Shown: positions 1 through 55,024 of the stretch, piece by piece
Layout: every line of letters starts with the position of its first letter
Position numbering within the stretch: position 1 is the stretch's first letter
Source of the DNA: Spirochaetaceae bacterium
GTDB lineage: Bacteria; Spirochaetota; Spirochaetia; DSM-27196; SLAA01
Direction: 5' to 3'
Assembly (NCBI GenBank): GCA_003556605.1
Contig: PWQX01000179.1
Coordinates: forward strand, 1 to 55,024
Length of the DNA: 55,024 bases
Made by a program: the position numbers and the translations under genes
Notes under the pieces: generated by a model
Told to the model about the DNA's origin: nothing
Seen by the model: only the letters and a program-made list of their open reading frames with translations
The model's database searches: none

Positions 1-3000
1 CCATACGAGGACGGGTCGCGTATCGGGCCGTACAACGCGCTTGCCGACCGCGACGGCATCGACGGCCAAGTCATGGTAATGGAGTTCCAGCTTGAGAACG
101 GCGACGACTGGGTCGGGGCGCAACTGCGTCCCGAGCACGCGCAGGACCTAGACCTGTCGGGCACCTCCGCGTTCACGTTTCGCTGGCGCACCGAGGAGCT
201 CGAGGGGCTGGGCGACGATTTCTCGGTTTACCTCCAGATCGGGGCATTGGACGAGGACCTCGACGGCGACGGCAACCTCGACCGCGGACGCAGCCGCCTC
301 AATCCCTCCTTCTCGTTCAGTGACGCTAATCGCGACATCGAGCTGTTTGCCGGCGGCGGAATCCACAACACCGATTTCATCAACTCAGAAGACGCCAACC
401 GCAACGAGATTCTCGATCGCGAAAACCCCGAGCTCATGGTGACGAAGAAGCTCTACAGCGCAAACAGCAATAACGGGGCAATAGAGACTGAGCTACCGGA
501 TGATGAGTGGAGCGATCCGGTACGCGTCAGGCTCTCGGCGTCGGAGCGCGAACGCCTCCGGCGAGTGCGCGGGGTACGAGTTCTCATTGTCCGCGAAAAC
601 GAAATCAACCCGGCGCAATCGATCTCCGGCCGGGCCTTGTTCTCGCGTTTTACCTTTGAAGGGTCGACCTTCGCCACCAAGATATTGGGTGCACCCGATG
701 GGGATCCTGAAGAGGCGGAACTCTCGGCGCGAGAGGTGCCGGACCCGGAAAGCGGCAGCGAGCGGTTGATTCGTGCATTCAGCGAGGTGGGCGAGATCTT
801 TCACCCCACCGACAGCGCCGGACAGCGCGTGCTCCTGATCGACTGGGACAACCTGGATGATCTCGACGGCTGGCGACTGCGCGACTACGTCACGCCGGTG
901 CCGATCGATCAGTACGAAAACCTCGTCTTCTACATCAACCTCGAAACAAAGGACGAGGAGGAAAACGGCAACGGAAACAGCAACGACGATGAGCTGCTGG
1001 TCAGACTCGTCGACGGTGAAGACCGCGGGGTCAGAGCGCGTATACCGCTCGAGGACGATCTGGCGTTTCCCGCGGCGAACGGCTCAACCGAGAATGATCG
1101 GTCGCGAAGCGGTTGGCGCCGGGTGGAGATCAGCCTCGCCGACAGAGATGTATACGTTGCCCGGCCCGATTCGAGCTCGCGCCGCTTACCCGGCGCTGAC
1201 GTTTCGGTCAACAGCATGACCGGCAGCCGTACGGTTTCCCGGCTGGAGTTTGAGTTCAGCGGGCGAGAGAGCGGGAAGATGTATATCGACGAGGTGCATT
1301 GGCGCGATGCGCGCCTCAGTATCGAAGGTGCAGCTTCGGCCTCGGTGGCGTACCAGTATCCCGACACCTTGGTGGAGGTCGGCGAGTTTCCGATGCTTGC
1401 TAACTTGCGGTTGCGTGAGGATGTAGCGGTACGGAGCTCCGGGTTCTCGCCGGAATCGGACTTCTCCGACCGGCCCGGCAGCTTTAGCTCGCGGACCGGC
1501 GTGGGGGCCGACATCGCCCGCGTAAGCCTCGACACCGAATTCGAGGCGGTGAGCACCGAAGAGCAGGTTTCCACCTTAGGAGGACATCAGATCCAGGCCC
1601 CGGCCGACCCCGCTGCGATCATGCTGTTTGAAGAGTACCGGCGCAACTACAACGCGTTTCGCCCTTCGATGTCGCGGCGGGCCGGAGTCCGGCTCGAGCG
1701 CAGCGGACTCGGCATTATACGCTTCGACAACACCGCGAGTCTTCGCGACACGCGCCTGCAGCAGGATTGGCGGACGCAGCTCACCTCGTTGTGGGACGGA
1801 AACTGGCGGCTCCGCACCGAGGGGCGTCTCGGGCAGACCGCCTCGGGATATATCCTCCCGGACGAGAACTACTTCGCGTCCTGGATGGACGGATATACGC
1901 TCACGATCCCTTGGGAGGACGGTACCAGCACCCGTCGCAGCGGTGAGACCGAGCTCAGGCTCGATTACGAACGCGAGCGTTTCGCGATCAACTGGCACCC
2001 CTCGCTCGCGTATCAGAATCTGAGCGTAACCGAGGACCGCCAGCGCAACCGTGGAACGTTTCGCCTGCGCACTCCGTTTCGCGTTCCGGTCTTCGACCCT
2101 ATTCGCCTCACCTTGACGCCGAGCTACACGCGCAGCTTCGCAAACACCGCTATCTCACCCGATAACGAAGGCTTCGGCGACGACCTCCGGCAGTACTTTC
2201 GCGAGCTCGAACGGCAGGACTACATCTACCGCTCTCCGCCGTACGCCGAGCTGTTCATGGACGCCGGCAACCTCAGCTTTGCCGAAGCGTCGCAGAGGCT
2301 GCCGTTCGCACGTTACACGCCGGCTACCGCGCTCGAGGCCTCGCGCCCGTTCGGCTCACACTGGAGAGACCTGCTGATACCAAGCACCGCACGAACCGAG
2401 GTGCAGCGGACTTTCACCCGCGACGGAGATGCGTTGAGCGATCGGCGCCGCTACGGACTCAGTTTGACGACCGCCGCGGTAAACCTTTTCGGCCGGCGAG
2501 GAGCATACCCGGTATTCACCCTCTACCAGAGCGACGAGTTTCGCAACACACTGAGTTACCGGCTGCGCGAGGCTCCCACCGGAACGATCGACGGCTGGGA
2601 CCTGCAGATCTCTAACGAGTTGGGGTTCTTTGGACGTGAGCACCGAAGACTCGAGATCGACAATCGCCTGTTGTTCGAGCGCAACGACGAGTTCGCGCGC
2701 GAGCTTGAAACCGAAGCCCGGTTCTTGTGGCGCTGGTACCCGTTGTCGATCTTCGGGATACCGCGGCTGCAGCGCTACGTGGATCGCGGCGCCTACTATC
2801 AGCACACCGAACGGCTCGCGGTTACCGCGCGCCGTTACGAGGACAACCCGCAACGCGACCTCATCACAGTTGTCGCCGGCCACGAAACGGCGCTCCAAAT
2901 TCCCGACCGCGGCTCAATTCGGGTCTATTTGGACCTCGGATGGGGGCTTGAACCGTTTGAGGTTACCGACGATGATTACGTAAACCAAATTTTGCTCGGA

Positions 3001-3036
3001 ATCCAAGGTGGTGTTGAGGCGCGCTTTCGGTACTAA
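1..3036 (+). CDS. Large outer-membrane-like protein, 5' truncated
   Basis: The frame is open from base 1 with no stop, so the tracked ATG at 73 is internal and the gene begins outside the window. About 1010 residues are visible. The N-terminal half is rich in Asp and Gly and has calcium-loop-like segments (DLDGDGNLDRG, DANRNEILD). The middle looks like a carbohydrate-binding or galactose-binding beta-sandwich, with a repeated pattern of aromatic strands ending in MYIDEVHW. From about residue 450 the chain is rich in alternating polar and aromatic residues, and it ends in GGVEARFRY. A terminal aromatic residue is typical of transmembrane beta-barrels. I infer an outer-membrane or surface protein and do not recognise a family with certainty; distant similarity to the SprA/large surface protein class is possible. 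Arginine deiminase follows 60 bases downstream on the same strand. Confidence 0.7.
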   Translation, partial: PYEDGSRIGPYNALADRDGIDGQVMVMEFQLENGDDWVGAQLRPEHAQDLDLSGTSAFTFRWRTEELEGLGDDFSVYLQIGALDEDLDGDGNLDRGRSRLNPSFSFSDANRDIELFAGGGIHNTDFINSEDANRNEILDRENPELMVTKKLYSANSNNGAIETELPDDEWSDPVRVRLSASERERLRRVRGVRVLIVRENEINPAQSISGRALFSRFTFEGSTFATKILGAPDGDPEEAELSAREVPDPESGSERLIRAFSEVGEIFHPTDSAGQRVLLIDWDNLDDLDGWRLRDYVTPVPIDQYENLVFYINLETKDEEENGNGNSNDDELLVRLVDGEDRGVRARIPLEDDLAFPAANGSTENDRSRSGWRRVEISLADRDVYVARPDSSSRRLPGADVSVNSMTGSRTVSRLEFEFSGRESGKMYIDEVHWRDARLSIEGAASASVAYQYPDTLVEVGEFPMLANLRLREDVAVRSSGFSPESDFSDRPGSFSSRTGVGADIARVSLDTEFEAVSTEEQVSTLGGHQIQAPADPAAIMLFEEYRRNYNAFRPSMSRRAGVRLERSGLGIIRFDNTASLRDTRLQQDWRTQLTSLWDGNWRLRTEGRLGQTASGYILPDENYFASWMDGYTLTIPWEDGTSTRRSGETELRLDYERERFAINWHPSLAYQNLSVTEDRQRNRGTFRLRTPFRVPVFDPIRLTLTPSYTRSFANTAISPDNEGFGDDLRQYFRELERQDYIYRSPPYAELFMDAGNLSFAEASQRLPFARYTPATALEASRPFGSHWRDLLIPSTARTEVQRTFTRDGDALSDRRRYGLSLTTAAVNLFGRRGAYPVFTLYQSDEFRNTLSYRLREAPTGTIDGWDLQISNELGFFGREHRRLEIDNRLLFERNDEFARELETEARFLWRWYPLSIFGIPRLQRYVDRGAYYQHTERLAVTARRYEDNPQRDLITVVAGHETALQIPDRGSIRVYLDLGWGLEPFEVTDDDYVNQILLGIQGGVEARFRY

Positions 3037-3096
3037 GGGTCAGCCGGCCAGTGGCTGCCGGTGGATCGAGGGAGAACGAACTACAGGAAGGCACTA

Positions 3097-4323
3097 ATGG
3101 AACCGTTCTTGCGGGTGCGCTCCGAAGTCGGCAAGTTGCGGGCCGTGTTGTTGCACCGCCCGGGACGCGAGCTCGAGCAACTAGTTCCGCAGTATCTCGA
3201 TGAAATGCTGTTCGAAGACATCCCGTACCTCGAGCAGATGCAACACGAGCACGACTGTTTCGCCGAGGTTTTGCGCGCGCGCGGAAGCGAAGTGTACTAC
3301 ATTACTGAGCTGCTGCAGGATATCCTTGCAGACGGCGAGGTTCGTGCAGCGATCGTGGATCGTCTAATGACGGAGTTGCGCGTCAACGCCACTGAGCTGC
3401 GCACCGGTATTCAAGAGCTGCTTTCCAGTTACCCTAATGCCGAGCTTGCGTCAACGCTTGTCGCCGGACTCAACAAAGACGCGGTGCCGCGCAAACACGC
3501 CGAAATGCGGCTTTCGTTTTATATCAAGGATACTCGCCCGTTTTACATCGATCCGCTCCCGAACATGTATTTCTCGCGTGATACCGGCACTGTAATCGGC
3601 GAACGGTTATCGATTAATTCCATGAAGGCGATGGCTCGGCGACGTGAGAGTATGATCTTGCAGTTCATCGCCGAGTATCACCCGGCGTTCCAAGGTGCCG
3701 GGCGCCGTTCCTGGAGGTGCTACGACGAGCCCGACAGCATCGAGGGCGGCGATATTCTGGTGCTGAACAACCGTGCGCTTGCAATCGGCTGCAGTGCCCG
3801 GACCAGCGCCGAGGCGATCGAAGCGCTCGCCTCGCGCCTGTTCCGAGAAGATGAACACATCCGGGAGGTGATCGTGATCCAGATCCCGTTCACCCGCGCG
3901 TATATGCACCTTGATACGGTGTTTACGATGGTCGACCGCGACGCGTTCACAATATTTCCGGGTATCTCCGAGCTGCTGAAGATCTTTCGCCTCACCCCTG
4001 CCGAAAGCGGCGGCATTCATATTGCGCCCCAGAGTGATCTGCGCTCGACCTTGTGCCGAGCGCTCGACTTACCCGCGGTCCGTCTCATCGCCTCGGGAAG
4101 CAGTGACCTGCTCACCGCCCAGCGTGAACAGTGGAACGACAGCACCAACACCTTTGCGATCGCTCCCGGCGTAGTAGTCACCTACCGCAGGAACATCGTC
4201 TCAAACGCCATTCTGCGCGACAACGGAATTGAGGTGGTGGAGATCGCCGGCTCGGAGCTTGTGCGCGGCCGCGGGGGACCACGCTGCATGAGTATGCCTC
4301 TGCATCGCGACCCGGTGGAGTAG
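3097..4323 (+). CDS. arcA: Arginine deiminase
   Basis: This enzyme hydrolyses arginine to citrulline and ammonia, the first step of the arginine deiminase pathway, in the cytoplasm. The family signatures are all present in order: DPLPNMYFSRD, EGGDILVL, HLDTVFTMVDRD, the NTFAIAPGVVVTYRRN segment, and the C-terminal RGGPRCMSMPL carrying the catalytic Cys. The length of 408 residues is normal. The tracked ORF begins at a GTG at 3061, but the ATG at 3097 sits just behind an AGGAAGG ribosome site and starts directly at the conserved LRVRSEVGKLRAVLLHRPG segment, so I use it. No carbamoyltransferase or carbamate kinase gene is in the window, so energy production from arginine cannot be concluded. 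A hairpin terminator follows. Confidence 0.95.
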   Translation: MEPFLRVRSEVGKLRAVLLHRPGRELEQLVPQYLDEMLFEDIPYLEQMQHEHDCFAEVLRARGSEVYYITELLQDILADGEVRAAIVDRLMTELRVNATELRTGIQELLSSYPNAELASTLVAGLNKDAVPRKHAEMRLSFYIKDTRPFYIDPLPNMYFSRDTGTVIGERLSINSMKAMARRRESMILQFIAEYHPAFQGAGRRSWRCYDEPDSIEGGDILVLNNRALAIGCSARTSAEAIEALASRLFREDEHIREVIVIQIPFTRAYMHLDTVFTMVDRDAFTIFPGISELLKIFRLTPAESGGIHIAPQSDLRSTLCRALDLPAVRLIASGSSDLLTAQREQWNDSTNTFAIAPGVVVTYRRNIVSNAILRDNGIEVVEIAGSELVRGRGGPRCMSMPLHRDPVE

Positions 4324-4372
4324 CTGCACGGCTCGCCCAATCACAGGACGCAGCAACGCCGTCTTCCGATCC

Positions 4373-4406
4373 GGCCGAGTGCAGCGGGCTGCACGGCGGC
4401 CTTTTT
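4373..4406 (+). terminator. Rho-independent terminator after arcA
   Basis: GGCCG-A-GTGCAG, loop CGGG, CTGCAC-GG-CGGCC forms an 11-bp stem with a small internal mismatch and is followed directly by TTTTT. It lies 50 bases after the arcA stop and before mutL. It overlaps the TTG at 4405 used by the ORF track as mutL start, which argues for the later ATG. Confidence 0.8.
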
Positions 4407-4421
4407 GGAACCGGCGATTTG

Positions 4422-4430
4422 TGCTACCCT
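4422..4430 (+). promoter_or_regulatory. Candidate extended -10 promoter of mutL
   Basis: TGCTACCCT reads as an extended -10 (TGn then TACCCT), placed between the arcA terminator and the mutL ATG at 4441. No good -35 is visible at standard spacing. The 10-base gap to the ATG implies a very short leader, and no Shine-Dalgarno sequence is seen. Confidence 0.35.
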
Positions 4431-4440
4431 GCCTGTCAGC

Positions 4441-6336
4441 ATGACCGCTTCACAAGCACGTGTACGGATTCTCGCTCCGGAGGTTGCGCGCAAAATCGCC
4501 GCGGGCGAGGTAATCGAGCGGCCGGCCTCGGTCGTCCGTGAGTTACTCGACAACGCTATAGACGCCGGTGCTGACGACCTTGAGCTGCATATCACGAGTG
4601 GCGGCATTGAAAGCGTTCGGCTGGTGGATAACGGCCGCGGGATACACCCTGCAGACCTTCCAACCTGCGTTCTGTCGCACGCCACCTCCAAAATCACTAC
4701 GGCCGAAGATCTGCAGCACGTCGGCAGTTTGGGATTCCGCGGCGAAGCGCTTGCAAGCATTGCCTCGGTCGCCCGGCTTGAGATCACCTCACGAGAGTCT
4801 GCACACGACAGCGCCTACCGGCTGACGGTCGAAGCCGGAACGGCACGCCCGGTGCAGACCGTGGCGGGGTCACCGGGAACCACGGTCGCGGTGAACAGCC
4901 TGTTCTACTGTGTGCCGGCGCGCAAGAAATTCCTGAAGAACCCCGGCGCCGAAACCTCTGCGGTACGGGCAACGGTCAACGAGCGCGCAAGCGCCTTTCC
5001 GCACCTGCAGTTCCGCTTTTTCGTCGACAACACGTTAAAGATATTCTACCCCCGGGCAACGTCGGCCGAGCGCGTAGCGGCGGTGTTGGGCAATAGCGTA
5101 GCCTCCGGTCAACTGCACGAGATTCACGGCAGCGGTCCTGGATTCGAGATTTCGGTGGTGCTCGCCGGCCCGGAGCACTACCGGCGTGACCGCAAGCAGA
5201 TCCAAATCTTCGTTAACCGCCGCCGCATCAACGAGTTTTCGTTTGTGCAGGCTGTTGAGCACGCGTACAAGGAGTTCATGCCCGGCGGCCGCTACCCGAT
5301 TGCATGCGTGTTTGTCGAGTGCGCTCCCGAGCTCGCCGACTTCAACGTGCACCCGGCCAAGAAGGAGGTCCGCTTTCGCTCCAAGGCCGATATCAGGCGG
5401 CGGCTCATAGACCTCATTCGCGAGTACCTGCATGCTTACGACCTTTCGGCGAATACTTTGCGCCGCGTCTTCGGACCGCAAGATCGGTCGGGGCCTTTCG
5501 CTGCGCCGCGAGAGGCCGAGACCCAAGACTCACCGAGCAGCAACACCGGGGGCGGGCTGTTTTCCGAAGCCGAAACCCGTCACTGGTCTGCCGCCGAACG
5601 GGCGGCGATGATGCACCGAACGCAGGAGCCGACCACGGTCCCGCGGCCGGCACCGCCGGCCGATCGCACACGCGACCCAAACCCCGCCACCGCAGATGCA
5701 CCCGAAACCGGCGCCGGGGCCACCTCACTGCGAAACGGGGCGCGTGGCGAAGACAGCGAGACCGGTACACAGCCGCAATCGGAGAGCGTCTATGACTCAT
5801 CCGGGGTTCGCTATCTCGGGCAGGTGTACGGGGTGTTTCTGCTGGTGGAGTACTACGGACGCTTGCTGGTCCTCGATCAGCACGCCGCCCACGAGCGTAT
5901 CCTGTACGAGCGTTTTCGAAAACGCCGGCAGACACAGCAGTTACTCGTGCCGATTGACTTCGAGGCCGACGAGAATCAGGAGAGCCATCTCACCGCATCG
6001 AAACAAGCGTGGAACGAGCTCGGCTTGCAGCTCAGCCGGCAGGCCCCAGGGCATTGGCGGATTGAGGCGGTTCCCGATGGATGCCGAGAGCGCGAAGACG
6101 CCTTGATTGAGGCGGTGCTTGAGGCGGCGCCGCACACTGACTCGTTGAGTGACCGCTTCTATGCCGAACTGGCCTGTAAGGCCGCGGTCAAGGACGGCAG
6201 CCCGCTTGACAACGACGCCGCCGAGCAGCTAATCGCCGAAGCGCTGCGGCTGCCGCATCCACGCTGCCCGCATGGGCGCCCGCTGTGGGCAGAGATCACG
6301 CGCGATGAGCTCTACCGGCGGGTGCAACGTACCTGA
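4441..6336 (+). CDS. mutL: DNA mismatch repair protein MutL (endonuclease type)
   Basis: MutL couples mismatch recognition by MutS to strand cleavage and excision. The N-terminal GHKL ATPase is clear: KIAAGEVIERPASVVRELLDNAIDAG with the catalytic Glu and the Mg-binding Asn, LVDNGRGI, HATSKI and SLGFRGEAL. A variable, Pro/Thr-rich linker (about residues 350-450) leads to the C-terminal dimerisation domain. That domain carries DQHAAHERILYE, the DQHA(x)2E(x)4E metal-dependent endonuclease motif, plus ACKAAVK and CPHGRP. Such MutL proteins nick DNA themselves and belong to MutH-less repair. The ATG at 4441 starts close to the conserved domain; the tracked TTG lies inside a terminator. The gene ends convergently 10 bases from the TPR gene on the other strand. 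Confidence 0.96.
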   Translation: MTASQARVRILAPEVARKIAAGEVIERPASVVRELLDNAIDAGADDLELHITSGGIESVRLVDNGRGIHPADLPTCVLSHATSKITTAEDLQHVGSLGFRGEALASIASVARLEITSRESAHDSAYRLTVEAGTARPVQTVAGSPGTTVAVNSLFYCVPARKKFLKNPGAETSAVRATVNERASAFPHLQFRFFVDNTLKIFYPRATSAERVAAVLGNSVASGQLHEIHGSGPGFEISVVLAGPEHYRRDRKQIQIFVNRRRINEFSFVQAVEHAYKEFMPGGRYPIACVFVECAPELADFNVHPAKKEVRFRSKADIRRRLIDLIREYLHAYDLSANTLRRVFGPQDRSGPFAAPREAETQDSPSSNTGGGLFSEAETRHWSAAERAAMMHRTQEPTTVPRPAPPADRTRDPNPATADAPETGAGATSLRNGARGEDSETGTQPQSESVYDSSGVRYLGQVYGVFLLVEYYGRLLVLDQHAAHERILYERFRKRRQTQQLLVPIDFEADENQESHLTASKQAWNELGLQLSRQAPGHWRIEAVPDGCREREDALIEAVLEAAPHTDSLSDRFYAELACKAAVKDGSPLDNDAAEQLIAEALRLPHPRCPHGRPLWAEITRDELYRRVQRT

Positions 6337-6346
6337 GGACCGCGGG

Positions 6347-8353
6347 CTAGAGGCTGCCGAGAATAGATTCCACCTCATCGCGATCCTCGTATGCGGTGTT
6401 CCGCGCCAGCAAATCCTCGAGAACGCTGCGAGCACCGGCGGTGTCTTCGCGTGCAACCAGTACCTCGCCGAGGCGGTGGTACGCACGCCAGAAGTCGGGG
6501 TTGCTTTCGAGAACCGCGCGCAGGTGAGTTTCGGCATCCGAGTAGCGTTCAGCGCCGATATAGGCAATCGCAAGATCATAGCGCAGAACCGGGTCTTCGG
6601 GATCGCCCTCACGCGCGATACGGTAGTGGTCTATAGCGTCCTCAAAGCGTTCGAGCTCGCTGTACACCTTCCCGAGATTATTGTTGAGCTCAACCGAATT
6701 AGGATCGATGCGATAGGCGGTTTTGAGGAACTCAAGCGCTTCGTTGTATAGTTCTTCCTGTTCCAGGATACGGCCCAGCTCGACGTACGGGCTCACGTAC
6801 CCCCGGTCAAGCGCAATTGCCTCCGTGTGTGCGGCAATTGCTGCAGTGGTCTCCTCTCGCTCTTCCTGTATCTGCCCGAGCGTAAAATGGTACTCCGGTG
6901 CGCCCCGATTCAGTCTAATCGCACGCGTGATCGCCTCGTAAGCCTGATCGGGATTGCCCCGGTCCTTCTGCACCAAGGCGAGGTTATAGTTGTTGGTGGC
7001 GCTGTCCGGGTTGGCGTCCAGGGCCCGGCTGTAGTAGGTCTCAGCGCGGCGCAAGTCGCCGGCGCGATAATACGCAGCGGCGAGCCGACTATTGTAATCT
7101 GCGTTATGCGGATCATACACCAGTGCCTTGCGGTACGCGTTGATCGCGCCATCGAGATCGCCTTGTGTGACTCTTACACGCCCAATGCGGTAATGTGCGC
7201 GGGCGTCGTCCGGCTTCACCTGCACCGCAGAGTTCAGTGCCGCTAAGGCCCGCGATTCGGACCCCAGTTGCAGATTGGTTATCGCGAGATTGTAGTACGC
7301 GTTGGGAAGCTCCGGTTTTATCCGCACCGCCCTCTCGTAGGAAGAGCGCGCATCACGGAACTCACGCACGCGAAACTGCGCGTTGCCGAGCCGATACCAG
7401 AGCTCGGCGCTCTCGGTATGCAGCTCGCTCGCCCGCACGAACTCGTCAAGCGCCTCGTCAAACCGCCGGCGCTGTTGCTGCACCTTTCCCCGCACGAAGT
7501 AGGCTCGCCAGGTGTCACGGTTGAGGCTCAGCGCCTCCTCGGCGTGCTTCATCGCCCGTGTCTGAGCGTCGCTGCTCTCGGGGTCCTCCTCAAAGTAGCT
7601 CTCGGCAGTGCCTGCCTGCGCGCGCGCGTGATATCGACGTTGAACCGCATCGTCTTCGAGCTCAATCGCGAGCGCCGAGTCGAAGCGATCGCGAGCGCGA
7701 GAGAAACTCTCACGTTCAAGCGCGCGCTCACCGCCGTCAACCAGGCGTGCGAGCTGCTCCTGCCTTTCACGTTCCTCAGCTTCAAGCGCAGCTAGACGTT
7801 CCTGTTCCGCCCGCTCGGCGGCGCGTCGTTCTTCCTCTTGACGGCGGCGTTCTTGTTCTTCAGCTTCACGGCGCGCTTGTTCCTCCTCGGCTGCAGCGCG
7901 CGCTCGCTCACGCTCTTCGGCTGCCTCACGTGCGAGCCGCTCGGCCTCGCGGCGACTCTCCTCGGCCCGCGCGCGAGCGCGCTCCAGCTCAAGGAGCTCT
8001 TCCTCGCTGACCTCACCGCTATCACGTGCTTCACGAAGCTGTTGCTGAGCCAAGCGTTCAGCCTCACGCTGCTCCTCGCGACGCGCAGCGAGGATTTTAC
8101 TTCGCAGCTCGCGCGCCTCGTCGTCCGAGGCGTCACGAATCAGCAAATCGTCGATCAAGTCGAGCGCCCGCTGATACTCAGCGTCCTCGTAGTACTCGCG
8201 GGCGAGTCTCAGCGTATTCCGGCGCGTTATCTCAGCCTCCGACATTGCCGGCTCAGCGTCACGCCCCAAGAACCAAACCGCAGTTCCCACTCCGGCCACC
8301 AGCAACAGCACCAAGAGACCCCCAACTGCGATCACCTTAGTTCGTCCGTTCAT
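6347..8353 (-). CDS. Membrane-anchored coiled-coil and TPR protein
   Basis: A single N-terminal membrane segment (about residues 8-29, VIAVGGLLVLLLVAGVGTAVWFL) is followed by a long Arg/Glu/Ala-rich coiled coil (about 90-215) and then by about a dozen tetratricopeptide repeats to the C-terminus (units such as PNAYYNLAITNLQLGSESRALAALNSAV). This suggests an envelope scaffold that holds protein partners; the substrate is unknown. The ATG follows GAGGA at good spacing. It lies 33 bases after another TPR/coiled-coil gene on the same strand, so the two probably form an operon. The product is a spirochaete-style TPR protein with no assignable enzymatic role. Confidence 0.85.
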   Translation of the reverse strand: MNGRTKVIAVGGLLVLLLVAGVGTAVWFLGRDAEPAMSEAEITRRNTLRLAREYYEDAEYQRALDLIDDLLIRDASDDEARELRSKILAARREEQREAERLAQQQLREARDSGEVSEEELLELERARARAEESRREAERLAREAAEERERARAAAEEEQARREAEEQERRRQEEERRAAERAEQERLAALEAEERERQEQLARLVDGGERALERESFSRARDRFDSALAIELEDDAVQRRYHARAQAGTAESYFEEDPESSDAQTRAMKHAEEALSLNRDTWRAYFVRGKVQQQRRRFDEALDEFVRASELHTESAELWYRLGNAQFRVREFRDARSSYERAVRIKPELPNAYYNLAITNLQLGSESRALAALNSAVQVKPDDARAHYRIGRVRVTQGDLDGAINAYRKALVYDPHNADYNSRLAAAYYRAGDLRRAETYYSRALDANPDSATNNYNLALVQKDRGNPDQAYEAITRAIRLNRGAPEYHFTLGQIQEEREETTAAIAAHTEAIALDRGYVSPYVELGRILEQEELYNEALEFLKTAYRIDPNSVELNNNLGKVYSELERFEDAIDHYRIAREGDPEDPVLRYDLAIAYIGAERYSDAETHLRAVLESNPDFWRAYHRLGEVLVAREDTAGARSVLEDLLARNTAYEDRDEVESILGSL

Positions 8354-8386
8354 TACCAGTCCTCGCTATACACCCACAACATGGCG

Positions 8387-9250
8387 CTACTCGGCGATGT
8401 CGAGCGTGTCGTCGTATTCTTCGATATCCTCGGAAGGAGCCGAGAACGTGCGGCCCTCGTCTCGCGAAGTGCCGAGCGAGTCCCGAACGGTCTCGAGCAA
8501 TGCCCGGCGGCGTTCTTCCTCTTCCCGGCGGCGGCGCTCTTCTTCCGCTTTTCGGCGCTCCTCTTCTAAGCGTGCCTGGCGCTCTTGTTCTTCACGAAGA
8601 CGACGCGCTTCCTCTTCTGCTCGTATTGTATCACGCAGCAGAGCTATCATCTTCTCCACCTCGCGCCGCTGCGCTGTGTTCGGATCGTATTCAAGATACG
8701 TAGTGTAGTCCCTTATCGCCCCGGGATACTCCGAGGCGCGAACCCGCAGATTCGCCCGATTCAGATACGCTTCGGCAAACCGCTCGTCATGCTCTAACGC
8801 CTTGGTGTAAAGCTCTTTCGCCTTTCCGGCGTTGCCGAGCCGCTGGTAATTGTTGGCCATATTGTAGTATAGTGTCCCGAGCTCGGCGCCGCCGACCTCG
8901 AGCCCTAGCTTCATCGTTTCGATCGCACGTTCGAAAAGCCCGAGTTGCTCGTACACGACACCGAGATAGAGATACACGTCGGGGTTGTCCGGATCCTCCT
9001 CCAACGCTTGTTCAAGCCATCGCAGCGCCTGCTCGGGCTTATTATCGAGGTAGTAATTTTCCCCAAGGGTCAATGCCGAGTCCCCGCCGAACAGGGGCCC
9101 GGCTGCTGCAAACACCAGCACCGCGATTGCCACACTCAGCACACGGCGGGTTAGGGGTCTGCGAATCGGCCGATAAAGGATTTGACACAAACGGGCAAAG
9201 TCATTACTCTTTGGCGAAAATCCAGGCTCTGGAGCTCGGTGAGTTCTCAT
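8387..9250 (-). CDS. TPR protein with signal-anchor and C-terminal coiled coil
   Basis: The N-terminus has an Arg-rich stretch (RRPLTRR) followed by a hydrophobic segment (VLSVAIAVLVFAAAGPLFGG) that looks like a signal peptide or anchor. About four TPR units follow (NPDVYLYLGVVYEQLGLFERAIETMKLGLE and so on), then a highly charged coiled coil and an acidic tail. The tracked ORF starts at 9427, deep inside the divergent gene. The ATG at 9250 (MRTHRAP) is the first reasonable start, and its codon overlaps the ATG of the divergent gene within a CATG. A GTG directly before the hydrophobic segment (RR-VLSVAIAV) is a credible alternative that would free the intergenic DNA for the neighbour's promoter. 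It is co-directional with the coil-TPR gene at 6347-8353, and function is unknown. Confidence 0.75.
   Translation of the reverse strand: MRTHRAPEPGFSPKSNDFARLCQILYRPIRRPLTRRVLSVAIAVLVFAAAGPLFGGDSALTLGENYYLDNKPEQALRWLEQALEEDPDNPDVYLYLGVVYEQLGLFERAIETMKLGLEVGGAELGTLYYNMANNYQRLGNAGKAKELYTKALEHDERFAEAYLNRANLRVRASEYPGAIRDYTTYLEYDPNTAQRREVEKMIALLRDTIRAEEEARRLREEQERQARLEEERRKAEEERRRREEEERRRALLETVRDSLGTSRDEGRTFSAPSEDIEEYDDTLDIAE
9182..9210 (+). promoter_or_regulatory. Promoter of the TPR-Mrr/phosphoesterase/ParB-like unit
   Basis: TTGACA (9182-9187) is followed after exactly 17 bases by TACTCT (9205-9210), 38 bases before the ATG at 9249. The -35 is perfect and the -10 keeps the TA...T frame. If the divergent TPR gene really starts at 9250, this promoter lies inside its coding sequence. 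Confidence 0.55.
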
Positions 9251-10604
9251 GGCGCTCTTCATAGCTACTATAATCCTCGGTGGCGTGGTGATAATTGTTA
9301 GCGCTATGCTATTGAAAAAGCTACTGGAGCCTCGGCGGGTAGCTTCCGTCGCGCAGTTACTCAAGCAAGGCAAGTCTGCAGCTGCTATTCGCGCCGCCAA
9401 ACGGATCATTGCCAGCGACAACCGCAACGCCGAAGCGCGCTACCTCCTTGGGTTAGCCTACTTGGCCGAAAGCAGACCGGAACTCGCGCTTGTTGAGTTC
9501 CAAGCCGTCAACCAGCTCGGCCGTTTCGAAGGCTACGTAGAAGAAATACCTTTCAGAAAGAAGATAGCAGAGCTCTATGCAAAGTTCAATCAGCCGGAGG
9601 AAGCGCTCAAAGAGCATCTGCTGTTAGTCAACAGAGAGCCGAACAACGCCGACCACTACTGCGAAGCCGGCAAGCTGTTTGAAAACCGCAACCGCAGCAG
9701 CAAGGCTACGGCACTCTATCGCAAAGCCGTGCACCTGAACCCGCAGCATGTCGAAGCGCGTTTTCGCCTCGCTCTGCTGTACTATCGCGCCAAGAACGTC
9801 TCCGATGCACGCGCCGAGCTCGATGCGGCCTTGAAGCTGAACCCCGACAACGCCGAAGCACACTACTACATGGGAAGAATCCAGAAGGAGTTAAAGGAGC
9901 TCAACGCCGCGCTCGGCTCGTTTGAGACCGCGTCGCGCGATCAGCGCTTTCGTATACGCGCGCTGGTTGAGCGTGGCACGGTATACATGGGGTTAAGCAA
10001 TCTGAGCTCCGCGGTTGCCGAGCTGGAACGCGCTGTGAAGCTCAGCACTGCCGACGGGTCGAACGAAACGCTGCATGCCCGTTACTTTCTCGCACTTTGT
10101 TACGAGCGTCAGCGTAGGCTGGATCTCGCGATAGACCAATGGGAACGGATCTATACCAAGAAACCCACGTTCAAAGACGTGGCAGTGAAACTCGACCAGT
10201 ATCAAGAGATGCGAACCGATGACCGCATGAAGGATTACATGACCAGCGGCGACGAAGAGTATGGGCGAATCTGCAGCGCTATCGCGGTGCATCTCGGGCT
10301 GGAGGTACGTGACGTTACGGTAAACGGAGACGCATGTGAGATAATTGCGGCGGAGAGTCAGTCAAAATGGCGCAGCGCGCGCAAGATGCCGCAGTTGCTA
10401 CGCTTTCTTCGCGTTACGCACGTGACAAGTCAGGCCGGCGTGCGAGAACTGCATGAAGAAATGAAGGGGCAAAGCATAACGCGGGGCACAATAATCACGA
10501 GCTCGGGGTTCTCACGCACTGCGGTAGACTTTGCCGAAACCCGGCCAATCCATCTCCTTGATCGTGAGAAGCTCCAAGAACTGCTCAAGCAAATCGAGTG
10601 GTAG
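9249..10604 (+). CDS. Membrane TPR protein with degenerate Mrr-like C-terminal domain
   Basis: An N-terminal membrane helix (FIATIILGGVVIIVSAMLL, about 3-22) leads into six or more TPR units through about residue 320. The last ~110 residues resemble the Mrr-type PD-(D/E)xK domain. An initial helix (EEYGRICSAIAVHLGLEV) precedes GDACEIIA, and the end fits the Mrr pattern of a GTIITSSGFSRTAVDFA strand-helix followed by IHLLDREKLQELL. The position expected to hold the catalytic Q-x-K reads LLRFLRV, so nuclease activity is probably lost (inference). It is the first gene of a unit with a phosphoesterase and a ParB-like gene. A GGTGAG sequence precedes the ATG. Its TPR array may recruit partners to the membrane. 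Confidence 0.8.
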   Translation: MALFIATIILGGVVIIVSAMLLKKLLEPRRVASVAQLLKQGKSAAAIRAAKRIIASDNRNAEARYLLGLAYLAESRPELALVEFQAVNQLGRFEGYVEEIPFRKKIAELYAKFNQPEEALKEHLLLVNREPNNADHYCEAGKLFENRNRSSKATALYRKAVHLNPQHVEARFRLALLYYRAKNVSDARAELDAALKLNPDNAEAHYYMGRIQKELKELNAALGSFETASRDQRFRIRALVERGTVYMGLSNLSSAVAELERAVKLSTADGSNETLHARYFLALCYERQRRLDLAIDQWERIYTKKPTFKDVAVKLDQYQEMRTDDRMKDYMTSGDEEYGRICSAIAVHLGLEVRDVTVNGDACEIIAAESQSKWRSARKMPQLLRFLRVTHVTSQAGVRELHEEMKGQSITRGTIITSSGFSRTAVDFAETRPIHLLDREKLQELLKQIEW

Positions 10605-10624
10605 CCCCGGCGGAGGCCAATCCC

Positions 10625-11293
10625 GTGAAGATCCTGGCCATAGCTGACCATATTGACCCGCTCGTCTACAGCACCCAGATCAAGCAACGCTTTGGTGACG
10701 TTGACTTGGTAGTGAGCGCGGGCGACCTCCCTATGCGTTATCTCGGGTTTATAGCCAGCTCGTTGAACACGCCGATCGTGTTTGTCTTCGGAAACCACAA
10801 CACCTCAGAGATGGCCGTATTCTGCCCGAACCGGCACGTACCGCTTGATGCCAATTCTGCGGCCGGGTACACCCAGAACCGCTACGGCTCCACCTGCGCC
10901 GAGGATCGCGTCATTCGCACCAAGGGGCTATTGATCGCCGGACTCGGCGGCTCACCGCGATACAGTATGGGGCCGCATCAGTTCACCGAAGGGCAGATGC
11001 AGCGGAGGATCGTCAGACTCGTTCCTCGTTTGCTGTGGAACCGGCTGAGACACGGACGGTTTCTCGATATTCTGCTGACTCACGCCGCCCCGAGAAACAT
11101 ACAAGACGGGGACGACCGCTGCCATCTCGGATTCAAGAGCTTTGTGTGGTTTATGCGAACGTTTCGCCCGCGTTACTTGCTGCACGGCCATGTTCATCTT
11201 TATGATCGCAATGCGCCCCGTACAAGCAAATACTGCGACACGACAGTCATCAACGTATACGACCATTATATTCTGGAGCTGAGCGATGAATAG
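10625..11293 (+). CDS. Calcineurin-like metallophosphoesterase
   Basis: The metal-binding blocks of the calcineurin-type phosphoesterase fold are present in order: an N-terminal ADHIDP (in place of the usual DxH), SAGDLP, FGNHN, LLTHAAP and LLHGHVH. The substrate is not predictable; members of this fold act on phosphoproteins, nucleotides or nucleic acids. The tracked start (GTG 10598) overlaps the end of the TPR gene. I prefer the GTG at 10625, eight bases behind GGAGG, which begins right at the first beta strand (VKILAIADHIDP) and gives 222 residues. The next gene starts 8 bases before this stop, so these two genes are translationally linked. Confidence 0.88.
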   Translation: MKILAIADHIDPLVYSTQIKQRFGDVDLVVSAGDLPMRYLGFIASSLNTPIVFVFGNHNTSEMAVFCPNRHVPLDANSAAGYTQNRYGSTCAEDRVIRTKGLLIAGLGGSPRYSMGPHQFTEGQMQRRIVRLVPRLLWNRLRHGRFLDILLTHAAPRNIQDGDDRCHLGFKSFVWFMRTFRPRYLLHGHVHLYDRNAPRTSKYCDTTVINVYDHYILELSDE

Positions 11294-12230
11294 TGCGATA
11301 GACCAACTGGCTTCAGACGACTTCAATCGTGCGCGTACGCATGAGATAATCGGACGTATACTCTCGGCGCTGCACCCATCGACTCAGGAGCTCCTGTCGC
11401 TTGCCGAGGTCAAAGACGCCCTCAAACCGAAGACCGAAACGTATCGAGGCATGCAGCAGGTGGCGATCAGCAAGATCGTTGGAAGCGAGGGGCGATATCA
11501 GGATTTCAACCGCGGGTTCCTGCCGAGGCGTGAACACCTGCGCGGACGCTGGACAAGCGTCGACAAGGCCTATATCCAAGACATCATCCTTCCCCCGATC
11601 CGGCTGTACGAAATCGGCGGAGTCTACTTTGTGCGTGACGGCAATCATCGTGTATCGGTGGCCAAAGCGCAGGGGGTTTATGCAGTCGACGCGGAGGTAA
11701 CCTCGCTGAACAGTGAGGTGCACCTCCCCGAGAATATGACACGGGAGAATTTGCGGCGTGCAGTACTCCAGTACGAACGCGAGCGCTTTCTCGCTGAAAC
11801 CGGGTTCGACCGGATCGTACCGGAAGAGAACTTGGTCTTTACCGAACCGGGACGTTACGAGGAGATCACGCAGCACATTCACGGTCATAAGTACTTCATC
11901 AACCAAGACAAACTCGACGAGGTTGCGTGGGACGGTGCCGTGTGCTCATGGTACAACACCGTGTATCGACCAATTGTCGAGGTGCTGCGGCGTGAGCGCT
12001 TAACAAGCCGCTTCCCGGGACGTACGCACAGTGACCTCTACGTCTGGATCGTGAAGCACTGGCATTACCTGAAATCCGAACGTGACCCTGAGTACGCGGT
12101 GGACCGGGCGGCGGTAGATTACTCCGAACGTTTCGGCCACCGCAGCCTCCGGCGCAGGCTCCGCGACCGTGTGCTACAGCTGCTCGGCCGCTGGATAAAG
12201 CCGAATCCGCCCCAAGACGACTGCCGATAA
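11286..12230 (+). CDS. ParB-like DGNHR-motif protein
   Basis: The centre of this 314-residue protein holds IRLYEIGGVYFVRDGNHRVSVAKAQG. This matches the ParB/Srx-like fold signature (DGxHR with a following helix), seen in ParB-type proteins and in free-serine kinases such as SerK and SbnI. The flanking parts (an N-terminal helical segment and a basic C-terminus) have no clear family. The ATG at 11286 overlaps the phosphoesterase stop by 8 bases. It could be a nucleic-acid-linked ParB-like regulator or a small-molecule/protein kinase opposed by the adjacent phosphoesterase; the sequence alone does not decide. The gene ends convergently 10 bases from a lipoprotein gene. Confidence 0.75.
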   Translation: MNSAIDQLASDDFNRARTHEIIGRILSALHPSTQELLSLAEVKDALKPKTETYRGMQQVAISKIVGSEGRYQDFNRGFLPRREHLRGRWTSVDKAYIQDIILPPIRLYEIGGVYFVRDGNHRVSVAKAQGVYAVDAEVTSLNSEVHLPENMTRENLRRAVLQYERERFLAETGFDRIVPEENLVFTEPGRYEEITQHIHGHKYFINQDKLDEVAWDGAVCSWYNTVYRPIVEVLRRERLTSRFPGRTHSDLYVWIVKHWHYLKSERDPEYAVDRAAVDYSERFGHRSLRRRLRDRVLQLLGRWIKPNPPQDDCR

Positions 12231-12240
12231 CACCTCATAC

Positions 12241-12990
12241 TCACAGACCGCTGCCGACGAGCACCAGCTCGCTGTCATCCACAAACGCGAATAGGAGAAC
12301 CCGCCATCGCTCGTGATACTCGTCATCGGTAATCTGTTGCAAGCGCGCCGCCGCCGGTTCCGGCAGCAGACCGGGGTGCAGCGCAAAGGACTCGACGGCC
12401 TGCCGATCCTCGTCATAGATTCGCAGCAGCGTGCGCGCCGCGGGCGTCACAAGTCCGACACCCCCATCGTCCCACTCGAGCCGAGGCATCGTCAGCGCTT
12501 GGCGCGCGCTTGGCTCAGGCACGCGTAAACGCACCCGCTGCTCCACATCCAGCCGGTCACGGCCGTACACGATTACGCGGTACTGCCCGCCGGGCAAATC
12601 GGTGCCTCCGGCCGGCGGGCAGATGCCCTCAAACATGTGTGTCATGCCCGCGGCGGCAGCGTCGTCGATCCTCGCTCGCTCGATCTCATCGGCTCCAAAA
12701 CGCCATGCCAGCTCGGATTCATCGTGCACGAGGTACAGTTCCTCGGCTGCGGGACCTGAGAGCCGTACCGCCAGACTCAGACTCTCGCCGGATTCACTCC
12801 GAGAGTGCAGGTCATCCTCGAAGCGCAGCAACGCAAGCGTGGCGTCGTGCACTGCAGGACGCTGGTCGCTACATGCTACGAGACCGAGCGCGATAGTGAA
12901 TACCAGCACCGCGCATAACGCTCCACCTTGGCGCCGCAGAGCCGTGCGGGCCAATACCGCTGTACTCCTCGTTGCTATCCCACAGATCAT
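12241..12990 (-). CDS. Putative lipoprotein of unknown function
   Basis: The N-terminus contains a basic region, a hydrophobic core (ALCAVLVFTIALGLVAC) and a lipobox LVAC, so the mature protein should be lipid-anchored at Cys about 40. The remaining ~210 residues are acidic and beta-rich, with a repeating pattern of short strands (for example LPGGQYRVIVYGRDRLDVEQRVRLRVPEPS), but match no family I know. The start is uncertain. The ATG at 12990 lies 13 bases behind the rpsU terminator, with TATACG only two bases before it, so a GTG just before the hydrophobic core is also possible. Confidence 0.65.
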   Translation of the reverse strand: MICGIATRSTAVLARTALRRQGGALCAVLVFTIALGLVACSDQRPAVHDATLALLRFEDDLHSRSESGESLSLAVRLSGPAAEELYLVHDESELAWRFGADEIERARIDDAAAAGMTHMFEGICPPAGGTDLPGGQYRVIVYGRDRLDVEQRVRLRVPEPSARQALTMPRLEWDDGGVGLVTPAARTLLRIYDEDRQAVESFALHPGLLPEPAAARLQQITDDEYHERWRVLLFAFVDDSELVLVGSGL

Positions 12991-13003
12991 CGCGTATACT
13001 GCC

Positions 13004-13054
13004 CAAAAAAGAAGGCTGAGACAATAAGCGCAGTACTCATCGTCTCAGCCTTCT
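13004..13054 (-). terminator. Strong rho-independent terminator of the rpsU operon
   Basis: On the minus strand GAAGGCTGAGAC, a 19-base loop and GTCTCAGCCTTC form a perfect 12-bp stem, followed by a run of T (TTTTTTGGGC). It lies 23 bases after the rpsU stop and closes the deoA-recJ-M23-rpsU operon. Confidence 0.9.
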
Positions 13055-13076
13055 CGGGTAAATGCCGCGAAATGCA

Positions 13077-13292
13077 TTAATAGCTTTTCATCGCCTGCAT
13101 CTTGCGCACTTTTTTCGCAATCTTGCGCTCGAGCGATTTCTTCTTGCGGTTGCGAATCGTTGACGGCTTCTCGAAGTACTCGCGTTTCTTCCATTCACGA
13201 ATAATCCCCTCTTTTTCGACCATACGCTTGAAGCGCTTGATCGCGCGCTCAAGGTTTTCACCGTCGTCAAGCCTAATATAAGCGATAGACAT
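13077..13292 (-). CDS. rpsU: 30S ribosomal protein S21
   Basis: This 71-residue basic protein matches S21 throughout: [49 protein letters not shown] and a Lys/Arg-rich tail. S21 joins the 30S platform near the anti-Shine-Dalgarno region. The start is the ATG at 13292, whose first base is the last base of the M23 peptidase stop (TGATG), giving tight translational coupling. The tracked GTG at 13295 is less likely. Its place as last gene of a nucleoside phosphorylase, RecJ and peptidase operon is unusual. A strong terminator follows. Confidence 0.95.
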
Positions 13293-14362
13293 CACCCCCT
13301 TTTGCGTTCTGTGACACCGTGATCGTCCCCTGGCGCCCTCAGGATTGCCATTATAGTACTGAATATCGCAGCTTTGTCAACCAACGGAGCCTCAACGAAC
13401 TGATCGGGGTCCACCGGAACGCCACCGATTCGAAGCTCCCAGTGCAAATGAGGCCCGGTTACTAAGCCGGTCGCGCCCACGGTGCCGATTTGCTCCCCGG
13501 CGCGCACCACTTGATCTTCTTCAACCGCAATATTATCGAGGTGATAGTACACCCCGTACACACCCGGCAAATGCTCGATCACGACCGAGTTACCCGAGAT
13601 TATGCGGTCGTCGGAGAACGAGATCTTACCGCCCCCGGCAGCGTACACCGGCTCGCCGGTCGGCGCGGCCATGTCGACGCCGGAGTGCACCGCCGTTGCG
13701 CGCTGGCCGTCGTAATACCGGTACACCCGGCGGTCACCGAACCCCGCGGACCGCCTGCGATAATCAACCGGTAGCTGCAAACGCCCTTGGTAGTATCGAC
13801 CGTCGAGCCGGTAGCTCGTTAACAGCGCTATCATCTCGCGAGCCTCCCGCGTGCGCTCGGGATGCGGATCGCGCCGTAGCGCCGTCATATCGGAGCTGAG
13901 AGCGATTTCCATAGAAAAGAACTCGACGTGCTCAACCTCAATCTCTGTCGTGAACTCCTCCGTCTCACCCCCAAAGGTTGCGCTCGCGCGCGCCGTGTAC
14001 TCCCCGGCCGGCGCGGTATTCGGCACGCCGATCTTGGCGATCCAAACCGCAACGTCGCGCACCGGAAACACCTGAAAGCCCGCCGCAGCACTAGCCTCCT
14101 CGCCCTCAGCGTCCTCCAGCACGACGCTAAGAGCGGTTACACCGGGACTAGGGTGCAGCACTACGGTGGTACTGCGCCCGCGAGGAACCGATGAGTTAAT
14201 CGCAACGAGCTCCGGATCCGGTAGGTCCGCAGCGTAGGTGTCGCGCCTTTCAGCGGGATGCTCAGTATCGTCTGCACGCCGGCGGCTCAACGCCGAAAGC
14301 GAAATCGCCGTGATGCCCGCAACCAGTATCGCGATGCCCAACAGTGCTACAGTCCGTCGCAT
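13292..14362 (-). CDS. M23 family metallopeptidase (LytM-like)
   Basis: The protein has an N-terminal signal anchor ([21 protein letters not shown]), a central beta-rich extracytoplasmic region (about 45-200) and a C-terminal M23 domain. Zinc ligands are visible in [11 protein letters not shown] (HxxxD) and TGPHLHWEL (HxH), so the domain should be an active endopeptidase on peptidoglycan cross-links rather than an EnvC-type activator. It starts three bases after the recJ stop and its own stop overlaps the rpsU start, so it is an internal member of that operon. A C-terminal extension of about 35 residues past the domain carries no recognisable motif. Confidence 0.92.
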
Positions 14363-14365
14363 TCG

Positions 14366-16501
14366 TCATTTCCCGACCCGCGCTTCCGCGGTCTTCATAT
14401 CCAAGACCGTGAGCTGCACGGTCTCGCTGTTCTGAAAGAAATTCTTACCGAGCTCAAATACAACGTCAACCCGTTCCTTGGGCTGAAAGCTGCGACCAAC
14501 CTCGCCGGCCCCGTTCCAGTACACTGCGGGGATGCGCACCGGACCGCCGGTGATCAGCAGCTTGAGGTGTTTCTGCTCGTCGCGCCCGATGAACTCCAGG
14601 TTCTCGATAACAACGTTCCGCGCGAGAAACACCAGAGGGGGGTTGCCTTGCCCAAAGGGCTCAAACCTGCTTACCGTACGCTCGAGCTCCGGTTGCAGAT
14701 ACTTATGCGGCAGCTCGGCGTCAACCCGTACCGCGCGGTCGATAACCGTACCCAGCTCCAGCGTCGGTATCAGCTCACGTACGCGTTGCGCGAACTCCTC
14801 CAAGCGCGGCCACTCGAGATTAAATCCGGCAGCAAGGTCGTGCCCCCCCCAGGTGAGCAGGATATCGTCGAAGCGTTCGAGAAAATCGGTGGCGGCGATC
14901 TCACCACGGGTACGGACCGAGCCCACCGCGCGATCATCGCAGCGCGTCACCACCGCGGCCGGGGCCTTGAAGTGCCGGGCAAGCTTACCGGCGATAATGC
15001 CGGTTACGCCTCGGTGCACGCTCTCATCTTGCACCAAGACTAGGCGCTCGGAAAGCTCCGCGTAGCTGCGTTCGGCGAGCGGAAGTATCTGCTTCCAGGC
15101 CTGATCACCTACCCGCCGACGTTCCCTGTTCAGTTCTATCAAGCGGTCCGCGAGCGCACGTTGTTCATCGATATCGGCGGACAGCAACTGCCGTACCGCC
15201 GTCTCGGGCTCGCCCATCCGGCCGGAGGCATTGATCACCGGCGCAACCTTCCATCCCAGATCACTCGCAGTGAGCGTACGCCCGCTGAGGTCGAGCTGAT
15301 GCAGCAGCCGCGCGAGCCCTCCGGAGCGCAGGGCGTTCATCGCCTCGAGGCCTCGTTTTACGAGAATGCGGTTCTCGTTCCGCAGCGGCATCATGTCCCC
15401 CACGGTTCCCAGCGCCACGAGGTCGAGCAGTTGCTGAAACTGCTTTCCCAAGGCCGGATACGCCTTTGCGATGTACACCCGAAACAGCGCATGCAGGAGG
15501 TCGACCTCAGCGAGTTTGTCGTCGCGGTAGCGAGTGATGCGTGCGTTTGGACGCAGGGCCAACAGGCTCTTAGCGCGTAACGTTGGAAAGACGCGCGCGA
15601 CCTCGGGCTCGAGGTCCACGAGCTCATCGGTATCAATACCTTCTCCGAACAGGGTACGGAGGATACGCTTTTGCGTCACCGCGTCATACACCAAGATCTG
15701 GTTGCCGAGTAAGAACTCGGCGACGCGCGTCTCCTGCAGCGAAACCATGCCCGGGACGACGTTTTCCTCCAGGCGGTCGACAGTCACCAGGTTTTCGAGC
15801 TTGACAGCCTCAATCACAAAGGTGTCGTTCGCCGGCCTGATCTGCAAGAGCACGATGGGAACCTTGTATAGCGGGGTCGCGGAGAACGCGAGCGCCCAGC
15901 AGAGCTTCGCAACCACGCCGCAGCCGGAAAGCCCATCAAACGGGTACGAGCTGTCGGGAAGCTTGGGGTTCACGATTGCTACCGCCTGCGGCCGTTCAAT
16001 CCGGGGGTTGTGATGGTCGATCACGATAGTGTCTATACCGAGCTCGGCCGCCCGCGCGATCTCCGCGACACTTGTGGTCCCGCAGTCGACCGTGATCAGC
16101 AGCGTCCCGTTGCGGGCGGCAAACTCCTCGATGATCTCAGCGGTGACGCCGTACGGGTTGTCCGCCGCCGGTACACGCCACTCTACATCGAGCCCGAGGC
16201 TGTGAAGCTGCCGAACGAGCAGCACCGTGCCGGTAATCCCGTCGACATCGCGATCGCCAAACACCAACACCCGCTCGCACTCCGAGACCGCATCGAGCAC
16301 ACGGTCTACCGCGTCCTCCATCTCGTCCATGAGGAAGGGATTATGAAGGTACTGCAGGTCGTCTTCAAGGACGTAGAGAATATCTTCAGGACTGCTGATA
16401 CCGCGGCGCACCAGAATCGCCGCTTCAAGCAGTTCTATGCCGTAACGCTCGGCAACCTTGCGTACGTCTTCGGAATCGATGGGCGCCTTACTCCAGCTCA
16501 T
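14366..16501 (-). CDS. recJ: Single-stranded-DNA exonuclease RecJ with large insertion
   Basis: RecJ is a 5'-3' single-strand exonuclease for recombination and repair. DHH-family motifs are present: FGDRDVDG, LLITVDCGTTS, VIDHHNPR, then GTVGDMMPL, INASGRMGEPETAV, GIIAGKLARHF, WGGHDLAAGF and the OB-like C-terminal part with FGQGNPP. Compared with ordinary RecJ there are about 150 extra residues (about 205-357) between the LSGCGVVAKL block and LVALGTVGDMMPL, where other RecJ proteins have a short loop. I chose the ATG at 16501 (MSWSKAPIDSEDV), which has GAGGAG just upstream, over the tracked 16561 start. It overlaps the phosphorylase end by 14 bases. Confidence 0.93.
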   Translation of the reverse strand: MSWSKAPIDSEDVRKVAERYGIELLEAAILVRRGISSPEDILYVLEDDLQYLHNPFLMDEMEDAVDRVLDAVSECERVLVFGDRDVDGITGTVLLVRQLHSLGLDVEWRVPAADNPYGVTAEIIEEFAARNGTLLITVDCGTTSVAEIARAAELGIDTIVIDHHNPRIERPQAVAIVNPKLPDSSYPFDGLSGCGVVAKLCWALAFSATPLYKVPIVLLQIRPANDTFVIEAVKLENLVTVDRLEENVVPGMVSLQETRVAEFLLGNQILVYDAVTQKRILRTLFGEGIDTDELVDLEPEVARVFPTLRAKSLLALRPNARITRYRDDKLAEVDLLHALFRVYIAKAYPALGKQFQQLLDLVALGTVGDMMPLRNENRILVKRGLEAMNALRSGGLARLLHQLDLSGRTLTASDLGWKVAPVINASGRMGEPETAVRQLLSADIDEQRALADRLIELNRERRRVGDQAWKQILPLAERSYAELSERLVLVQDESVHRGVTGIIAGKLARHFKAPAAVVTRCDDRAVGSVRTRGEIAATDFLERFDDILLTWGGHDLAAGFNLEWPRLEEFAQRVRELIPTLELGTVIDRAVRVDAELPHKYLQPELERTVSRFEPFGQGNPPLVFLARNVVIENLEFIGRDEQKHLKLLITGGPVRIPAVYWNGAGEVGRSFQPKERVDVVFELGKNFFQNSETVQLTVLDMKTAEARVGK

Positions 16502-17861
16502 GCAGCTCCTCGATAATCCAAGAGCTTGACTGCGGCACTGCACCGCCGGCTTCAGCGCCACCGATCACAAACGCGCCGGCGGTGCGGGCAATCGCCGCCG
16601 CCATTGCCGTCTCGTTTGTGGCGTATAACCGGCACAGTGGCGTGTTAGGCTCAACCCGCTCACCGCGCTTCACCAATAGCTCAAGCCCCACATGTGGCTC
16701 CACACTGTCTTCGGCGCGATTGCGGCCCACTCCGAGATCTACGCCGGCCATCCCGATTCGGTACGCATCGATCTCATGCACAACGCCGCCGCACTCCGTT
16801 CTGAGCTCGTGAACCACCGGTGCGCGCCGTACACCTAAGCCGGCTTCCAGGTCAGCCACCGATCCGCCTTGCGCCTCGACATTGGCGCAGAATGCCCGAT
16901 ACGCCGACCCGTCTATTAGGCGAGCGTGCGCGAGGTCTAGCGCCGCCCGATGGTCGCGCGCCTTGCCGCCGAGCACTATCATCCACGCTGTCAGATGGAG
17001 CGTGACCTCCAGCAAGTCGGCAAGACGCCGGTCGCTGAACGCCGGCTGGTCGAAAACGAGTGCCGGCGTTTCGGCTGCGGCAAGAACGCGACAACTCTCC
17101 TCTACTTCGAGGAAGTTCCCGACCATCGCTCCCAGCGGCTCATCCATACGCGTGAGCACCGCGACAACTTCGCGGTCGAGCGACGCACCGGTGCGCACCA
17201 GGGCCTCGGCGAGCTTGCGCGCAGCCTCAGGCGTCTTCATGAATGCCCCACTGCCGCACTTGACGTCCATCACCAGGGCTTCGGCGCCCTCGGCGAACTT
17301 TTTCGAAAGGATGCTCGCGGTGATCAGCGGAATGGACTCCACAGTTGCGGTAACATCGCGCAGCGCGTAAAGCTTGCGGTCGGCCGGCACGATGCGTTCG
17401 CTCTGCCCGGTCATCGCGAACCCAACCTCGGCGACAATTGCGGCAAAGCGCTCGGGGGCCAACACGCTTTGATATCCTGGAATAGAGTCGAGCTTGTCGA
17501 GGGTGCCGCCGGTGTGTCCAAGTGCACGTCCGCTCATCATCGGTACCGCCACCCCGCACGCGGCGGCTAACGGCGCCAAAATGAGCGACACCTTGTCACC
17601 AACGCCGCCGGTTGAATGCTTGTCGACGTAGGGACGCACACCGGGACCCAGCATGATAGTATCGCCGGAGGCGATCATCTCACGCGTCAGCACGCCGGTC
17701 TCATCCTCGTTCATACCCTGGAAGTACACCGCCATGAGCCAAGCCGAGATTTGATACTCGGGAATTGAACCGTCGAGGTATCCGTGTATCAAGAAGCGCA
17801 ACTGCTCGGTGCTGAGTATACCGCCGTCACGCTTGTGGATCAGTATCTCACTTGCTCGCAT
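16488..17861 (-). CDS. deoA: Thymidine/pyrimidine-nucleoside phosphorylase
   Basis: The enzyme splits thymidine, uridine or deoxyuridine with phosphate to release the base and (deoxy)ribose 1-phosphate. The family signature SGRALGHTGGTLDKLDS is present (with Asp where the pattern often has Glu), preceded by VDKHSTGGVGDKVS and followed by KKFAEGAEALVMDVKCGSGAFM. The 457-residue length fits either thymidine or broad pyrimidine-nucleoside phosphorylase; the sequence does not separate them. The start at 17861 (MRASEILIHKRDGG) matches the family N-terminus, while the longer tracked start reaches into the divergent promoter region. It is first in an operon with recJ, M23 and rpsU. Confidence 0.92.
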   Translation of the reverse strand: MRASEILIHKRDGGILSTEQLRFLIHGYLDGSIPEYQISAWLMAVYFQGMNEDETGVLTREMIASGDTIMLGPGVRPYVDKHSTGGVGDKVSLILAPLAAACGVAVPMMSGRALGHTGGTLDKLDSIPGYQSVLAPERFAAIVAEVGFAMTGQSERIVPADRKLYALRDVTATVESIPLITASILSKKFAEGAEALVMDVKCGSGAFMKTPEAARKLAEALVRTGASLDREVVAVLTRMDEPLGAMVGNFLEVEESCRVLAAAETPALVFDQPAFSDRRLADLLEVTLHLTAWMIVLGGKARDHRAALDLAHARLIDGSAYRAFCANVEAQGGSVADLEAGLGVRRAPVVHELRTECGGVVHEIDAYRIGMAGVDLGVGRNRAEDSVEPHVGLELLVKRGERVEPNTPLCRLYATNETAMAAAIARTAGAFVIGGAEAGGAVPQSSSWIIEELHELE

Positions 17862-17875
17862 TGCCGGTAGGCAGT

Positions 17876-17884
17876 ACCTTAGCA
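17876..17884 (-). promoter_or_regulatory. Candidate extended -10 promoter of the deoA-rpsU operon
   Basis: On the minus strand TGCTAAGGT lies 14 bases before the deoA ATG, preceded by TTTTG. It fits an extended -10 (TGn-TAnnnT). No convincing -35 was found. Confidence 0.35.
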
Positions 17885-17928
17885 CAAAACACGCGCACAT
17901 GCATACGGAAAAGGGAGTGCATCACGGT

Positions 17929-18435
17929 ATGAGCACCGCAGTAAGAACTACAATCAAGCTATTCGTTGACCTGGACGGGGTATTGGCCGATTTCGATCGC
18001 GGCGTGCAGGAGCTCACCGGCCGGCCGGCCGACAGCCTGCCGGAGCCGGAGATGTGGAGGCGTATCGCCGCCGCCGCAGAGTTCTATGACCGTCTGCAGT
18101 GGATGCCCGACGGGCCTCGGCTGTGGAGCTTTGTGCGCGGGCTGGAGCCGAGCGTCCTAACCGGCTTACCGCACGGAAACTGGGCCGAGCCGCAGAAGCG
18201 CCGCTGGTGTGCGCGTGAGCTCGGCAGGCATGTGCCGGTGTTCACTTGCAGAACGCGCGAGAAGCCGCTTGTCGCGCAACTGAACTGCGCGGCTGAGGAG
18301 ACTCCCGTACTAATCGACGATCGCACCCGCGTGGCCGACGCGTGGCGCAAAATCGGAGGTATCTTTATCCACCACACCTCGGCCGCCTCGTCAACGCAGC
18401 AGCTTGAGCAGATTCTCGACGCACTCGGGATCTAG
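17929..18435 (+). CDS. HAD-superfamily 5'-nucleotidase-like phosphatase
   Basis: The N-terminal motif FVDLDGVLADFDRGV is the HAD nucleophile loop (DxDG) in the form seen in small 5'(3')-deoxyribonucleotidases. A later LTGLP and the acidic motif LIDDRTRV match HAD motifs II and IV, and CRTREKP supplies a Lys-containing region. At 168 residues it has the usual single-domain size. The likely role is nucleotide or small phosphate hydrolysis in the cytoplasm, which fits its position divergent to a nucleoside phosphorylase, though the substrate is inferred. The ATG at 17929 is preferred because a GGGAG lies upstream and the fold begins right after it; ATG 17899 is an alternative. Confidence 0.8.
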   Translation: MSTAVRTTIKLFVDLDGVLADFDRGVQELTGRPADSLPEPEMWRRIAAAAEFYDRLQWMPDGPRLWSFVRGLEPSVLTGLPHGNWAEPQKRRWCARELGRHVPVFTCRTREKPLVAQLNCAAEETPVLIDDRTRVADAWRKIGGIFIHHTSAASSTQQLEQILDALGI

Positions 18436-18513
18436 AAACACCGGCGCAGCAGAGACCCGGCCGGGCACACCCCCCGGCGCGATCAGCCCCAGACAGTCAC
18501 AAGCCAGCCCCGA

Positions 18514-19308
18514 TCAGCCGCGGCCGTACAGTATCGAGGCACCGCTCTCCAGTGTTTTGAGTCGCGTCTCAAGCGCTTGCTCAACCCCGGCGGCGAGAAG
18601 CGCGTGCAGCCGGCGCGACTGCTCCGGCTGAAGTCTCACGCGTAACACGTCCTGCGCGCACCTCACAGATTCTTCGAGGCGCATCAAATACGCCCGCGTC
18701 GGCGGTGTAAACGTATAGGTGCTGTGCGCGCCGCCGACCGCAGTCTCCCGGCAGGCTTCGCAGCGTAGCTCGCCGCCGCCGAGCGGCCAGTACGCCCGCT
18801 GTTCGCGTGCGAGCGCGCGACCGCACTCACCGCAAAGATCCAGCACCGGCGCAAGCCCCAATACGCCGAGATAGCGCCACAAGACGTATACCGAGAGCTC
18901 GAGCGCGCGGGCTTCCTCTACCCCGTCGAGCACCGCCAGCGCATTAGACAGCAGCTCGTACGCTTCCCCGTCGTGCTCGCCCCCGCCGCCGCACGATACC
19001 GCCACCAGCTCTACCCACAAGGAGGCGACGTAGTACTTCACCAGGTTCTCGCGCACGCCGTAATGCATCGCCGGCCCGTCGAGATCCTGGAGTTTTATGC
19101 TGCGTTTTACAGGGTTATGATACAGTGCAACCTCCCCCTCCACGAATAGCTCCGCGACAGAGCGTAACTTCCCCCGCGCCGAGGCCGCGCCGTGGGCGAC
19201 GGCGTGTATCACACCGGAGGTATCGGTCAACAAAACAACGCCTTTGTGAATCTCGCCGATGGGATAAGTGCGCAGGACGATCGCCCGGCAGCGTTGGTTG
19301 CGATCCAT
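18514..19308 (-). CDS. recO: DNA repair protein RecO
   Basis: RecO loads RecA with RecR and anneals SSB-coated strands. The N-terminal OB-like domain begins RCRAIVLRTYPIGEIHKGVVLLTDTSG. The middle is helical, and a four-Cys zinc site (CGECG and, 25 residues later, CEAC) sits in the usual place. The length of 264 residues is normal. The start at 19308 (MDRNQRCRAIVL) fits the family; the tracked 19434 start reaches back toward the lon promoter region. A -10-like TATAGA stands six bases before the ATG. Confidence 0.92.
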   Translation of the reverse strand: MDRNQRCRAIVLRTYPIGEIHKGVVLLTDTSGVIHAVAHGAASARGKLRSVAELFVEGEVALYHNPVKRSIKLQDLDGPAMHYGVRENLVKYYVASLWVELVAVSCGGGGEHDGEAYELLSNALAVLDGVEEARALELSVYVLWRYLGVLGLAPVLDLCGECGRALAREQRAYWPLGGGELRCEACRETAVGGAHSTYTFTPPTRAYLMRLEESVRCAQDVLRVRLQPEQSRRLHALLAAGVEQALETRLKTLESGASILYGRG

Positions 19309-19314
19309 GGCGTA

Positions 19315-19323
19315 TCTATAGCA
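19315..19323 (-). promoter_or_regulatory. Candidate extended -10 promoter of recO
   Basis: Minus-strand TGCTATAGA is an extended -10 (TG-C-TATAGA) six bases before the recO ATG. Transcription would start at or next to the start codon, giving a leaderless message. No clear Shine-Dalgarno is present. Confidence 0.45.
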
Positions 19324-19444
19324 TACAAGCCGATGAAACGGTACCGCCGCCCGCAGCACGCCTTTGCGGGCGACGCCGGCCAAACCTTTGCAACAACACG
19401 CCGGCACAGCGGTAGCGCCGACGAGGCGGGTCACGGCGCGGCGC

Positions 19445-19471
19445 TTGACGCCTGCCGGTAGCGTCTATATT
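19445..19471 (+). promoter_or_regulatory. Candidate lon promoter
   Basis: TTGACG (19445-19450), a short 15-base spacer and TATATT (19466-19471) lie 40 bases before the lon ATG. No CIRCE inverted repeat is seen, so HrcA control is not supported. Confidence 0.5.
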
Positions 19472-19511
19472 TTTTTCTCAAATACTCCAACCGTAAGCAA
19501 AGGTGGACAGC

Positions 19512-21857
19512 ATGTCGAATCCTCAGCCGATTGTACCGGCGACCCAAGTTTTGCCCGCGAAACTCATTATCGTACCGCTCGTCGGGAAGCCGATCTTCCC
19601 AGGGATCTTCACCCCGATCATGATCACCTCCGATCCGGACATCCAAGCGGCGCAGCAGTCGCTTGAAGGTGACAGCATGATTGGGTTCGTGATGACCAAA
19701 GAGGCCGAGCCGGATCAACAACCAACCGGCAATGGCTTGCGTGAGGTGGGGACCGCCGCAAAGATCGTCAAGCGCATCAACCTCCCGGACGGCGGCATGA
19801 ACTTGTTCATCTCCACAGTCAAGCGCTTTCGCATCAAGAAGATTCTGCACCAAACCGCTCCCATCACCACCGCGGTGGAGTATCTCGAAGAAGAAGAAAC
19901 CACCGGCGACGAGGTCAAGGCGCTCACGCGCGCGCTTATCGGCGAGATGAAACAGGTTTCGGAGAACAACCCGCTGTTTTCCGAAGAGATGCGACTGAAT
20001 ATGGTCAATATCGATCAGCCGGGCAAAATCGCTGACTTCATCGCTTCGATGCTAAACGTTGACCGCGAGGACCAGCAAAAGGTGCTCGAGGAGCTGAATG
20101 TGCGCCAACGGATGGAGCATGTCTTGACCTTCATCAAGAAGGAACAAGAGCTGCTGCAAATCCAGAAGAAGATTCAGAAGCAGATCAACGAAAAGATTGA
20201 GAAGAGTCAGCGCGAATACTTCTTGAAAGAACAACTGAAGGCGATCAAGGAAGAGCTCGGCATGCCGGGAGACGCGAAGTCCAGCGAATATCAGCGCTTC
20301 AAGGAAGCGATTGAGAAACTCTCGCTGGACTCCGATGTCCGCGAGCAGGTTGAGCAGGAGCTCGAGAAGCTTTCGTTGATGGAGCCGAACTCCTCCGAGT
20401 TCACCGTCACTCGCAACTACCTGGACACCATCATCAACCTTCCATGGGGCGCTCCCAAACCTGCCGATATACACCTGCCGAGGGCCCGCAAAATTCTTGA
20501 CGCCGATCACTACGGGCTCGAGGACGTGAAGGAACGGATCTTGGAGTTTCTCACGGTTCGGAAGCTCAAGAGAGACTTCAAGGGCTCGATTCTGTGTCTG
20601 GTTGGACCTCCGGGCGTCGGCAAAACCTCCGTCGGCCGCTCTATCGCGCGTGCGCTGAATAAGCGTTTCTTCCGCTTCTCAGTGGGCGGTATGCGCGATG
20701 AAGCCGAGATCAAGGGGCACCGCCGCACCTATGTCGGCGCGATGCCTGGTAAGATCATTCAGGGCTTGAAGATCGTGAAGACGAATGATCCGGTGTTCAT
20801 GATCGACGAGATCGACAAGCTCGGCGTGTCGTTTCAAGGTGATCCATCCTCGGCCCTACTCGAGGTACTCGACCCCGAGCAGAATGTTGCGTTTCGCGAC
20901 AACTATCTCGACCTTCCGTTTGACATCTCGAATATCTTTTTCATTACTACCGCTAATACACTCGATACCATTCCGGCGCCGCTGCGTGATCGTATGGAGA
21001 TCATTCGGCTCTCGGGATACATCGACGAGGAGAAGGTCGCGATCGCGCGCAAGTACATTATTCCGCGCTCACTTGAGCGCACCGGGCTCGACAAATCGAG
21101 CGTCAAGTATACCAAACGGGCGTTGCTCGAAATCGCTAATGGCTACGCGCGCGAAGCGGGTGTCCGGAACTTCGAAAAATCCGTCGATAAGATTCATCGC
21201 AAGCTCGCCAAAAAACTCGTGAGCGACGAATTGGAAGTCCCGGTAAACGTCACACCCGAGACCGTCACCGAGCTGCTCGGCCGGCCCAGCTTCCGCGGCG
21301 AAGAAGTGAAGAAGGTCACTGCCTCGGGAATGGCGATCGGCCTCGCCTGGACGCAATTCGGCGGTGAAACGCTCATGATCGAGGCGATATCCAATTCCGG
21401 CAAGGAGGGCTTTGCCTTGACCGGGCATCTCGGCGACGTCATGCAGGAGTCGGCTCGCATCGCGTACGCCTACGTCCGGCATGTGGCATCACGGTTCGGC
21501 GTCGGCCGCGAAGCGTTTGAGAACAACCAGTACCACCTACATATTCCGGCAGGGGCCACACCGAAGGACGGTCCTTCGGCCGGAATAACGATGGCCGCGG
21601 CGCTGCTGTCGCTGGTGGTCGGCAAGCGGATCAAGGGCAAGCTTGCGATGACCGGAGAGCTGTCGTTAGTCGGGAGTGTACTACCGGTCGGCGGTCTCAA
21701 GGAAAAGACGATTGCGGCGCGACGTGCTAAACTAAAGGAGATCATCATCCCCAAAGACAACGAGGCCGATCTGGAAGAAATCCCCGATCACGTAAAGAAG
21801 GGGCTCACCTTTCACCCGGTGAGCACCATGGATGAGGTAGTTGAACTGCTGTTCTAA
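19512..21857 (+). CDS. lon: ATP-dependent protease Lon
   Basis: Lon degrades misfolded and regulatory proteins in the cytoplasm. The N-terminal LON substrate domain (LIIVPLVGKPIFPGIFTPIMI) is followed by a coiled-coil region, the AAA+ module with Walker A GPPGVGKTSVGRS (about residue 365) and Walker B MIDEIDKLG, and the C-terminal protease domain. That domain has the catalytic Ser in KDGPSAGITMAAAL (about 687) and the Lys in VGGLKEKTIAA (about 728). The length of 781 residues is typical. The ATG at 19512 has AAGGTGG upstream; the tracked GTG at 19503 lies within that ribosome site. Confidence 0.97.
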   Translation: MSNPQPIVPATQVLPAKLIIVPLVGKPIFPGIFTPIMITSDPDIQAAQQSLEGDSMIGFVMTKEAEPDQQPTGNGLREVGTAAKIVKRINLPDGGMNLFISTVKRFRIKKILHQTAPITTAVEYLEEEETTGDEVKALTRALIGEMKQVSENNPLFSEEMRLNMVNIDQPGKIADFIASMLNVDREDQQKVLEELNVRQRMEHVLTFIKKEQELLQIQKKIQKQINEKIEKSQREYFLKEQLKAIKEELGMPGDAKSSEYQRFKEAIEKLSLDSDVREQVEQELEKLSLMEPNSSEFTVTRNYLDTIINLPWGAPKPADIHLPRARKILDADHYGLEDVKERILEFLTVRKLKRDFKGSILCLVGPPGVGKTSVGRSIARALNKRFFRFSVGGMRDEAEIKGHRRTYVGAMPGKIIQGLKIVKTNDPVFMIDEIDKLGVSFQGDPSSALLEVLDPEQNVAFRDNYLDLPFDISNIFFITTANTLDTIPAPLRDRMEIIRLSGYIDEEKVAIARKYIIPRSLERTGLDKSSVKYTKRALLEIANGYAREAGVRNFEKSVDKIHRKLAKKLVSDELEVPVNVTPETVTELLGRPSFRGEEVKKVTASGMAIGLAWTQFGGETLMIEAISNSGKEGFALTGHLGDVMQESARIAYAYVRHVASRFGVGREAFENNQYHLHIPAGATPKDGPSAGITMAAALLSLVVGKRIKGKLAMTGELSLVGSVLPVGGLKEKTIAARRAKLKEIIIPKDNEADLEEIPDHVKKGLTFHPVSTMDEVVELLF

Positions 21858-21895
21858 CGGGATCTAGATGCACGGTAAGGAGACCCAAACCGACA

Positions 21896-22834
21896 ATGCG
21901 TGAATGCAGAATGCGCCGGTGCGATACCACACACCCGCCGGCACCGCACCAGGTCCTCGGGGCCGGCGCGGCGCTTCTGGCGCTTACCCTTGCGCTGCTG
22001 ATGCTGATAGCCGCATGCGGCGGCCGCGGCTACTCCGGGGCGCCCCAGAACGGTACCGAGCCCGCGCCGCCGGGGTTCTCAGACGAGGCGGCAGCGGAAA
22101 AAGCACATCCGCGCTTTGAGCTCACCGCCGATCAGCTTGATAAGCTGGTACGGGACCTGCCGGATGAGCTTAGCGAGGGCGTCCGCTCCGACCGGCAGGG
22201 ATTTTTGAGTGCGCTTGAGCCGGTGCTAGATCAACCGGCCGAGCTCACCCGCCTCGTCAACAAAGAAGTACACCTGCCTGCCGACTTCCGCCCGCACGAC
22301 TTGATTGAACTTGACCACCACCGTGATCGATTCGTCCTGAACCGCTCCGGAATGAAGCTCAGCGAGCGCGCGCTGGATCCGCTGACCGCAATGGTGGAGG
22401 CGGCGTTGGGTGAGGGTATTACCCTCGACCTCAGCTCGGTGTACCGCAGCATCGAATATCAGCGCGGGTTATTCGAACGCTATACCCGCGTGCACGGGCG
22501 CGAGGCAGCCGAGCGCTTCTCGGCAGAACCGGGAGCTTCAGAGCACCATCTCGGCACCGCGATAGACTTCGGCTCGATCACGCCCGAGTTCGCCGAAACC
22601 GAAGCCGGCCGCTGGCTTCAAGAACACGCATGGCGCTTCGGCTTCTCATTGTCGTATCCGCAAGGAAAGGAGTGGCTTACAGGATACATCTACGAGCCTT
22701 GGCACTACCGCTATATCGGACGCGCTGCTACCGAGTTGAAACGCGAGTATTTCGGCGGGATCCAACACTACGTGCTCGAGTTTCTTCACGACCACAGGGG
22801 TACGCTCAAACAGCATCGTATCGCGCAGCGATAG
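21896..22834 (+). CDS. D-alanyl-D-alanine carboxypeptidase-like lipoprotein (VanY/M15B)
   Basis: A hydrophobic signal region ends in a lipobox-like LIAAC, so the protein should be lipid-anchored in the envelope. The C-terminal domain has the M15B zinc motifs SEHHLGTAIDFG (SxHxxGxAxD) and EPWHYRYIG (ExWHxRY), with the substrate Arg region SSVYRSIEYQ upstream. The expected activity is removal of the terminal D-Ala from peptidoglycan stem peptides. The linker (about residues 45-140) is acidic and not assignable. It lies 38 bases after lon with an AAGGAG upstream and may share its transcript. Confidence 0.9.
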   Translation: MRECRMRRCDTTHPPAPHQVLGAGAALLALTLALLMLIAACGGRGYSGAPQNGTEPAPPGFSDEAAAEKAHPRFELTADQLDKLVRDLPDELSEGVRSDRQGFLSALEPVLDQPAELTRLVNKEVHLPADFRPHDLIELDHHRDRFVLNRSGMKLSERALDPLTAMVEAALGEGITLDLSSVYRSIEYQRGLFERYTRVHGREAAERFSAEPGASEHHLGTAIDFGSITPEFAETEAGRWLQEHAWRFGFSLSYPQGKEWLTGYIYEPWHYRYIGRAATELKREYFGGIQHYVLEFLHDHRGTLKQHRIAQR

Positions 22835-22935
22835 GCCCGCATTGGACGCGACAAGCGGCCTTGCTCGGTATCCGCGGCGCCGCGCCTCAGCGCAAAGACC
22901 GCAGTGCGGGTTGCCGTTTCGCAGTGCGCTGAGTA

Positions 22936-22944
22936 TGCTACCGA
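22936..22944 (+). promoter_or_regulatory. Weak candidate -10 element upstream of the DUF1015 gene
   Basis: TGCTACCGA (TGn plus a poor hexamer) lies four bases before the ATG at 22949. The surrounding 114-base gap after the carboxypeptidase gene otherwise holds only GC-rich palindromic sequence (CCGCGGCGCCGCG) without a T run. Confidence 0.2.
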
Positions 22945-22948
22945 AACT

Positions 22949-24271
22949 ATGATTACAATCGGCAACCGCCTCAGAGCACTCGGGGTAGCGATTCCCGATA
23001 TACTCCTGCCCGTCCCCACCGTGGATCTGTATCGCTGGGCGGTGATCGCCTGTGATCAACACACCTCCGACCCGGCGTACTGGCACAGAGCCGGGCAGAT
23101 CGTCGGGAACGCCCCTTCCACGCTTCACACCATCTTCCCCGAGGTTCACCTCAATGAGCCCGACAGCAATGACCGTATCAAGCGCATTCGGAATACGATG
23201 CAGTCGTATCTGGACGACGGCGTGCTCACGGCGCACCAAAGCACCACGGTGTATCTCGAGCGGCTGACCGGCGGCGAACACCCGCGCCGGGGGCTGATGC
23301 TGGCGTTCGACCTCGAGCGCTACGATTTTTCGGCCACATCGAGCAGCCTGATTCGTGCTACCGAAGACACTATCGTTGAGCGCCTGCCGCCGCGCGTACG
23401 GATACGTGCCGGGGCACCGCTTGAGCTCCCGCACATCATGATTCTGATAGATGACCCTGAGGACCGTGTTTTCGGCCGGCTACAGGCACGCGCGCCGCAG
23501 CTTCCGGTCCTGTACGACACCGAACTGATGCTCGGCGGCGGGCGGGTTTCGGGCTACGCTGTGACCTCGCCTGGAGATTTCGAGCAGTTAGCAAGCGAGC
23601 TCGAGCGTCTCGGCGACCCGCAGCGCACGCGCGCGCGGTACAACAGCGAGAGCCCTCTGTTGTTCGCGATGGGCGACGGCAATCACTCGTTCGCCACCGC
23701 AAAGCAGGTCTGGGAAGAGCACAAGCGCCGCGACCCGGCCCAGGCTGAGAACCCACAGAACCCCGCACGCTACGCGTTGGCCGAGCTCGTAAACCTGCAT
23801 GACCCGGCGCTTGAGTTTGAGCCGATACACCGCATGGTCTTTCACGCCGACGCGGGCTCGCTGCTGGAGGCCGCAGCGTCGAGCCCGGAGTTCGAGCTGG
23901 AACGCAACACCACGCGCAGGCACACCGATTCGTTGCCGCCGGCCGATCGGATTATACTCTACGCCGGCGGGCAGTATCACACCCTACGACTCGCCGGCGG
24001 CGGTAACACCTTGGCCGTCGCGGTGTTACAGCGTTTCATCGACGACTATCTGCGCAGTAGCTCGGGCGCTGAAGTGGACTATATTCACGGAGTTGCCGAG
24101 GTAATCCGGCTTGCCGACGAGCAGCAGGCGGTAGGATTTCTGCTGCCTGAGTTCGACAAGGGAGCCTTGTTTTCTACCGTGGTGCGCTCTGGGCCGCTGC
24201 CGCGCAAATGTTTTTCGCTCGGCGAGGCGCACGAAAAGCGGTATTACCTCGAGGCACGCCGGATTCTGTGA
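22949..24271 (+). CDS. DUF1015 family protein
   Basis: This protein of 440 residues matches the DUF1015 family throughout, with RWAVIACDQHTSDPAYW near the N-terminus and FAMGDGNHSFATAKQVWEE in the middle. The latter is the family version of the DGxHR motif, here DGNHS. Function in the family is not established; the motif resembles that of ParB-like kinases. The ATG at 22949 (MITIGNRLRALGVAIPDILLP) starts at the conserved N-terminus, while the tracked 22904 start adds an unrelated Cys-containing tail. No Shine-Dalgarno is seen. It lies 114 bases after the carboxypeptidase gene and 81 bases before the next gene on the same strand. Confidence 0.9.
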   Translation: MITIGNRLRALGVAIPDILLPVPTVDLYRWAVIACDQHTSDPAYWHRAGQIVGNAPSTLHTIFPEVHLNEPDSNDRIKRIRNTMQSYLDDGVLTAHQSTTVYLERLTGGEHPRRGLMLAFDLERYDFSATSSSLIRATEDTIVERLPPRVRIRAGAPLELPHIMILIDDPEDRVFGRLQARAPQLPVLYDTELMLGGGRVSGYAVTSPGDFEQLASELERLGDPQRTRARYNSESPLLFAMGDGNHSFATAKQVWEEHKRRDPAQAENPQNPARYALAELVNLHDPALEFEPIHRMVFHADAGSLLEAAASSPEFELERNTTRRHTDSLPPADRIILYAGGQYHTLRLAGGGNTLAVAVLQRFIDDYLRSSSGAEVDYIHGVAEVIRLADEQQAVGFLLPEFDKGALFSTVVRSGPLPRKCFSLGEAHEKRYYLEARRIL

Positions 24272-24306
24272 GTTACGCCTTGAGGATAGAAAGGTTATGC
24301 CTAATT

Positions 24307-24336
24307 CTGACACCAGGGTGCCGGACATGCTATACT
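24307..24336 (+). promoter_or_regulatory. Promoter of the CsgG-like secreted protein gene
   Basis: CTGACA (24307-24312), an 18-base spacer and an extended -10 TGC-TATACT (hexamer 24331-24336) lie 16 bases before the ATG at 24353; GGAG at 24344-24347 is the ribosome site. Confidence 0.6.
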
Positions 24337-24352
24337 ACTGAGTGGAGAACAG

Positions 24353-25312
24353 ATGAGAAAGGTTTTGATAGCGCTGCTGCTGGCGACGATGAGCGTGTCG
24401 ATTCCGGCACAACCGCGAACGCAGATCGTATTCGCGTTTCTCGGGCTTTCCAGCAGCGACGAGAGTGTTTCTGCATCGCAGATCCGGGTTCTGGAGAACC
24501 GACTGACCACCAATCTCGTGCAGATTGCCGAGCAAGAGCGGTTCAGTATCATCGTCCCTCGAAATCGGGAACGCGTACTGGAACAACTCTCGCACTATCG
24601 TAACGCCGATCAACATGTAGGCGAGCGTCCTCCGTTGCGGGAGGTAGTCTCGGCTCACGGCTTGATTACCGGTGAAGTCCATCAAGTCAACACAAGCGTC
24701 TATCTCGATGTACAACTCATTCAAACCGAGACGGGAGCAACCTTGTTTGCGTATTCGGGCGAGTTTGTAGACTTTGATCACGCGCTGAGTGCGTCCCCGG
24801 CCGCAATCTACGCCTTGTTCGAGCTTGACCCCCCCGATGAGGTCGTACGAGCCATAGAGCGAGCCGAGACGGAGATCGAGGGGAGCCCGGCGGGAAGCGC
24901 CATACTGCAACCCAAGCGCTACGCAGTCAATCCCCAGTTACGCGATCTGGCGGGAACTTGGAAGGGCAATGACGGCATTGAACACGTTACGATCAGTAGC
25001 GACGGCACCGCTTTGGCGAGCCTTGAGACCAGCGAAATAATGAAGCTTCGCGTTTCGGTCGACGACAAAACGGTGAGAGTCCGCCAAGACGAGCCGAACT
25101 CGCCCAAGATGTACCTGCACGCCTTTCCTTACAGCATTGCGGTGCAAGTGGTGGAGCTCGCTCGCCCAATGCGCTGGAAGTTTCAATTGAGCGAAGACCG
25201 CCGCTCGCTCAGCGGCACCAAACACACGACATCACTGCAGATTCGGCAAGGGCGTGTGGTTTCGGCCGACAACACGTACACTCGTACGGCGATCTGGACA
25301 CGGGTCGAGTAG
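24353..25312 (+). CDS. Secreted protein with CsgG-like N-terminal domain
   Basis: The N-terminus (MRKVLIALLLATMSVSIPAQ) is a standard cleavable signal peptide. Residues about 25-160 follow the CsgG/TolB-N type of pattern: a strand IVFAFLGLSS, an amphipathic helix with LENRLTTNLVQIAEQERFSIIVPRNRERVLEQL, and strands ending DVQLIQTETGATLFAYSGEF. The C-terminal ~120 residues form a separate beta-rich, lipocalin-like part (LAGTWKGNDGIEHVTISSDGTALASLE). I infer a periplasmic or outer-membrane-associated protein; no enzyme motif is visible. It has its own promoter and converges on the FtsB-like gene 22 bases downstream. Confidence 0.75.
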   Translation: MRKVLIALLLATMSVSIPAQPRTQIVFAFLGLSSSDESVSASQIRVLENRLTTNLVQIAEQERFSIIVPRNRERVLEQLSHYRNADQHVGERPPLREVVSAHGLITGEVHQVNTSVYLDVQLIQTETGATLFAYSGEFVDFDHALSASPAAIYALFELDPPDEVVRAIERAETEIEGSPAGSAILQPKRYAVNPQLRDLAGTWKGNDGIEHVTISSDGTALASLETSEIMKLRVSVDDKTVRVRQDEPNSPKMYLHAFPYSIAVQVVELARPMRWKFQLSEDRRSLSGTKHTTSLQIRQGRVVSADNTYTRTAIWTRVE

Positions 25313-25334
25313 CTCTCGGCGTGCGAGCGGTCGA

Positions 25335-25808
25335 TCACCGATGCGGGGCCGCGCGTGATGGAACTGAACGCGGTTTTTCTTTTAGTCCAAGCGCAAGCAC
25401 GTAGACGGCAATGCCGACACTCGCCGCAACACCGCGAAATATAGGGGAGTAATCCCCAAATGGAGGCTGCCTGCGTAGAACCGAGCCGGGGGAGATGGCA
25501 GTAGCAGAATGGCCCGAAGGTAATATTCGGCGGCCGGCGTCATCGCGCACGCGGATGAGCCACTCGTTAGAGCCAAGCACCTGCTGCTCGCGGACAGCCG
25601 TCGAAATCGCGTCAGGGTCTTCCTGCAGTCGCGCAATCTCGGCCGCGAGCTCATCTCGACGCTCGGTCAGTCGCTCAAGATTACGTTCAAGGGCGACCTG
25701 ATACCGGCTGCGGTGATGGTAAGCCACCAAACCCCGCGGGCCGAACAGAAACACAAGCACCAAGTACGTACTAAACGCAACCAGAACGGCCGGCCCAATT
25801 CTCCCCAT
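25335..25808 (-). CDS. FtsB/DivIC-like septum protein
   Basis: The architecture is that of an FtsB/DivIC septum initiator: an N-terminal membrane helix (VLVAFSTYLVLVFLFGPRGLVAYHH), a coiled coil with the pattern ALERNLERLTERRDELAAEIARLQEDPDAI, and the AVREQQVLGSNEWLIRV segment typical after the coil. Unusually, a second hydrophobic segment (GVAASVGIAVYVLALGL) lies near the C-terminus. The tracked ORF begins with a TTG at 25910; the ATG at 25808 has AAGGGG in front and places the membrane helix at the very start as in FtsB. It is transcribed away from the acidic-protein operon. Confidence 0.7.
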   Translation of the reverse strand: MGRIGPAVLVAFSTYLVLVFLFGPRGLVAYHHRSRYQVALERNLERLTERRDELAAEIARLQEDPDAISTAVREQQVLGSNEWLIRVRDDAGRRILPSGHSATAISPGSVLRRQPPFGDYSPIFRGVAASVGIAVYVLALGLKEKPRSVPSRAAPHR

Positions 25809-25937
25809 AGTCCCCTTAACGGTCGAAGCCCAGACCTGCTTTAGAGCTTCCCGCGTGTGCCCGAATCGAAATCCCGGTCTCAAACCAGGCAGGGAAACGG
25901 GCCGGCGCAACTGAACAGCCCAATGAACCGCCGATTG

Positions 25938-25966
25938 TTGACAAGGTCAAGGCCCTAGAGTAGATT
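25938..25966 (+). promoter_or_regulatory. Promoter of the acidic protein-Maf operon
   Basis: A perfect TTGACA (25938-25943), a 17-base spacer and TAGATT (25961-25966) lie 71 bases upstream of the ATG at 26038, where GAGGAG provides a ribosome site. This is among the best promoter matches in the window. Confidence 0.65.
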
Positions 25967-26037
25967 TTGGGGCAGCTGTTTAACGGGTGGGGGGAATGCT
26001 GCCGATACTCTTCACAGGTCTGCCCGAGGAGTAAGCG

Positions 26038-27891
26038 ATGAGCAAAGAAAAGCCTACCGAGTTTCGGACTCAGGATGAGCGCGACTTGGAGGAGTACGGC
26101 GTTTGGGTGAAGTCGGGACCTGAAGACATTGATGAAGGCGCCGACGAGGTTTCAGACTTTTCGATCGAGCACCTCGACCGCGAGGTGTCTTCGGGCGAAG
26201 ACGAAAACGAGCTGACCGACGATGAGGAAGATCTCCTCGCCGAGCTGGACGGCAAACAAGGACTGGCCGAAAACGAAACACCGTACGGCGGATCTGTAGA
26301 TATCGATTTGGACACTGACTTTGACGTCGACGAGGAGCTCCCGGATCTTGTCGATGAGGATGATGCAGCTGATGCCGAGCAGATCGACGATAGCACCGAG
26401 TGGGCCACAGACGGTACAACGATCGAGCAACTCAGCGAGACCGAAAGCATCGACCTTGAGCAGATTTCGCTGCCTGATGAAGAGCCGTTCCCCGAGTTCA
26501 ACTTGAACGACTCCGAAGATGATGACCGGCAAGACGGCTCCGAAGGCATCCCGGAGCCGGTTCTCGGCTCCGGTACTGGTCTGGTCGCTATGGACGACAA
26601 CTCATCACCACAGACTGCACAGTTAGCCGAGGTCTTACAATCGGTTCAAGCTGAACTAGGCGACATCAAGCGGGAGATCGCTGAGATTCGCTCTGAAGTT
26701 GCGGGCCTGCGTGCAGCACGTGCCGACAGCAGTCTCGCACCCGATAAGGCACGCCCGTCGCTCGAGGGGGAAACGGCTGAAGGCGGCTTTTTCGATGAGC
26801 CCGAGGACGAGGAAGATGAGACCATCGCGCTCACCGGGGACGAACTTGACAACATTCTCAATACCGCTCAGTTCGTTGAAGAACCCGCGCCGGAGGCGAC
26901 TGCGGACCTTGAAGAAATGGGCGCTGCGGATGAAGACACTACGTTGGGGCCGCTTGATCTAGACAGCATCGAGGAATCAGACCAAAACGCGGCGGTTATG
27001 GACGAGTTGGGGATAGAGGACGAGGCTGTCCTGGATCTCGACCAAGAGCTCGCCTCTGACGAGGACATTATTCCGATAGATCTCGGAGACCAAGCTCCCG
27101 CGGAGGCGGCCGAGACTGAGGTGGAAACACCGGCCGCGCCTGCCGAAGAAGAGTCCGGCTTTGACTTTACGCTCGACGACTTGTCGTTTGAGGACGAACC
27201 GTCTGAGGAAGACGCCGACGCCGAATTGGACGTAGCCGACTTAGACGAGATACCGCCCGGCGAGGAGCTTGAAGGCGAACCAACCGACGGGCAGATTGCA
27301 CCCGATGAGGATGACGTGCTGGAGCTCGATGAGCTGTCGCTCGACATAGACGGCAATCTGGAAGATGAGCAAGACGCGGAGCTAGAAGAGTTAACAAGCG
27401 ACGAACCCGAAGATCTGCAAACGGAGCTCACCGCCGAGGAACAGAGAATGAGAGCGGCACCCGAGGAGGCTTTCGGGCCAACCGGGGAGCACGAGGTAGA
27501 TGCGCTTGCTCAGATGGATATTGATTCCGAGCTCGCCGGGATCGACGAGCTGAGTGACACTCCGGAGCAAGCTGAGTTCCAGCCGGCAACCGACGAGCTC
27601 CACGGCGTTCGGTTCGGAGTTGAAGACTCCGACACTAAAGCCGCCGGTGCGCAAGAACCTGAAACCGCCGGGGCAGCAAATAGGGGCAGCCAGGATATGG
27701 TGGGGTCCGGCAAAGTGACCGATCGCAGCAGCGAGATCCCGGGAGATCTCCGCGAGGAGATCCGGTCAGTGCTGCACTACATGGATCAGTTACTCGAGGC
27801 TTTACCGGAAGAAAAAATCCAAGAGTTTGCCGAGTCGGAACACTTTGAAGTGTATAAGCGATTGTTTGAAGAGCTGGGGCTTGAAGAATAA
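26038..27891 (+). CDS. Highly acidic spirochaete-type protein with conserved C-terminal helix
   Basis: This 617-residue protein is extremely rich in Asp and Glu over almost its whole length, with no signal peptide or membrane segment. A short heptad coiled coil (VLQSVQAELGDIKREIAEIRSEVAGLRAA, about 200-230) and an ordered C-terminal helical segment (LREEIRSVLHYMDQLLEALPEEKIQEFAESEHFEVYKRLFEELGL) stand out from the disordered acidic body. No enzyme motif is present. The stop overlaps the next start (TAATG), and two Maf glycosyltransferase genes follow in the same unit, so a role tied to motility or flagellar assembly is inferred from context only. The C-terminal helix is the probable interaction site. 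Confidence 0.8.
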   Translation: MSKEKPTEFRTQDERDLEEYGVWVKSGPEDIDEGADEVSDFSIEHLDREVSSGEDENELTDDEEDLLAELDGKQGLAENETPYGGSVDIDLDTDFDVDEELPDLVDEDDAADAEQIDDSTEWATDGTTIEQLSETESIDLEQISLPDEEPFPEFNLNDSEDDDRQDGSEGIPEPVLGSGTGLVAMDDNSSPQTAQLAEVLQSVQAELGDIKREIAEIRSEVAGLRAARADSSLAPDKARPSLEGETAEGGFFDEPEDEEDETIALTGDELDNILNTAQFVEEPAPEATADLEEMGAADEDTTLGPLDLDSIEESDQNAAVMDELGIEDEAVLDLDQELASDEDIIPIDLGDQAPAEAAETEVETPAAPAEEESGFDFTLDDLSFEDEPSEEDADAELDVADLDEIPPGEELEGEPTDGQIAPDEDDVLELDELSLDIDGNLEDEQDAELEELTSDEPEDLQTELTAEEQRMRAAPEEAFGPTGEHEVDALAQMDIDSELAGIDELSDTPEQAEFQPATDELHGVRFGVEDSDTKAAGAQEPETAGAANRGSQDMVGSGKVTDRSSEIPGDLREEIRSVLHYMDQLLEALPEEKIQEFAESEHFEVYKRLFEELGLEE

Positions 27892-28130
27892 TGGGTTTGT
27901 ATAACCGTGTACTCTCAACAACTCGCCGACGTCGAACAGAAGAGGTTTTCGGACTCGAGCGACATACGGGGTTTCGGGACACTGCCGGCGAACGCGCCGC
28001 GAAGACCGGAGGAGATGAGACGCTCCTCGACCGCAGTGCCGGTCTGAGTAAAAAAAAAAGCTTGTCGAGCGGATGCTCGCCGAACCCGGCGCATCGGATC
28101 TCGCCCCACACCATGATCTTCGCGGGCTGA
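27891..28130 (+). CDS. 5' part of frameshifted GAF/GGDEF-like gene
   Basis: This ORF starts at an ATG overlapping the stop of the acidic protein gene (TAATG), so its start is well supported. It runs through LLDRSAGLSKKK at an A10 tract (28050-28059). Past the tract the frame becomes shadow sequence and ends at 28130. The product is basic and low in structure up to the tract. A -1 slip on the A run, or an 11th A, would give SKKKKLVERMLAEPGAS and fuse it to the 28073 frame, making one protein of about 370 residues. Alone it would be a 79-residue truncated product. Sequencing error, phase variation and programmed slippage are all open. Confidence 0.6.
   Translation: MGLYNRVLSTTRRRRTEEVFGLERHTGFRDTAGERAAKTGGDETLLDRSAGLSKKKSLSSGCSPNPAHRISPHTMIFAG
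28050..28059 (+). repeat. A10 homopolymer at the frameshift junction
   Basis: Ten consecutive A followed by G (zero frame AGT AAA AAA AAA AGC). A -1 slip reads AAG CTT GTC GAG and enters the downstream GAF/GGDEF frame. This A-AAA-AAG context is a classic bacterial slippery sequence, and a tract of this length can also vary in replication. Confidence 0.9.
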
Positions 28131-29005
28131 TACAGGGTATACAAGATGCCGGTCGCGGTATCGAAACCCCGGCGACCTTGTTTGCGGCGGTTGACGCCGC
28201 GATAAACATCCGCAGCGGCGCCCTGCTTCTGCCGGATCACACCGCCTCGGTTTTCGCCCCTTGGGTCATTCGAAACATCGGCCCTACCACCGAGCACCGA
28301 CTGCGTCCACCGTTCGAGGTCTTCGCCTCCTACGACGTGGACTCGGGTGTGGCGGATCCACACATCCTCGATCCGTATGTCTCATTACACGACCGTGATA
28401 ACCTGGATCATGCCGTGGTAGTCCCATTGATTTACGATGGAACTATACACGGTGTGCTCTTGATCATAGACTCACCCTACTGCGAGCACAACCGAGATAA
28501 GCTCGAACTCATGCTTTCGTCGATCGCCGATCGCGGTGCCGTCATCCTACTGCGCAACCGAGGCAATGTGTTCGCCGCAACTCGCCAGGTGATTCCCCTT
28601 GAGAATAGCGGTTTCTTCGAAGCCGCCGGCCACTTGGCAGTACAGGCTAATCATACCGGTATGCAGTTGAGTTGCGTCATACTCGACCTCGCACGCGGCA
28701 TAGATATTGTGTGCGCCAAGCACAAGGATCTCGACCGCCGCCGCGTTCAGCAAGACATTGAATCGGTGATAACTGCCATGTTTGCCGGTCTTGCCGTGTT
28801 GACTCGCTCGGCCGACGGCCGTATTGCCGCACTGATGCTCCAGACTCGCCTGTTGGACCGCGAGCTGTTCGAGCAGCAACTGCGCGCACAACTCGCGAGG
28901 CTGCTGCCGAGTCTCGAAGACGAGCATGCGTTCGAGCTTGAAACCCTAAGCGCGGGAGAACCAACGGAAGGGTTTTTTACAACGCTAACCGAAAAGCTTA
29001 CGTAA
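28073..29005 (+). CDS. GAF-like protein with degenerate GGDEF-like C-terminus (3' part)
   Basis: Residues about 15-165 read like a GAF domain (AVVVPLIYDGTIHGVLLIIDSPY and the following helix). The last ~150 residues have the strand-helix order of a diguanylate cyclase (LSCVILDLARGIDIVCAKHKDLDRRRVQQDIESVITAMFAGLAVLTRSADGRIAALML) but no GGDEF motif or metal-binding acidic pair, so cyclase activity is unlikely. The tracked ATG 28073 has no ribosome site; an in-frame TAA lies at 28049-28051, immediately at the A10 tract. The natural N-terminus is probably the 27891 ORF joined by slippage. The stop overlaps the first Maf gene (TAATG). It may act as a regulatory sensor for that operon. Confidence 0.7.
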   Translation: MLAEPGASDLAPHHDLRGLIQGIQDAGRGIETPATLFAAVDAAINIRSGALLLPDHTASVFAPWVIRNIGPTTEHRLRPPFEVFASYDVDSGVADPHILDPYVSLHDRDNLDHAVVVPLIYDGTIHGVLLIIDSPYCEHNRDKLELMLSSIADRGAVILLRNRGNVFAATRQVIPLENSGFFEAAGHLAVQANHTGMQLSCVILDLARGIDIVCAKHKDLDRRRVQQDIESVITAMFAGLAVLTRSADGRIAALMLQTRLLDRELFEQQLRAQLARLLPSLEDEHAFELETLSAGEPTEGFFTTLTEKLT

Positions 29006-30618
29006 TGCTTCGCGTGGAACGCAGCCGAGCAGGAGAACCCACCGCTACAGTCGGCACACGCGCATTGGTCTCGCGCTACGCCCCGCGCCGAGAGGCCGCG
29101 CGCTTTGTTCAAGAACAACTTGCAGATCGCACACCGGCAACGGTGATTGTGCTGGGTGAGGTATTAGGTTATCTCACCGAGGCGATACAAGCCGTGAGGC
29201 CCGACACAACCGTGATCGCAGTTTACTATAGCTCTGATACACTCGAACACCGCGTGGCCCAACCCAGCAGCTTGTGGCATCCGCGAGCATCGCTACCGTT
29301 CCAACGGTTCTTGGAGATCAACTTGCCGGAGCACTGTCTAAGCGACCTGGAGGCGATTGAGTGGGTTCCGGCGGCCGATGTGTTCGCCGATGTAGCTCAG
29401 CAGATCCGGGAACAGCTGCGCCGGGTGATTCAAAGGATGTCGGCAGGTGCCGTGACCGCAACCTACTTTGGGCGCCGCTGGTTCCGAAACGCGGTGGCGA
29501 ATTACCTGCATCTATCACGCTATACAAAGCTCAGTGTGCGCGCCGCTACGATCGTGATCGCGGCGTCCGGACCGTCGCTCAGCGAGTATCTGCCGGAATT
29601 GCGAGCAAAGCGGCGCGATGTGATGCTGTGGGCGCTGCCGTCGGCGGTCCTGCCCTTGGCCGAGCTGGGTCTGGCGCCTGATCTGGTAGTGCTCACCGAC
29701 GGCGGGGTGTACGCCGTCGAGCATCTCCAACCGCTGCGCTACAGCGCGACTCCGGTCGTGATGCCGCTCATCGCCGGCCGCGGGGTTTGGCGCCTTAAGA
29801 CACCGGTGGCGCCGTTCTGCCAGGGCGGCGTCATTGAGGATGGCTTCGCCGTCCTGCTGGGGCCGCCGGCAGCGCGTGTGCCGCCGAACGGTACGGTGGC
29901 CGGCTCGGCGCTGGATTTGGCCCTGCAGTGCAAACCGCGCGCGGTGGCATTCGTCGGCCTTGATCTGTGCACCCGCGACATTGCACTGCATGCTCGCCCC
30001 CACGCCTTCGAACACTATTTCGAGCGCACCGTCACCCGGCTGCATCCTTATCTCACGAAGCAATTTGAAGCTGCCGAGCCGTACGAACGCATCGCAGCCT
30101 ATACCCGCCGTTCGCCTGCGCTCGAGACGTACGCCGGCTGGTTCTCAGAACGACTGCGTGAGTGCCCACTGCCGGTCTACCGTGCTCCGCCTTCACCGGT
30201 TGAGATTACCGGAATGGCTCCCTCGGCACACATCATACCCGATTCGGGTACCGAGCGGCCAAGCCTGCAGCAGCGACTCTACGCCGCGCCGGGGCTTTCG
30301 GAGCGCAAACGCCGAGCCGGCCGTCTCATGGCGTCGTTCACAGCGGCCGCCGCACGGCTTGCAGAGCTTGCCCCGGCGCTGCACAACCGGCAGCAGTGCG
30401 CAGCCGCCGATATAGCCGGTGATCCGGACATCGGATCGCTCAAAGGGATCGCAGACCCCGAGCTCAAACGCGCGGCAGACCTCACGCACTACCTTGCACC
30501 CAAGCTGTTCCGTAATGCACTTACCGCCGAAACCGAACACGACTGTCGCCGTGTTCTACAGCGCGCGCAAATCGAGATTACCGAGGAGCTGCACAAGGTG
30601 CAGGGGTGGACCAGATGA
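29005..30618 (+). CDS. Motility-associated glycosyltransferase, MptE/DUF115 family (Maf1)
   Basis: This 537-residue protein has the DUF115/6-hydroxymethylpterin pyrophosphokinase-like core. RRWFRNAVANYLHLSRY leads into IVIAASGPSLSEYLPEL (about 188), then DLVVLTDGG and the FVGLDL block (about 316). In flagellated bacteria such Maf proteins transfer nonulosonic acid sugars (pseudaminic or legionaminic acid) to flagellin or related proteins; in spirochaetes the substrate is inferred. The start overlaps the stop of the GAF/GGDEF-like gene (TAATG), and the second paralogue follows with an ATGA overlap, so the pair is co-translated. No sugar synthesis genes are in the window. Confidence 0.85.
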   Translation: MLRVERSRAGEPTATVGTRALVSRYAPRREAARFVQEQLADRTPATVIVLGEVLGYLTEAIQAVRPDTTVIAVYYSSDTLEHRVAQPSSLWHPRASLPFQRFLEINLPEHCLSDLEAIEWVPAADVFADVAQQIREQLRRVIQRMSAGAVTATYFGRRWFRNAVANYLHLSRYTKLSVRAATIVIAASGPSLSEYLPELRAKRRDVMLWALPSAVLPLAELGLAPDLVVLTDGGVYAVEHLQPLRYSATPVVMPLIAGRGVWRLKTPVAPFCQGGVIEDGFAVLLGPPAARVPPNGTVAGSALDLALQCKPRAVAFVGLDLCTRDIALHARPHAFEHYFERTVTRLHPYLTKQFEAAEPYERIAAYTRRSPALETYAGWFSERLRECPLPVYRAPPSPVEITGMAPSAHIIPDSGTERPSLQQRLYAAPGLSERKRRAGRLMASFTAAAARLAELAPALHNRQQCAAADIAGDPDIGSLKGIADPELKRAADLTHYLAPKLFRNALTAETEHDCRRVLQRAQIEITEELHKVQGWTR

Positions 30619-32414
30619 GCGGCTCTAGCGGGCAACCTTTCAGGTCTCAAGCTGCGGTGCTGCAGGCCAACATCAACACCCTGCGGCGTCATAACCCCCG
30701 CGCTGCCGATCGGCTTGAGGCGCAAGCGCATAAGGCGGTCCTGACGGTGATCCGTTCACGAGCGGGACTACCGGTACCGATAGTCCGGCGCGAACACCGT
30801 GATATTGGGCTGCACTCGCGCTATGATCCGCTACGCGAGGCCGAGCGTGCCGCCGAGCACACTGCCGGAAGCGGTTTTGTTATCGTGCTTGGCTTGGGGC
30901 TCGGATACCATATCACGCCGTTACTCACTCAGCGGCAGCTTGAAGCAGTTGTCGTGGTTGACCGCGACGCCGCGCTCGCCCGGGCAATGCTGGGGCTGCG
31001 CGATCTCACTGCAGTACTCGGCGATCCGCGGCTCAAGATCCTCATTGACCCCGACATGACCGAGGTTGAGCAAAGCATCAGTCACCGCTATCTCCCTGCA
31101 ATTCATGGACGACTGGAGACCGTAGTGCTACAGGGCCGGCAAGCTCTGGATCGTGACTGGTTCACTGCCGTTGCCGCAACGGTACGCACCGCCGCGCAGC
31201 ACGCGGTGACGGAGTATCACACACAACGGAAGCTGGGGCGGCGCTGGTTCATGAATACGCTCGTTAATCTCGGCTCCGGTGCAGCCGCGCGCGCCATGCA
31301 GTCCGGTGCTGTTGAAAAGGCGGTTCCGGCCGACCGCCCCGCAGTGATAGCAGCCGCCGGTCCCTCGTTGCGCCGCGCGCTCACCGGACTGCGAGACCGC
31401 CGCAAGCGCTGTTCGATCATTGCGACCGACAGCGCCCTGCCGGTACTCCTTGCGGCCGGAGTCCGTCCTGCGCTGGTCGTATCGATCGACTGCCAACACG
31501 CTACGTATCACCACCTGCTCGCAGGGACACCCGCGGGAACCACAGCGGTCGTAGATATCGCCGGCCCGCCGATCGCCCTGCGCGCCTTTTCACGGTTGGC
31601 GTTAGTGGCGAGCGGGCATCCTCTCGCGCGCTACCTGCAGCATCGTCTCGGCTGGCCGCGCACGCTCGACCTCAGCGGTGGTACCGTAACGTACGCGGCG
31701 CTTGCGCTGGCGTTGGAGCTCGGCATCTGCGACCTCGAGGTCGTCGGCGCTGACTTCGCATACCCCGATCGCATGCCGTACTGCGTCGACACCTATCTCG
31801 ACCGCTACTTTCGCGCCCGCCAATCACGCCTCACCGGCCTCGAACAGTTGCATCTTGAGTTCGTGTTCTCAGAGCCGGGTCTCGCCCGGGTTGAGGGCGT
31901 TGAGCGCCTGTACACCGCCACCCGCATGCAGCGGTATCGCGCCTTAACCGAAGCGCTGGTCGACCGCTATGGCGCGCGGCTGGATCCGATAGGGGGGGCG
32001 CCGGGCAGCTTCCGGCTCACCGGATACGGCGACCGGCAGCAACCGCACGGGAGTTTTTCACCCCCTGCTGCGGCCGGCGTTTCCGAGCCTACTCAAGCGG
32101 TGCGTGCGACGCTTCTAGAATACCGTCAACTGTTGACGCAGCTTACCCCGCAGGGTAGTTACACCGAGTTCACCGCACGCCTCAAGGCGGCGGAGTACGA
32201 GGCTTGGGTTACGTTGCTACCGCTGCTGCCGGCCTTCTATAACGCTTCGGCGGCAACCTGGAGTGCTGGGGCGGCAGATGCGCGTAGTTGGGCGCTCGAT
32301 CGCCTAAGCCGCATCCTCGAACGCTATGCCGGCGTACCCGACTATGCTGTCACCGGGCATGACGTCGTAACTGGTGTAGTATCCAACCAGCCGGCCGGTC
32401 TCGACCCCGCTTAA
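30615..32414 (+). CDS. Motility-associated glycosyltransferase, MptE/DUF115 family (Maf2)
   Basis: A second Maf protein (599 residues), diverged from the first but with the same blocks: GFVIVLGLGLGYHITPLL, GRRWFMNTLVNL, VIAAAGPSLRRAL (about 245), PALVVSIDCQHATYHHLL and EVVGADFAYPDRMPY (about 376). The N-terminal SQAAVLQANINTLRRHNP segment is typical of full-length Maf proteins and is missing or shorter in the first copy. The ATG at 30615 overlaps the first gene's TGA (ATGA) and has AGGGGTGG ahead, whereas the tracked GTG at 30606 does not. Its last ~37 codons overlap the end of the opposite-strand MEMO-like gene by 111 bases. Confidence 0.87.
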   Translation: MSGSSGQPFRSQAAVLQANINTLRRHNPRAADRLEAQAHKAVLTVIRSRAGLPVPIVRREHRDIGLHSRYDPLREAERAAEHTAGSGFVIVLGLGLGYHITPLLTQRQLEAVVVVDRDAALARAMLGLRDLTAVLGDPRLKILIDPDMTEVEQSISHRYLPAIHGRLETVVLQGRQALDRDWFTAVAATVRTAAQHAVTEYHTQRKLGRRWFMNTLVNLGSGAAARAMQSGAVEKAVPADRPAVIAAAGPSLRRALTGLRDRRKRCSIIATDSALPVLLAAGVRPALVVSIDCQHATYHHLLAGTPAGTTAVVDIAGPPIALRAFSRLALVASGHPLARYLQHRLGWPRTLDLSGGTVTYAALALALELGICDLEVVGADFAYPDRMPYCVDTYLDRYFRARQSRLTGLEQLHLEFVFSEPGLARVEGVERLYTATRMQRYRALTEALVDRYGARLDPIGGAPGSFRLTGYGDRQQPHGSFSPPAAAGVSEPTQAVRATLLEYRQLLTQLTPQGSYTEFTARLKAAEYEAWVTLLPLLPAFYNASAATWSAGAADARSWALDRLSRILERYAGVPDYAVTGHDVVTGVVSNQPAGLDPA

Positions 32415-33152
32415 GCGGGCGAAGTGTGCGGCCGAGGCGCCGGCTCCCATCGAGCACGCCGCGCGATTGCGCAGCGCGGCTTCCAACGCGCCGCGGGCGT
32501 CAAGCGCCAATAACGGGTCAATCGCGAGACGATCGTTGTTCTGTTTCACCCACTCAACTGCGCGCGCGGCCGGTCCGTGACTCGTGAAACCGAAGCCCGG
32601 CCCATAGTGAGTGAGGTCGGTGGACCCGACGACCGCAAGCCCGCCCGCAATCTGTTGCCCAAGCTCCGATAGTACCTCCGCTAACCGCAAAGCCTGCTCG
32701 TCAGGCGGCGCGCGTAGATACAACACGCGCGCACGCGGCATAAGGTGCTTCACAAGCGGCAATTGTACCTCAACGCTGTTGTCGGCTTCACGGTCTGCGC
32801 CGACCTCAAGCCGCTCGGCCACCGCTTGCCGCAGGTCCGCAGCAGCCTCCAGCGGCCCTAACGGCGTTTCGAACCCATCCTCGGGCGCCGCAACAAGCGA
32901 ATCCCCCGGGCGCAGGTGCCCGCCGATCACCGCAACGCACTCGAGCTCCGGGGAAAGACAACTGAGTGCTGCGTACGCTAACGGACCCGAGAACGCCCAC
33001 CCTGCGTGTGGTACAACCACTGATCGCGAAGACTGAGCGACCGAAAACTGCGGCAGTTGAAGCTCGAACTCTCGAATAGCTTCAACAACCTCCTGCGCGC
33101 GGCGCGGGTACCAGCCCGGCGGAAGCTGTCGTGATCGCGTTCTTCTACTCAT
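32304..33152 (-). CDS. amrB: MEMO-family protein (AmmeMemoRadiSam protein B)
   Basis: This 282-residue protein follows the MEMO1-like family: SVVVPHAGWAFSGPLAYAAL near the N-terminus, VIGGHLRPGDS, GSTDLTHYGPGF, a Cys/Gly stretch ACSMGAGAS and the C-terminal GYYTSYDVMPGDSIVGYAGIAF. The usual His, Asp and Cys metal-site residues are recognisable. The family is linked with AMMECR1 and a radical SAM enzyme, but its reaction in bacteria is unsettled. The AMMECR1 partner lies 12 kb away at 45201. The C-terminal sequence is genuine family sequence, so the 111-base antisense overlap with Maf2 is real. Confidence 0.88.
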   Translation of the reverse strand: MSRRTRSRQLPPGWYPRRAQEVVEAIREFELQLPQFSVAQSSRSVVVPHAGWAFSGPLAYAALSCLSPELECVAVIGGHLRPGDSLVAAPEDGFETPLGPLEAAADLRQAVAERLEVGADREADNSVEVQLPLVKHLMPRARVLYLRAPPDEQALRLAEVLSELGQQIAGGLAVVGSTDLTHYGPGFGFTSHGPAARAVEWVKQNNDRLAIDPLLALDARGALEAALRNRAACSMGAGASAAHFARLSGVETGRLVGYYTSYDVMPGDSIVGYAGIAFEDAA

Positions 33153-33160
33153 TAATCAAT

Positions 33161-33169
33161 AGTATAACA
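33161..33169 (-). promoter_or_regulatory. Extended -10 promoter of the MEMO-family gene
   Basis: Minus-strand TGTTATACT (TG-T-TATACT) ends eight bases before the ATG at 33152. The predicted transcript would begin within a base or two of the start codon. The -35 region at 17-18 bases is poor. Confidence 0.45.
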
Positions 33170-33241
33170 GCTCAGCACACGTGCCGATACTAGTAGCGTT
33201 GATCGTAGCGGTAGCGTAAACCTCTGCCTGCACTGGAGCCT

Positions 33242-34459
33242 ATGAGCAAATCCATTCCGGCGGCATTCACGGCGCTGACAGTTGTCTTCTTCCTGGGACT
33301 GGCGTTGACATTCGTGTTTCGAATGGACCACCGCAGGGCCGAAAACCTCCAATATCGAGAATCAGAGCTTCGGAAAGTCGTTAACCAGCTCGCTGTGGCT
33401 TACCGTGATGGAGTACCGCCGGCATCGCCGACCACCCGCGAAATTATCAGCGAACACCTGCAAGAACCGCGCGGACCGCGCGTCTTTGCAGTCTACACCT
33501 ACGATGACGGTCTTGAGTATCTCTGGACCTACTCACCGGCGTATATCCGTACCGGCCCGCGCGCCAACGTCTCGGTACCGGGAGTGCCGGCGTTCTCGTA
33601 CAACCATTTGACCGAAGGACAGCTCTCCCGGCAAATCCGCTATTCCGGCGACGAATCGTGGATCGTCGACGCCATTTACCCACTGCTGCTCGGCTCGGAC
33701 TTCTTCACACCGTTACGCGATTCACTCATCGCGCTTATCGCCTTCGCGCTGATCACGCTTCTCACCGCCGGCGTAAACGCACGCCGTCCCATTCGCTCCG
33801 CCTACCCCGACTACGCGGCACAGCCGCAGAGCAGGCAAGCGCACACAGCCGTCTCCGCACCCGTGCAGCGGCCGAAGGCCCGTTCTCGCGTCAGATCGGA
33901 TCTTAGCGAACAGTTCGACACACGCGAGAATAGTCAACGGCTGCCGCCGAGTGGGGTTACCATAAAGGACGGTGCGCGGGAGAACTATGACTTCGAATCA
34001 ACCAAAGAGCCGCAGACGCGCCCGGCGCCGGCAACGCCGACCCTGTCGCAACGCGTCAACGAGGCCGTGCAGAAGGCTGCGGCCGAAGATGAGAATCTCG
34101 TGCTGGCGGTAGTGCAGTTCCCCGAGACAAGCCAAGCACATGAGCTTCAGCGCGTGTTGCCCGGCGATACGCAAGTGACCGACCTGCAGGACGGCCGCTT
34201 CGCGGTACTGCTTCCGGAGCACGATATTTCCGAGGCGCTGCGCCGATTCGAACGATTACAGGCCGCGCGAGCCGCTGCGCACGAGATACCGACTCCCGCC
34301 GTGGGTCTGTCTGCCCGCAACCGCCGGCTCGTTTCCGGTGACCGCCTCATCAATGAGGCGCGTATCGCGTTACGCCGCGCCGAGCACGAACCCAAGCGGC
34401 TTATGGCGTTTTCCCCGGATGCTAATCGCTTTCGCGACTACATCGCGCGAACCCGGTAA
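33242..34459 (+). CDS. Membrane sensor with degenerate GGDEF-like domain
   Basis: Two membrane helices (about 8-26, FTALTVVFFLGLALTFVF, and about 160-178, LIALIAFALITLLTAGV) flank a ~130-residue extracytoplasmic sensor region. A polar linker follows. The C-terminal ~140 residues align loosely with a diguanylate cyclase fold: VLAVVQFPETSQAHELQRVLPGDTQVTDLQDGRFAVLLPEHDISEALRRFERLQ, then GDRLINEARIALRRAEHEPKRLMAFSPD, which is the usual LLkeADxALyrAK ending. The GGDEF signature is replaced by DGRFA, so it is probably non-catalytic and may act by protein contact or nucleotide binding. It is divergent from the MEMO-like gene and ends convergently 4 bases from the DUF4340 gene. Confidence 0.75.
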   Translation: MSKSIPAAFTALTVVFFLGLALTFVFRMDHRRAENLQYRESELRKVVNQLAVAYRDGVPPASPTTREIISEHLQEPRGPRVFAVYTYDDGLEYLWTYSPAYIRTGPRANVSVPGVPAFSYNHLTEGQLSRQIRYSGDESWIVDAIYPLLLGSDFFTPLRDSLIALIAFALITLLTAGVNARRPIRSAYPDYAAQPQSRQAHTAVSAPVQRPKARSRVRSDLSEQFDTRENSQRLPPSGVTIKDGARENYDFESTKEPQTRPAPATPTLSQRVNEAVQKAAAEDENLVLAVVQFPETSQAHELQRVLPGDTQVTDLQDGRFAVLLPEHDISEALRRFERLQAARAAAHEIPTPAVGLSARNRRLVSGDRLINEARIALRRAEHEPKRLMAFSPDANRFRDYIARTR

Positions 34460-34463
34460 GGCT

Positions 34464-35384
34464 CTACCGGCTCAGATCCGCCAAAGGGCGCAGAACGCGC
34501 GCGACATCGCCGGGAAGGAGACGCGCGGCAAAGCGATCCGGCAAGCTTCCCGGTCCTCGACCAACAGCCCATAACTCGGCATCAGCCACATGGATCTCAA
34601 GCTCGTAATGTTGACCAAGCGCGGTAACCGCGCGGACAACGGCTTCAGCGTCACCGAGATCAAGCACTTCAACCGGCGCTATCTCTTCACCGGTCAGCCC
34701 ATCAAGCGCGGCCAAGACCGCCCGCACCTGCGACGCCGACGGCTCGGGAAGCCCGGCCTCCCGCGGCAGCCACGTGTCAAAGCTTTCGTAGTACAGCTCG
34801 TAACGGTCACCAGGGGAATCCACGGCAAGCCGGCGGGTCCTTCCCGGCTCAGTTCCCTCTGGGAATACGCGCCGCTCGATGTAGTGTTTCAGATCGGCTG
34901 GAAAAGTGTTACGCAGCCGCCGGCCGGACAGCCATACCCCCTCGCGGTCGAGCAGCCGGTAGTAGGTGCCGCTGCCCGAGTCATCGCCCAATACTACCCC
35001 GAGCCGCGACCCGTCCTCTAGTGTTACCCGAACTTCAAGCGCATTGCGGTGATCGAGCCCGTATCGCGACGCGTCGTAGGGCCGTGAGGTTACGGTACGC
35101 ACCCGGGTTGCTGCCGCCAACTCGCTCAAAGCCCTCATTACACGATCGGCCCGCGCCGGAAGCACCGGACCCGGCTCCACACACCACCACCGTGAGTCAT
35201 CCAGCTCCAGGCGCACCGAGAGGTCGGTATGCGTGAGCTCAACTGCAGCCACGCGTTCTGCGGAAAACTCGAGCACCGCCGGCTCGCCGGCATGCTCACG
35301 AAGCAGCCCGACACCCACTCCGACAGCAAGCGCCGCGGCAAACACCGCAGCGACAACATGCTTGACTACCGTGGCCTGCGGCAT
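34464..35384 (-). CDS. DUF4340 domain protein, ABC/Gld-associated
   Basis: A membrane helix at the N-terminus (VVAAVFAAALAVGVGVGLL) precedes a periplasmic-type beta-rich protein of the DUF4340 class, recognised from RWWCVEPGPVLPARADRVMRALSELAAATR and a second similar beta-strand block with RRVFPEG. DUF4340 genes regularly sit after a GldG-like gene in Gld-type ABC operons, as here (2-base gap). The start is ATG 35384. The protein should face the periplasm next to the GldG component. Its substrate is unknown. Confidence 0.85.
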   Translation of the reverse strand: MPQATVVKHVVAAVFAAALAVGVGVGLLREHAGEPAVLEFSAERVAAVELTHTDLSVRLELDDSRWWCVEPGPVLPARADRVMRALSELAAATRVRTVTSRPYDASRYGLDHRNALEVRVTLEDGSRLGVVLGDDSGSGTYYRLLDREGVWLSGRRLRNTFPADLKHYIERRVFPEGTEPGRTRRLAVDSPGDRYELYYESFDTWLPREAGLPEPSASQVRAVLAALDGLTGEEIAPVEVLDLGDAEAVVRAVTALGQHYELEIHVADAELWAVGRGPGSLPDRFAARLLPGDVARVLRPLADLSR

Positions 35385-35386
35385 GC

Positions 35387-36931
35387 TTACTTCCCGGCGC
35401 TCGGCGCCTCACGACGCCCCCGTTGTACTCGCCTGCGCCTGTACCACACGCCGGCGAGGATAACTCCAAGCGGCACCAGCGCCACATTGACAGTGCGCGC
35501 CACCCAGCCCTGGAACGCCCGGCCGGCCGGGTGTTCAATCGCGTCGAGCCGGCGCTCAGTCGGCGCCTCGCGCCGCAGCCGCGCAAGCTCCTCGTCGCCC
35601 ACGATCCAGTGAGCGGCGTTATCGAGCAACTCAAGTGTTCCGCGCGGCGCGGCGACCTGCATCATATCGGTGACCGTGCGACTGCCGGAGATAGCCACCA
35701 GGCGCCCTCCGGGTTCGCGATTATCCGAACCCGCTCCCACCGACAGCGCAACTGCCAAAGGGTACGATCCGCTGAACGGTTCGCCCGGCGGAGGTTCGCT
35801 GTGTCTCCCAGGCGAGACATCCTGTATCTCTGCGAGCACCCAGGACTCCGGCGAGCTGCGCGCCAACACCACCGTTTCAATCTCATTCGCAGGGTCAAGC
35901 TCAAGACGGCTCGGCCACAACGCGGTGAAGCTCGACACCCCGTGCCCAACCGGGTGATCACCGGCGACGGAATCAGGGCCAATCGCAGGCCAGAAAGGAT
36001 AGGGGTCCTCGTCCTGAACCCGGGTTTCACCAACCCGCCGTTCCACCGGGATCGACCGGTTATCGGGATCAAGCACCAGAGCCGGGTACGCAACAACACC
36101 GTACCCGGCAAGCCACTCGGTAAGGTGCGGTTGTTCCACCGCCGCTACAACGGCGCCAAGCTCCGGTTCTACTCGCAGTCGGTCGACTGCGATAATCGCC
36201 CCCCGGCCCGAGGCGATAAAACCCTCGAGCCGCTGCACCGCCGCCTGACCCAGATCGTTGTTGCCGATCACCAACAGACCGCTTAGGCTTTCGGGGAGCT
36301 CCTCGTTGAGATCCACAACCCGCAGCCTGAAGCGCCGCGCGAGCTGATTGGCGATCAACTGCAACGAATCCTGCACCGTAATTGCCCGATCACCGATTAC
36401 GACCCCAAGCTCGGGGCGCGCGCCCCGCTGCAGCGCCGTAATCGCCGCAGTAAGCTCGAACTCTATCTCGTTCGGATCGAAGGCAAGCGGGATCACCTCA
36501 CGCCGGTCTCGATACTCGAGAACGATCCCGGAATACACGCGCGCAGGCGATTCATCGGGACCCCGCTGCAGTTGGACACGCTGAGGGACTACCCCGAGCT
36601 CCTCAGCCTCCTCGCGTCGTTGGCGCGACTCGTCGGGGTTTAGCACCTGCAACTCAACCAGCCCCTGCGACTGCCGGGCATACTCGTCGAGGTACTCTTC
36701 GATGTGACGAGTCTCGGCGGTGCGCGCTCGTAGTGCGCCCGACAGGTAGTAGCGGATGCTCACCGGGTCCTCGAGCTGCTCCCAGACTGCTCTTGTTTCC
36801 GGCATAACCGAAAAGACCCGGTTCGCCGTCAAATCGATTCGCACGGAAAACAGCGCCAGGTTTGCGCCGATCAGAATAAGCACCATGACAATGAAGCTCG
36901 CTTTTAGGTGGCGTCTCACACGCTCGTGCAT
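35387..36931 (-). CDS. GldG-like ABC transporter-associated protein
   Basis: The protein has an N-terminal membrane helix (ASFIVMVLILIGANLALFSV), a large periplasmic region, and a C-terminal membrane helix (TVNVALVPLGVILAGVWYRRR). RIDLTANRVFSVMPETRAVWEQLEDPVSIRYYLS is the hallmark opening of the GldG family, followed by an ABC-type IFT-like domain with the VVIGD block. It partners the ABC permease and ATPase encoded upstream. In Bacteroidetes GldFG supports gliding; in other bacteria the function is open. The start at 36931 (MHERVRRHLKAS) lies nine bases after the permease stop, whereas the tracked 36973 start reaches into the permease gene. Confidence 0.85.
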   Translation of the reverse strand: MHERVRRHLKASFIVMVLILIGANLALFSVRIDLTANRVFSVMPETRAVWEQLEDPVSIRYYLSGALRARTAETRHIEEYLDEYARQSQGLVELQVLNPDESRQRREEAEELGVVPQRVQLQRGPDESPARVYSGIVLEYRDRREVIPLAFDPNEIEFELTAAITALQRGARPELGVVIGDRAITVQDSLQLIANQLARRFRLRVVDLNEELPESLSGLLVIGNNDLGQAAVQRLEGFIASGRGAIIAVDRLRVEPELGAVVAAVEQPHLTEWLAGYGVVAYPALVLDPDNRSIPVERRVGETRVQDEDPYPFWPAIGPDSVAGDHPVGHGVSSFTALWPSRLELDPANEIETVVLARSSPESWVLAEIQDVSPGRHSEPPPGEPFSGSYPLAVALSVGAGSDNREPGGRLVAISGSRTVTDMMQVAAPRGTLELLDNAAHWIVGDEELARLRREAPTERRLDAIEHPAGRAFQGWVARTVNVALVPLGVILAGVWYRRRRVQRGRREAPSAGK

Positions 36932-36939
36932 GACCCGTT

Positions 36940-37665
36940 CTACTCCTCCGCGACTCCGATCCGCAGCTCGCACAGGTAGAGCGCCAACACCGTGAGAACC
37001 AGGTAGTACCCCATCGCTCCGGTATCGAGCACACCGCGCGTGAAACCCCGGAACTGATATTCAAGCGAAACCGCCCGCAGCAGATCCGCCAAGCCCGCCG
37101 GTAGATTAACAAACAACGGCACTTGGTGCGCGGCGTTGAGCACCACCAATGCCAAGAGTGTACTCACGTACGCCGCGACCTGGCTGCGCAGGCGGCACGA
37201 TACCAGCATGCCCAACGCTACGCTCGCGCTCGCGAGCAGTACAGCCCCCAGATACTCGGCAACGATCTCTCCGCTATCAAAAGCCCCCAGCGGCACGACT
37301 GTCATTGGAACCGCGAGGGTCAGTGCGAGGGTCAGCGCCATGATGCTCATCACTCCGGCAAACTTTCCCAGCACAATCGCCCGGTCTCCGAGCGGCGCGC
37401 TCCGCAATAACTCGAGCGTCCCGGCGCGGCGCTCCTCAACCCAGCACCGCATCGTCAGCGCCGGAATGATTACAATATACAGCACCGGGAAAGCCGCAAA
37501 GTACCCTCGCAAGCTCGCCTCGTCTGCTGCCAAGAAATCGTAGAACCAGAAAAACCAAACCGCCGCCAGAACCAGAAAGCCCGCGATAACGAGATACGGC
37601 GTGCCGGTGGCCGCGTATTGACGCAGTTCCTTGCAAAGTACTGTCGCTGCCGCTTGTCTAGTCAT
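36940..37665 (-). CDS. ABC-2 type transporter permease (GldF-like)
   Basis: This protein of 241 residues has about six hydrophobic helices (YLVIAGFLVLAAVWFFWF, FPVLYIVIIPALTM, ALTLALTLAVPMTVV, AVLLASASVALGMLV, YVSTLLALVVL and GYYLVLTVLALYL) in the ABC-2 order. EERRAGTLELLRSAPLGDRAIVLGKF is the conserved coupling segment. It forms the membrane part of an exporter with the ATPase encoded just upstream. Its ATG overlaps the ATPase stop by 8 bases. Transported substrate unknown. Confidence 0.9.
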   Translation of the reverse strand: MTRQAAATVLCKELRQYAATGTPYLVIAGFLVLAAVWFFWFYDFLAADEASLRGYFAAFPVLYIVIIPALTMRCWVEERRAGTLELLRSAPLGDRAIVLGKFAGVMSIMALTLALTLAVPMTVVPLGAFDSGEIVAEYLGAVLLASASVALGMLVSCRLRSQVAAYVSTLLALVVLNAAHQVPLFVNLPAGLADLLRAVSLEYQFRGFTRGVLDTGAMGYYLVLTVLALYLCELRIGVAEE

Positions 37666-38611
37666 CTCCGGTCCCCTGCTCGGTCAGCTCGCCGAACACT
37701 TGTTCCAGGTCGCTCGAGATCTCGTTAAGCGCCAGTAGCCGGCAGTTAGACTGAACCGCCCAGTCAAACAAGGTGCTCCCGTCCGCCTGATTCCCGCTGA
37801 GCACTACGTCGAGCGTCCAGGGCTTGTTCCGGTCGCCGCGCTCAAGCACCTGCGCACAGTCAACCGCAGGCTGCTCACGGAGCAGTGTGTCCAGTTCGAG
37901 CTTCTCGGGCGCGCGCACACGCATACGAAAGCGCCGCGCTGCACGCTGCGCAACGCTAAGCTCGCGTGTCGCGCCCGCCCCGGCCACGCGCCCCTTAGAC
38001 AACAGCACCACCCGATCGCACAACGCCTCAACCTCGTTCAACAGATGCGTGGAAAGGATCACCACCTTCTCGCGTGCTACCTCACGCAGCAGTGACCTAA
38101 TCTCCCGCATCTGATTCGGGTCCAGCGCGGAGTGCGGCTCATCGAGAATCAAGATCGGCGGGTCGTGCACCAGTGCCTGCGCAATCCCGAGCCGGCGCCG
38201 GAATCCCAGCGATAGCTCACGAACCGGGCGGTGCAGCACCGCGGCGAGCCCACAGCGATGGGATACCTGCTCCACCGCCTCGGCGCGACGGCTCCCGGCC
38301 AGCCCGTGTGCGCCCGCCGCAAACCGCAGTTGCTCCACAACCAGGAGCTCTTCGTAACACGGTGCCTTCTCGGGGAGGTAGCCGATAGCTGCCTTCGCCT
38401 CGGTGGGCCGCGTCCTCACCGAGCAGCCCTGCAGCCGGGCATCGCCGGCATCCGGAATAAGCGTTCCAACGAGCATCCGGAGCAGCGTCGTCTTGCCCGC
38501 CCCGTTCGGGCCCAGTAGACCGAGGAGCTGTCGTTCACCCACGTCAAAACTGACATCGTCAACTGCGCGGAGATCTCGGTAGGATTTGCTGAGCCCATGA
38601 ACTTCTATCAT
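37658..38611 (-). CDS. ABC transporter ATP-binding protein (GldA-like)
   Basis: This ATPase of 317 residues carries Walker A GPNGAGKTT, the signature LSLGFRRRLGIAQAL (the LSxGxxQR variant of the Gld/NodI type), Walker B ILILDEPHSALDP and the H-loop STHLLNE. A C-terminal extension of about 90 residues follows the nucleotide-binding domain. It powers the permease encoded immediately downstream. It starts 52 bases after rnz on the same strand, so it may be an extension of the fabV-rnz transcript or have its own promoter; I see no clear one. Confidence 0.92.
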   Translation of the reverse strand: MIEVHGLSKSYRDLRAVDDVSFDVGERQLLGLLGPNGAGKTTLLRMLVGTLIPDAGDARLQGCSVRTRPTEAKAAIGYLPEKAPCYEELLVVEQLRFAAGAHGLAGSRRAEAVEQVSHRCGLAAVLHRPVRELSLGFRRRLGIAQALVHDPPILILDEPHSALDPNQMREIRSLLREVAREKVVILSTHLLNEVEALCDRVVLLSKGRVAGAGATRELSVAQRAARRFRMRVRAPEKLELDTLLREQPAVDCAQVLERGDRNKPWTLDVVLSGNQADGSTLFDWAVQSNCRLLALNEISSDLEQVFGELTEQGTGDD

Positions 38612-38663
38612 AGTGTTTCAAGCGACATAGTGTCTTGCGCCGGTACAGGCGTACGCGCTGCGC

Positions 38664-39605
38664 CTATTCGTCACGATACGGCAGATCGATGGACTGGCGA
38701 TCACGAGTGAGGAACGTATTCGGGAAAATGCGACGCGCCTCCTTGACCAGGAGCTTGAGCTGCCAATCGGCGTAGCGCGGGCTGTAGTGAATCAGGCCCA
38801 TCTGCCGCACGCCACCCGCGGCAAGCGCGAGCTCGGCCGCTTCCGCCGCAGTCATGTGTTTCTTCTCATGGGCGGTCTCTCGAAACTCGCTGTGAAACAT
38901 GCCTTCACAGATCAAGAGATCTGACCCGGCAACCTCACCCGGCAGATCGTCACGATACAACGAATCGGTGATAAACGAGAACTTCCGCCCCGGCCGCACC
39001 GGACCGAGTACCTGCTGCGGCCTAACCACCGTACCGTTGCCCAACGTTACCGATTCACCGTACTGCAGGCGCGCCCATAACGGCCCGCGCGGCACCCCGG
39101 AAGCAACTGCTTGCTCAGGGTGGAATACCCCCGGGCGCTCCTCCTCTTCCAACACGTAGCCTACACAGGTGCGCGTATGATTGAGCGCAACGGAACGAAC
39201 GGTGAACCCTTCCCCTTTATAGACTATCCCACCGATCCGTGGGTTGTCGATCTCCTTGACGACAATCTCGTAGTTGATGTACATCTCCAGCACATCGCGT
39301 GCCCAGTCTACGAACTCCTTGATCCGCGGCGGGCCGACAATATACAGCGGTTCGCTGCGGTCCACCTGAGCCGAGAGCATAAGCATGCCGGGTAAACCGG
39401 TGACGTGGTCGGCGTGCGTGTGGGAGATGAAGATGGCGCTGATCTTCTTCCATCGTAAGTTCAGTTCACGCAGAGAAACCTGCGTGCCCTCGCCGCAATC
39501 AAACAGCAGCAGCTCGCCTTCGCGACGCAGCAGGATCGAGGTCAGATGCCGTCCCGGCAACGGCATCACCCCGCCGCAGCCGAGAACGAATGCTTCCATG
39601 TTCAT
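38664..39605 (-). CDS. rnz: Ribonuclease Z
   Basis: Ribonuclease Z makes the 3' end of tRNAs by endonucleolytic cleavage. The metallo-beta-lactamase metal motif SHTHADHVTGLPG is present, with GCGGVMPLPGRHLTS at the N-terminus, LNHTRTCVGYVLEE, FITDSLYRDDLPGEV and a C-terminal HYSPRY. The 313-residue length is typical of the short form (RNase Z-S). The ATG at 39605 overlaps the fabV stop (TAATG), so it is translated with fabV. Start alternatives in frame (MEAFVLGCGG at the second Met) change only two residues. Confidence 0.93.
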   Translation of the reverse strand: MNMEAFVLGCGGVMPLPGRHLTSILLRREGELLLFDCGEGTQVSLRELNLRWKKISAIFISHTHADHVTGLPGMLMLSAQVDRSEPLYIVGPPRIKEFVDWARDVLEMYINYEIVVKEIDNPRIGGIVYKGEGFTVRSVALNHTRTCVGYVLEEEERPGVFHPEQAVASGVPRGPLWARLQYGESVTLGNGTVVRPQQVLGPVRPGRKFSFITDSLYRDDLPGEVAGSDLLICEGMFHSEFRETAHEKKHMTAAEAAELALAAGGVRQMGLIHYSPRYADWQLKLLVKEARRIFPNTFLTRDRQSIDLPYRDE

Positions 39606-40768
39606 TACGGGGTGACGTCCGCCTCGTAGTCCACATTGTCATAGCCGAAACCGTGGATGTTCAGAAACTGTTTGCGATACTCCTCGAGATCGGCCAGCTG
39701 GTGAATCGTGTCGTTATCGGCGATCTCCCAGCGGCGGTCAACCTCGGCTTGCACATCGTCACGAAGCTCCCAGTCGTCGATGCGGATGCGCCCTTGATCG
39801 TCCACCGGTATCTCCTTCCCGGCGTACAGCCGCTGTGCGAACAACCGGTAGCACTGCTCGATACACCCCTCGTCGAGACCCTTGGACTGCATCACGTCCG
39901 AAAGCAATACGAAGTACAAACCGACCGGAATTACCGCGCTTGAGCGCGTTACCACCGCCTTGTTGACTGATACGTACGCCTGCCCGCCGTACTGCACCAT
40001 GCGGCCATGCAGCTCTTCGGCGGTGCGTTCGAGGTGGTCTTTGGCCTTTCCTATCGTCCCCTCGCGATACACCGCGCGCGTACGCTCGGAGCCGATATAC
40101 GAATACGCAACCGAGGTGGCGTTCTCGGCGAACACCCCGGCTTGCTCGAGCGCGTCGATCCAGAGGCTCCAATCCTCGCCCCCCATTACCTTCCTCGTAG
40201 CCTCGATTTCTTCTTCGTCAGCCGGCTCAAGCCGGGTTTCACTGATCTCGCCTTTCATAAAGTCGAGCGACTTGGCTGTGAACGGCCTGCCGATCGGCTT
40301 CAGAACCGACCGATACATCTCGCCGCTGTCCGGGTCGGTACGTACCGGGCTTGCAACGCTGTAGACAACTAAGTCAACGGATCCTAAATGCTCGCGGATC
40401 GCTTCGATAGTCTGCTGTTTGATTTCGTGCGAGAACGCGTCGCCGTTAATTGAAATAGCGGTGAGCCCCGCCTTGTGCGCGAACTCATCGAACGCAATGG
40501 TATTGTACCAGCCGGCGGTGCCGCTGCGCTTGGCCGATCCTTCTTTCTCAAACGCCACACTCACCGTCGCCGCTCTACAGCCGAACGCCGCAACAACCCG
40601 CGAGCCGAGGCCGTAGCCGGTGGAGCCGCCGATTACGAGAACCCGCTTTGGACCGTCGATCGGTCCGCTGTTTTTCGCGTACTCCACCTGTCGGCGCACG
40701 TACTCCCTGCACCCGACCGGATGCGCGTTCATACAGATGCGATTACGAATCATCGGTTTAATAACCAT
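39605..40768 (-). CDS. fabV: Trans-2-enoyl-CoA/ACP reductase, FabV/TER type
   Basis: The enzyme reduces trans-2-enoyl-CoA or -ACP with NAD(P)H in fatty acid synthesis or butyrate formation; the Treponema denticola TER is the well-studied relative. The nucleotide site VIGGSTGYGLGSRVVAAFG, the AGWYNT segment and the catalytic YREGTIGKAK (Y-x8-K) are intact. The C-terminal region with HGFGYDNVDYEADV is typical. The ATG at 40768 (MVIKPMIRNRICMNAHPVGC) has AGGAAGG upstream, while the tracked start at 40831 does not. It is divergent to hisD and precedes rnz with a TAATG overlap. Confidence 0.95.
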   Translation of the reverse strand: MVIKPMIRNRICMNAHPVGCREYVRRQVEYAKNSGPIDGPKRVLVIGGSTGYGLGSRVVAAFGCRAATVSVAFEKEGSAKRSGTAGWYNTIAFDEFAHKAGLTAISINGDAFSHEIKQQTIEAIREHLGSVDLVVYSVASPVRTDPDSGEMYRSVLKPIGRPFTAKSLDFMKGEISETRLEPADEEEIEATRKVMGGEDWSLWIDALEQAGVFAENATSVAYSYIGSERTRAVYREGTIGKAKDHLERTAEELHGRMVQYGGQAYVSVNKAVVTRSSAVIPVGLYFVLLSDVMQSKGLDEGCIEQCYRLFAQRLYAGKEIPVDDQGRIRIDDWELRDDVQAEVDRRWEIADNDTIHQLADLEEYRKQFLNIHGFGYDNVDYEADVTP

Positions 40769-40872
40769 AGCTGCCTTCCTGTTCAGTATTCTCGGGTTTC
40801 CCAGGTTTCCGACTAATCGGGTGTTCGCCAAAACCTACCGCAGAGCGGCGAAAAAGGCAACAACGGCGTCCG

Positions 40873-40901
40873 TTGACGAAGTGAGGTCACCTCGGTAGGG
40901 T
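40873..40901 (+). promoter_or_regulatory. Promoter of the hisD-folC-rqcH-murD operon
   Basis: TTGACG (40873-40878), a 17-base spacer and TAGGGT (40896-40901) lie 20 bases before the hisD ATG, with GGGAGG between. It is the only good candidate upstream of the seven-gene run to adenosine deaminase. Confidence 0.5.
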
Positions 40902-40921
40902 TAACAGGGAGGCTGTGTGGC

Positions 40922-42229
40922 ATGAAACTGTCCGTAAAACGCTGGAACGCCCTATCGGAACAGGACCGCGAGCACCTGCTCGCACGGTCTGAGATAGACA
41001 TTGACCGCGTGACACCCCAGGTTGCCAAGCTCGTTGAGCGCGTTAAAGCCGAGGGGGACTCCGGGCTCATAGCGATCACGCGGGAGCTCGACGGAGCCGA
41101 CCTCTCGAGACTAGGGCTGCGAGTGAGCGAGCAAGAGATCGAGGCAGCGGCCGGCAGCCTCGAGCGGCGCGTGAAAGCCGCGTTGGACTACGCAATTGAA
41201 AACGTTGAGCGCTTCCATGCCGAGCAGCGTCCGCGGGGGTTCCCGGTAGTTGAGGTCCGCCCCGGAGTTCTCGCCGGTGAGCGAGAGGGTCCTATCGATT
41301 CAGTGGGGCTGTATGTGCCGCGCGGGCGCGGAAGTTTCCCGTCGATGTTGTACATGCTCGCGGTTCCCGCGCAACTTGCCGGGGTGGCGCGCATCGCTGT
41401 GGCGACGCCTCCGGCACCCGACGGCAGCGTCGATCCGGCCTGCCTGTACGCCGCCCAGCGCTGCGGCGTACACGAGGTCTACCGCGTCGGCGGTGCGCAA
41501 GCAGTAGCCGCCCTCGCCTACGGGACCGAGAGCATAAGCCCGGTACTGAAGATTGTGGGGCCGGGCAGTATGTACGTTGCTGCGGCGAAACACCTGCTGC
41601 ACCACGTGGTCGATGTGGGACTCCCCGCAGGTCCGTCTGAGTCCATAATTCTCGCCGACCGCAACGCCGACCCCTGGCGGGTAGCGCTCGATCTCTTGAT
41701 CGAGGCTGAGCATGGGTCGGACTCGCAGGCACTGTTGATAACCCCGAGTACAGCGGTGGCCGAGGCGGTGGTGGAGTTGATACCGGAGCTGATTGACCGC
41801 GTACCCGAACCGCGCAAGAGCTATCTGCGTGATGTGCTTACCGGGTACGGCGGGGTCATCGTGGCGGAGTCGATTGAGCACGGCGCTGAAATCGTGAACC
41901 GCTTCGCACCGGAGCATCTGCAGTTGCAGACCGCCTCACCCTGGGAGACTTTGTCGCTCATTCGAAATGCAGGCGAGATCCTGCTCGGTGAGAATACGCC
42001 GTTCAGCGCCGCAAACTATGCGACCGGCCCCAACGCGGTGCTGCCGACCGGAGGCACCGCCCGCACCTACTCGGCGGTCTCGGTCCGCGACTTCACGAAG
42101 CACTCCTCGGTGATTCACGTAACCCCGGCAGGGTACCGCGACCTCAAAGACCACGTAATTACGCTGGCGGAGTACGAGGGATTTTTCAGCCACGCCGAGG
42201 CGCTCAAACGGCGCGACGAAACCCTCTAG
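40922..42229 (+). CDS. hisD: Histidinol dehydrogenase-like protein
   Basis: This protein of 435 residues matches the histidinol dehydrogenase family: GLYVPRGRGSFPSMLYMLAVPA, EVYRVGGAQAVAALAYGTES, KIVGPGSMYVAAAKH, AGPSESIILAD, the zinc/substrate segment EAEHGSDSQALLI, and RFAPEHLQLQ with the catalytic Glu-His pair. HisD oxidises histidinol to histidine, but no other his gene is in the window, and family members also act on sulfonates and other alcohols. Its role in histidine synthesis is therefore uncertain. It heads a long operon, with folC 20 bases downstream. Confidence 0.88.
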   Translation: MKLSVKRWNALSEQDREHLLARSEIDIDRVTPQVAKLVERVKAEGDSGLIAITRELDGADLSRLGLRVSEQEIEAAAGSLERRVKAALDYAIENVERFHAEQRPRGFPVVEVRPGVLAGEREGPIDSVGLYVPRGRGSFPSMLYMLAVPAQLAGVARIAVATPPAPDGSVDPACLYAAQRCGVHEVYRVGGAQAVAALAYGTESISPVLKIVGPGSMYVAAAKHLLHHVVDVGLPAGPSESIILADRNADPWRVALDLLIEAEHGSDSQALLITPSTAVAEAVVELIPELIDRVPEPRKSYLRDVLTGYGGVIVAESIEHGAEIVNRFAPEHLQLQTASPWETLSLIRNAGEILLGENTPFSAANYATGPNAVLPTGGTARTYSAVSVRDFTKHSSVIHVTPAGYRDLKDHVITLAEYEGFFSHAEALKRRDETL

Positions 42230-42249
42230 ACGCCGGGAGCGACCGGCAG

Positions 42250-43674
42250 ATGTACACTGACATTTCGCGATCCGTGGATCGCGGCTTTGCCTACTTCGAA
42301 AGCTTCACCAACCTCGAACGCGACGCCGGACAAGCGCGCACACCAATGCGGCTCGAGCGCATGCAGGCGCTGCTCGCTGCATTCGGCAACCCCGAGCGCG
42401 CGTTCAGGGCAATTCATATCGCCGGTTCAAAGGGTAAGGGTTCCACTGCTGCATTCCTGGAGAACATCCTGCGCGCTGCAGGCTATCGCGTAGGGGTCTA
42501 TACCTCCCCGCACGTCCGGAGCTACCGCGAGCGCATCGGTGTCCACGGGCAGCCCGCCGATGACGGCGTCTTGAACGCCGGTTTAGAACGAATTCGCAGT
42601 CACGTAGAGCGCCGCTACCGTGCCGCACGCCGTGATAATCCGCATGAGAGCAGGCCGCTCGGCGCCGCGAGTACCGCAGACGGAAGCGCCGCAGAGACAA
42701 GCGCCGGGAGCGACGGCATCGACAGCCGCCAGCCGACGACATTCGAGCTTCTGACGCTGCTGGCGTTCATCGTATTCCGCGAGACCGCGTGTGAATGGGC
42801 GGTGGTTGAGACCGGTTTGGGGGGCAGGCTCGATGCCACGAACGTGCTGGTTCCGGCGGCGTGTCTGATTACGCCCATCGAACGCGAACACGTAGAGTAC
42901 CTCGGGGACCGCCTTGAGCAGATCGCCGCTGAGAAGGCCGGAATTATCAAGCCCGGAGTACCGGTGTTTTGTTCGAAACAACCGCCGGAGGTGGCGGCGG
43001 TAATCCGAGCCCGCGCGGCGCAGTGCAGTGCACCGCTGCATGAGCTCGCGGCCGTGTTGTGTGCTGCCGACACGCTGCTGCGCCGTGAGGGCATGCGGTT
43101 GCGCCTGCAGCTCAAAGGCTACCGGGAGCTTTCAACTACGCTGCGCCTGATCGGAAGCGTGCAGGCTGAGAATGCCGCGCTCGCCGCGTACTGTGTTCTG
43201 CAGCAGTTCCCTGAGATCACGGCTGAACAGATTGCGCAGGGCCTATCGGCAGCCTGGCTGCCGGCACGCGGAGAGCTTCTTGAGACCACGCCGCCGGTGA
43301 TGATCGATGGCGCACATACCGCCGCGTCCGTCGCTTCGGTGTGTGCGGAGTTTCGCAGCTTATTTCCGGGAGCGCGCACGCTGGTGTTCGGCGCGGTGCG
43401 CGGAAAGAACTACAGCGCAATGGCCGCAGTGCTCGCCCCGGCCTTTGACCACGTTATCATCGCGCGCCCGGGGCGTTTCAAGCCTAGCGACCTTGATGAG
43501 CTCGCAGCCGCCTTTTCCGCACTGCACCCGCGGGTTGAAGTACATGCCGAACCTGATGCAGCGTGGCAGGCGGCGCGGCGGCACGGGTGCCCGGCGTTGG
43601 TAACCGGATCGTTCTACCTCGCTTCAGAGCTGCACGCCGTCCTGGACACGCAGCATCACACTGACTTACACTGA
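42250..43674 (+). CDS. folC: Folylpolyglutamate/dihydrofolate synthase
   Basis: FolC adds glutamate to dihydropteroate and folates. The ATP loop HIAGSKGKGSTAAFLENIL, the AEKAGIIKPGVPVFC segment and IDGAHT of the C-terminal Mur-ligase-like domain are conserved. A poorly conserved insertion of about 35 Ser/Ala/Gly-rich residues (around 130-160, RPLGAASTADGSAAETSAGSDG) interrupts the N-terminal domain before FELLTLLAF. The total of 474 residues is long for the family mainly because of it. It is second in the hisD operon with a 20-base gap, and the NFACT gene follows by 30 bases. Confidence 0.92.
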   Translation: MYTDISRSVDRGFAYFESFTNLERDAGQARTPMRLERMQALLAAFGNPERAFRAIHIAGSKGKGSTAAFLENILRAAGYRVGVYTSPHVRSYRERIGVHGQPADDGVLNAGLERIRSHVERRYRAARRDNPHESRPLGAASTADGSAAETSAGSDGIDSRQPTTFELLTLLAFIVFRETACEWAVVETGLGGRLDATNVLVPAACLITPIEREHVEYLGDRLEQIAAEKAGIIKPGVPVFCSKQPPEVAAVIRARAAQCSAPLHELAAVLCAADTLLRREGMRLRLQLKGYRELSTTLRLIGSVQAENAALAAYCVLQQFPEITAEQIAQGLSAAWLPARGELLETTPPVMIDGAHTAASVASVCAEFRSLFPGARTLVFGAVRGKNYSAMAAVLAPAFDHVIIARPGRFKPSDLDELAAAFSALHPRVEVHAEPDAAWQAARRHGCPALVTGSFYLASELHAVLDTQHHTDLH

Positions 43675-43704
43675 AGCGACACACCGCACTGTAGTCAACG
43701 AGTT

Positions 43705-45204
43705 ATGTCGCTTAACTGGCGTGAAATAGATCTCGTACTCGCTGAGCTCAGTCTCACAGGGGCCCGAGTACAACGCATTACCCAGCCGCATTTCTCACAC
43801 CTTGTTCTCGGATTGTATCACCGCCACGAGGCTTTGCCGGTTCTGATATCGATGGAGCAAGGCAAGACGCGCATCCATCGCACGACAGCGCGGCTCGCAA
43901 AGCCCGAGACACCGCCGCGCTTTCAACAGTTACTGCACTCACGACTCCGTGGCGGTACAATCACAGCGGTTGAGCATGTGCATCAGGATCGCATCGTCTG
44001 CCTCACCATCAGACGCGCGGATGACGAGTATCTGCTGTGGGCGCGCCTCTGGGGCGGCTCGGCCAATGTAGTGCTGACTGAACCGGACGGCACCATCGTT
44101 GACGCTATGTATCGGCGCCCGAAGCGGGCGGAAGTGACCGGGAGCCGATTTGAGCCGCCTCCGCCGGGCGAAGCGGCCCGCGCCAAGGCAGTGACCTTGT
44201 CGCCGCGCGGATTCTTGTTGAACGAGAACTATACCGAAGGGGTCGATGCGGCATCGGCGGGCGCACGTAACCTCGATCACCACCGCAGCGGCTACCCCTG
44301 CAGCACGGCGATTGAGGAGCATTACCGCGGCCGCACCGCCGAGGAACGGCTTACGCGATTGCGCCGTGAAGCACACAAGGCGCTCGCTTCACGCGAGCAA
44401 GCATTACACCGGCGCTACGACGAGCTCGCGCGCAAACACCGCGAGAGCGAGAACAGCGAGCGATTAAGAGTCATCGCCGACGCGATCATGGCACAACTTC
44501 ACCGCGTGGAACCCGGACTAACCTGGGTGAAGGTCGAGAACCCGTACAATCCGGAGGAAGTCTTAGCAGTTCAGCTGGATCCAAGCGGCAGTGCAGCGGA
44601 AAACGCCGAGCGCTATTATCGTAAGTACAAGAAAGCGCGCTCCTCGACCGAGTTGGTGCAGAGGGAACTGGCCGAGACTACCGAGGCGCTTCAGCGCACA
44701 CGCGCTAATCGTCAGCAGGTCGACGCGCTCGAAGACCCTGCGCAGCTCGAGACGTTGATCGCCGGTGCCGGGCGCCGGCCGAAGCCCCGCGAAGCAGCGC
44801 GCAGCGCGCCTCCCGGCTTGCAGTTTCAATCCGGTAACCTGCAGCTGTATCTCGGCCGAACCGCGCTGGAGAACGACGAGCTGCTGCGGCGACACGTGCG
44901 CGGCAACGATCTGTGGATGCATGTCCGCGAGCGCGCAGGAGCGTACGTGTTCGTGAAGGTACCCAAAGGGAAAAGCGTCCCCCTTGAAACTCTGCTCGAT
45001 GCCGGCAACTTGGCGCTATGGTACAGCAAGGCCAAGGCGGCCGGACGAGCTCTTGTCCAATACACCCAGGTCAAGAATCTGCGGCGGACGAAGGACGGTC
45101 CGCGGGGACGCGTTATCCCTTATCATGAAAAGACCATCCACATCGTTTTAGATCAAGAACGGCTGGAGCGCTTGCGCCGGCCGACCAACGAGGTGCACTC
45201 GTGA
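43705..45204 (+). CDS. rqcH: NFACT family protein, RqcH-like
   Basis: RqcH recruits alanine tRNA to stalled 50S subunits and builds C-terminal Ala tails in ribosome quality control. The N-terminal NFACT domain is present, including a QDRIVCL segment that matches the functionally required Asp-Arg pair. A long central coiled coil (about 215-350) follows, then the C-terminal NFACT-R domain (LQLYLGRTALENDELLRRHVRGNDLWMHVRERAGAYVFVKVPKGKSVP). At 499 residues it is shorter than firmicute RqcH. Its stop overlaps the AMMECR1 start (GTGA). Confidence 0.88.
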   Translation: MSLNWREIDLVLAELSLTGARVQRITQPHFSHLVLGLYHRHEALPVLISMEQGKTRIHRTTARLAKPETPPRFQQLLHSRLRGGTITAVEHVHQDRIVCLTIRRADDEYLLWARLWGGSANVVLTEPDGTIVDAMYRRPKRAEVTGSRFEPPPPGEAARAKAVTLSPRGFLLNENYTEGVDAASAGARNLDHHRSGYPCSTAIEEHYRGRTAEERLTRLRREAHKALASREQALHRRYDELARKHRESENSERLRVIADAIMAQLHRVEPGLTWVKVENPYNPEEVLAVQLDPSGSAAENAERYYRKYKKARSSTELVQRELAETTEALQRTRANRQQVDALEDPAQLETLIAGAGRRPKPREAARSAPPGLQFQSGNLQLYLGRTALENDELLRRHVRGNDLWMHVRERAGAYVFVKVPKGKSVPLETLLDAGNLALWYSKAKAAGRALVQYTQVKNLRRTKDGPRGRVIPYHEKTIHIVLDQERLERLRRPTNEVHS

Positions 45205-45788
45205 AAGACCAGAACGACGATCGGTTACCAAACGAGGCCGGCCGCACGCTTCTGCGCGTGGCCCGCGAGACGGTTCGCGCGGAGATCGAGCGCAGGCCGC
45301 CTCAGCTGCCCGAGATCCCGTACGAACTGGAGCGGCCGGGAGGTGCGTTTGTAACGCTGAAACGCGGCGCGCAGCTACGGGGCTGTATTGGAACCCTTGA
45401 GAGCAGCAATCCGCTGTGGAAAACCGTCGAGCAGGTGGCGCGCCAAGCCGCCACTGTGGACTACCGCTTCGACCCCGTACAACCCGGTGAGCTGTCGGCC
45501 ATTCGTATCGAGGTTTCGGTCCTTTCGCCCTTGGAGCGCATCCCCGATCCCAAAGACCCCGACAGGATCAGTATTGGTCGTGACGGGCTTTGCATCCGCT
45601 ACAAGCAACACAGCGGTGTACTCTTGCCTCAAGTTGCCTCCGAGCACGACTGGACGCCTGTCGAGTTCTTAGAGCATCTGTGTCGTAAGGCGGGTCTGAG
45701 ATCTGACTGTTGGCAGCTCCCGGAAGCAGAGCTGTTTCGCTTCAGCGCCGAGGTATTTGACGAGCAGTCAGCCGGCATGGAATACTAG
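45201..45788 (+). CDS. amrA: AMMECR1 domain protein (AmmeMemoRadiSam protein A)
   Basis: The AMMECR1 signature LRGCIGTLES is present, with the preceding PYELERPGGAFVTLKR strand block and GVLLPQVASEHDWTPVEFLEHLCRKAG near the C-terminus. These proteins have no settled reaction; they are linked by gene context to MEMO and a radical SAM protein. The GTG start overlaps the NFACT stop (GTGA), and the pseudokinase follows six bases later. A MEMO-family gene lies at 32304-33152 on the other strand; no radical SAM partner is visible in the window. Confidence 0.92.
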   Translation: MKDQNDDRLPNEAGRTLLRVARETVRAEIERRPPQLPEIPYELERPGGAFVTLKRGAQLRGCIGTLESSNPLWKTVEQVARQAATVDYRFDPVQPGELSAIRIEVSVLSPLERIPDPKDPDRISIGRDGLCIRYKQHSGVLLPQVASEHDWTPVEFLEHLCRKAGLRSDCWQLPEAELFRFSAEVFDEQSAGMEY

Positions 45789-45794
45789 GCTTCT

Positions 45795-47288
45795 ATGCAG
45801 AACGCCGGACGCATCGCCGACATGTTGGTCCGAGTGCGCGACGAGGAGCGCGCTTACCTTGCAATAGATCCGGGCATTACCGCAGGCGGATTCGCCCGGA
45901 CCCGTCTCGTACGGATTGCGCGTACGCCCGCCTGGATTATACACGGCGATGACATCGATATCTGGACTCCGCTCGGTTTCACCGAGCAGCAGGGCGCCTT
46001 GTGCCTATATGGCCCGGAGCTGAACGCGATTACCCTTGACGAAGTGCTGCGAACCGCGAAGGACGGAGAGGCCTTGGGGTACCTAACACGCTTGGCGCAC
46101 GCGCTTGCAAGCGCCGTGAGCAAAGGCTTCGCGGTCTCGCGCGTTACCACCTTCGGCGTATTATTTGTTGAGGACGGTGGTGTGCTGCTTCTCCCGCAGC
46201 CAATCGTGGACGGAATATGCGAGCACCTTCCGCGGCAGCGTTATATCGAGATGGTTGAACGCTACAACCATCCCGACCACAGCGGTGAGACAGCACTTAA
46301 TTTCGCGCTCGGCGCGCTGACCTATTCGGTTGTGGTCGGGACCCCCCCTTACCGCGGAGAAACCCTCGAAGAGATTCGTGCGCGCATGCGCGATCGCCCG
46401 CCAACCGAGCCGCTAGTCGCTAAACCCGAGCTCAAAGCAGACGTTGCCGAGGCGCTACAGCGGTCTCTCGCGCCCGGGCGCTCGCAAGCCGCCGATCTCT
46501 CACACTGGCCGCACCTGCTTGAGCGGTGGCGCGCCGGCGGCGTGTATCACAGCGCGGTAGAGGAGGAGCACGGGCAACTTGTACGCGAAGCCGGGCGGCG
46601 TGAGAAACGCTTCGAACGAAGCTATAGCCGCGCCGGCTATCTGCGCCGCAACGGCTTGCGGCTCGTAATCTCCGCGATAGTGGTCGTGGTAGTCGGCGGA
46701 CTCACCGGCAATATAATCTACCACCGCCTGCAGCCGCGCAGTATATCGGGTTATCCGCCCGAGGGCGTTGTCCGCGCGTACTACGAGAGCATAAACACAC
46801 TCGACCACGAGACTATGCAGGAGGCAGTTGTAGACGGCGCCGGAAGGCAAGAGATAGAACAGGTGATGCGCATGTACGTCGGCACCCGCGTGCGCCTGGC
46901 GATGGAGCATCGCGAGGGTTTCACTACGGCCCAAGATTGGCGTGATGCGGGCATGCCGCCGATCGAATCCGGAGAGATGCTTTTCGGTATCGCCGAGCTC
47001 GAGATCGAAGAGCTTGAGACCGGCCCTGAGATCCCGCGAGAAGAGGAGCGCCGATTCCTTGCGAGCTACGAGCGCTGGTACACTGCGGACACCGCAGACT
47101 CCCAAGAAAGACCCTCCGGGCAGCCGGACGACGAGGAGCGCGCGCGTAACACCGGACGCTCTTTGGAGATCGAGGGCTACCGGCATGAGGATCGCCTGTA
47201 TCTGCGCCGGGATCACGGCGACTGGGTGATATACCGGATCGAAAGTCGAGCGCCTGAACCGATTACAGTCTCGGAGCTCCGTGAATGA
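45795..47288 (+). CDS. Membrane pseudokinase-like protein
   Basis: This 497-residue protein has a cytoplasmic N-terminal part (about 60-245) whose helical C-lobe-like pattern resembles a Ser/Thr kinase: YLTRLAHALASAVSKGFAVSRVTTFGVLFVEDGGVLLLPQPI, then LNFALGALTYSVVVGTPPYRGETLEEIRARMRDRPPTEP. The His-Arg-Asp and Asp-Phe-Gly motifs and a Lys-containing N-lobe are not seen, so it is probably a pseudokinase. A basic stop-transfer sequence and one membrane helix (about 289-308, GLRLVISAIVVVVVGGLTGNII) follow, then a ~180-residue extracytoplasmic domain beginning PPEGVVRAYYESINTLDHETM, which resembles an NTF2-like fold. It lies between amrA and murD; its ATGA overlap with murD suggests an envelope-linked regulatory role (inference). 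Confidence 0.7.
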   Translation: MQNAGRIADMLVRVRDEERAYLAIDPGITAGGFARTRLVRIARTPAWIIHGDDIDIWTPLGFTEQQGALCLYGPELNAITLDEVLRTAKDGEALGYLTRLAHALASAVSKGFAVSRVTTFGVLFVEDGGVLLLPQPIVDGICEHLPRQRYIEMVERYNHPDHSGETALNFALGALTYSVVVGTPPYRGETLEEIRARMRDRPPTEPLVAKPELKADVAEALQRSLAPGRSQAADLSHWPHLLERWRAGGVYHSAVEEEHGQLVREAGRREKRFERSYSRAGYLRRNGLRLVISAIVVVVVGGLTGNIIYHRLQPRSISGYPPEGVVRAYYESINTLDHETMQEAVVDGAGRQEIEQVMRMYVGTRVRLAMEHREGFTTAQDWRDAGMPPIESGEMLFGIAELEIEELETGPEIPREEERRFLASYERWYTADTADSQERPSGQPDDEERARNTGRSLEIEGYRHEDRLYLRRDHGDWVIYRIESRAPEPITVSELRE

Positions 47289-48703
47289 TCCTTTCCTCAC
47301 CACATGAGCTTGCCGGGCTTCGGACCACCGTTATGGGGCTTGGGCTGCATGGCGGGGGTGTCGCGGCTGTACGCTATCTTGCCGCCCATGGCGCCGAGGT
47401 TACCGTGACCGACTTGCGCGGTGAAGACGTCCTATCGCCGTCACTCGAGGCGCTCGCGGGCGTCCGGCTCCGTTGCGTTCTCGGCCGTCACGAAGAAGCC
47501 GACTTCAAAGCCGCCGACCTGGTAATCAAGAATCCGGGTGTCCCGCGGCACTCGCCGTATCTCCAGGCCGCGCGGCGAGTTGAAACCGACATCTCGCTGT
47601 TTCTGCGCTTTGCGCGTAATCCCGTGATCGCGATCACCGGCAGCAAAGGAAAATCGACGGTGGCCTCGGCTGTGCATCACGGGCTCGTTTGCCGGCACCC
47701 CACAGCGCGCCTCGGCGGGAACATCACGACCTCTCCGCTTGCGTTTCTCGACTCGCTCACCCCGGATGACCCGGTAGTGTTGGAATTATCGTCGTTTCAG
47801 CTCGGCGACCTTGCGCTGACCGGGGCCTCCGAGGACAAGGCGGTGGTCCTTGATCCGGTCATCGCCGTGCTTACCAACATCATGCGCGATCACCTCGACT
47901 ACTACTCACGGATTGAAGACTACATCAACGACAAGAGTATGCTCTTTGCCGAACAGAGTCGCGAGCACGCCGCGGTATACAACCATGACGATCTCCTCGC
48001 GCGCCGTATCGCCGACCGGCATGTCGCGCGAGCGTATTGGTTCTCCCAATCGTCCCTGCCGTTAAACCGGACAGGAGTGTATGTCACGAACGATGAGCTG
48101 TACCTACAATATGGCGGTGAGCGCTTCGGGCTCGGCACGGCGCCGAGAGAATCGATAGCATCGCTGCTTCCTATCAACCGGGCGATCGCCGCGCTGACGC
48201 TGTGGCTCTACGGGGTACCGGCGGACGAGCTTGGTGACACGCTGACCGGTTTCCGCGGCATAGAACACCGCCTTGAACCGGTCGGCGAACGATACGGCGT
48301 ACGCTATGTCAACGACTCCGCGGCGACGATCCCGCCGGCAACCGCCGCTGCCCTTGATGCCGTACAGGCGCCGGTGCGGCTCATCGCCGGCGGCAGTGAC
48401 AAGAGCCTCGACCTCGAGCCCTTCGTCGCAATCGCCGGACGCGTGCGCGGCCTATACCTGTTGGCCGGAAGCGCAACCGACCGCATCATCGAGCTGCTGC
48501 GTGCGCGGGAGCTACCGTACCACGGCCCGTATGCCGAGCTCGCGGAGTGCGTTCGCGCTGCCGCGTCGGCGGCGGCAGTCGGCGAGGTCGTGATGTTATC
48601 GCCCGGCTGCGCCTCGTTCGGCATGTTTCTGAACGAGTTCGACCGGGGACGTAAGTTCAAGACCATAGTCGAGCAGATTATCACGAAAGAGGGTGCTATA
48701 TGA
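47285..48703 (+). CDS. murD: UDP-N-acetylmuramoylalanine--D-glutamate ligase
   Basis: MurD adds D-Glu to UDP-MurNAc-L-Ala in peptidoglycan precursor synthesis. The Rossmann-like N-terminus (VMGLGLHGGGVAAVRYLA), ATP loop ITGSKGKSTVASAVHHGL, VLELSSFQLGDL, LTNIMRDHLDYY and the C-terminal ligase domain (YVNDSAATIPPATAAALDAV) are all present at 472 residues. The start overlaps the pseudokinase stop (ATGA) and its own stop overlaps the adenosine deaminase start (ATGA). This fixes the position in a seven-gene operon. Confidence 0.96.
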   Translation: MILSSPHELAGLRTTVMGLGLHGGGVAAVRYLAAHGAEVTVTDLRGEDVLSPSLEALAGVRLRCVLGRHEEADFKAADLVIKNPGVPRHSPYLQAARRVETDISLFLRFARNPVIAITGSKGKSTVASAVHHGLVCRHPTARLGGNITTSPLAFLDSLTPDDPVVLELSSFQLGDLALTGASEDKAVVLDPVIAVLTNIMRDHLDYYSRIEDYINDKSMLFAEQSREHAAVYNHDDLLARRIADRHVARAYWFSQSSLPLNRTGVYVTNDELYLQYGGERFGLGTAPRESIASLLPINRAIAALTLWLYGVPADELGDTLTGFRGIEHRLEPVGERYGVRYVNDSAATIPPATAAALDAVQAPVRLIAGGSDKSLDLEPFVAIAGRVRGLYLLAGSATDRIIELLRARELPYHGPYAELAECVRAAASAAAVGEVVMLSPGCASFGMFLNEFDRGRKFKTIVEQIITKEGAI

Positions 48704-49920
48704 GCTATTCAACCGAGTTTCTGAGAGCCATTCCCAAGACCGACTTGCATTTGCATCTGGATGGGAGTCTGCGGTTAGCTACATTGATTGAGCTCGCCCG
48801 TGAGGAGAAGGTAACACTGCCTTCACAAACCCCTGACGGGCTCGTTGAAACCGTATTCAAGCCCAGCTACGCCAACCTCGATGAGTACCTCGCCGGGTTC
48901 GCCTGGACGGTGGCAGTGTTGCAGCGTGCCGAGCACTTAGAGCGCGTGGCATACGAGCTCGCTCATGACAACGCCTCCGAAGGGGTGCGCTATATCGAGG
49001 TTCGTTTTGCGCCGCAGTTGCACATGCATTCCGGGCTTTCATTCGAAGCGGTGCTCGCCGCCGTTGATCGCGGGCTTCGCAGAGCGCGCGATGAGATTAA
49101 CGCCGTTCAACAAGACTCCCCGCTTCAGGCGCCGCCGTTTGAGTACGGCATCATCGTGACGGCGATGCGGTTTTTTACCCCGGCCTACTCGGCTTACTTC
49201 ACCCGCCTCGCCGAGGTTCATCCGTACGCCGATGCCCACGAGCTCGCGCGCGCCGCCTCGTACGAGCTGGCACGCGCGACGGTGCAGGTGCGCGATCACA
49301 GCGAGATCCAGATTGTGGGGTTTGATCTCGCCGGAAGCGAGCACGGCTACCCGGCCGGAAACCACAAGGCGGCATTCGAGTTCGTGCACAAGCACTTCAT
49401 CAGTAAAACGGTACACGCCGGAGAAGCATATGGGCCGGAGTCGATCTTTCAGGCGATCACCGATCTACACTCCGACCGTATTGGGCACGGGTTTCACCTC
49501 TTTGACGCCGGACTCATCAGAAGCGCCGAGATCACCGACCCCGAGCGCTACGTGAAGAACCTCATCGACTATATCGCAGACAACCGCATCACCATTGAGG
49601 TCTGCCTTACAAGCAACCTACAGACATCCCCCTTCCTTACGAGCCTCAGCGATCACTCGGTACGCAATATGCTCGACCACAAGCTCTCGATCGCTATTTG
49701 CACCGACAATCGCCTGGTTTCGCACACCACCGTTACCCGCGAGCTCGAGCAGCTGATACAACATGTTCCGGTCAGCGCTGGACAGCTGAAGAACATCATC
49801 GTGTACGGTTTTAAGCGCTCGTTCTTCTACCGGCCGTACGCCGAAAAGCGCGCGTATGTGCGGTCGGTTATCAACTACTACGATATGCTTGCCCGGCAGC
49901 ACGGATTCGCTGAGGTATAG
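48700..49920 (+). CDS. add: Adenosine deaminase family protein
   Basis: This metal-dependent deaminase shows DLHLHLDGS at the N-terminus, a FDLAGSEHG segment, HAGEAYGPESI with the zinc-ligand His and catalytic Glu, RIGHGFHL, EVCLTSNLQTS, and the last Asp in ICTDNRLVSHTTVTREL. In canonical adenosine deaminases this is a TDDP-type pair of Asp; here the second is Asn. The active site is thus nearly complete, but the purine-contacting residue differs and a relative acting on another 6-amino purine cannot be excluded. ATGA overlap with murD. It ends with a 50-base antisense overlap to the FemAB gene. Confidence 0.88.
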   Translation: MSYSTEFLRAIPKTDLHLHLDGSLRLATLIELAREEKVTLPSQTPDGLVETVFKPSYANLDEYLAGFAWTVAVLQRAEHLERVAYELAHDNASEGVRYIEVRFAPQLHMHSGLSFEAVLAAVDRGLRRARDEINAVQQDSPLQAPPFEYGIIVTAMRFFTPAYSAYFTRLAEVHPYADAHELARAASYELARATVQVRDHSEIQIVGFDLAGSEHGYPAGNHKAAFEFVHKHFISKTVHAGEAYGPESIFQAITDLHSDRIGHGFHLFDAGLIRSAEITDPERYVKNLIDYIADNRITIEVCLTSNLQTSPFLTSLSDHSVRNMLDHKLSIAICTDNRLVSHTTVTRELEQLIQHVPVSAGQLKNIIVYGFKRSFFYRPYAEKRAYVRSVINYYDMLARQHGFAEV

Positions 49921-50983
49921 CGCGCGTCGCCTCAGCAGCACGAAAAGCGCCGTAGCGCAATCGCTCGACCGGTAGGTCTATACAACCCGGGCGCTCAACG
50001 ATGCACCCCCCAAACCCGGTCTTAAAGCGATACAAGCCGTGCATCCGGTGCGGCTCATCGGGGGAGCGCGGGATACCGAACATGTCATACACGTGCATGC
50101 CGGCACGGCGCGCACGCCTCATCGCTTCCCACTGGAGAGCGTACGCAGGCATCAGGTTGCGTTTGTGGTCCGCGCCGGCGCCGTACAGATAGGTAGCACG
50201 ACCGCGGTAGTGGGCAACAACGATACCGGCAAGCAGCTCCTGTTCGTGATACGCTAAGAGAAGCTCGAGATTGGGAGCATCGGTTGCGCGCGCAGCTTCT
50301 TCGAACACCGCGCGGTAGTAGGCCTGGGAGTGGATAGCAATCCGGTCGCGCCTGGCGGTGGCACGGTACAGCGCGTACCAGTCTTCGAGCCGCCCGGCAT
50401 CCGCGCGTTGCACCGTCACACCGCGCCTAGCGGCAAGCCGCACGTTGTAGCGCCACTTGCTCTTCATCGCCGCCAGCAGCGCATCTTCGTCCGCAGTCAG
50501 ATCTATCAGCACCGTCGCGCGCGGCTGGATTTCAGTCCCGCTCAGGCGCAATCCGGCGCCGCGAGCAGCAGCGCGCCAACTCGCCGCCCGCCCGCGGGCG
50601 TCGCTGAGCTCACCGCGCCTGGTCGCCGGGCCGAGCTCATACTCCCACGGTAGGTCAAACCGCAGCATCGCACAGCGTTCCGGTAGCTCGCGCACAAGCT
50701 CCGTACCCGCTTGCTGTAAGCCGGAGAGCTGCGATTCGGGCGGGCGCTGCTGCGCTGCGGCAAGCTCGGGCCCGTGCGGAACGTAGGCAAGCGTAAACCC
50801 CGCCACGGGCCGCCGCACCAATACCAACAGGCTCTCGTGAAACGGCTGGTGAGCGTCCGTTTGGTCTTCGAACGCGAAGGCGTAGGGGCGCCAACCAAAG
50901 CGGCGCTTAAGCGCTGCCCAATACTGCGACTGCAGCAAGCTCTCGCGCGGCTGCAGGCTCTCCAGCGAGCGTGTCCGTACCAC
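49871..50983 (-). CDS. FemAB/FemX-type peptidoglycan aminoacyltransferase
   Basis: This protein of 370 residues has the two GNAT-like halves of the FemAB family: LLQSQYWAALKRRFGWRPYAFAFED at the N-terminus; KSKWRYNVRLAARRGVTVQRADAGRLEDWYALYRATARRD in the middle; and ATYLYGAGADHKRNLMPAYALQWEAMRRARRAGMHVYDMFGIP at the end. FemAB enzymes add amino acids from tRNA to the stem peptide. Spirochaetes such as Treponema and Spirochaeta are reported to carry ornithine with glycine in peptidoglycan, which would be a natural acceptor-product pair (inference). The GTG at 50983 is the first valid start after the metG stop; the tracked 51079 start lies within metG. It is in an operon with metG. Confidence 0.85.
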   Translation of the reverse strand: MVRTRSLESLQPRESLLQSQYWAALKRRFGWRPYAFAFEDQTDAHQPFHESLLVLVRRPVAGFTLAYVPHGPELAAAQQRPPESQLSGLQQAGTELVRELPERCAMLRFDLPWEYELGPATRRGELSDARGRAASWRAAARGAGLRLSGTEIQPRATVLIDLTADEDALLAAMKSKWRYNVRLAARRGVTVQRADAGRLEDWYALYRATARRDRIAIHSQAYYRAVFEEAARATDAPNLELLLAYHEQELLAGIVVAHYRGRATYLYGAGADHKRNLMPAYALQWEAMRRARRAGMHVYDMFGIPRSPDEPHRMHGLYRFKTGFGGCIVERPGCIDLPVERLRYGAFRAAEATRAIPQRIRAAGQAYRSS

Positions 50984-50987
50984 GCAC

Positions 50988-53168
50988 CTATCCGACCTTA
51001 CCGTTCGCCACGCGCGCAGTCTTGATTGGTTGCCCGTCAACCTGCAGCTCACGACCGCCGACCTGTACCACGTGGTCACGCACCTCTATCGGTATCTGGA
51101 AGAACTCATCGATCGTCACCTGTGGGGGCGCGTCAGCCGGTGGAGGCATTCCCGCCGGCGTAACCCGCCTTCCCGGCTCGGCCTCCTCTACAAACAATAC
51201 CTCGACGATGTCCTCGTTGCTGTCCGGGTCTTCGGCGGCCAGCAGCATCCCCTCGCTATTCTCACCGCGCAGTTTGGCAGGCTTCAAATTCACCGCAAGG
51301 ATAATGGTACGCCCCTCGAGCTCTTCGGCAGTGTAGTGCCCCATGAGCCCCGAGACTATTTGGCGCGTCACACCGCCGCCGAGCTCTATCACCTCAATGA
51401 ACAGCTTGTCGGCCTTGGGGTGCGGGCGCACCTCGGTGATGCGCGCAGTCCGCAGCTCCAACTGCTTGAGAAAGCGCTCAGCCGGGCCGGCCTCACGCTC
51501 GCGCCGGTCGCGCTCGGCCCGCTCGGACTGGGTGCCGGAGAAACGCTGCTGCAACGCCGAGACGCGGTCATCCTCCAGCCGCTCAAACAGGATTTCGGGT
51601 TTGCCGACCTGGGTGAGACCGCCGACCGCTCCAAGCTCCGCCCAGGTGGGCTGCTCGATACCCAATAACCCGCCGATACGCTTCGCCGTCTGCGGAATGA
51701 ACGGCTCAACGAGCACCGCAAGGTCACGTATGAGGTACACCAAGCGAGAAAGCAGCGCATGGGTCCCTCTGGGGTCCTCCGTGCGGGTCTTCCAGGGCTC
51801 GGCGTTTTGAAACACGCGGTTTCCGTAACTCGCCAGGGCGAAGATCTTGCGAAACGCATCACGCAGCTTCGCTTGCTCCAACAGCGCGGTGATCTGCTCC
51901 TCGTGCTCGCGCACCGTCTGGAAGAACTCGTGGTTCTGATCTACCGGCAAAACCTCACCTCCAAAGTAGCGCGAGACAAAAGTAAGCGAGCGGTTAACGA
52001 GGTTCGAGAGATTGCCGATCAGCTCGCCGTTCACCTTCTCCTGGAAGTCCTGCCACGTAAACGTGAAGTCGGAGGTTTCGGGCCGATTGTAAAACATGTA
52101 GAAGCGCCAGACATCTGCGGGAATGCCGGTGTCGATCGCGTCGTTTCCGAATACGCCTACACCTTTGCTCTTAGAAAACTGCCCGGTCTCATAGTTGAGG
52201 TACTCGCTGGAGGACATTGTCTTTAACATGGTCCAGGGCTCGCCGGTGCCGAGCAGACTCGAGGGGAACACTACGGTATGAAATGGAATGTTGTCCTTTC
52301 CGATGAATTGGAACAGCTCCACCTCTTTCGAGTTCTTCCACCAGTCTTCCCAGCGATCGGTGTGGTTGGCGGTGATCGAGATGTAGCCGATCGGCGCGTC
52401 AAACCACACGTAGAACACTTTATCGCGGTAGTCTTCAAGCGGCACCGGGATCCCCCACTTCAAGTCACGCGTGATTGCGCGCTCCTTGAGCCCGTCGCGT
52501 ATCCATGCCTGCGTCATCTGCACCGCGTTACGCGACCAGTTGCCTTCCTCGGCGGCAACCGAGAGCCACTTCTGCAATCGCGGCAGAATCGCCGGCAAGT
52601 TGATGTACAAGTGCTTGGTTTGACGCATCTCGGGGATGGAGTCATCGATCGCACTGCGCGGGTTGATCAGCTCGGACGGATCCAAAAGCTTACCGCAGTC
52701 CTCGCACTGATCACCGCGCGCATCCTCATAGCCGCAGTGCGGACAGCTACCGCGCACGTAGCGGTCGGCTAGAAACATCTGCGAAATCGGCGAGTACAGC
52801 TGCTGAACGGTCTGCTCGGTGATGAATCCGTTCTCATAGAGCTTCAAGAAAATGCCCTGCGTGATCTCGGTGTGTTCCGGCGTTGAGGTACGGCCGAAAC
52901 GATCGAACGCGATATCGAACCAGCGATAGATCTCATCGTGGATTTGGTAGTATCGCGTGCAGAGCTCTTGCGGTGTTATTCCTTCCTCGCGAGCACGGGT
53001 CTCGGTCGCCGTGCCGTACTCATCGGTACCGCAGATATACAGCGTGTCATAGCCGCGCGACCGGCAAAACCGTGCAAACACATCTGCAGAAAGCACTTGG
53101 ATGAGGTTCCCAAGATGAGGGATGTTGTTGACGTAAGGCAGAGCCGAGGTAATGAGGCGCTTGTTCAT
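50988..53168 (-). CDS. metG: Methionyl-tRNA synthetase
   Basis: The class I synthetase starts TSALPYVNNIPHLGNL (HIGH-like motif), carries a zinc-knuckle segment CPHCGYEDARGDQCEDC and the KMSKS-like FSKSKG. A dimerising C-terminal tRNA-binding OB domain (FLKQLELRTARITEVRPHPKADKLFIEVIEL) ends the 726-residue protein. The ATG at 53168 matches the family N-terminus and sits seven bases after a good promoter. The FemAB gene follows 4 bases downstream. This gene and the adenylate cyclase are divergent across 177 bases. Confidence 0.97.
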   Translation of the reverse strand: MNKRLITSALPYVNNIPHLGNLIQVLSADVFARFCRSRGYDTLYICGTDEYGTATETRAREEGITPQELCTRYYQIHDEIYRWFDIAFDRFGRTSTPEHTEITQGIFLKLYENGFITEQTVQQLYSPISQMFLADRYVRGSCPHCGYEDARGDQCEDCGKLLDPSELINPRSAIDDSIPEMRQTKHLYINLPAILPRLQKWLSVAAEEGNWSRNAVQMTQAWIRDGLKERAITRDLKWGIPVPLEDYRDKVFYVWFDAPIGYISITANHTDRWEDWWKNSKEVELFQFIGKDNIPFHTVVFPSSLLGTGEPWTMLKTMSSSEYLNYETGQFSKSKGVGVFGNDAIDTGIPADVWRFYMFYNRPETSDFTFTWQDFQEKVNGELIGNLSNLVNRSLTFVSRYFGGEVLPVDQNHEFFQTVREHEEQITALLEQAKLRDAFRKIFALASYGNRVFQNAEPWKTRTEDPRGTHALLSRLVYLIRDLAVLVEPFIPQTAKRIGGLLGIEQPTWAELGAVGGLTQVGKPEILFERLEDDRVSALQQRFSGTQSERAERDRREREAGPAERFLKQLELRTARITEVRPHPKADKLFIEVIELGGGVTRQIVSGLMGHYTAEELEGRTIILAVNLKPAKLRGENSEGMLLAAEDPDSNEDIVEVLFVEEAEPGRRVTPAGMPPPADAPPQVTIDEFFQIPIEVRDHVVQVGGRELQVDGQPIKTARVANGKVG

Positions 53169-53175
53169 ACCGCCA

Positions 53176-53205
53176 ACTATAGGTTCGCCCGATTCCGCGT
53201 GTCAA
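53176..53205 (-). promoter_or_regulatory. Promoter of metG-femAB (predicted leaderless)
   Basis: Minus-strand TTGACA (revcomp 53200-53205), an 18-base spacer and TATAGT (revcomp 53176-53181) end seven bases before the metG ATG. Transcription would start at about the A of the ATG. Confidence 0.7.
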
Positions 53206-53263
53206 GCAGATGACCGGAGTGAAGCACGGCTATGATGGAATGCGTGCGCCGATGGTGATATTC

Positions 53264-53293
53264 TTGCGTTTAGCATCTCAGCCTAACTATACT
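53264..53293 (+). promoter_or_regulatory. Promoter of the adenylate cyclase gene
   Basis: TTGCGT (53264-53269), an 18-base spacer and TATACT (53288-53293) lie 52 bases before the ATG at 53346. No strong ribosome site is visible near the ATG. Confidence 0.5.
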
Positions 53294-53345
53294 TGTAGAA
53301 CATGCAGGTTATGAACAAGACAACGCTACGAAACGACGCTTTGCC

Positions 53346-55004
53346 ATGAGAGTTCGCTCGAAGATCCTGTTAGTGGTGCTGCCGGTCTTGGTGGCAACCA
53401 CCGTATTGGTCGGAGCCTCATCGTTCTTAGCCGCCACCAGCGGTATTACCCGCGTTACCGAAGACTTTCTGCGTTTTAAGGCGCGCCAGTTAGAGAACTA
53501 CGCTCAAGGGCAGTGGACCCTGCTGCTTGAGAGCGGGCTCGCCGACCGCAGTGACATGCGCCGCGCTGCCCGGCGCGGTGTCGAGTCGTACGCCGGATCG
53601 ATTCTCGAGCGTGAGACTGAGATGATTCTCGCCATCGATCGCGACGGTGAAGTCTCCATGGCCACACGAGACGTAGAACTGCACGATGACGAGCGCACGC
53701 GTCTGGTGGGGCTGGCGGAGGATGATGCACGCGAATTGGCGCAAATCACCGTGGGCGCGGTAGACCGCGTTGCCGCCGGGTTCTGGTTTGAGCCGTTTGA
53801 GCTGTACTACATCGTGAGCGAGGATCGCGCAACCTTCTTCGGCGATATTGACCGTATGGCTCGCCAAAGCGCATTGATTCTCATCGTGGCGGTTCTCGCG
53901 GGTGTCGGGGTGTTGTTTGCGCTCTCGGGCTATCTTACGAAACCGCTGCACCGGGTTGTACGCGCTATGACGGATATCATCTCCACCGGTGACCTCACCT
54001 CTCGAGTCGCGGTGCAATACCGCGATGAGATCGGCGCGCTCTCGCACACCTTCAACCTGATGATCGAAGAGCTGCAGCGAGCGTACGAGCAAATCAAGAG
54101 CTACGCCTTTGATGCGGTATTGTCGCAGAAGAAAGAGCAGCGAATCCGCAATATCTTTCAGAAATACGTTCCCCAAGACCTTATCAGCCGATTCTTCGAA
54201 AACCCTGAGGAGATGCTCGTCGGCGACAACCGCCGGTTGGCCATCCTCTTTTCGGATATCCGCGGTTTCACCGGCATCTCGGAGAATATGCGCCCGGATG
54301 AGCTCGTAACCTCACTCAACCGCTACTTCACCTACATGGTCGATACCATCATGGAGCATCACGGCATCGTCGATAAGTACATCGGCGACGCGATCATGGC
54401 ATTTTTCGGGGCCCCGGTCTCTAGCGGTGACGAACCCGATCAGGCGGTGCTGGCGGCACTCGGTATGACCGCAGCGCTCGGCCGGTTTAACGCCGAGCAG
54501 GTCGAGGCAAACACGCCGCCGTTCGAAATCGGAATTGGGATCGCCTTCGGAGAGGTCACCGTAGGTAACATCGGCACCGATCGCAAGATGGACTACACCG
54601 TGATCGGTGACGCCGCTAACGTTGCCTCACGGCTTGAAGGACTTACCAAGACATACCGCGTGCCGATTCTTGTGTCGGAGGACGTGCAGACACAGGTGAC
54701 TGGGGATATCCCATGGCGGCTCGTTGATACTGTTGCCGTTAAGGGCCGCAAGGCGGGGGTGCGATTGTACACGACGCTCCCCGATATGGGCCCCGCGGTT
54801 CGAGAGCGCTGGCAGCGCCACGACGCGGCGATGGAGCTCTACTACTCGCGCCGATTCCGCCAAGCGTCGGAGCAGTTCAAGCGCCTGCTAAACGAAGAGC
54901 CTGCAGATCACCTCGCCGAGCTCATGCTGCGGCGGGCGGACGCTTGCGTACAGAGCAATCCGGGCCCCGGGTGGACCGGTGTAGAAGTAATGACGGTCAA
55001 ATGA
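53346..55004 (+). CDS. HAMP-linked class III adenylate/guanylate cyclase
   Basis: An N-terminal membrane helix, a ~150-residue extracytoplasmic sensor, a second membrane helix (ALILIVAVLAGVGVLFALSGYL) and a HAMP segment lead to a short coiled coil and the cyclase homology domain. It carries AILFSDIRGFTGISENM (metal Asp), DKYIGDAIMAFFGAP (second metal Asp and substrate region) and YTVIGDAANVASRLEGL (Asn/Arg transition-state pair). The domain is complete and probably active, producing cAMP. About 75 residues follow it, with a TPR-like RRFRQASEQFKRLLNEEPADHLAELML. The stop overlaps an ATG (ATGA), starting the next gene. Confidence 0.93.
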   Translation: MRVRSKILLVVLPVLVATTVLVGASSFLAATSGITRVTEDFLRFKARQLENYAQGQWTLLLESGLADRSDMRRAARRGVESYAGSILERETEMILAIDRDGEVSMATRDVELHDDERTRLVGLAEDDARELAQITVGAVDRVAAGFWFEPFELYYIVSEDRATFFGDIDRMARQSALILIVAVLAGVGVLFALSGYLTKPLHRVVRAMTDIISTGDLTSRVAVQYRDEIGALSHTFNLMIEELQRAYEQIKSYAFDAVLSQKKEQRIRNIFQKYVPQDLISRFFENPEEMLVGDNRRLAILFSDIRGFTGISENMRPDELVTSLNRYFTYMVDTIMEHHGIVDKYIGDAIMAFFGAPVSSGDEPDQAVLAALGMTAALGRFNAEQVEANTPPFEIGIGIAFGEVTVGNIGTDRKMDYTVIGDAANVASRLEGLTKTYRVPILVSEDVQTQVTGDIPWRLVDTVAVKGRKAGVRLYTTLPDMGPAVRERWQRHDAAMELYYSRRFRQASEQFKRLLNEEPADHLAELMLRRADACVQSNPGPGWTGVEVMTVK

Positions 55005-55024
55005 TTCGATTGCGGCCATTGGTA
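55001..55024 (+). CDS. Start of a downstream gene, cut by the window end
   Basis: An ATG overlapping the cyclase stop (ATGA) opens a frame that reads MIRLRPLV to the last base. Only eight codons are visible, so nothing can be said of the product. The overlap style matches other gene pairs in this window. Confidence 0.35.

Follow-up and report, generated by a model that had tools for sequence, protein, structure and literature searches.

Results

Organization of the locus

The window, meaning the whole 55-kb contig analysed, comes from a 3.88-Mb Spirochaetota genome (G000). It contains three tightly packed genes, here called A, B and C; the open reading frames and their tight packing, as first described, were confirmed. 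The features are as follows:

9182..9210, + strand: likely promoter of the operon, TTGACA (9182-9187), 17 nt, TACTCT
9249..10604, + strand: gene A, 451 aa; N-terminal membrane anchor, TPR repeats, C-terminal Mrr-like domain
10212..10601, + strand: restriction-endonuclease-like C-terminal domain of A, residues 322-451; catalytic residues unconserved
10625..11293, + strand: gene B, calcineurin-like metallophosphoesterase without the motif I His (Pfam Metallophos, alignments)
11286..12230, + strand: gene C, 314 aa; ParB/Srx-fold and DUF4032-like protein
11436..11708, + strand: ParB/Srx-fold domain of C, about residues 51-141, with motif YFVRDGNHRVSVAK (AF2, Foldseek)
11637-11651, + strand: DGNHR within the motif YFVRDGNHRVSVAK of C
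11817..12158, + strand: helical DUF4032-like domain of C, about residues 178-291 (PF13224)

The B reading frame is open from 10598 to 11293. Its likeliest start by conservation is a GTG at 10625 (222 aa), 20 bases past the end of A, and C overlaps B by 8 bases. The three proteins are strongly conserved in relatives, far above chance, with identities of about 72-84% within the genus and 40-65% across the class. The promoter had been called a good one: the TTGACA upstream of A and a downstream ATTAC.CT element are kept in five genomes of the genus, but a consensus promoter scan listed nothing upstream of A, and the strength appears moderate. An Rfam search of the region gave no match.

Gene A, a phylum-wide membrane TPR protein

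Pfam recognized TPRs and Mrr_cat in A (E 3.5e-9; 4e-10 for the C-terminal domain). The protein has a single hydrophobic stretch, at the N-terminus, followed by the positive residues KKLLEPRR; the positive-inside rule would therefore place the TPRs and the C-terminal domain in the cytosol, and A is predicted to be membrane-anchored. The AF2 model of the last 130 residues had a pLDDT of 91, and a Foldseek search of the C-terminal domain against the PDB returned MspJI, AspBHI and RPB5, indicating the restriction-endonuclease fold. Catalytic PD-(D/E)xK residues, in the form D...(E/Q)xK, were not conserved in an alignment of 22 A orthologues. The suggestion of a decayed Mrr-type domain was thus borne out, the fold being present and the catalytic residues unconserved. 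A possible identity with the flagellar collar proteins FlcA, FlcB or FlcC (PMC8609358) was rejected, because A gave only generic TPR scores, far under the cut-offs, and is also predicted to face the cytosol.

A-type Mrr domains were found in 191 of 247 Spirochaetota genomes, many of them without B or C, and A orthologues lie immediately 5' of B in most Spirochaetia examined. A is a phylum-wide membrane TPR protein that is clustered with B-C in most Spirochaetia. Nearly every Spirochaetia genome also encodes a second TPR-Mrr protein with 25-30% identity and an Mrr-like end (L066, at positions 606-1004 of contig C170 of G000; L159-L163); in the Borreliaceae-like family f26, the only thing seen is a divergent match. 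In G030 (L070, 5343-5735), A is seemingly cut to its N-terminal TPR part, the Mrr-like domain being undetected, and B-C is intact. Two TPR genes divergent from A (8387-9190 and 6350-8353, - strand) are conserved alongside it, and both occur with A in a genome the size of that of T. pallidum (L191). In the product of the shorter one, the TPRs give way to a charged, E/R-rich tail that resembles the tail described for TP0470 (PMC9531955); TP0470 may be the orthologue of this shorter protein.

Gene order and its exceptions

The order A-B-C recurs through many families of the class Spirochaetia, with gaps of about -14 to +72 bases at intact loci. It belongs to a larger block, conserved in many genomes, that runs from mutL through the two opposite-strand TPR genes, A, B, C, rpsU and a gene for an M23 peptidase to recJ and deoA; since the whole block is conserved, the adjacency of A, B and C alone is weak evidence. 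Among 80 named loci retrieved by C, B lay directly 5' in 78 and a full A was present in about 54, a count read off the locus table in which some contigs stop before A. Several Treponema loci have B-C but no A between B and the TPR gene; in genus g32, A-B is retained and C is lost, with a GAF-SpoIIE gene next; the 1.14-Mb genome of T. pallidum size has retained A and the TPR genes and has neither B nor C. B-C is also absent from family f26. Joint conservation of the three genes, the check suggested in the earlier note, holds for their order across many Spirochaetia families but not for mutual dependence: a three-gene dependency was rejected on finding A without B-C in many genomes, B-C without A, and A-B without C.

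B and C form a two-gene module

In the 247 Spirochaetota genomes, C was found in 76 and B in 82; both were present in 75, C only in 1 and B only in 7 (Fisher p 7e-54, uncorrected for relatedness). The two genes are adjacent on one strand in 61 of the 75 genomes that have both. They lie on separate contigs in nine genomes (G062, G084, G105, G111, G118, G123, G143, G167 and G206), of which contig breaks could explain a few, such as G084 and G167, where a gene is at a contig end. C precedes B in five others (G063, G113, G120, G127 and G204), which indicates that the linkage survived rearrangement.

Evidence from outside the phylum comes from a small number of records in a plasmid collection (Tsukamurella, Cetobacterium, Collinsella, Subdoligranulum and Rubrobacter), and the pair is present there as well. 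Among the Actinomycetota, Tsukamurella has adjacent B-C genes by tblastn, as does Cetobacterium of the Fusobacteriota. In Subdoligranulum (Bacillota) and Collinsella (Actinomycetota), C carries a fused Bmp (PnrA-like) domain, and the B gene downstream overlaps the fusion gene by 4 bases; these fusions have no apparent signal peptide, and a C-Bmp fusion also occurs in spirochaete genome G151. B-C is thus a two-gene module, inherited together and usually a few bases apart, in at least four phyla. We found no paper describing this pair, nor any named system of the composition A-B-C, which agrees with the earlier note.

Protein B

B matched Pfam Metallophos above the cut-off (E 3.2e-8), and alignments show that it retains D8, D34, N57, H58, H153, H189 and H191. 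Its sequence thus identifies a calcineurin-fold metallophosphoesterase in which most metal and catalytic ligands are kept. In every lineage examined, B has no His in the third place of motif I (D-x-H), which makes the activity of B uncertain.

Protein C

The AF2 model of C had a mean pLDDT of 84. In a Foldseek search against the PDB, the N domains of ParB and Noc were the best matches by E-value (best E 6e-4); Arabidopsis sulfiredoxin reached a TM-score of 0.67 over the target, and SbnI and SerK were also matched. C therefore folds like ParB, Srx and SerK, the kinship that the earlier proposal required. In sequence searches, no member matched Pfam ParBc, the only Pfam match of the C protein in the window being a weak one to DUF4032; Pfam recognized no HTH in C; PDB sequence searches gave chance matches only; and PHROGs contained no viral relatives. 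PF13224 (DUF4032) matched 23 of 24 C orthologues at E <=0.1 (best 8.5e-7), with the C protein of the window scoring under the curated cut-off.

Across 16 divergent C members, G66, V116, G119 and R122 are kept. The DGNHR element varies (DGHHR, DGNRR, EGNKR), GNHR being present in most members. By sequence comparison, N120 probably occupies the position of the Glu of ParB GERR and of the sulfiredoxin Cys. The GERR catalytic Glu (Asn in most members) and a conserved ENxxR box are absent from the family alignments, and the Cys position is Asn or His in 16 of 16 members compared. With these residues replaced, C is not a sulfiredoxin and probably not a classical ParB CTPase either. E68 of GSEGR is invariant in the Spirochaetia orthologues and is found beyond them in their longer paralogues only; other lineages have V, T, L or K instead. 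C could act as a kinase, but these residues do not indicate this across the family.

Parts of C also occur in other arrangements. The DUF4032-like domain forms stand-alone C paralogues of 140-270 aa, which are found, unlinked to B-C, in most order-level relatives (L151, L153, L154, L155, L164). Longer paralogues combine the ParB/Srx domain with two DUF4032-like domains (L165, L156, L157, L158); in L165, two of them are in tandem and adjoin an alpha-amylase gene and a radical SAM gene. A Rubrobacter plasmid (L168, 4926-5405) has just the ParB/Srx half of C, placed within an arsenic-resistance cluster; at a distance of about 3 kb it encodes a metallophosphoesterase different from B.

Neighbourhoods of B-C outside the block

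The neighbours of B-C vary greatly between lineages; the loci were examined selectively and any common theme was read by inspection. Nucleoside genes adjoin the pair in G047 (Bmp substrate-binding protein, ABC ATPase, two permeases and purine nucleoside phosphorylase, then B-C) and G048 (nucleoside phosphorylase, cupin, B-C), and Bmp-type ABC genes lie near it with a dehydrogenase in G053. The cofactor gene nadA precedes B in three families (G073, G125, G096), which are perhaps one lineage, and NAD kinase follows C in the two tested. Pyridoxal kinase follows C in L104 and, by Pfam, in L093. In G074, C is followed by a phosphoribosyltransferase-like gene and galactokinase. The Tsukamurella pair is found with a full sugar ABC operon including alpha-amylase and LacI, and the Cetobacterium pair with a sugar permease, TrmB and glycogen phosphorylase; in G125, alpha-amylase adjoins two C-like paralogues. 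Other neighbours do not fit nutrient salvage: thioredoxin reductase (trxB), an HD domain and prmA in G204, rubrerythrin in G127, and a diacylglycerol-kinase-like (lipid kinase) gene with an acyltransferase in L113. Overall, the contexts are suggestive of nucleoside, sugar and cofactor metabolism. A theme restricted to sugars was rejected, since contexts with PNP/Bmp, nadA/NAD kinase or pyridoxal kinase are equally common. A link to phosphate starvation (PMC5082522) was also rejected; the ParB-like protein in that work belongs to another Pfam family and is a secreted lipoprotein.

Discussion

The earlier note pointed to something real and apparently undescribed, but its boundary was misplaced: it is B-C that evolution keeps. 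Our preferred reading, to which we give a probability of roughly 0.4, is that B and C are a soluble pair, a nucleotide-binding protein and a phosphoesterase, whose target in nutrient uptake or salvage is a small phosphorylated compound or signal. C would use its ParB/Srx pocket to bind a nucleotide, and might transfer phosphate to a nutrient-derived small molecule such as a nucleoside, sugar or cofactor, or change state in response to it; B would hydrolyse the phosphorylated product or nucleotide signal. The pair may thereby control how much is present of a single phosphorylated metabolite or signal linked to nutrient uptake or salvage. A, in front of the pair in most Spirochaetia, is probably a membrane scaffold and dispensable to it. 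The absence of B-C from family f26 and from the T. pallidum-sized genome fits a metabolic role that is dispensable in small, host-dependent genomes. A bolder form of the idea, which we hold only tentatively, is that B-C is a widespread and so far unrecognised nutrient-responsive device, for signalling or metabolism, in which C makes or senses a phosphorylated molecule derived from a nucleoside or sugar, B removes it, and the C-Bmp fusions are a ligand-sensing version.

The model first proposed, a three-protein signalling unit with C as a SerK-type kinase, B as the opposing phosphatase and A as membrane receptor, now seems improbable. The A-B-C order with near-zero gaps in many Spirochaetia families speaks for such a unit, but the wide occurrence of A-type Mrr domains without B or C, and the loci with B-C but not A or A-B but not C, speak against it; A has no obvious sensor among its cytosolic domains. 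That A is an integral part or the receptor is not supported. The structural nearness of C to SbnI and SerK would suit a kinase, and a SerK-like catalytic Glu may sit at E68, but the variation of that residue in other lineages does not favour this. A serine kinase C opposed by B is possible, but the candidate Glu is conserved in close relatives only, and the contexts in other lineages point to the metabolism of nucleosides, sugars and cofactors, not to protein phosphorylation or nucleic acids. Still less likely is that A, B and C are neighbours through ancient synteny alone, with unrelated functions. The long conserved block from mutL to deoA invites this explanation, which is quite plausible for A alone; for B-C it is largely refuted, as the two genes occur together outside the block and in other phyla, and genomes in which they are unlinked still have both.

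An unlikely but more serious competitor makes C a ParB-type NTP-dependent switch with no kinase activity, which B would reset as a regulator or nucleotide hydrolase, the output perhaps being control of transcription or of a transporter. The ParB and Noc domains are, after all, the closest fold matches of C by E-value, and ParB-fold proteins are versatile NTP binders that bind ATP, CTP or GTP (PMC12704722). The C-Bmp fusions of Subdoligranulum and Collinsella, with no apparent signal peptide, resemble cytosolic sensors, and LacI and TrmB regulators lie near B-C. Such a switch would nevertheless have to work with Asn (GNHR) in place of the GERR Glu in most members, with no conserved ENxxR box and with no HTH recognized by Pfam. 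If the preferred reading, a pair acting on a phosphorylated nutrient-derived molecule, is true, the ParB/Srx fold extends from DNA segregation to nutrient metabolism or signalling.

Among known systems, the Mrr/MspJI-type nucleases share the fold of the A C-terminal domain, which differs in having no conserved catalytic D...(E/Q)xK and in its fusion to a membrane-anchored TPR array. B has the GD, GNH, H and GHxH motifs of calcineurin-like phosphoesterases of the MPPED2 and YfcE type; its profile matches are weak (MPPED2, E 0.011; YfcE, E 5e-4, far under the family cut-off), and the motif I His sets all B members examined apart. C shares its nucleotide-binding domain fold with the ParB/Noc CTPases but lacks GERR, the conserved ENxxR box and a Pfam ParBc match. 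Figures of a 2025 survey of ParB-fold proteins define the fold by PF02195, and phosphoesterases and sugars go unmentioned in its main text (PMC12704722); the C family was probably missed there, since no C member matches PF02195. With sulfiredoxin, C has in common a compact ParB-like fold without a recognized HTH (TM-score 0.67 over the Srx chain). The catalytic Cys of sulfiredoxin sits in a GCHR motif, and is replaced in C by the Asn of GNHR. The free serine kinases SerK and SbnI, whose fold the N-terminal domain of C resembles, carry a phosphate-binding motif of the DG-x-H-R type. A motif of this type is present in C as well; C differs from them in its C-terminal DUF4032-like domain, its phosphoesterase partner and a candidate catalytic Glu that is not family-wide. 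We found no paper on DUF4032, a family present in the Corynebacterium, Thermus and Deinobacterium control genomes. PF13224 proteins have in common with C the domain of its C-terminal half, and B-C gives DUF4032 a concrete partner and candidate ligands.
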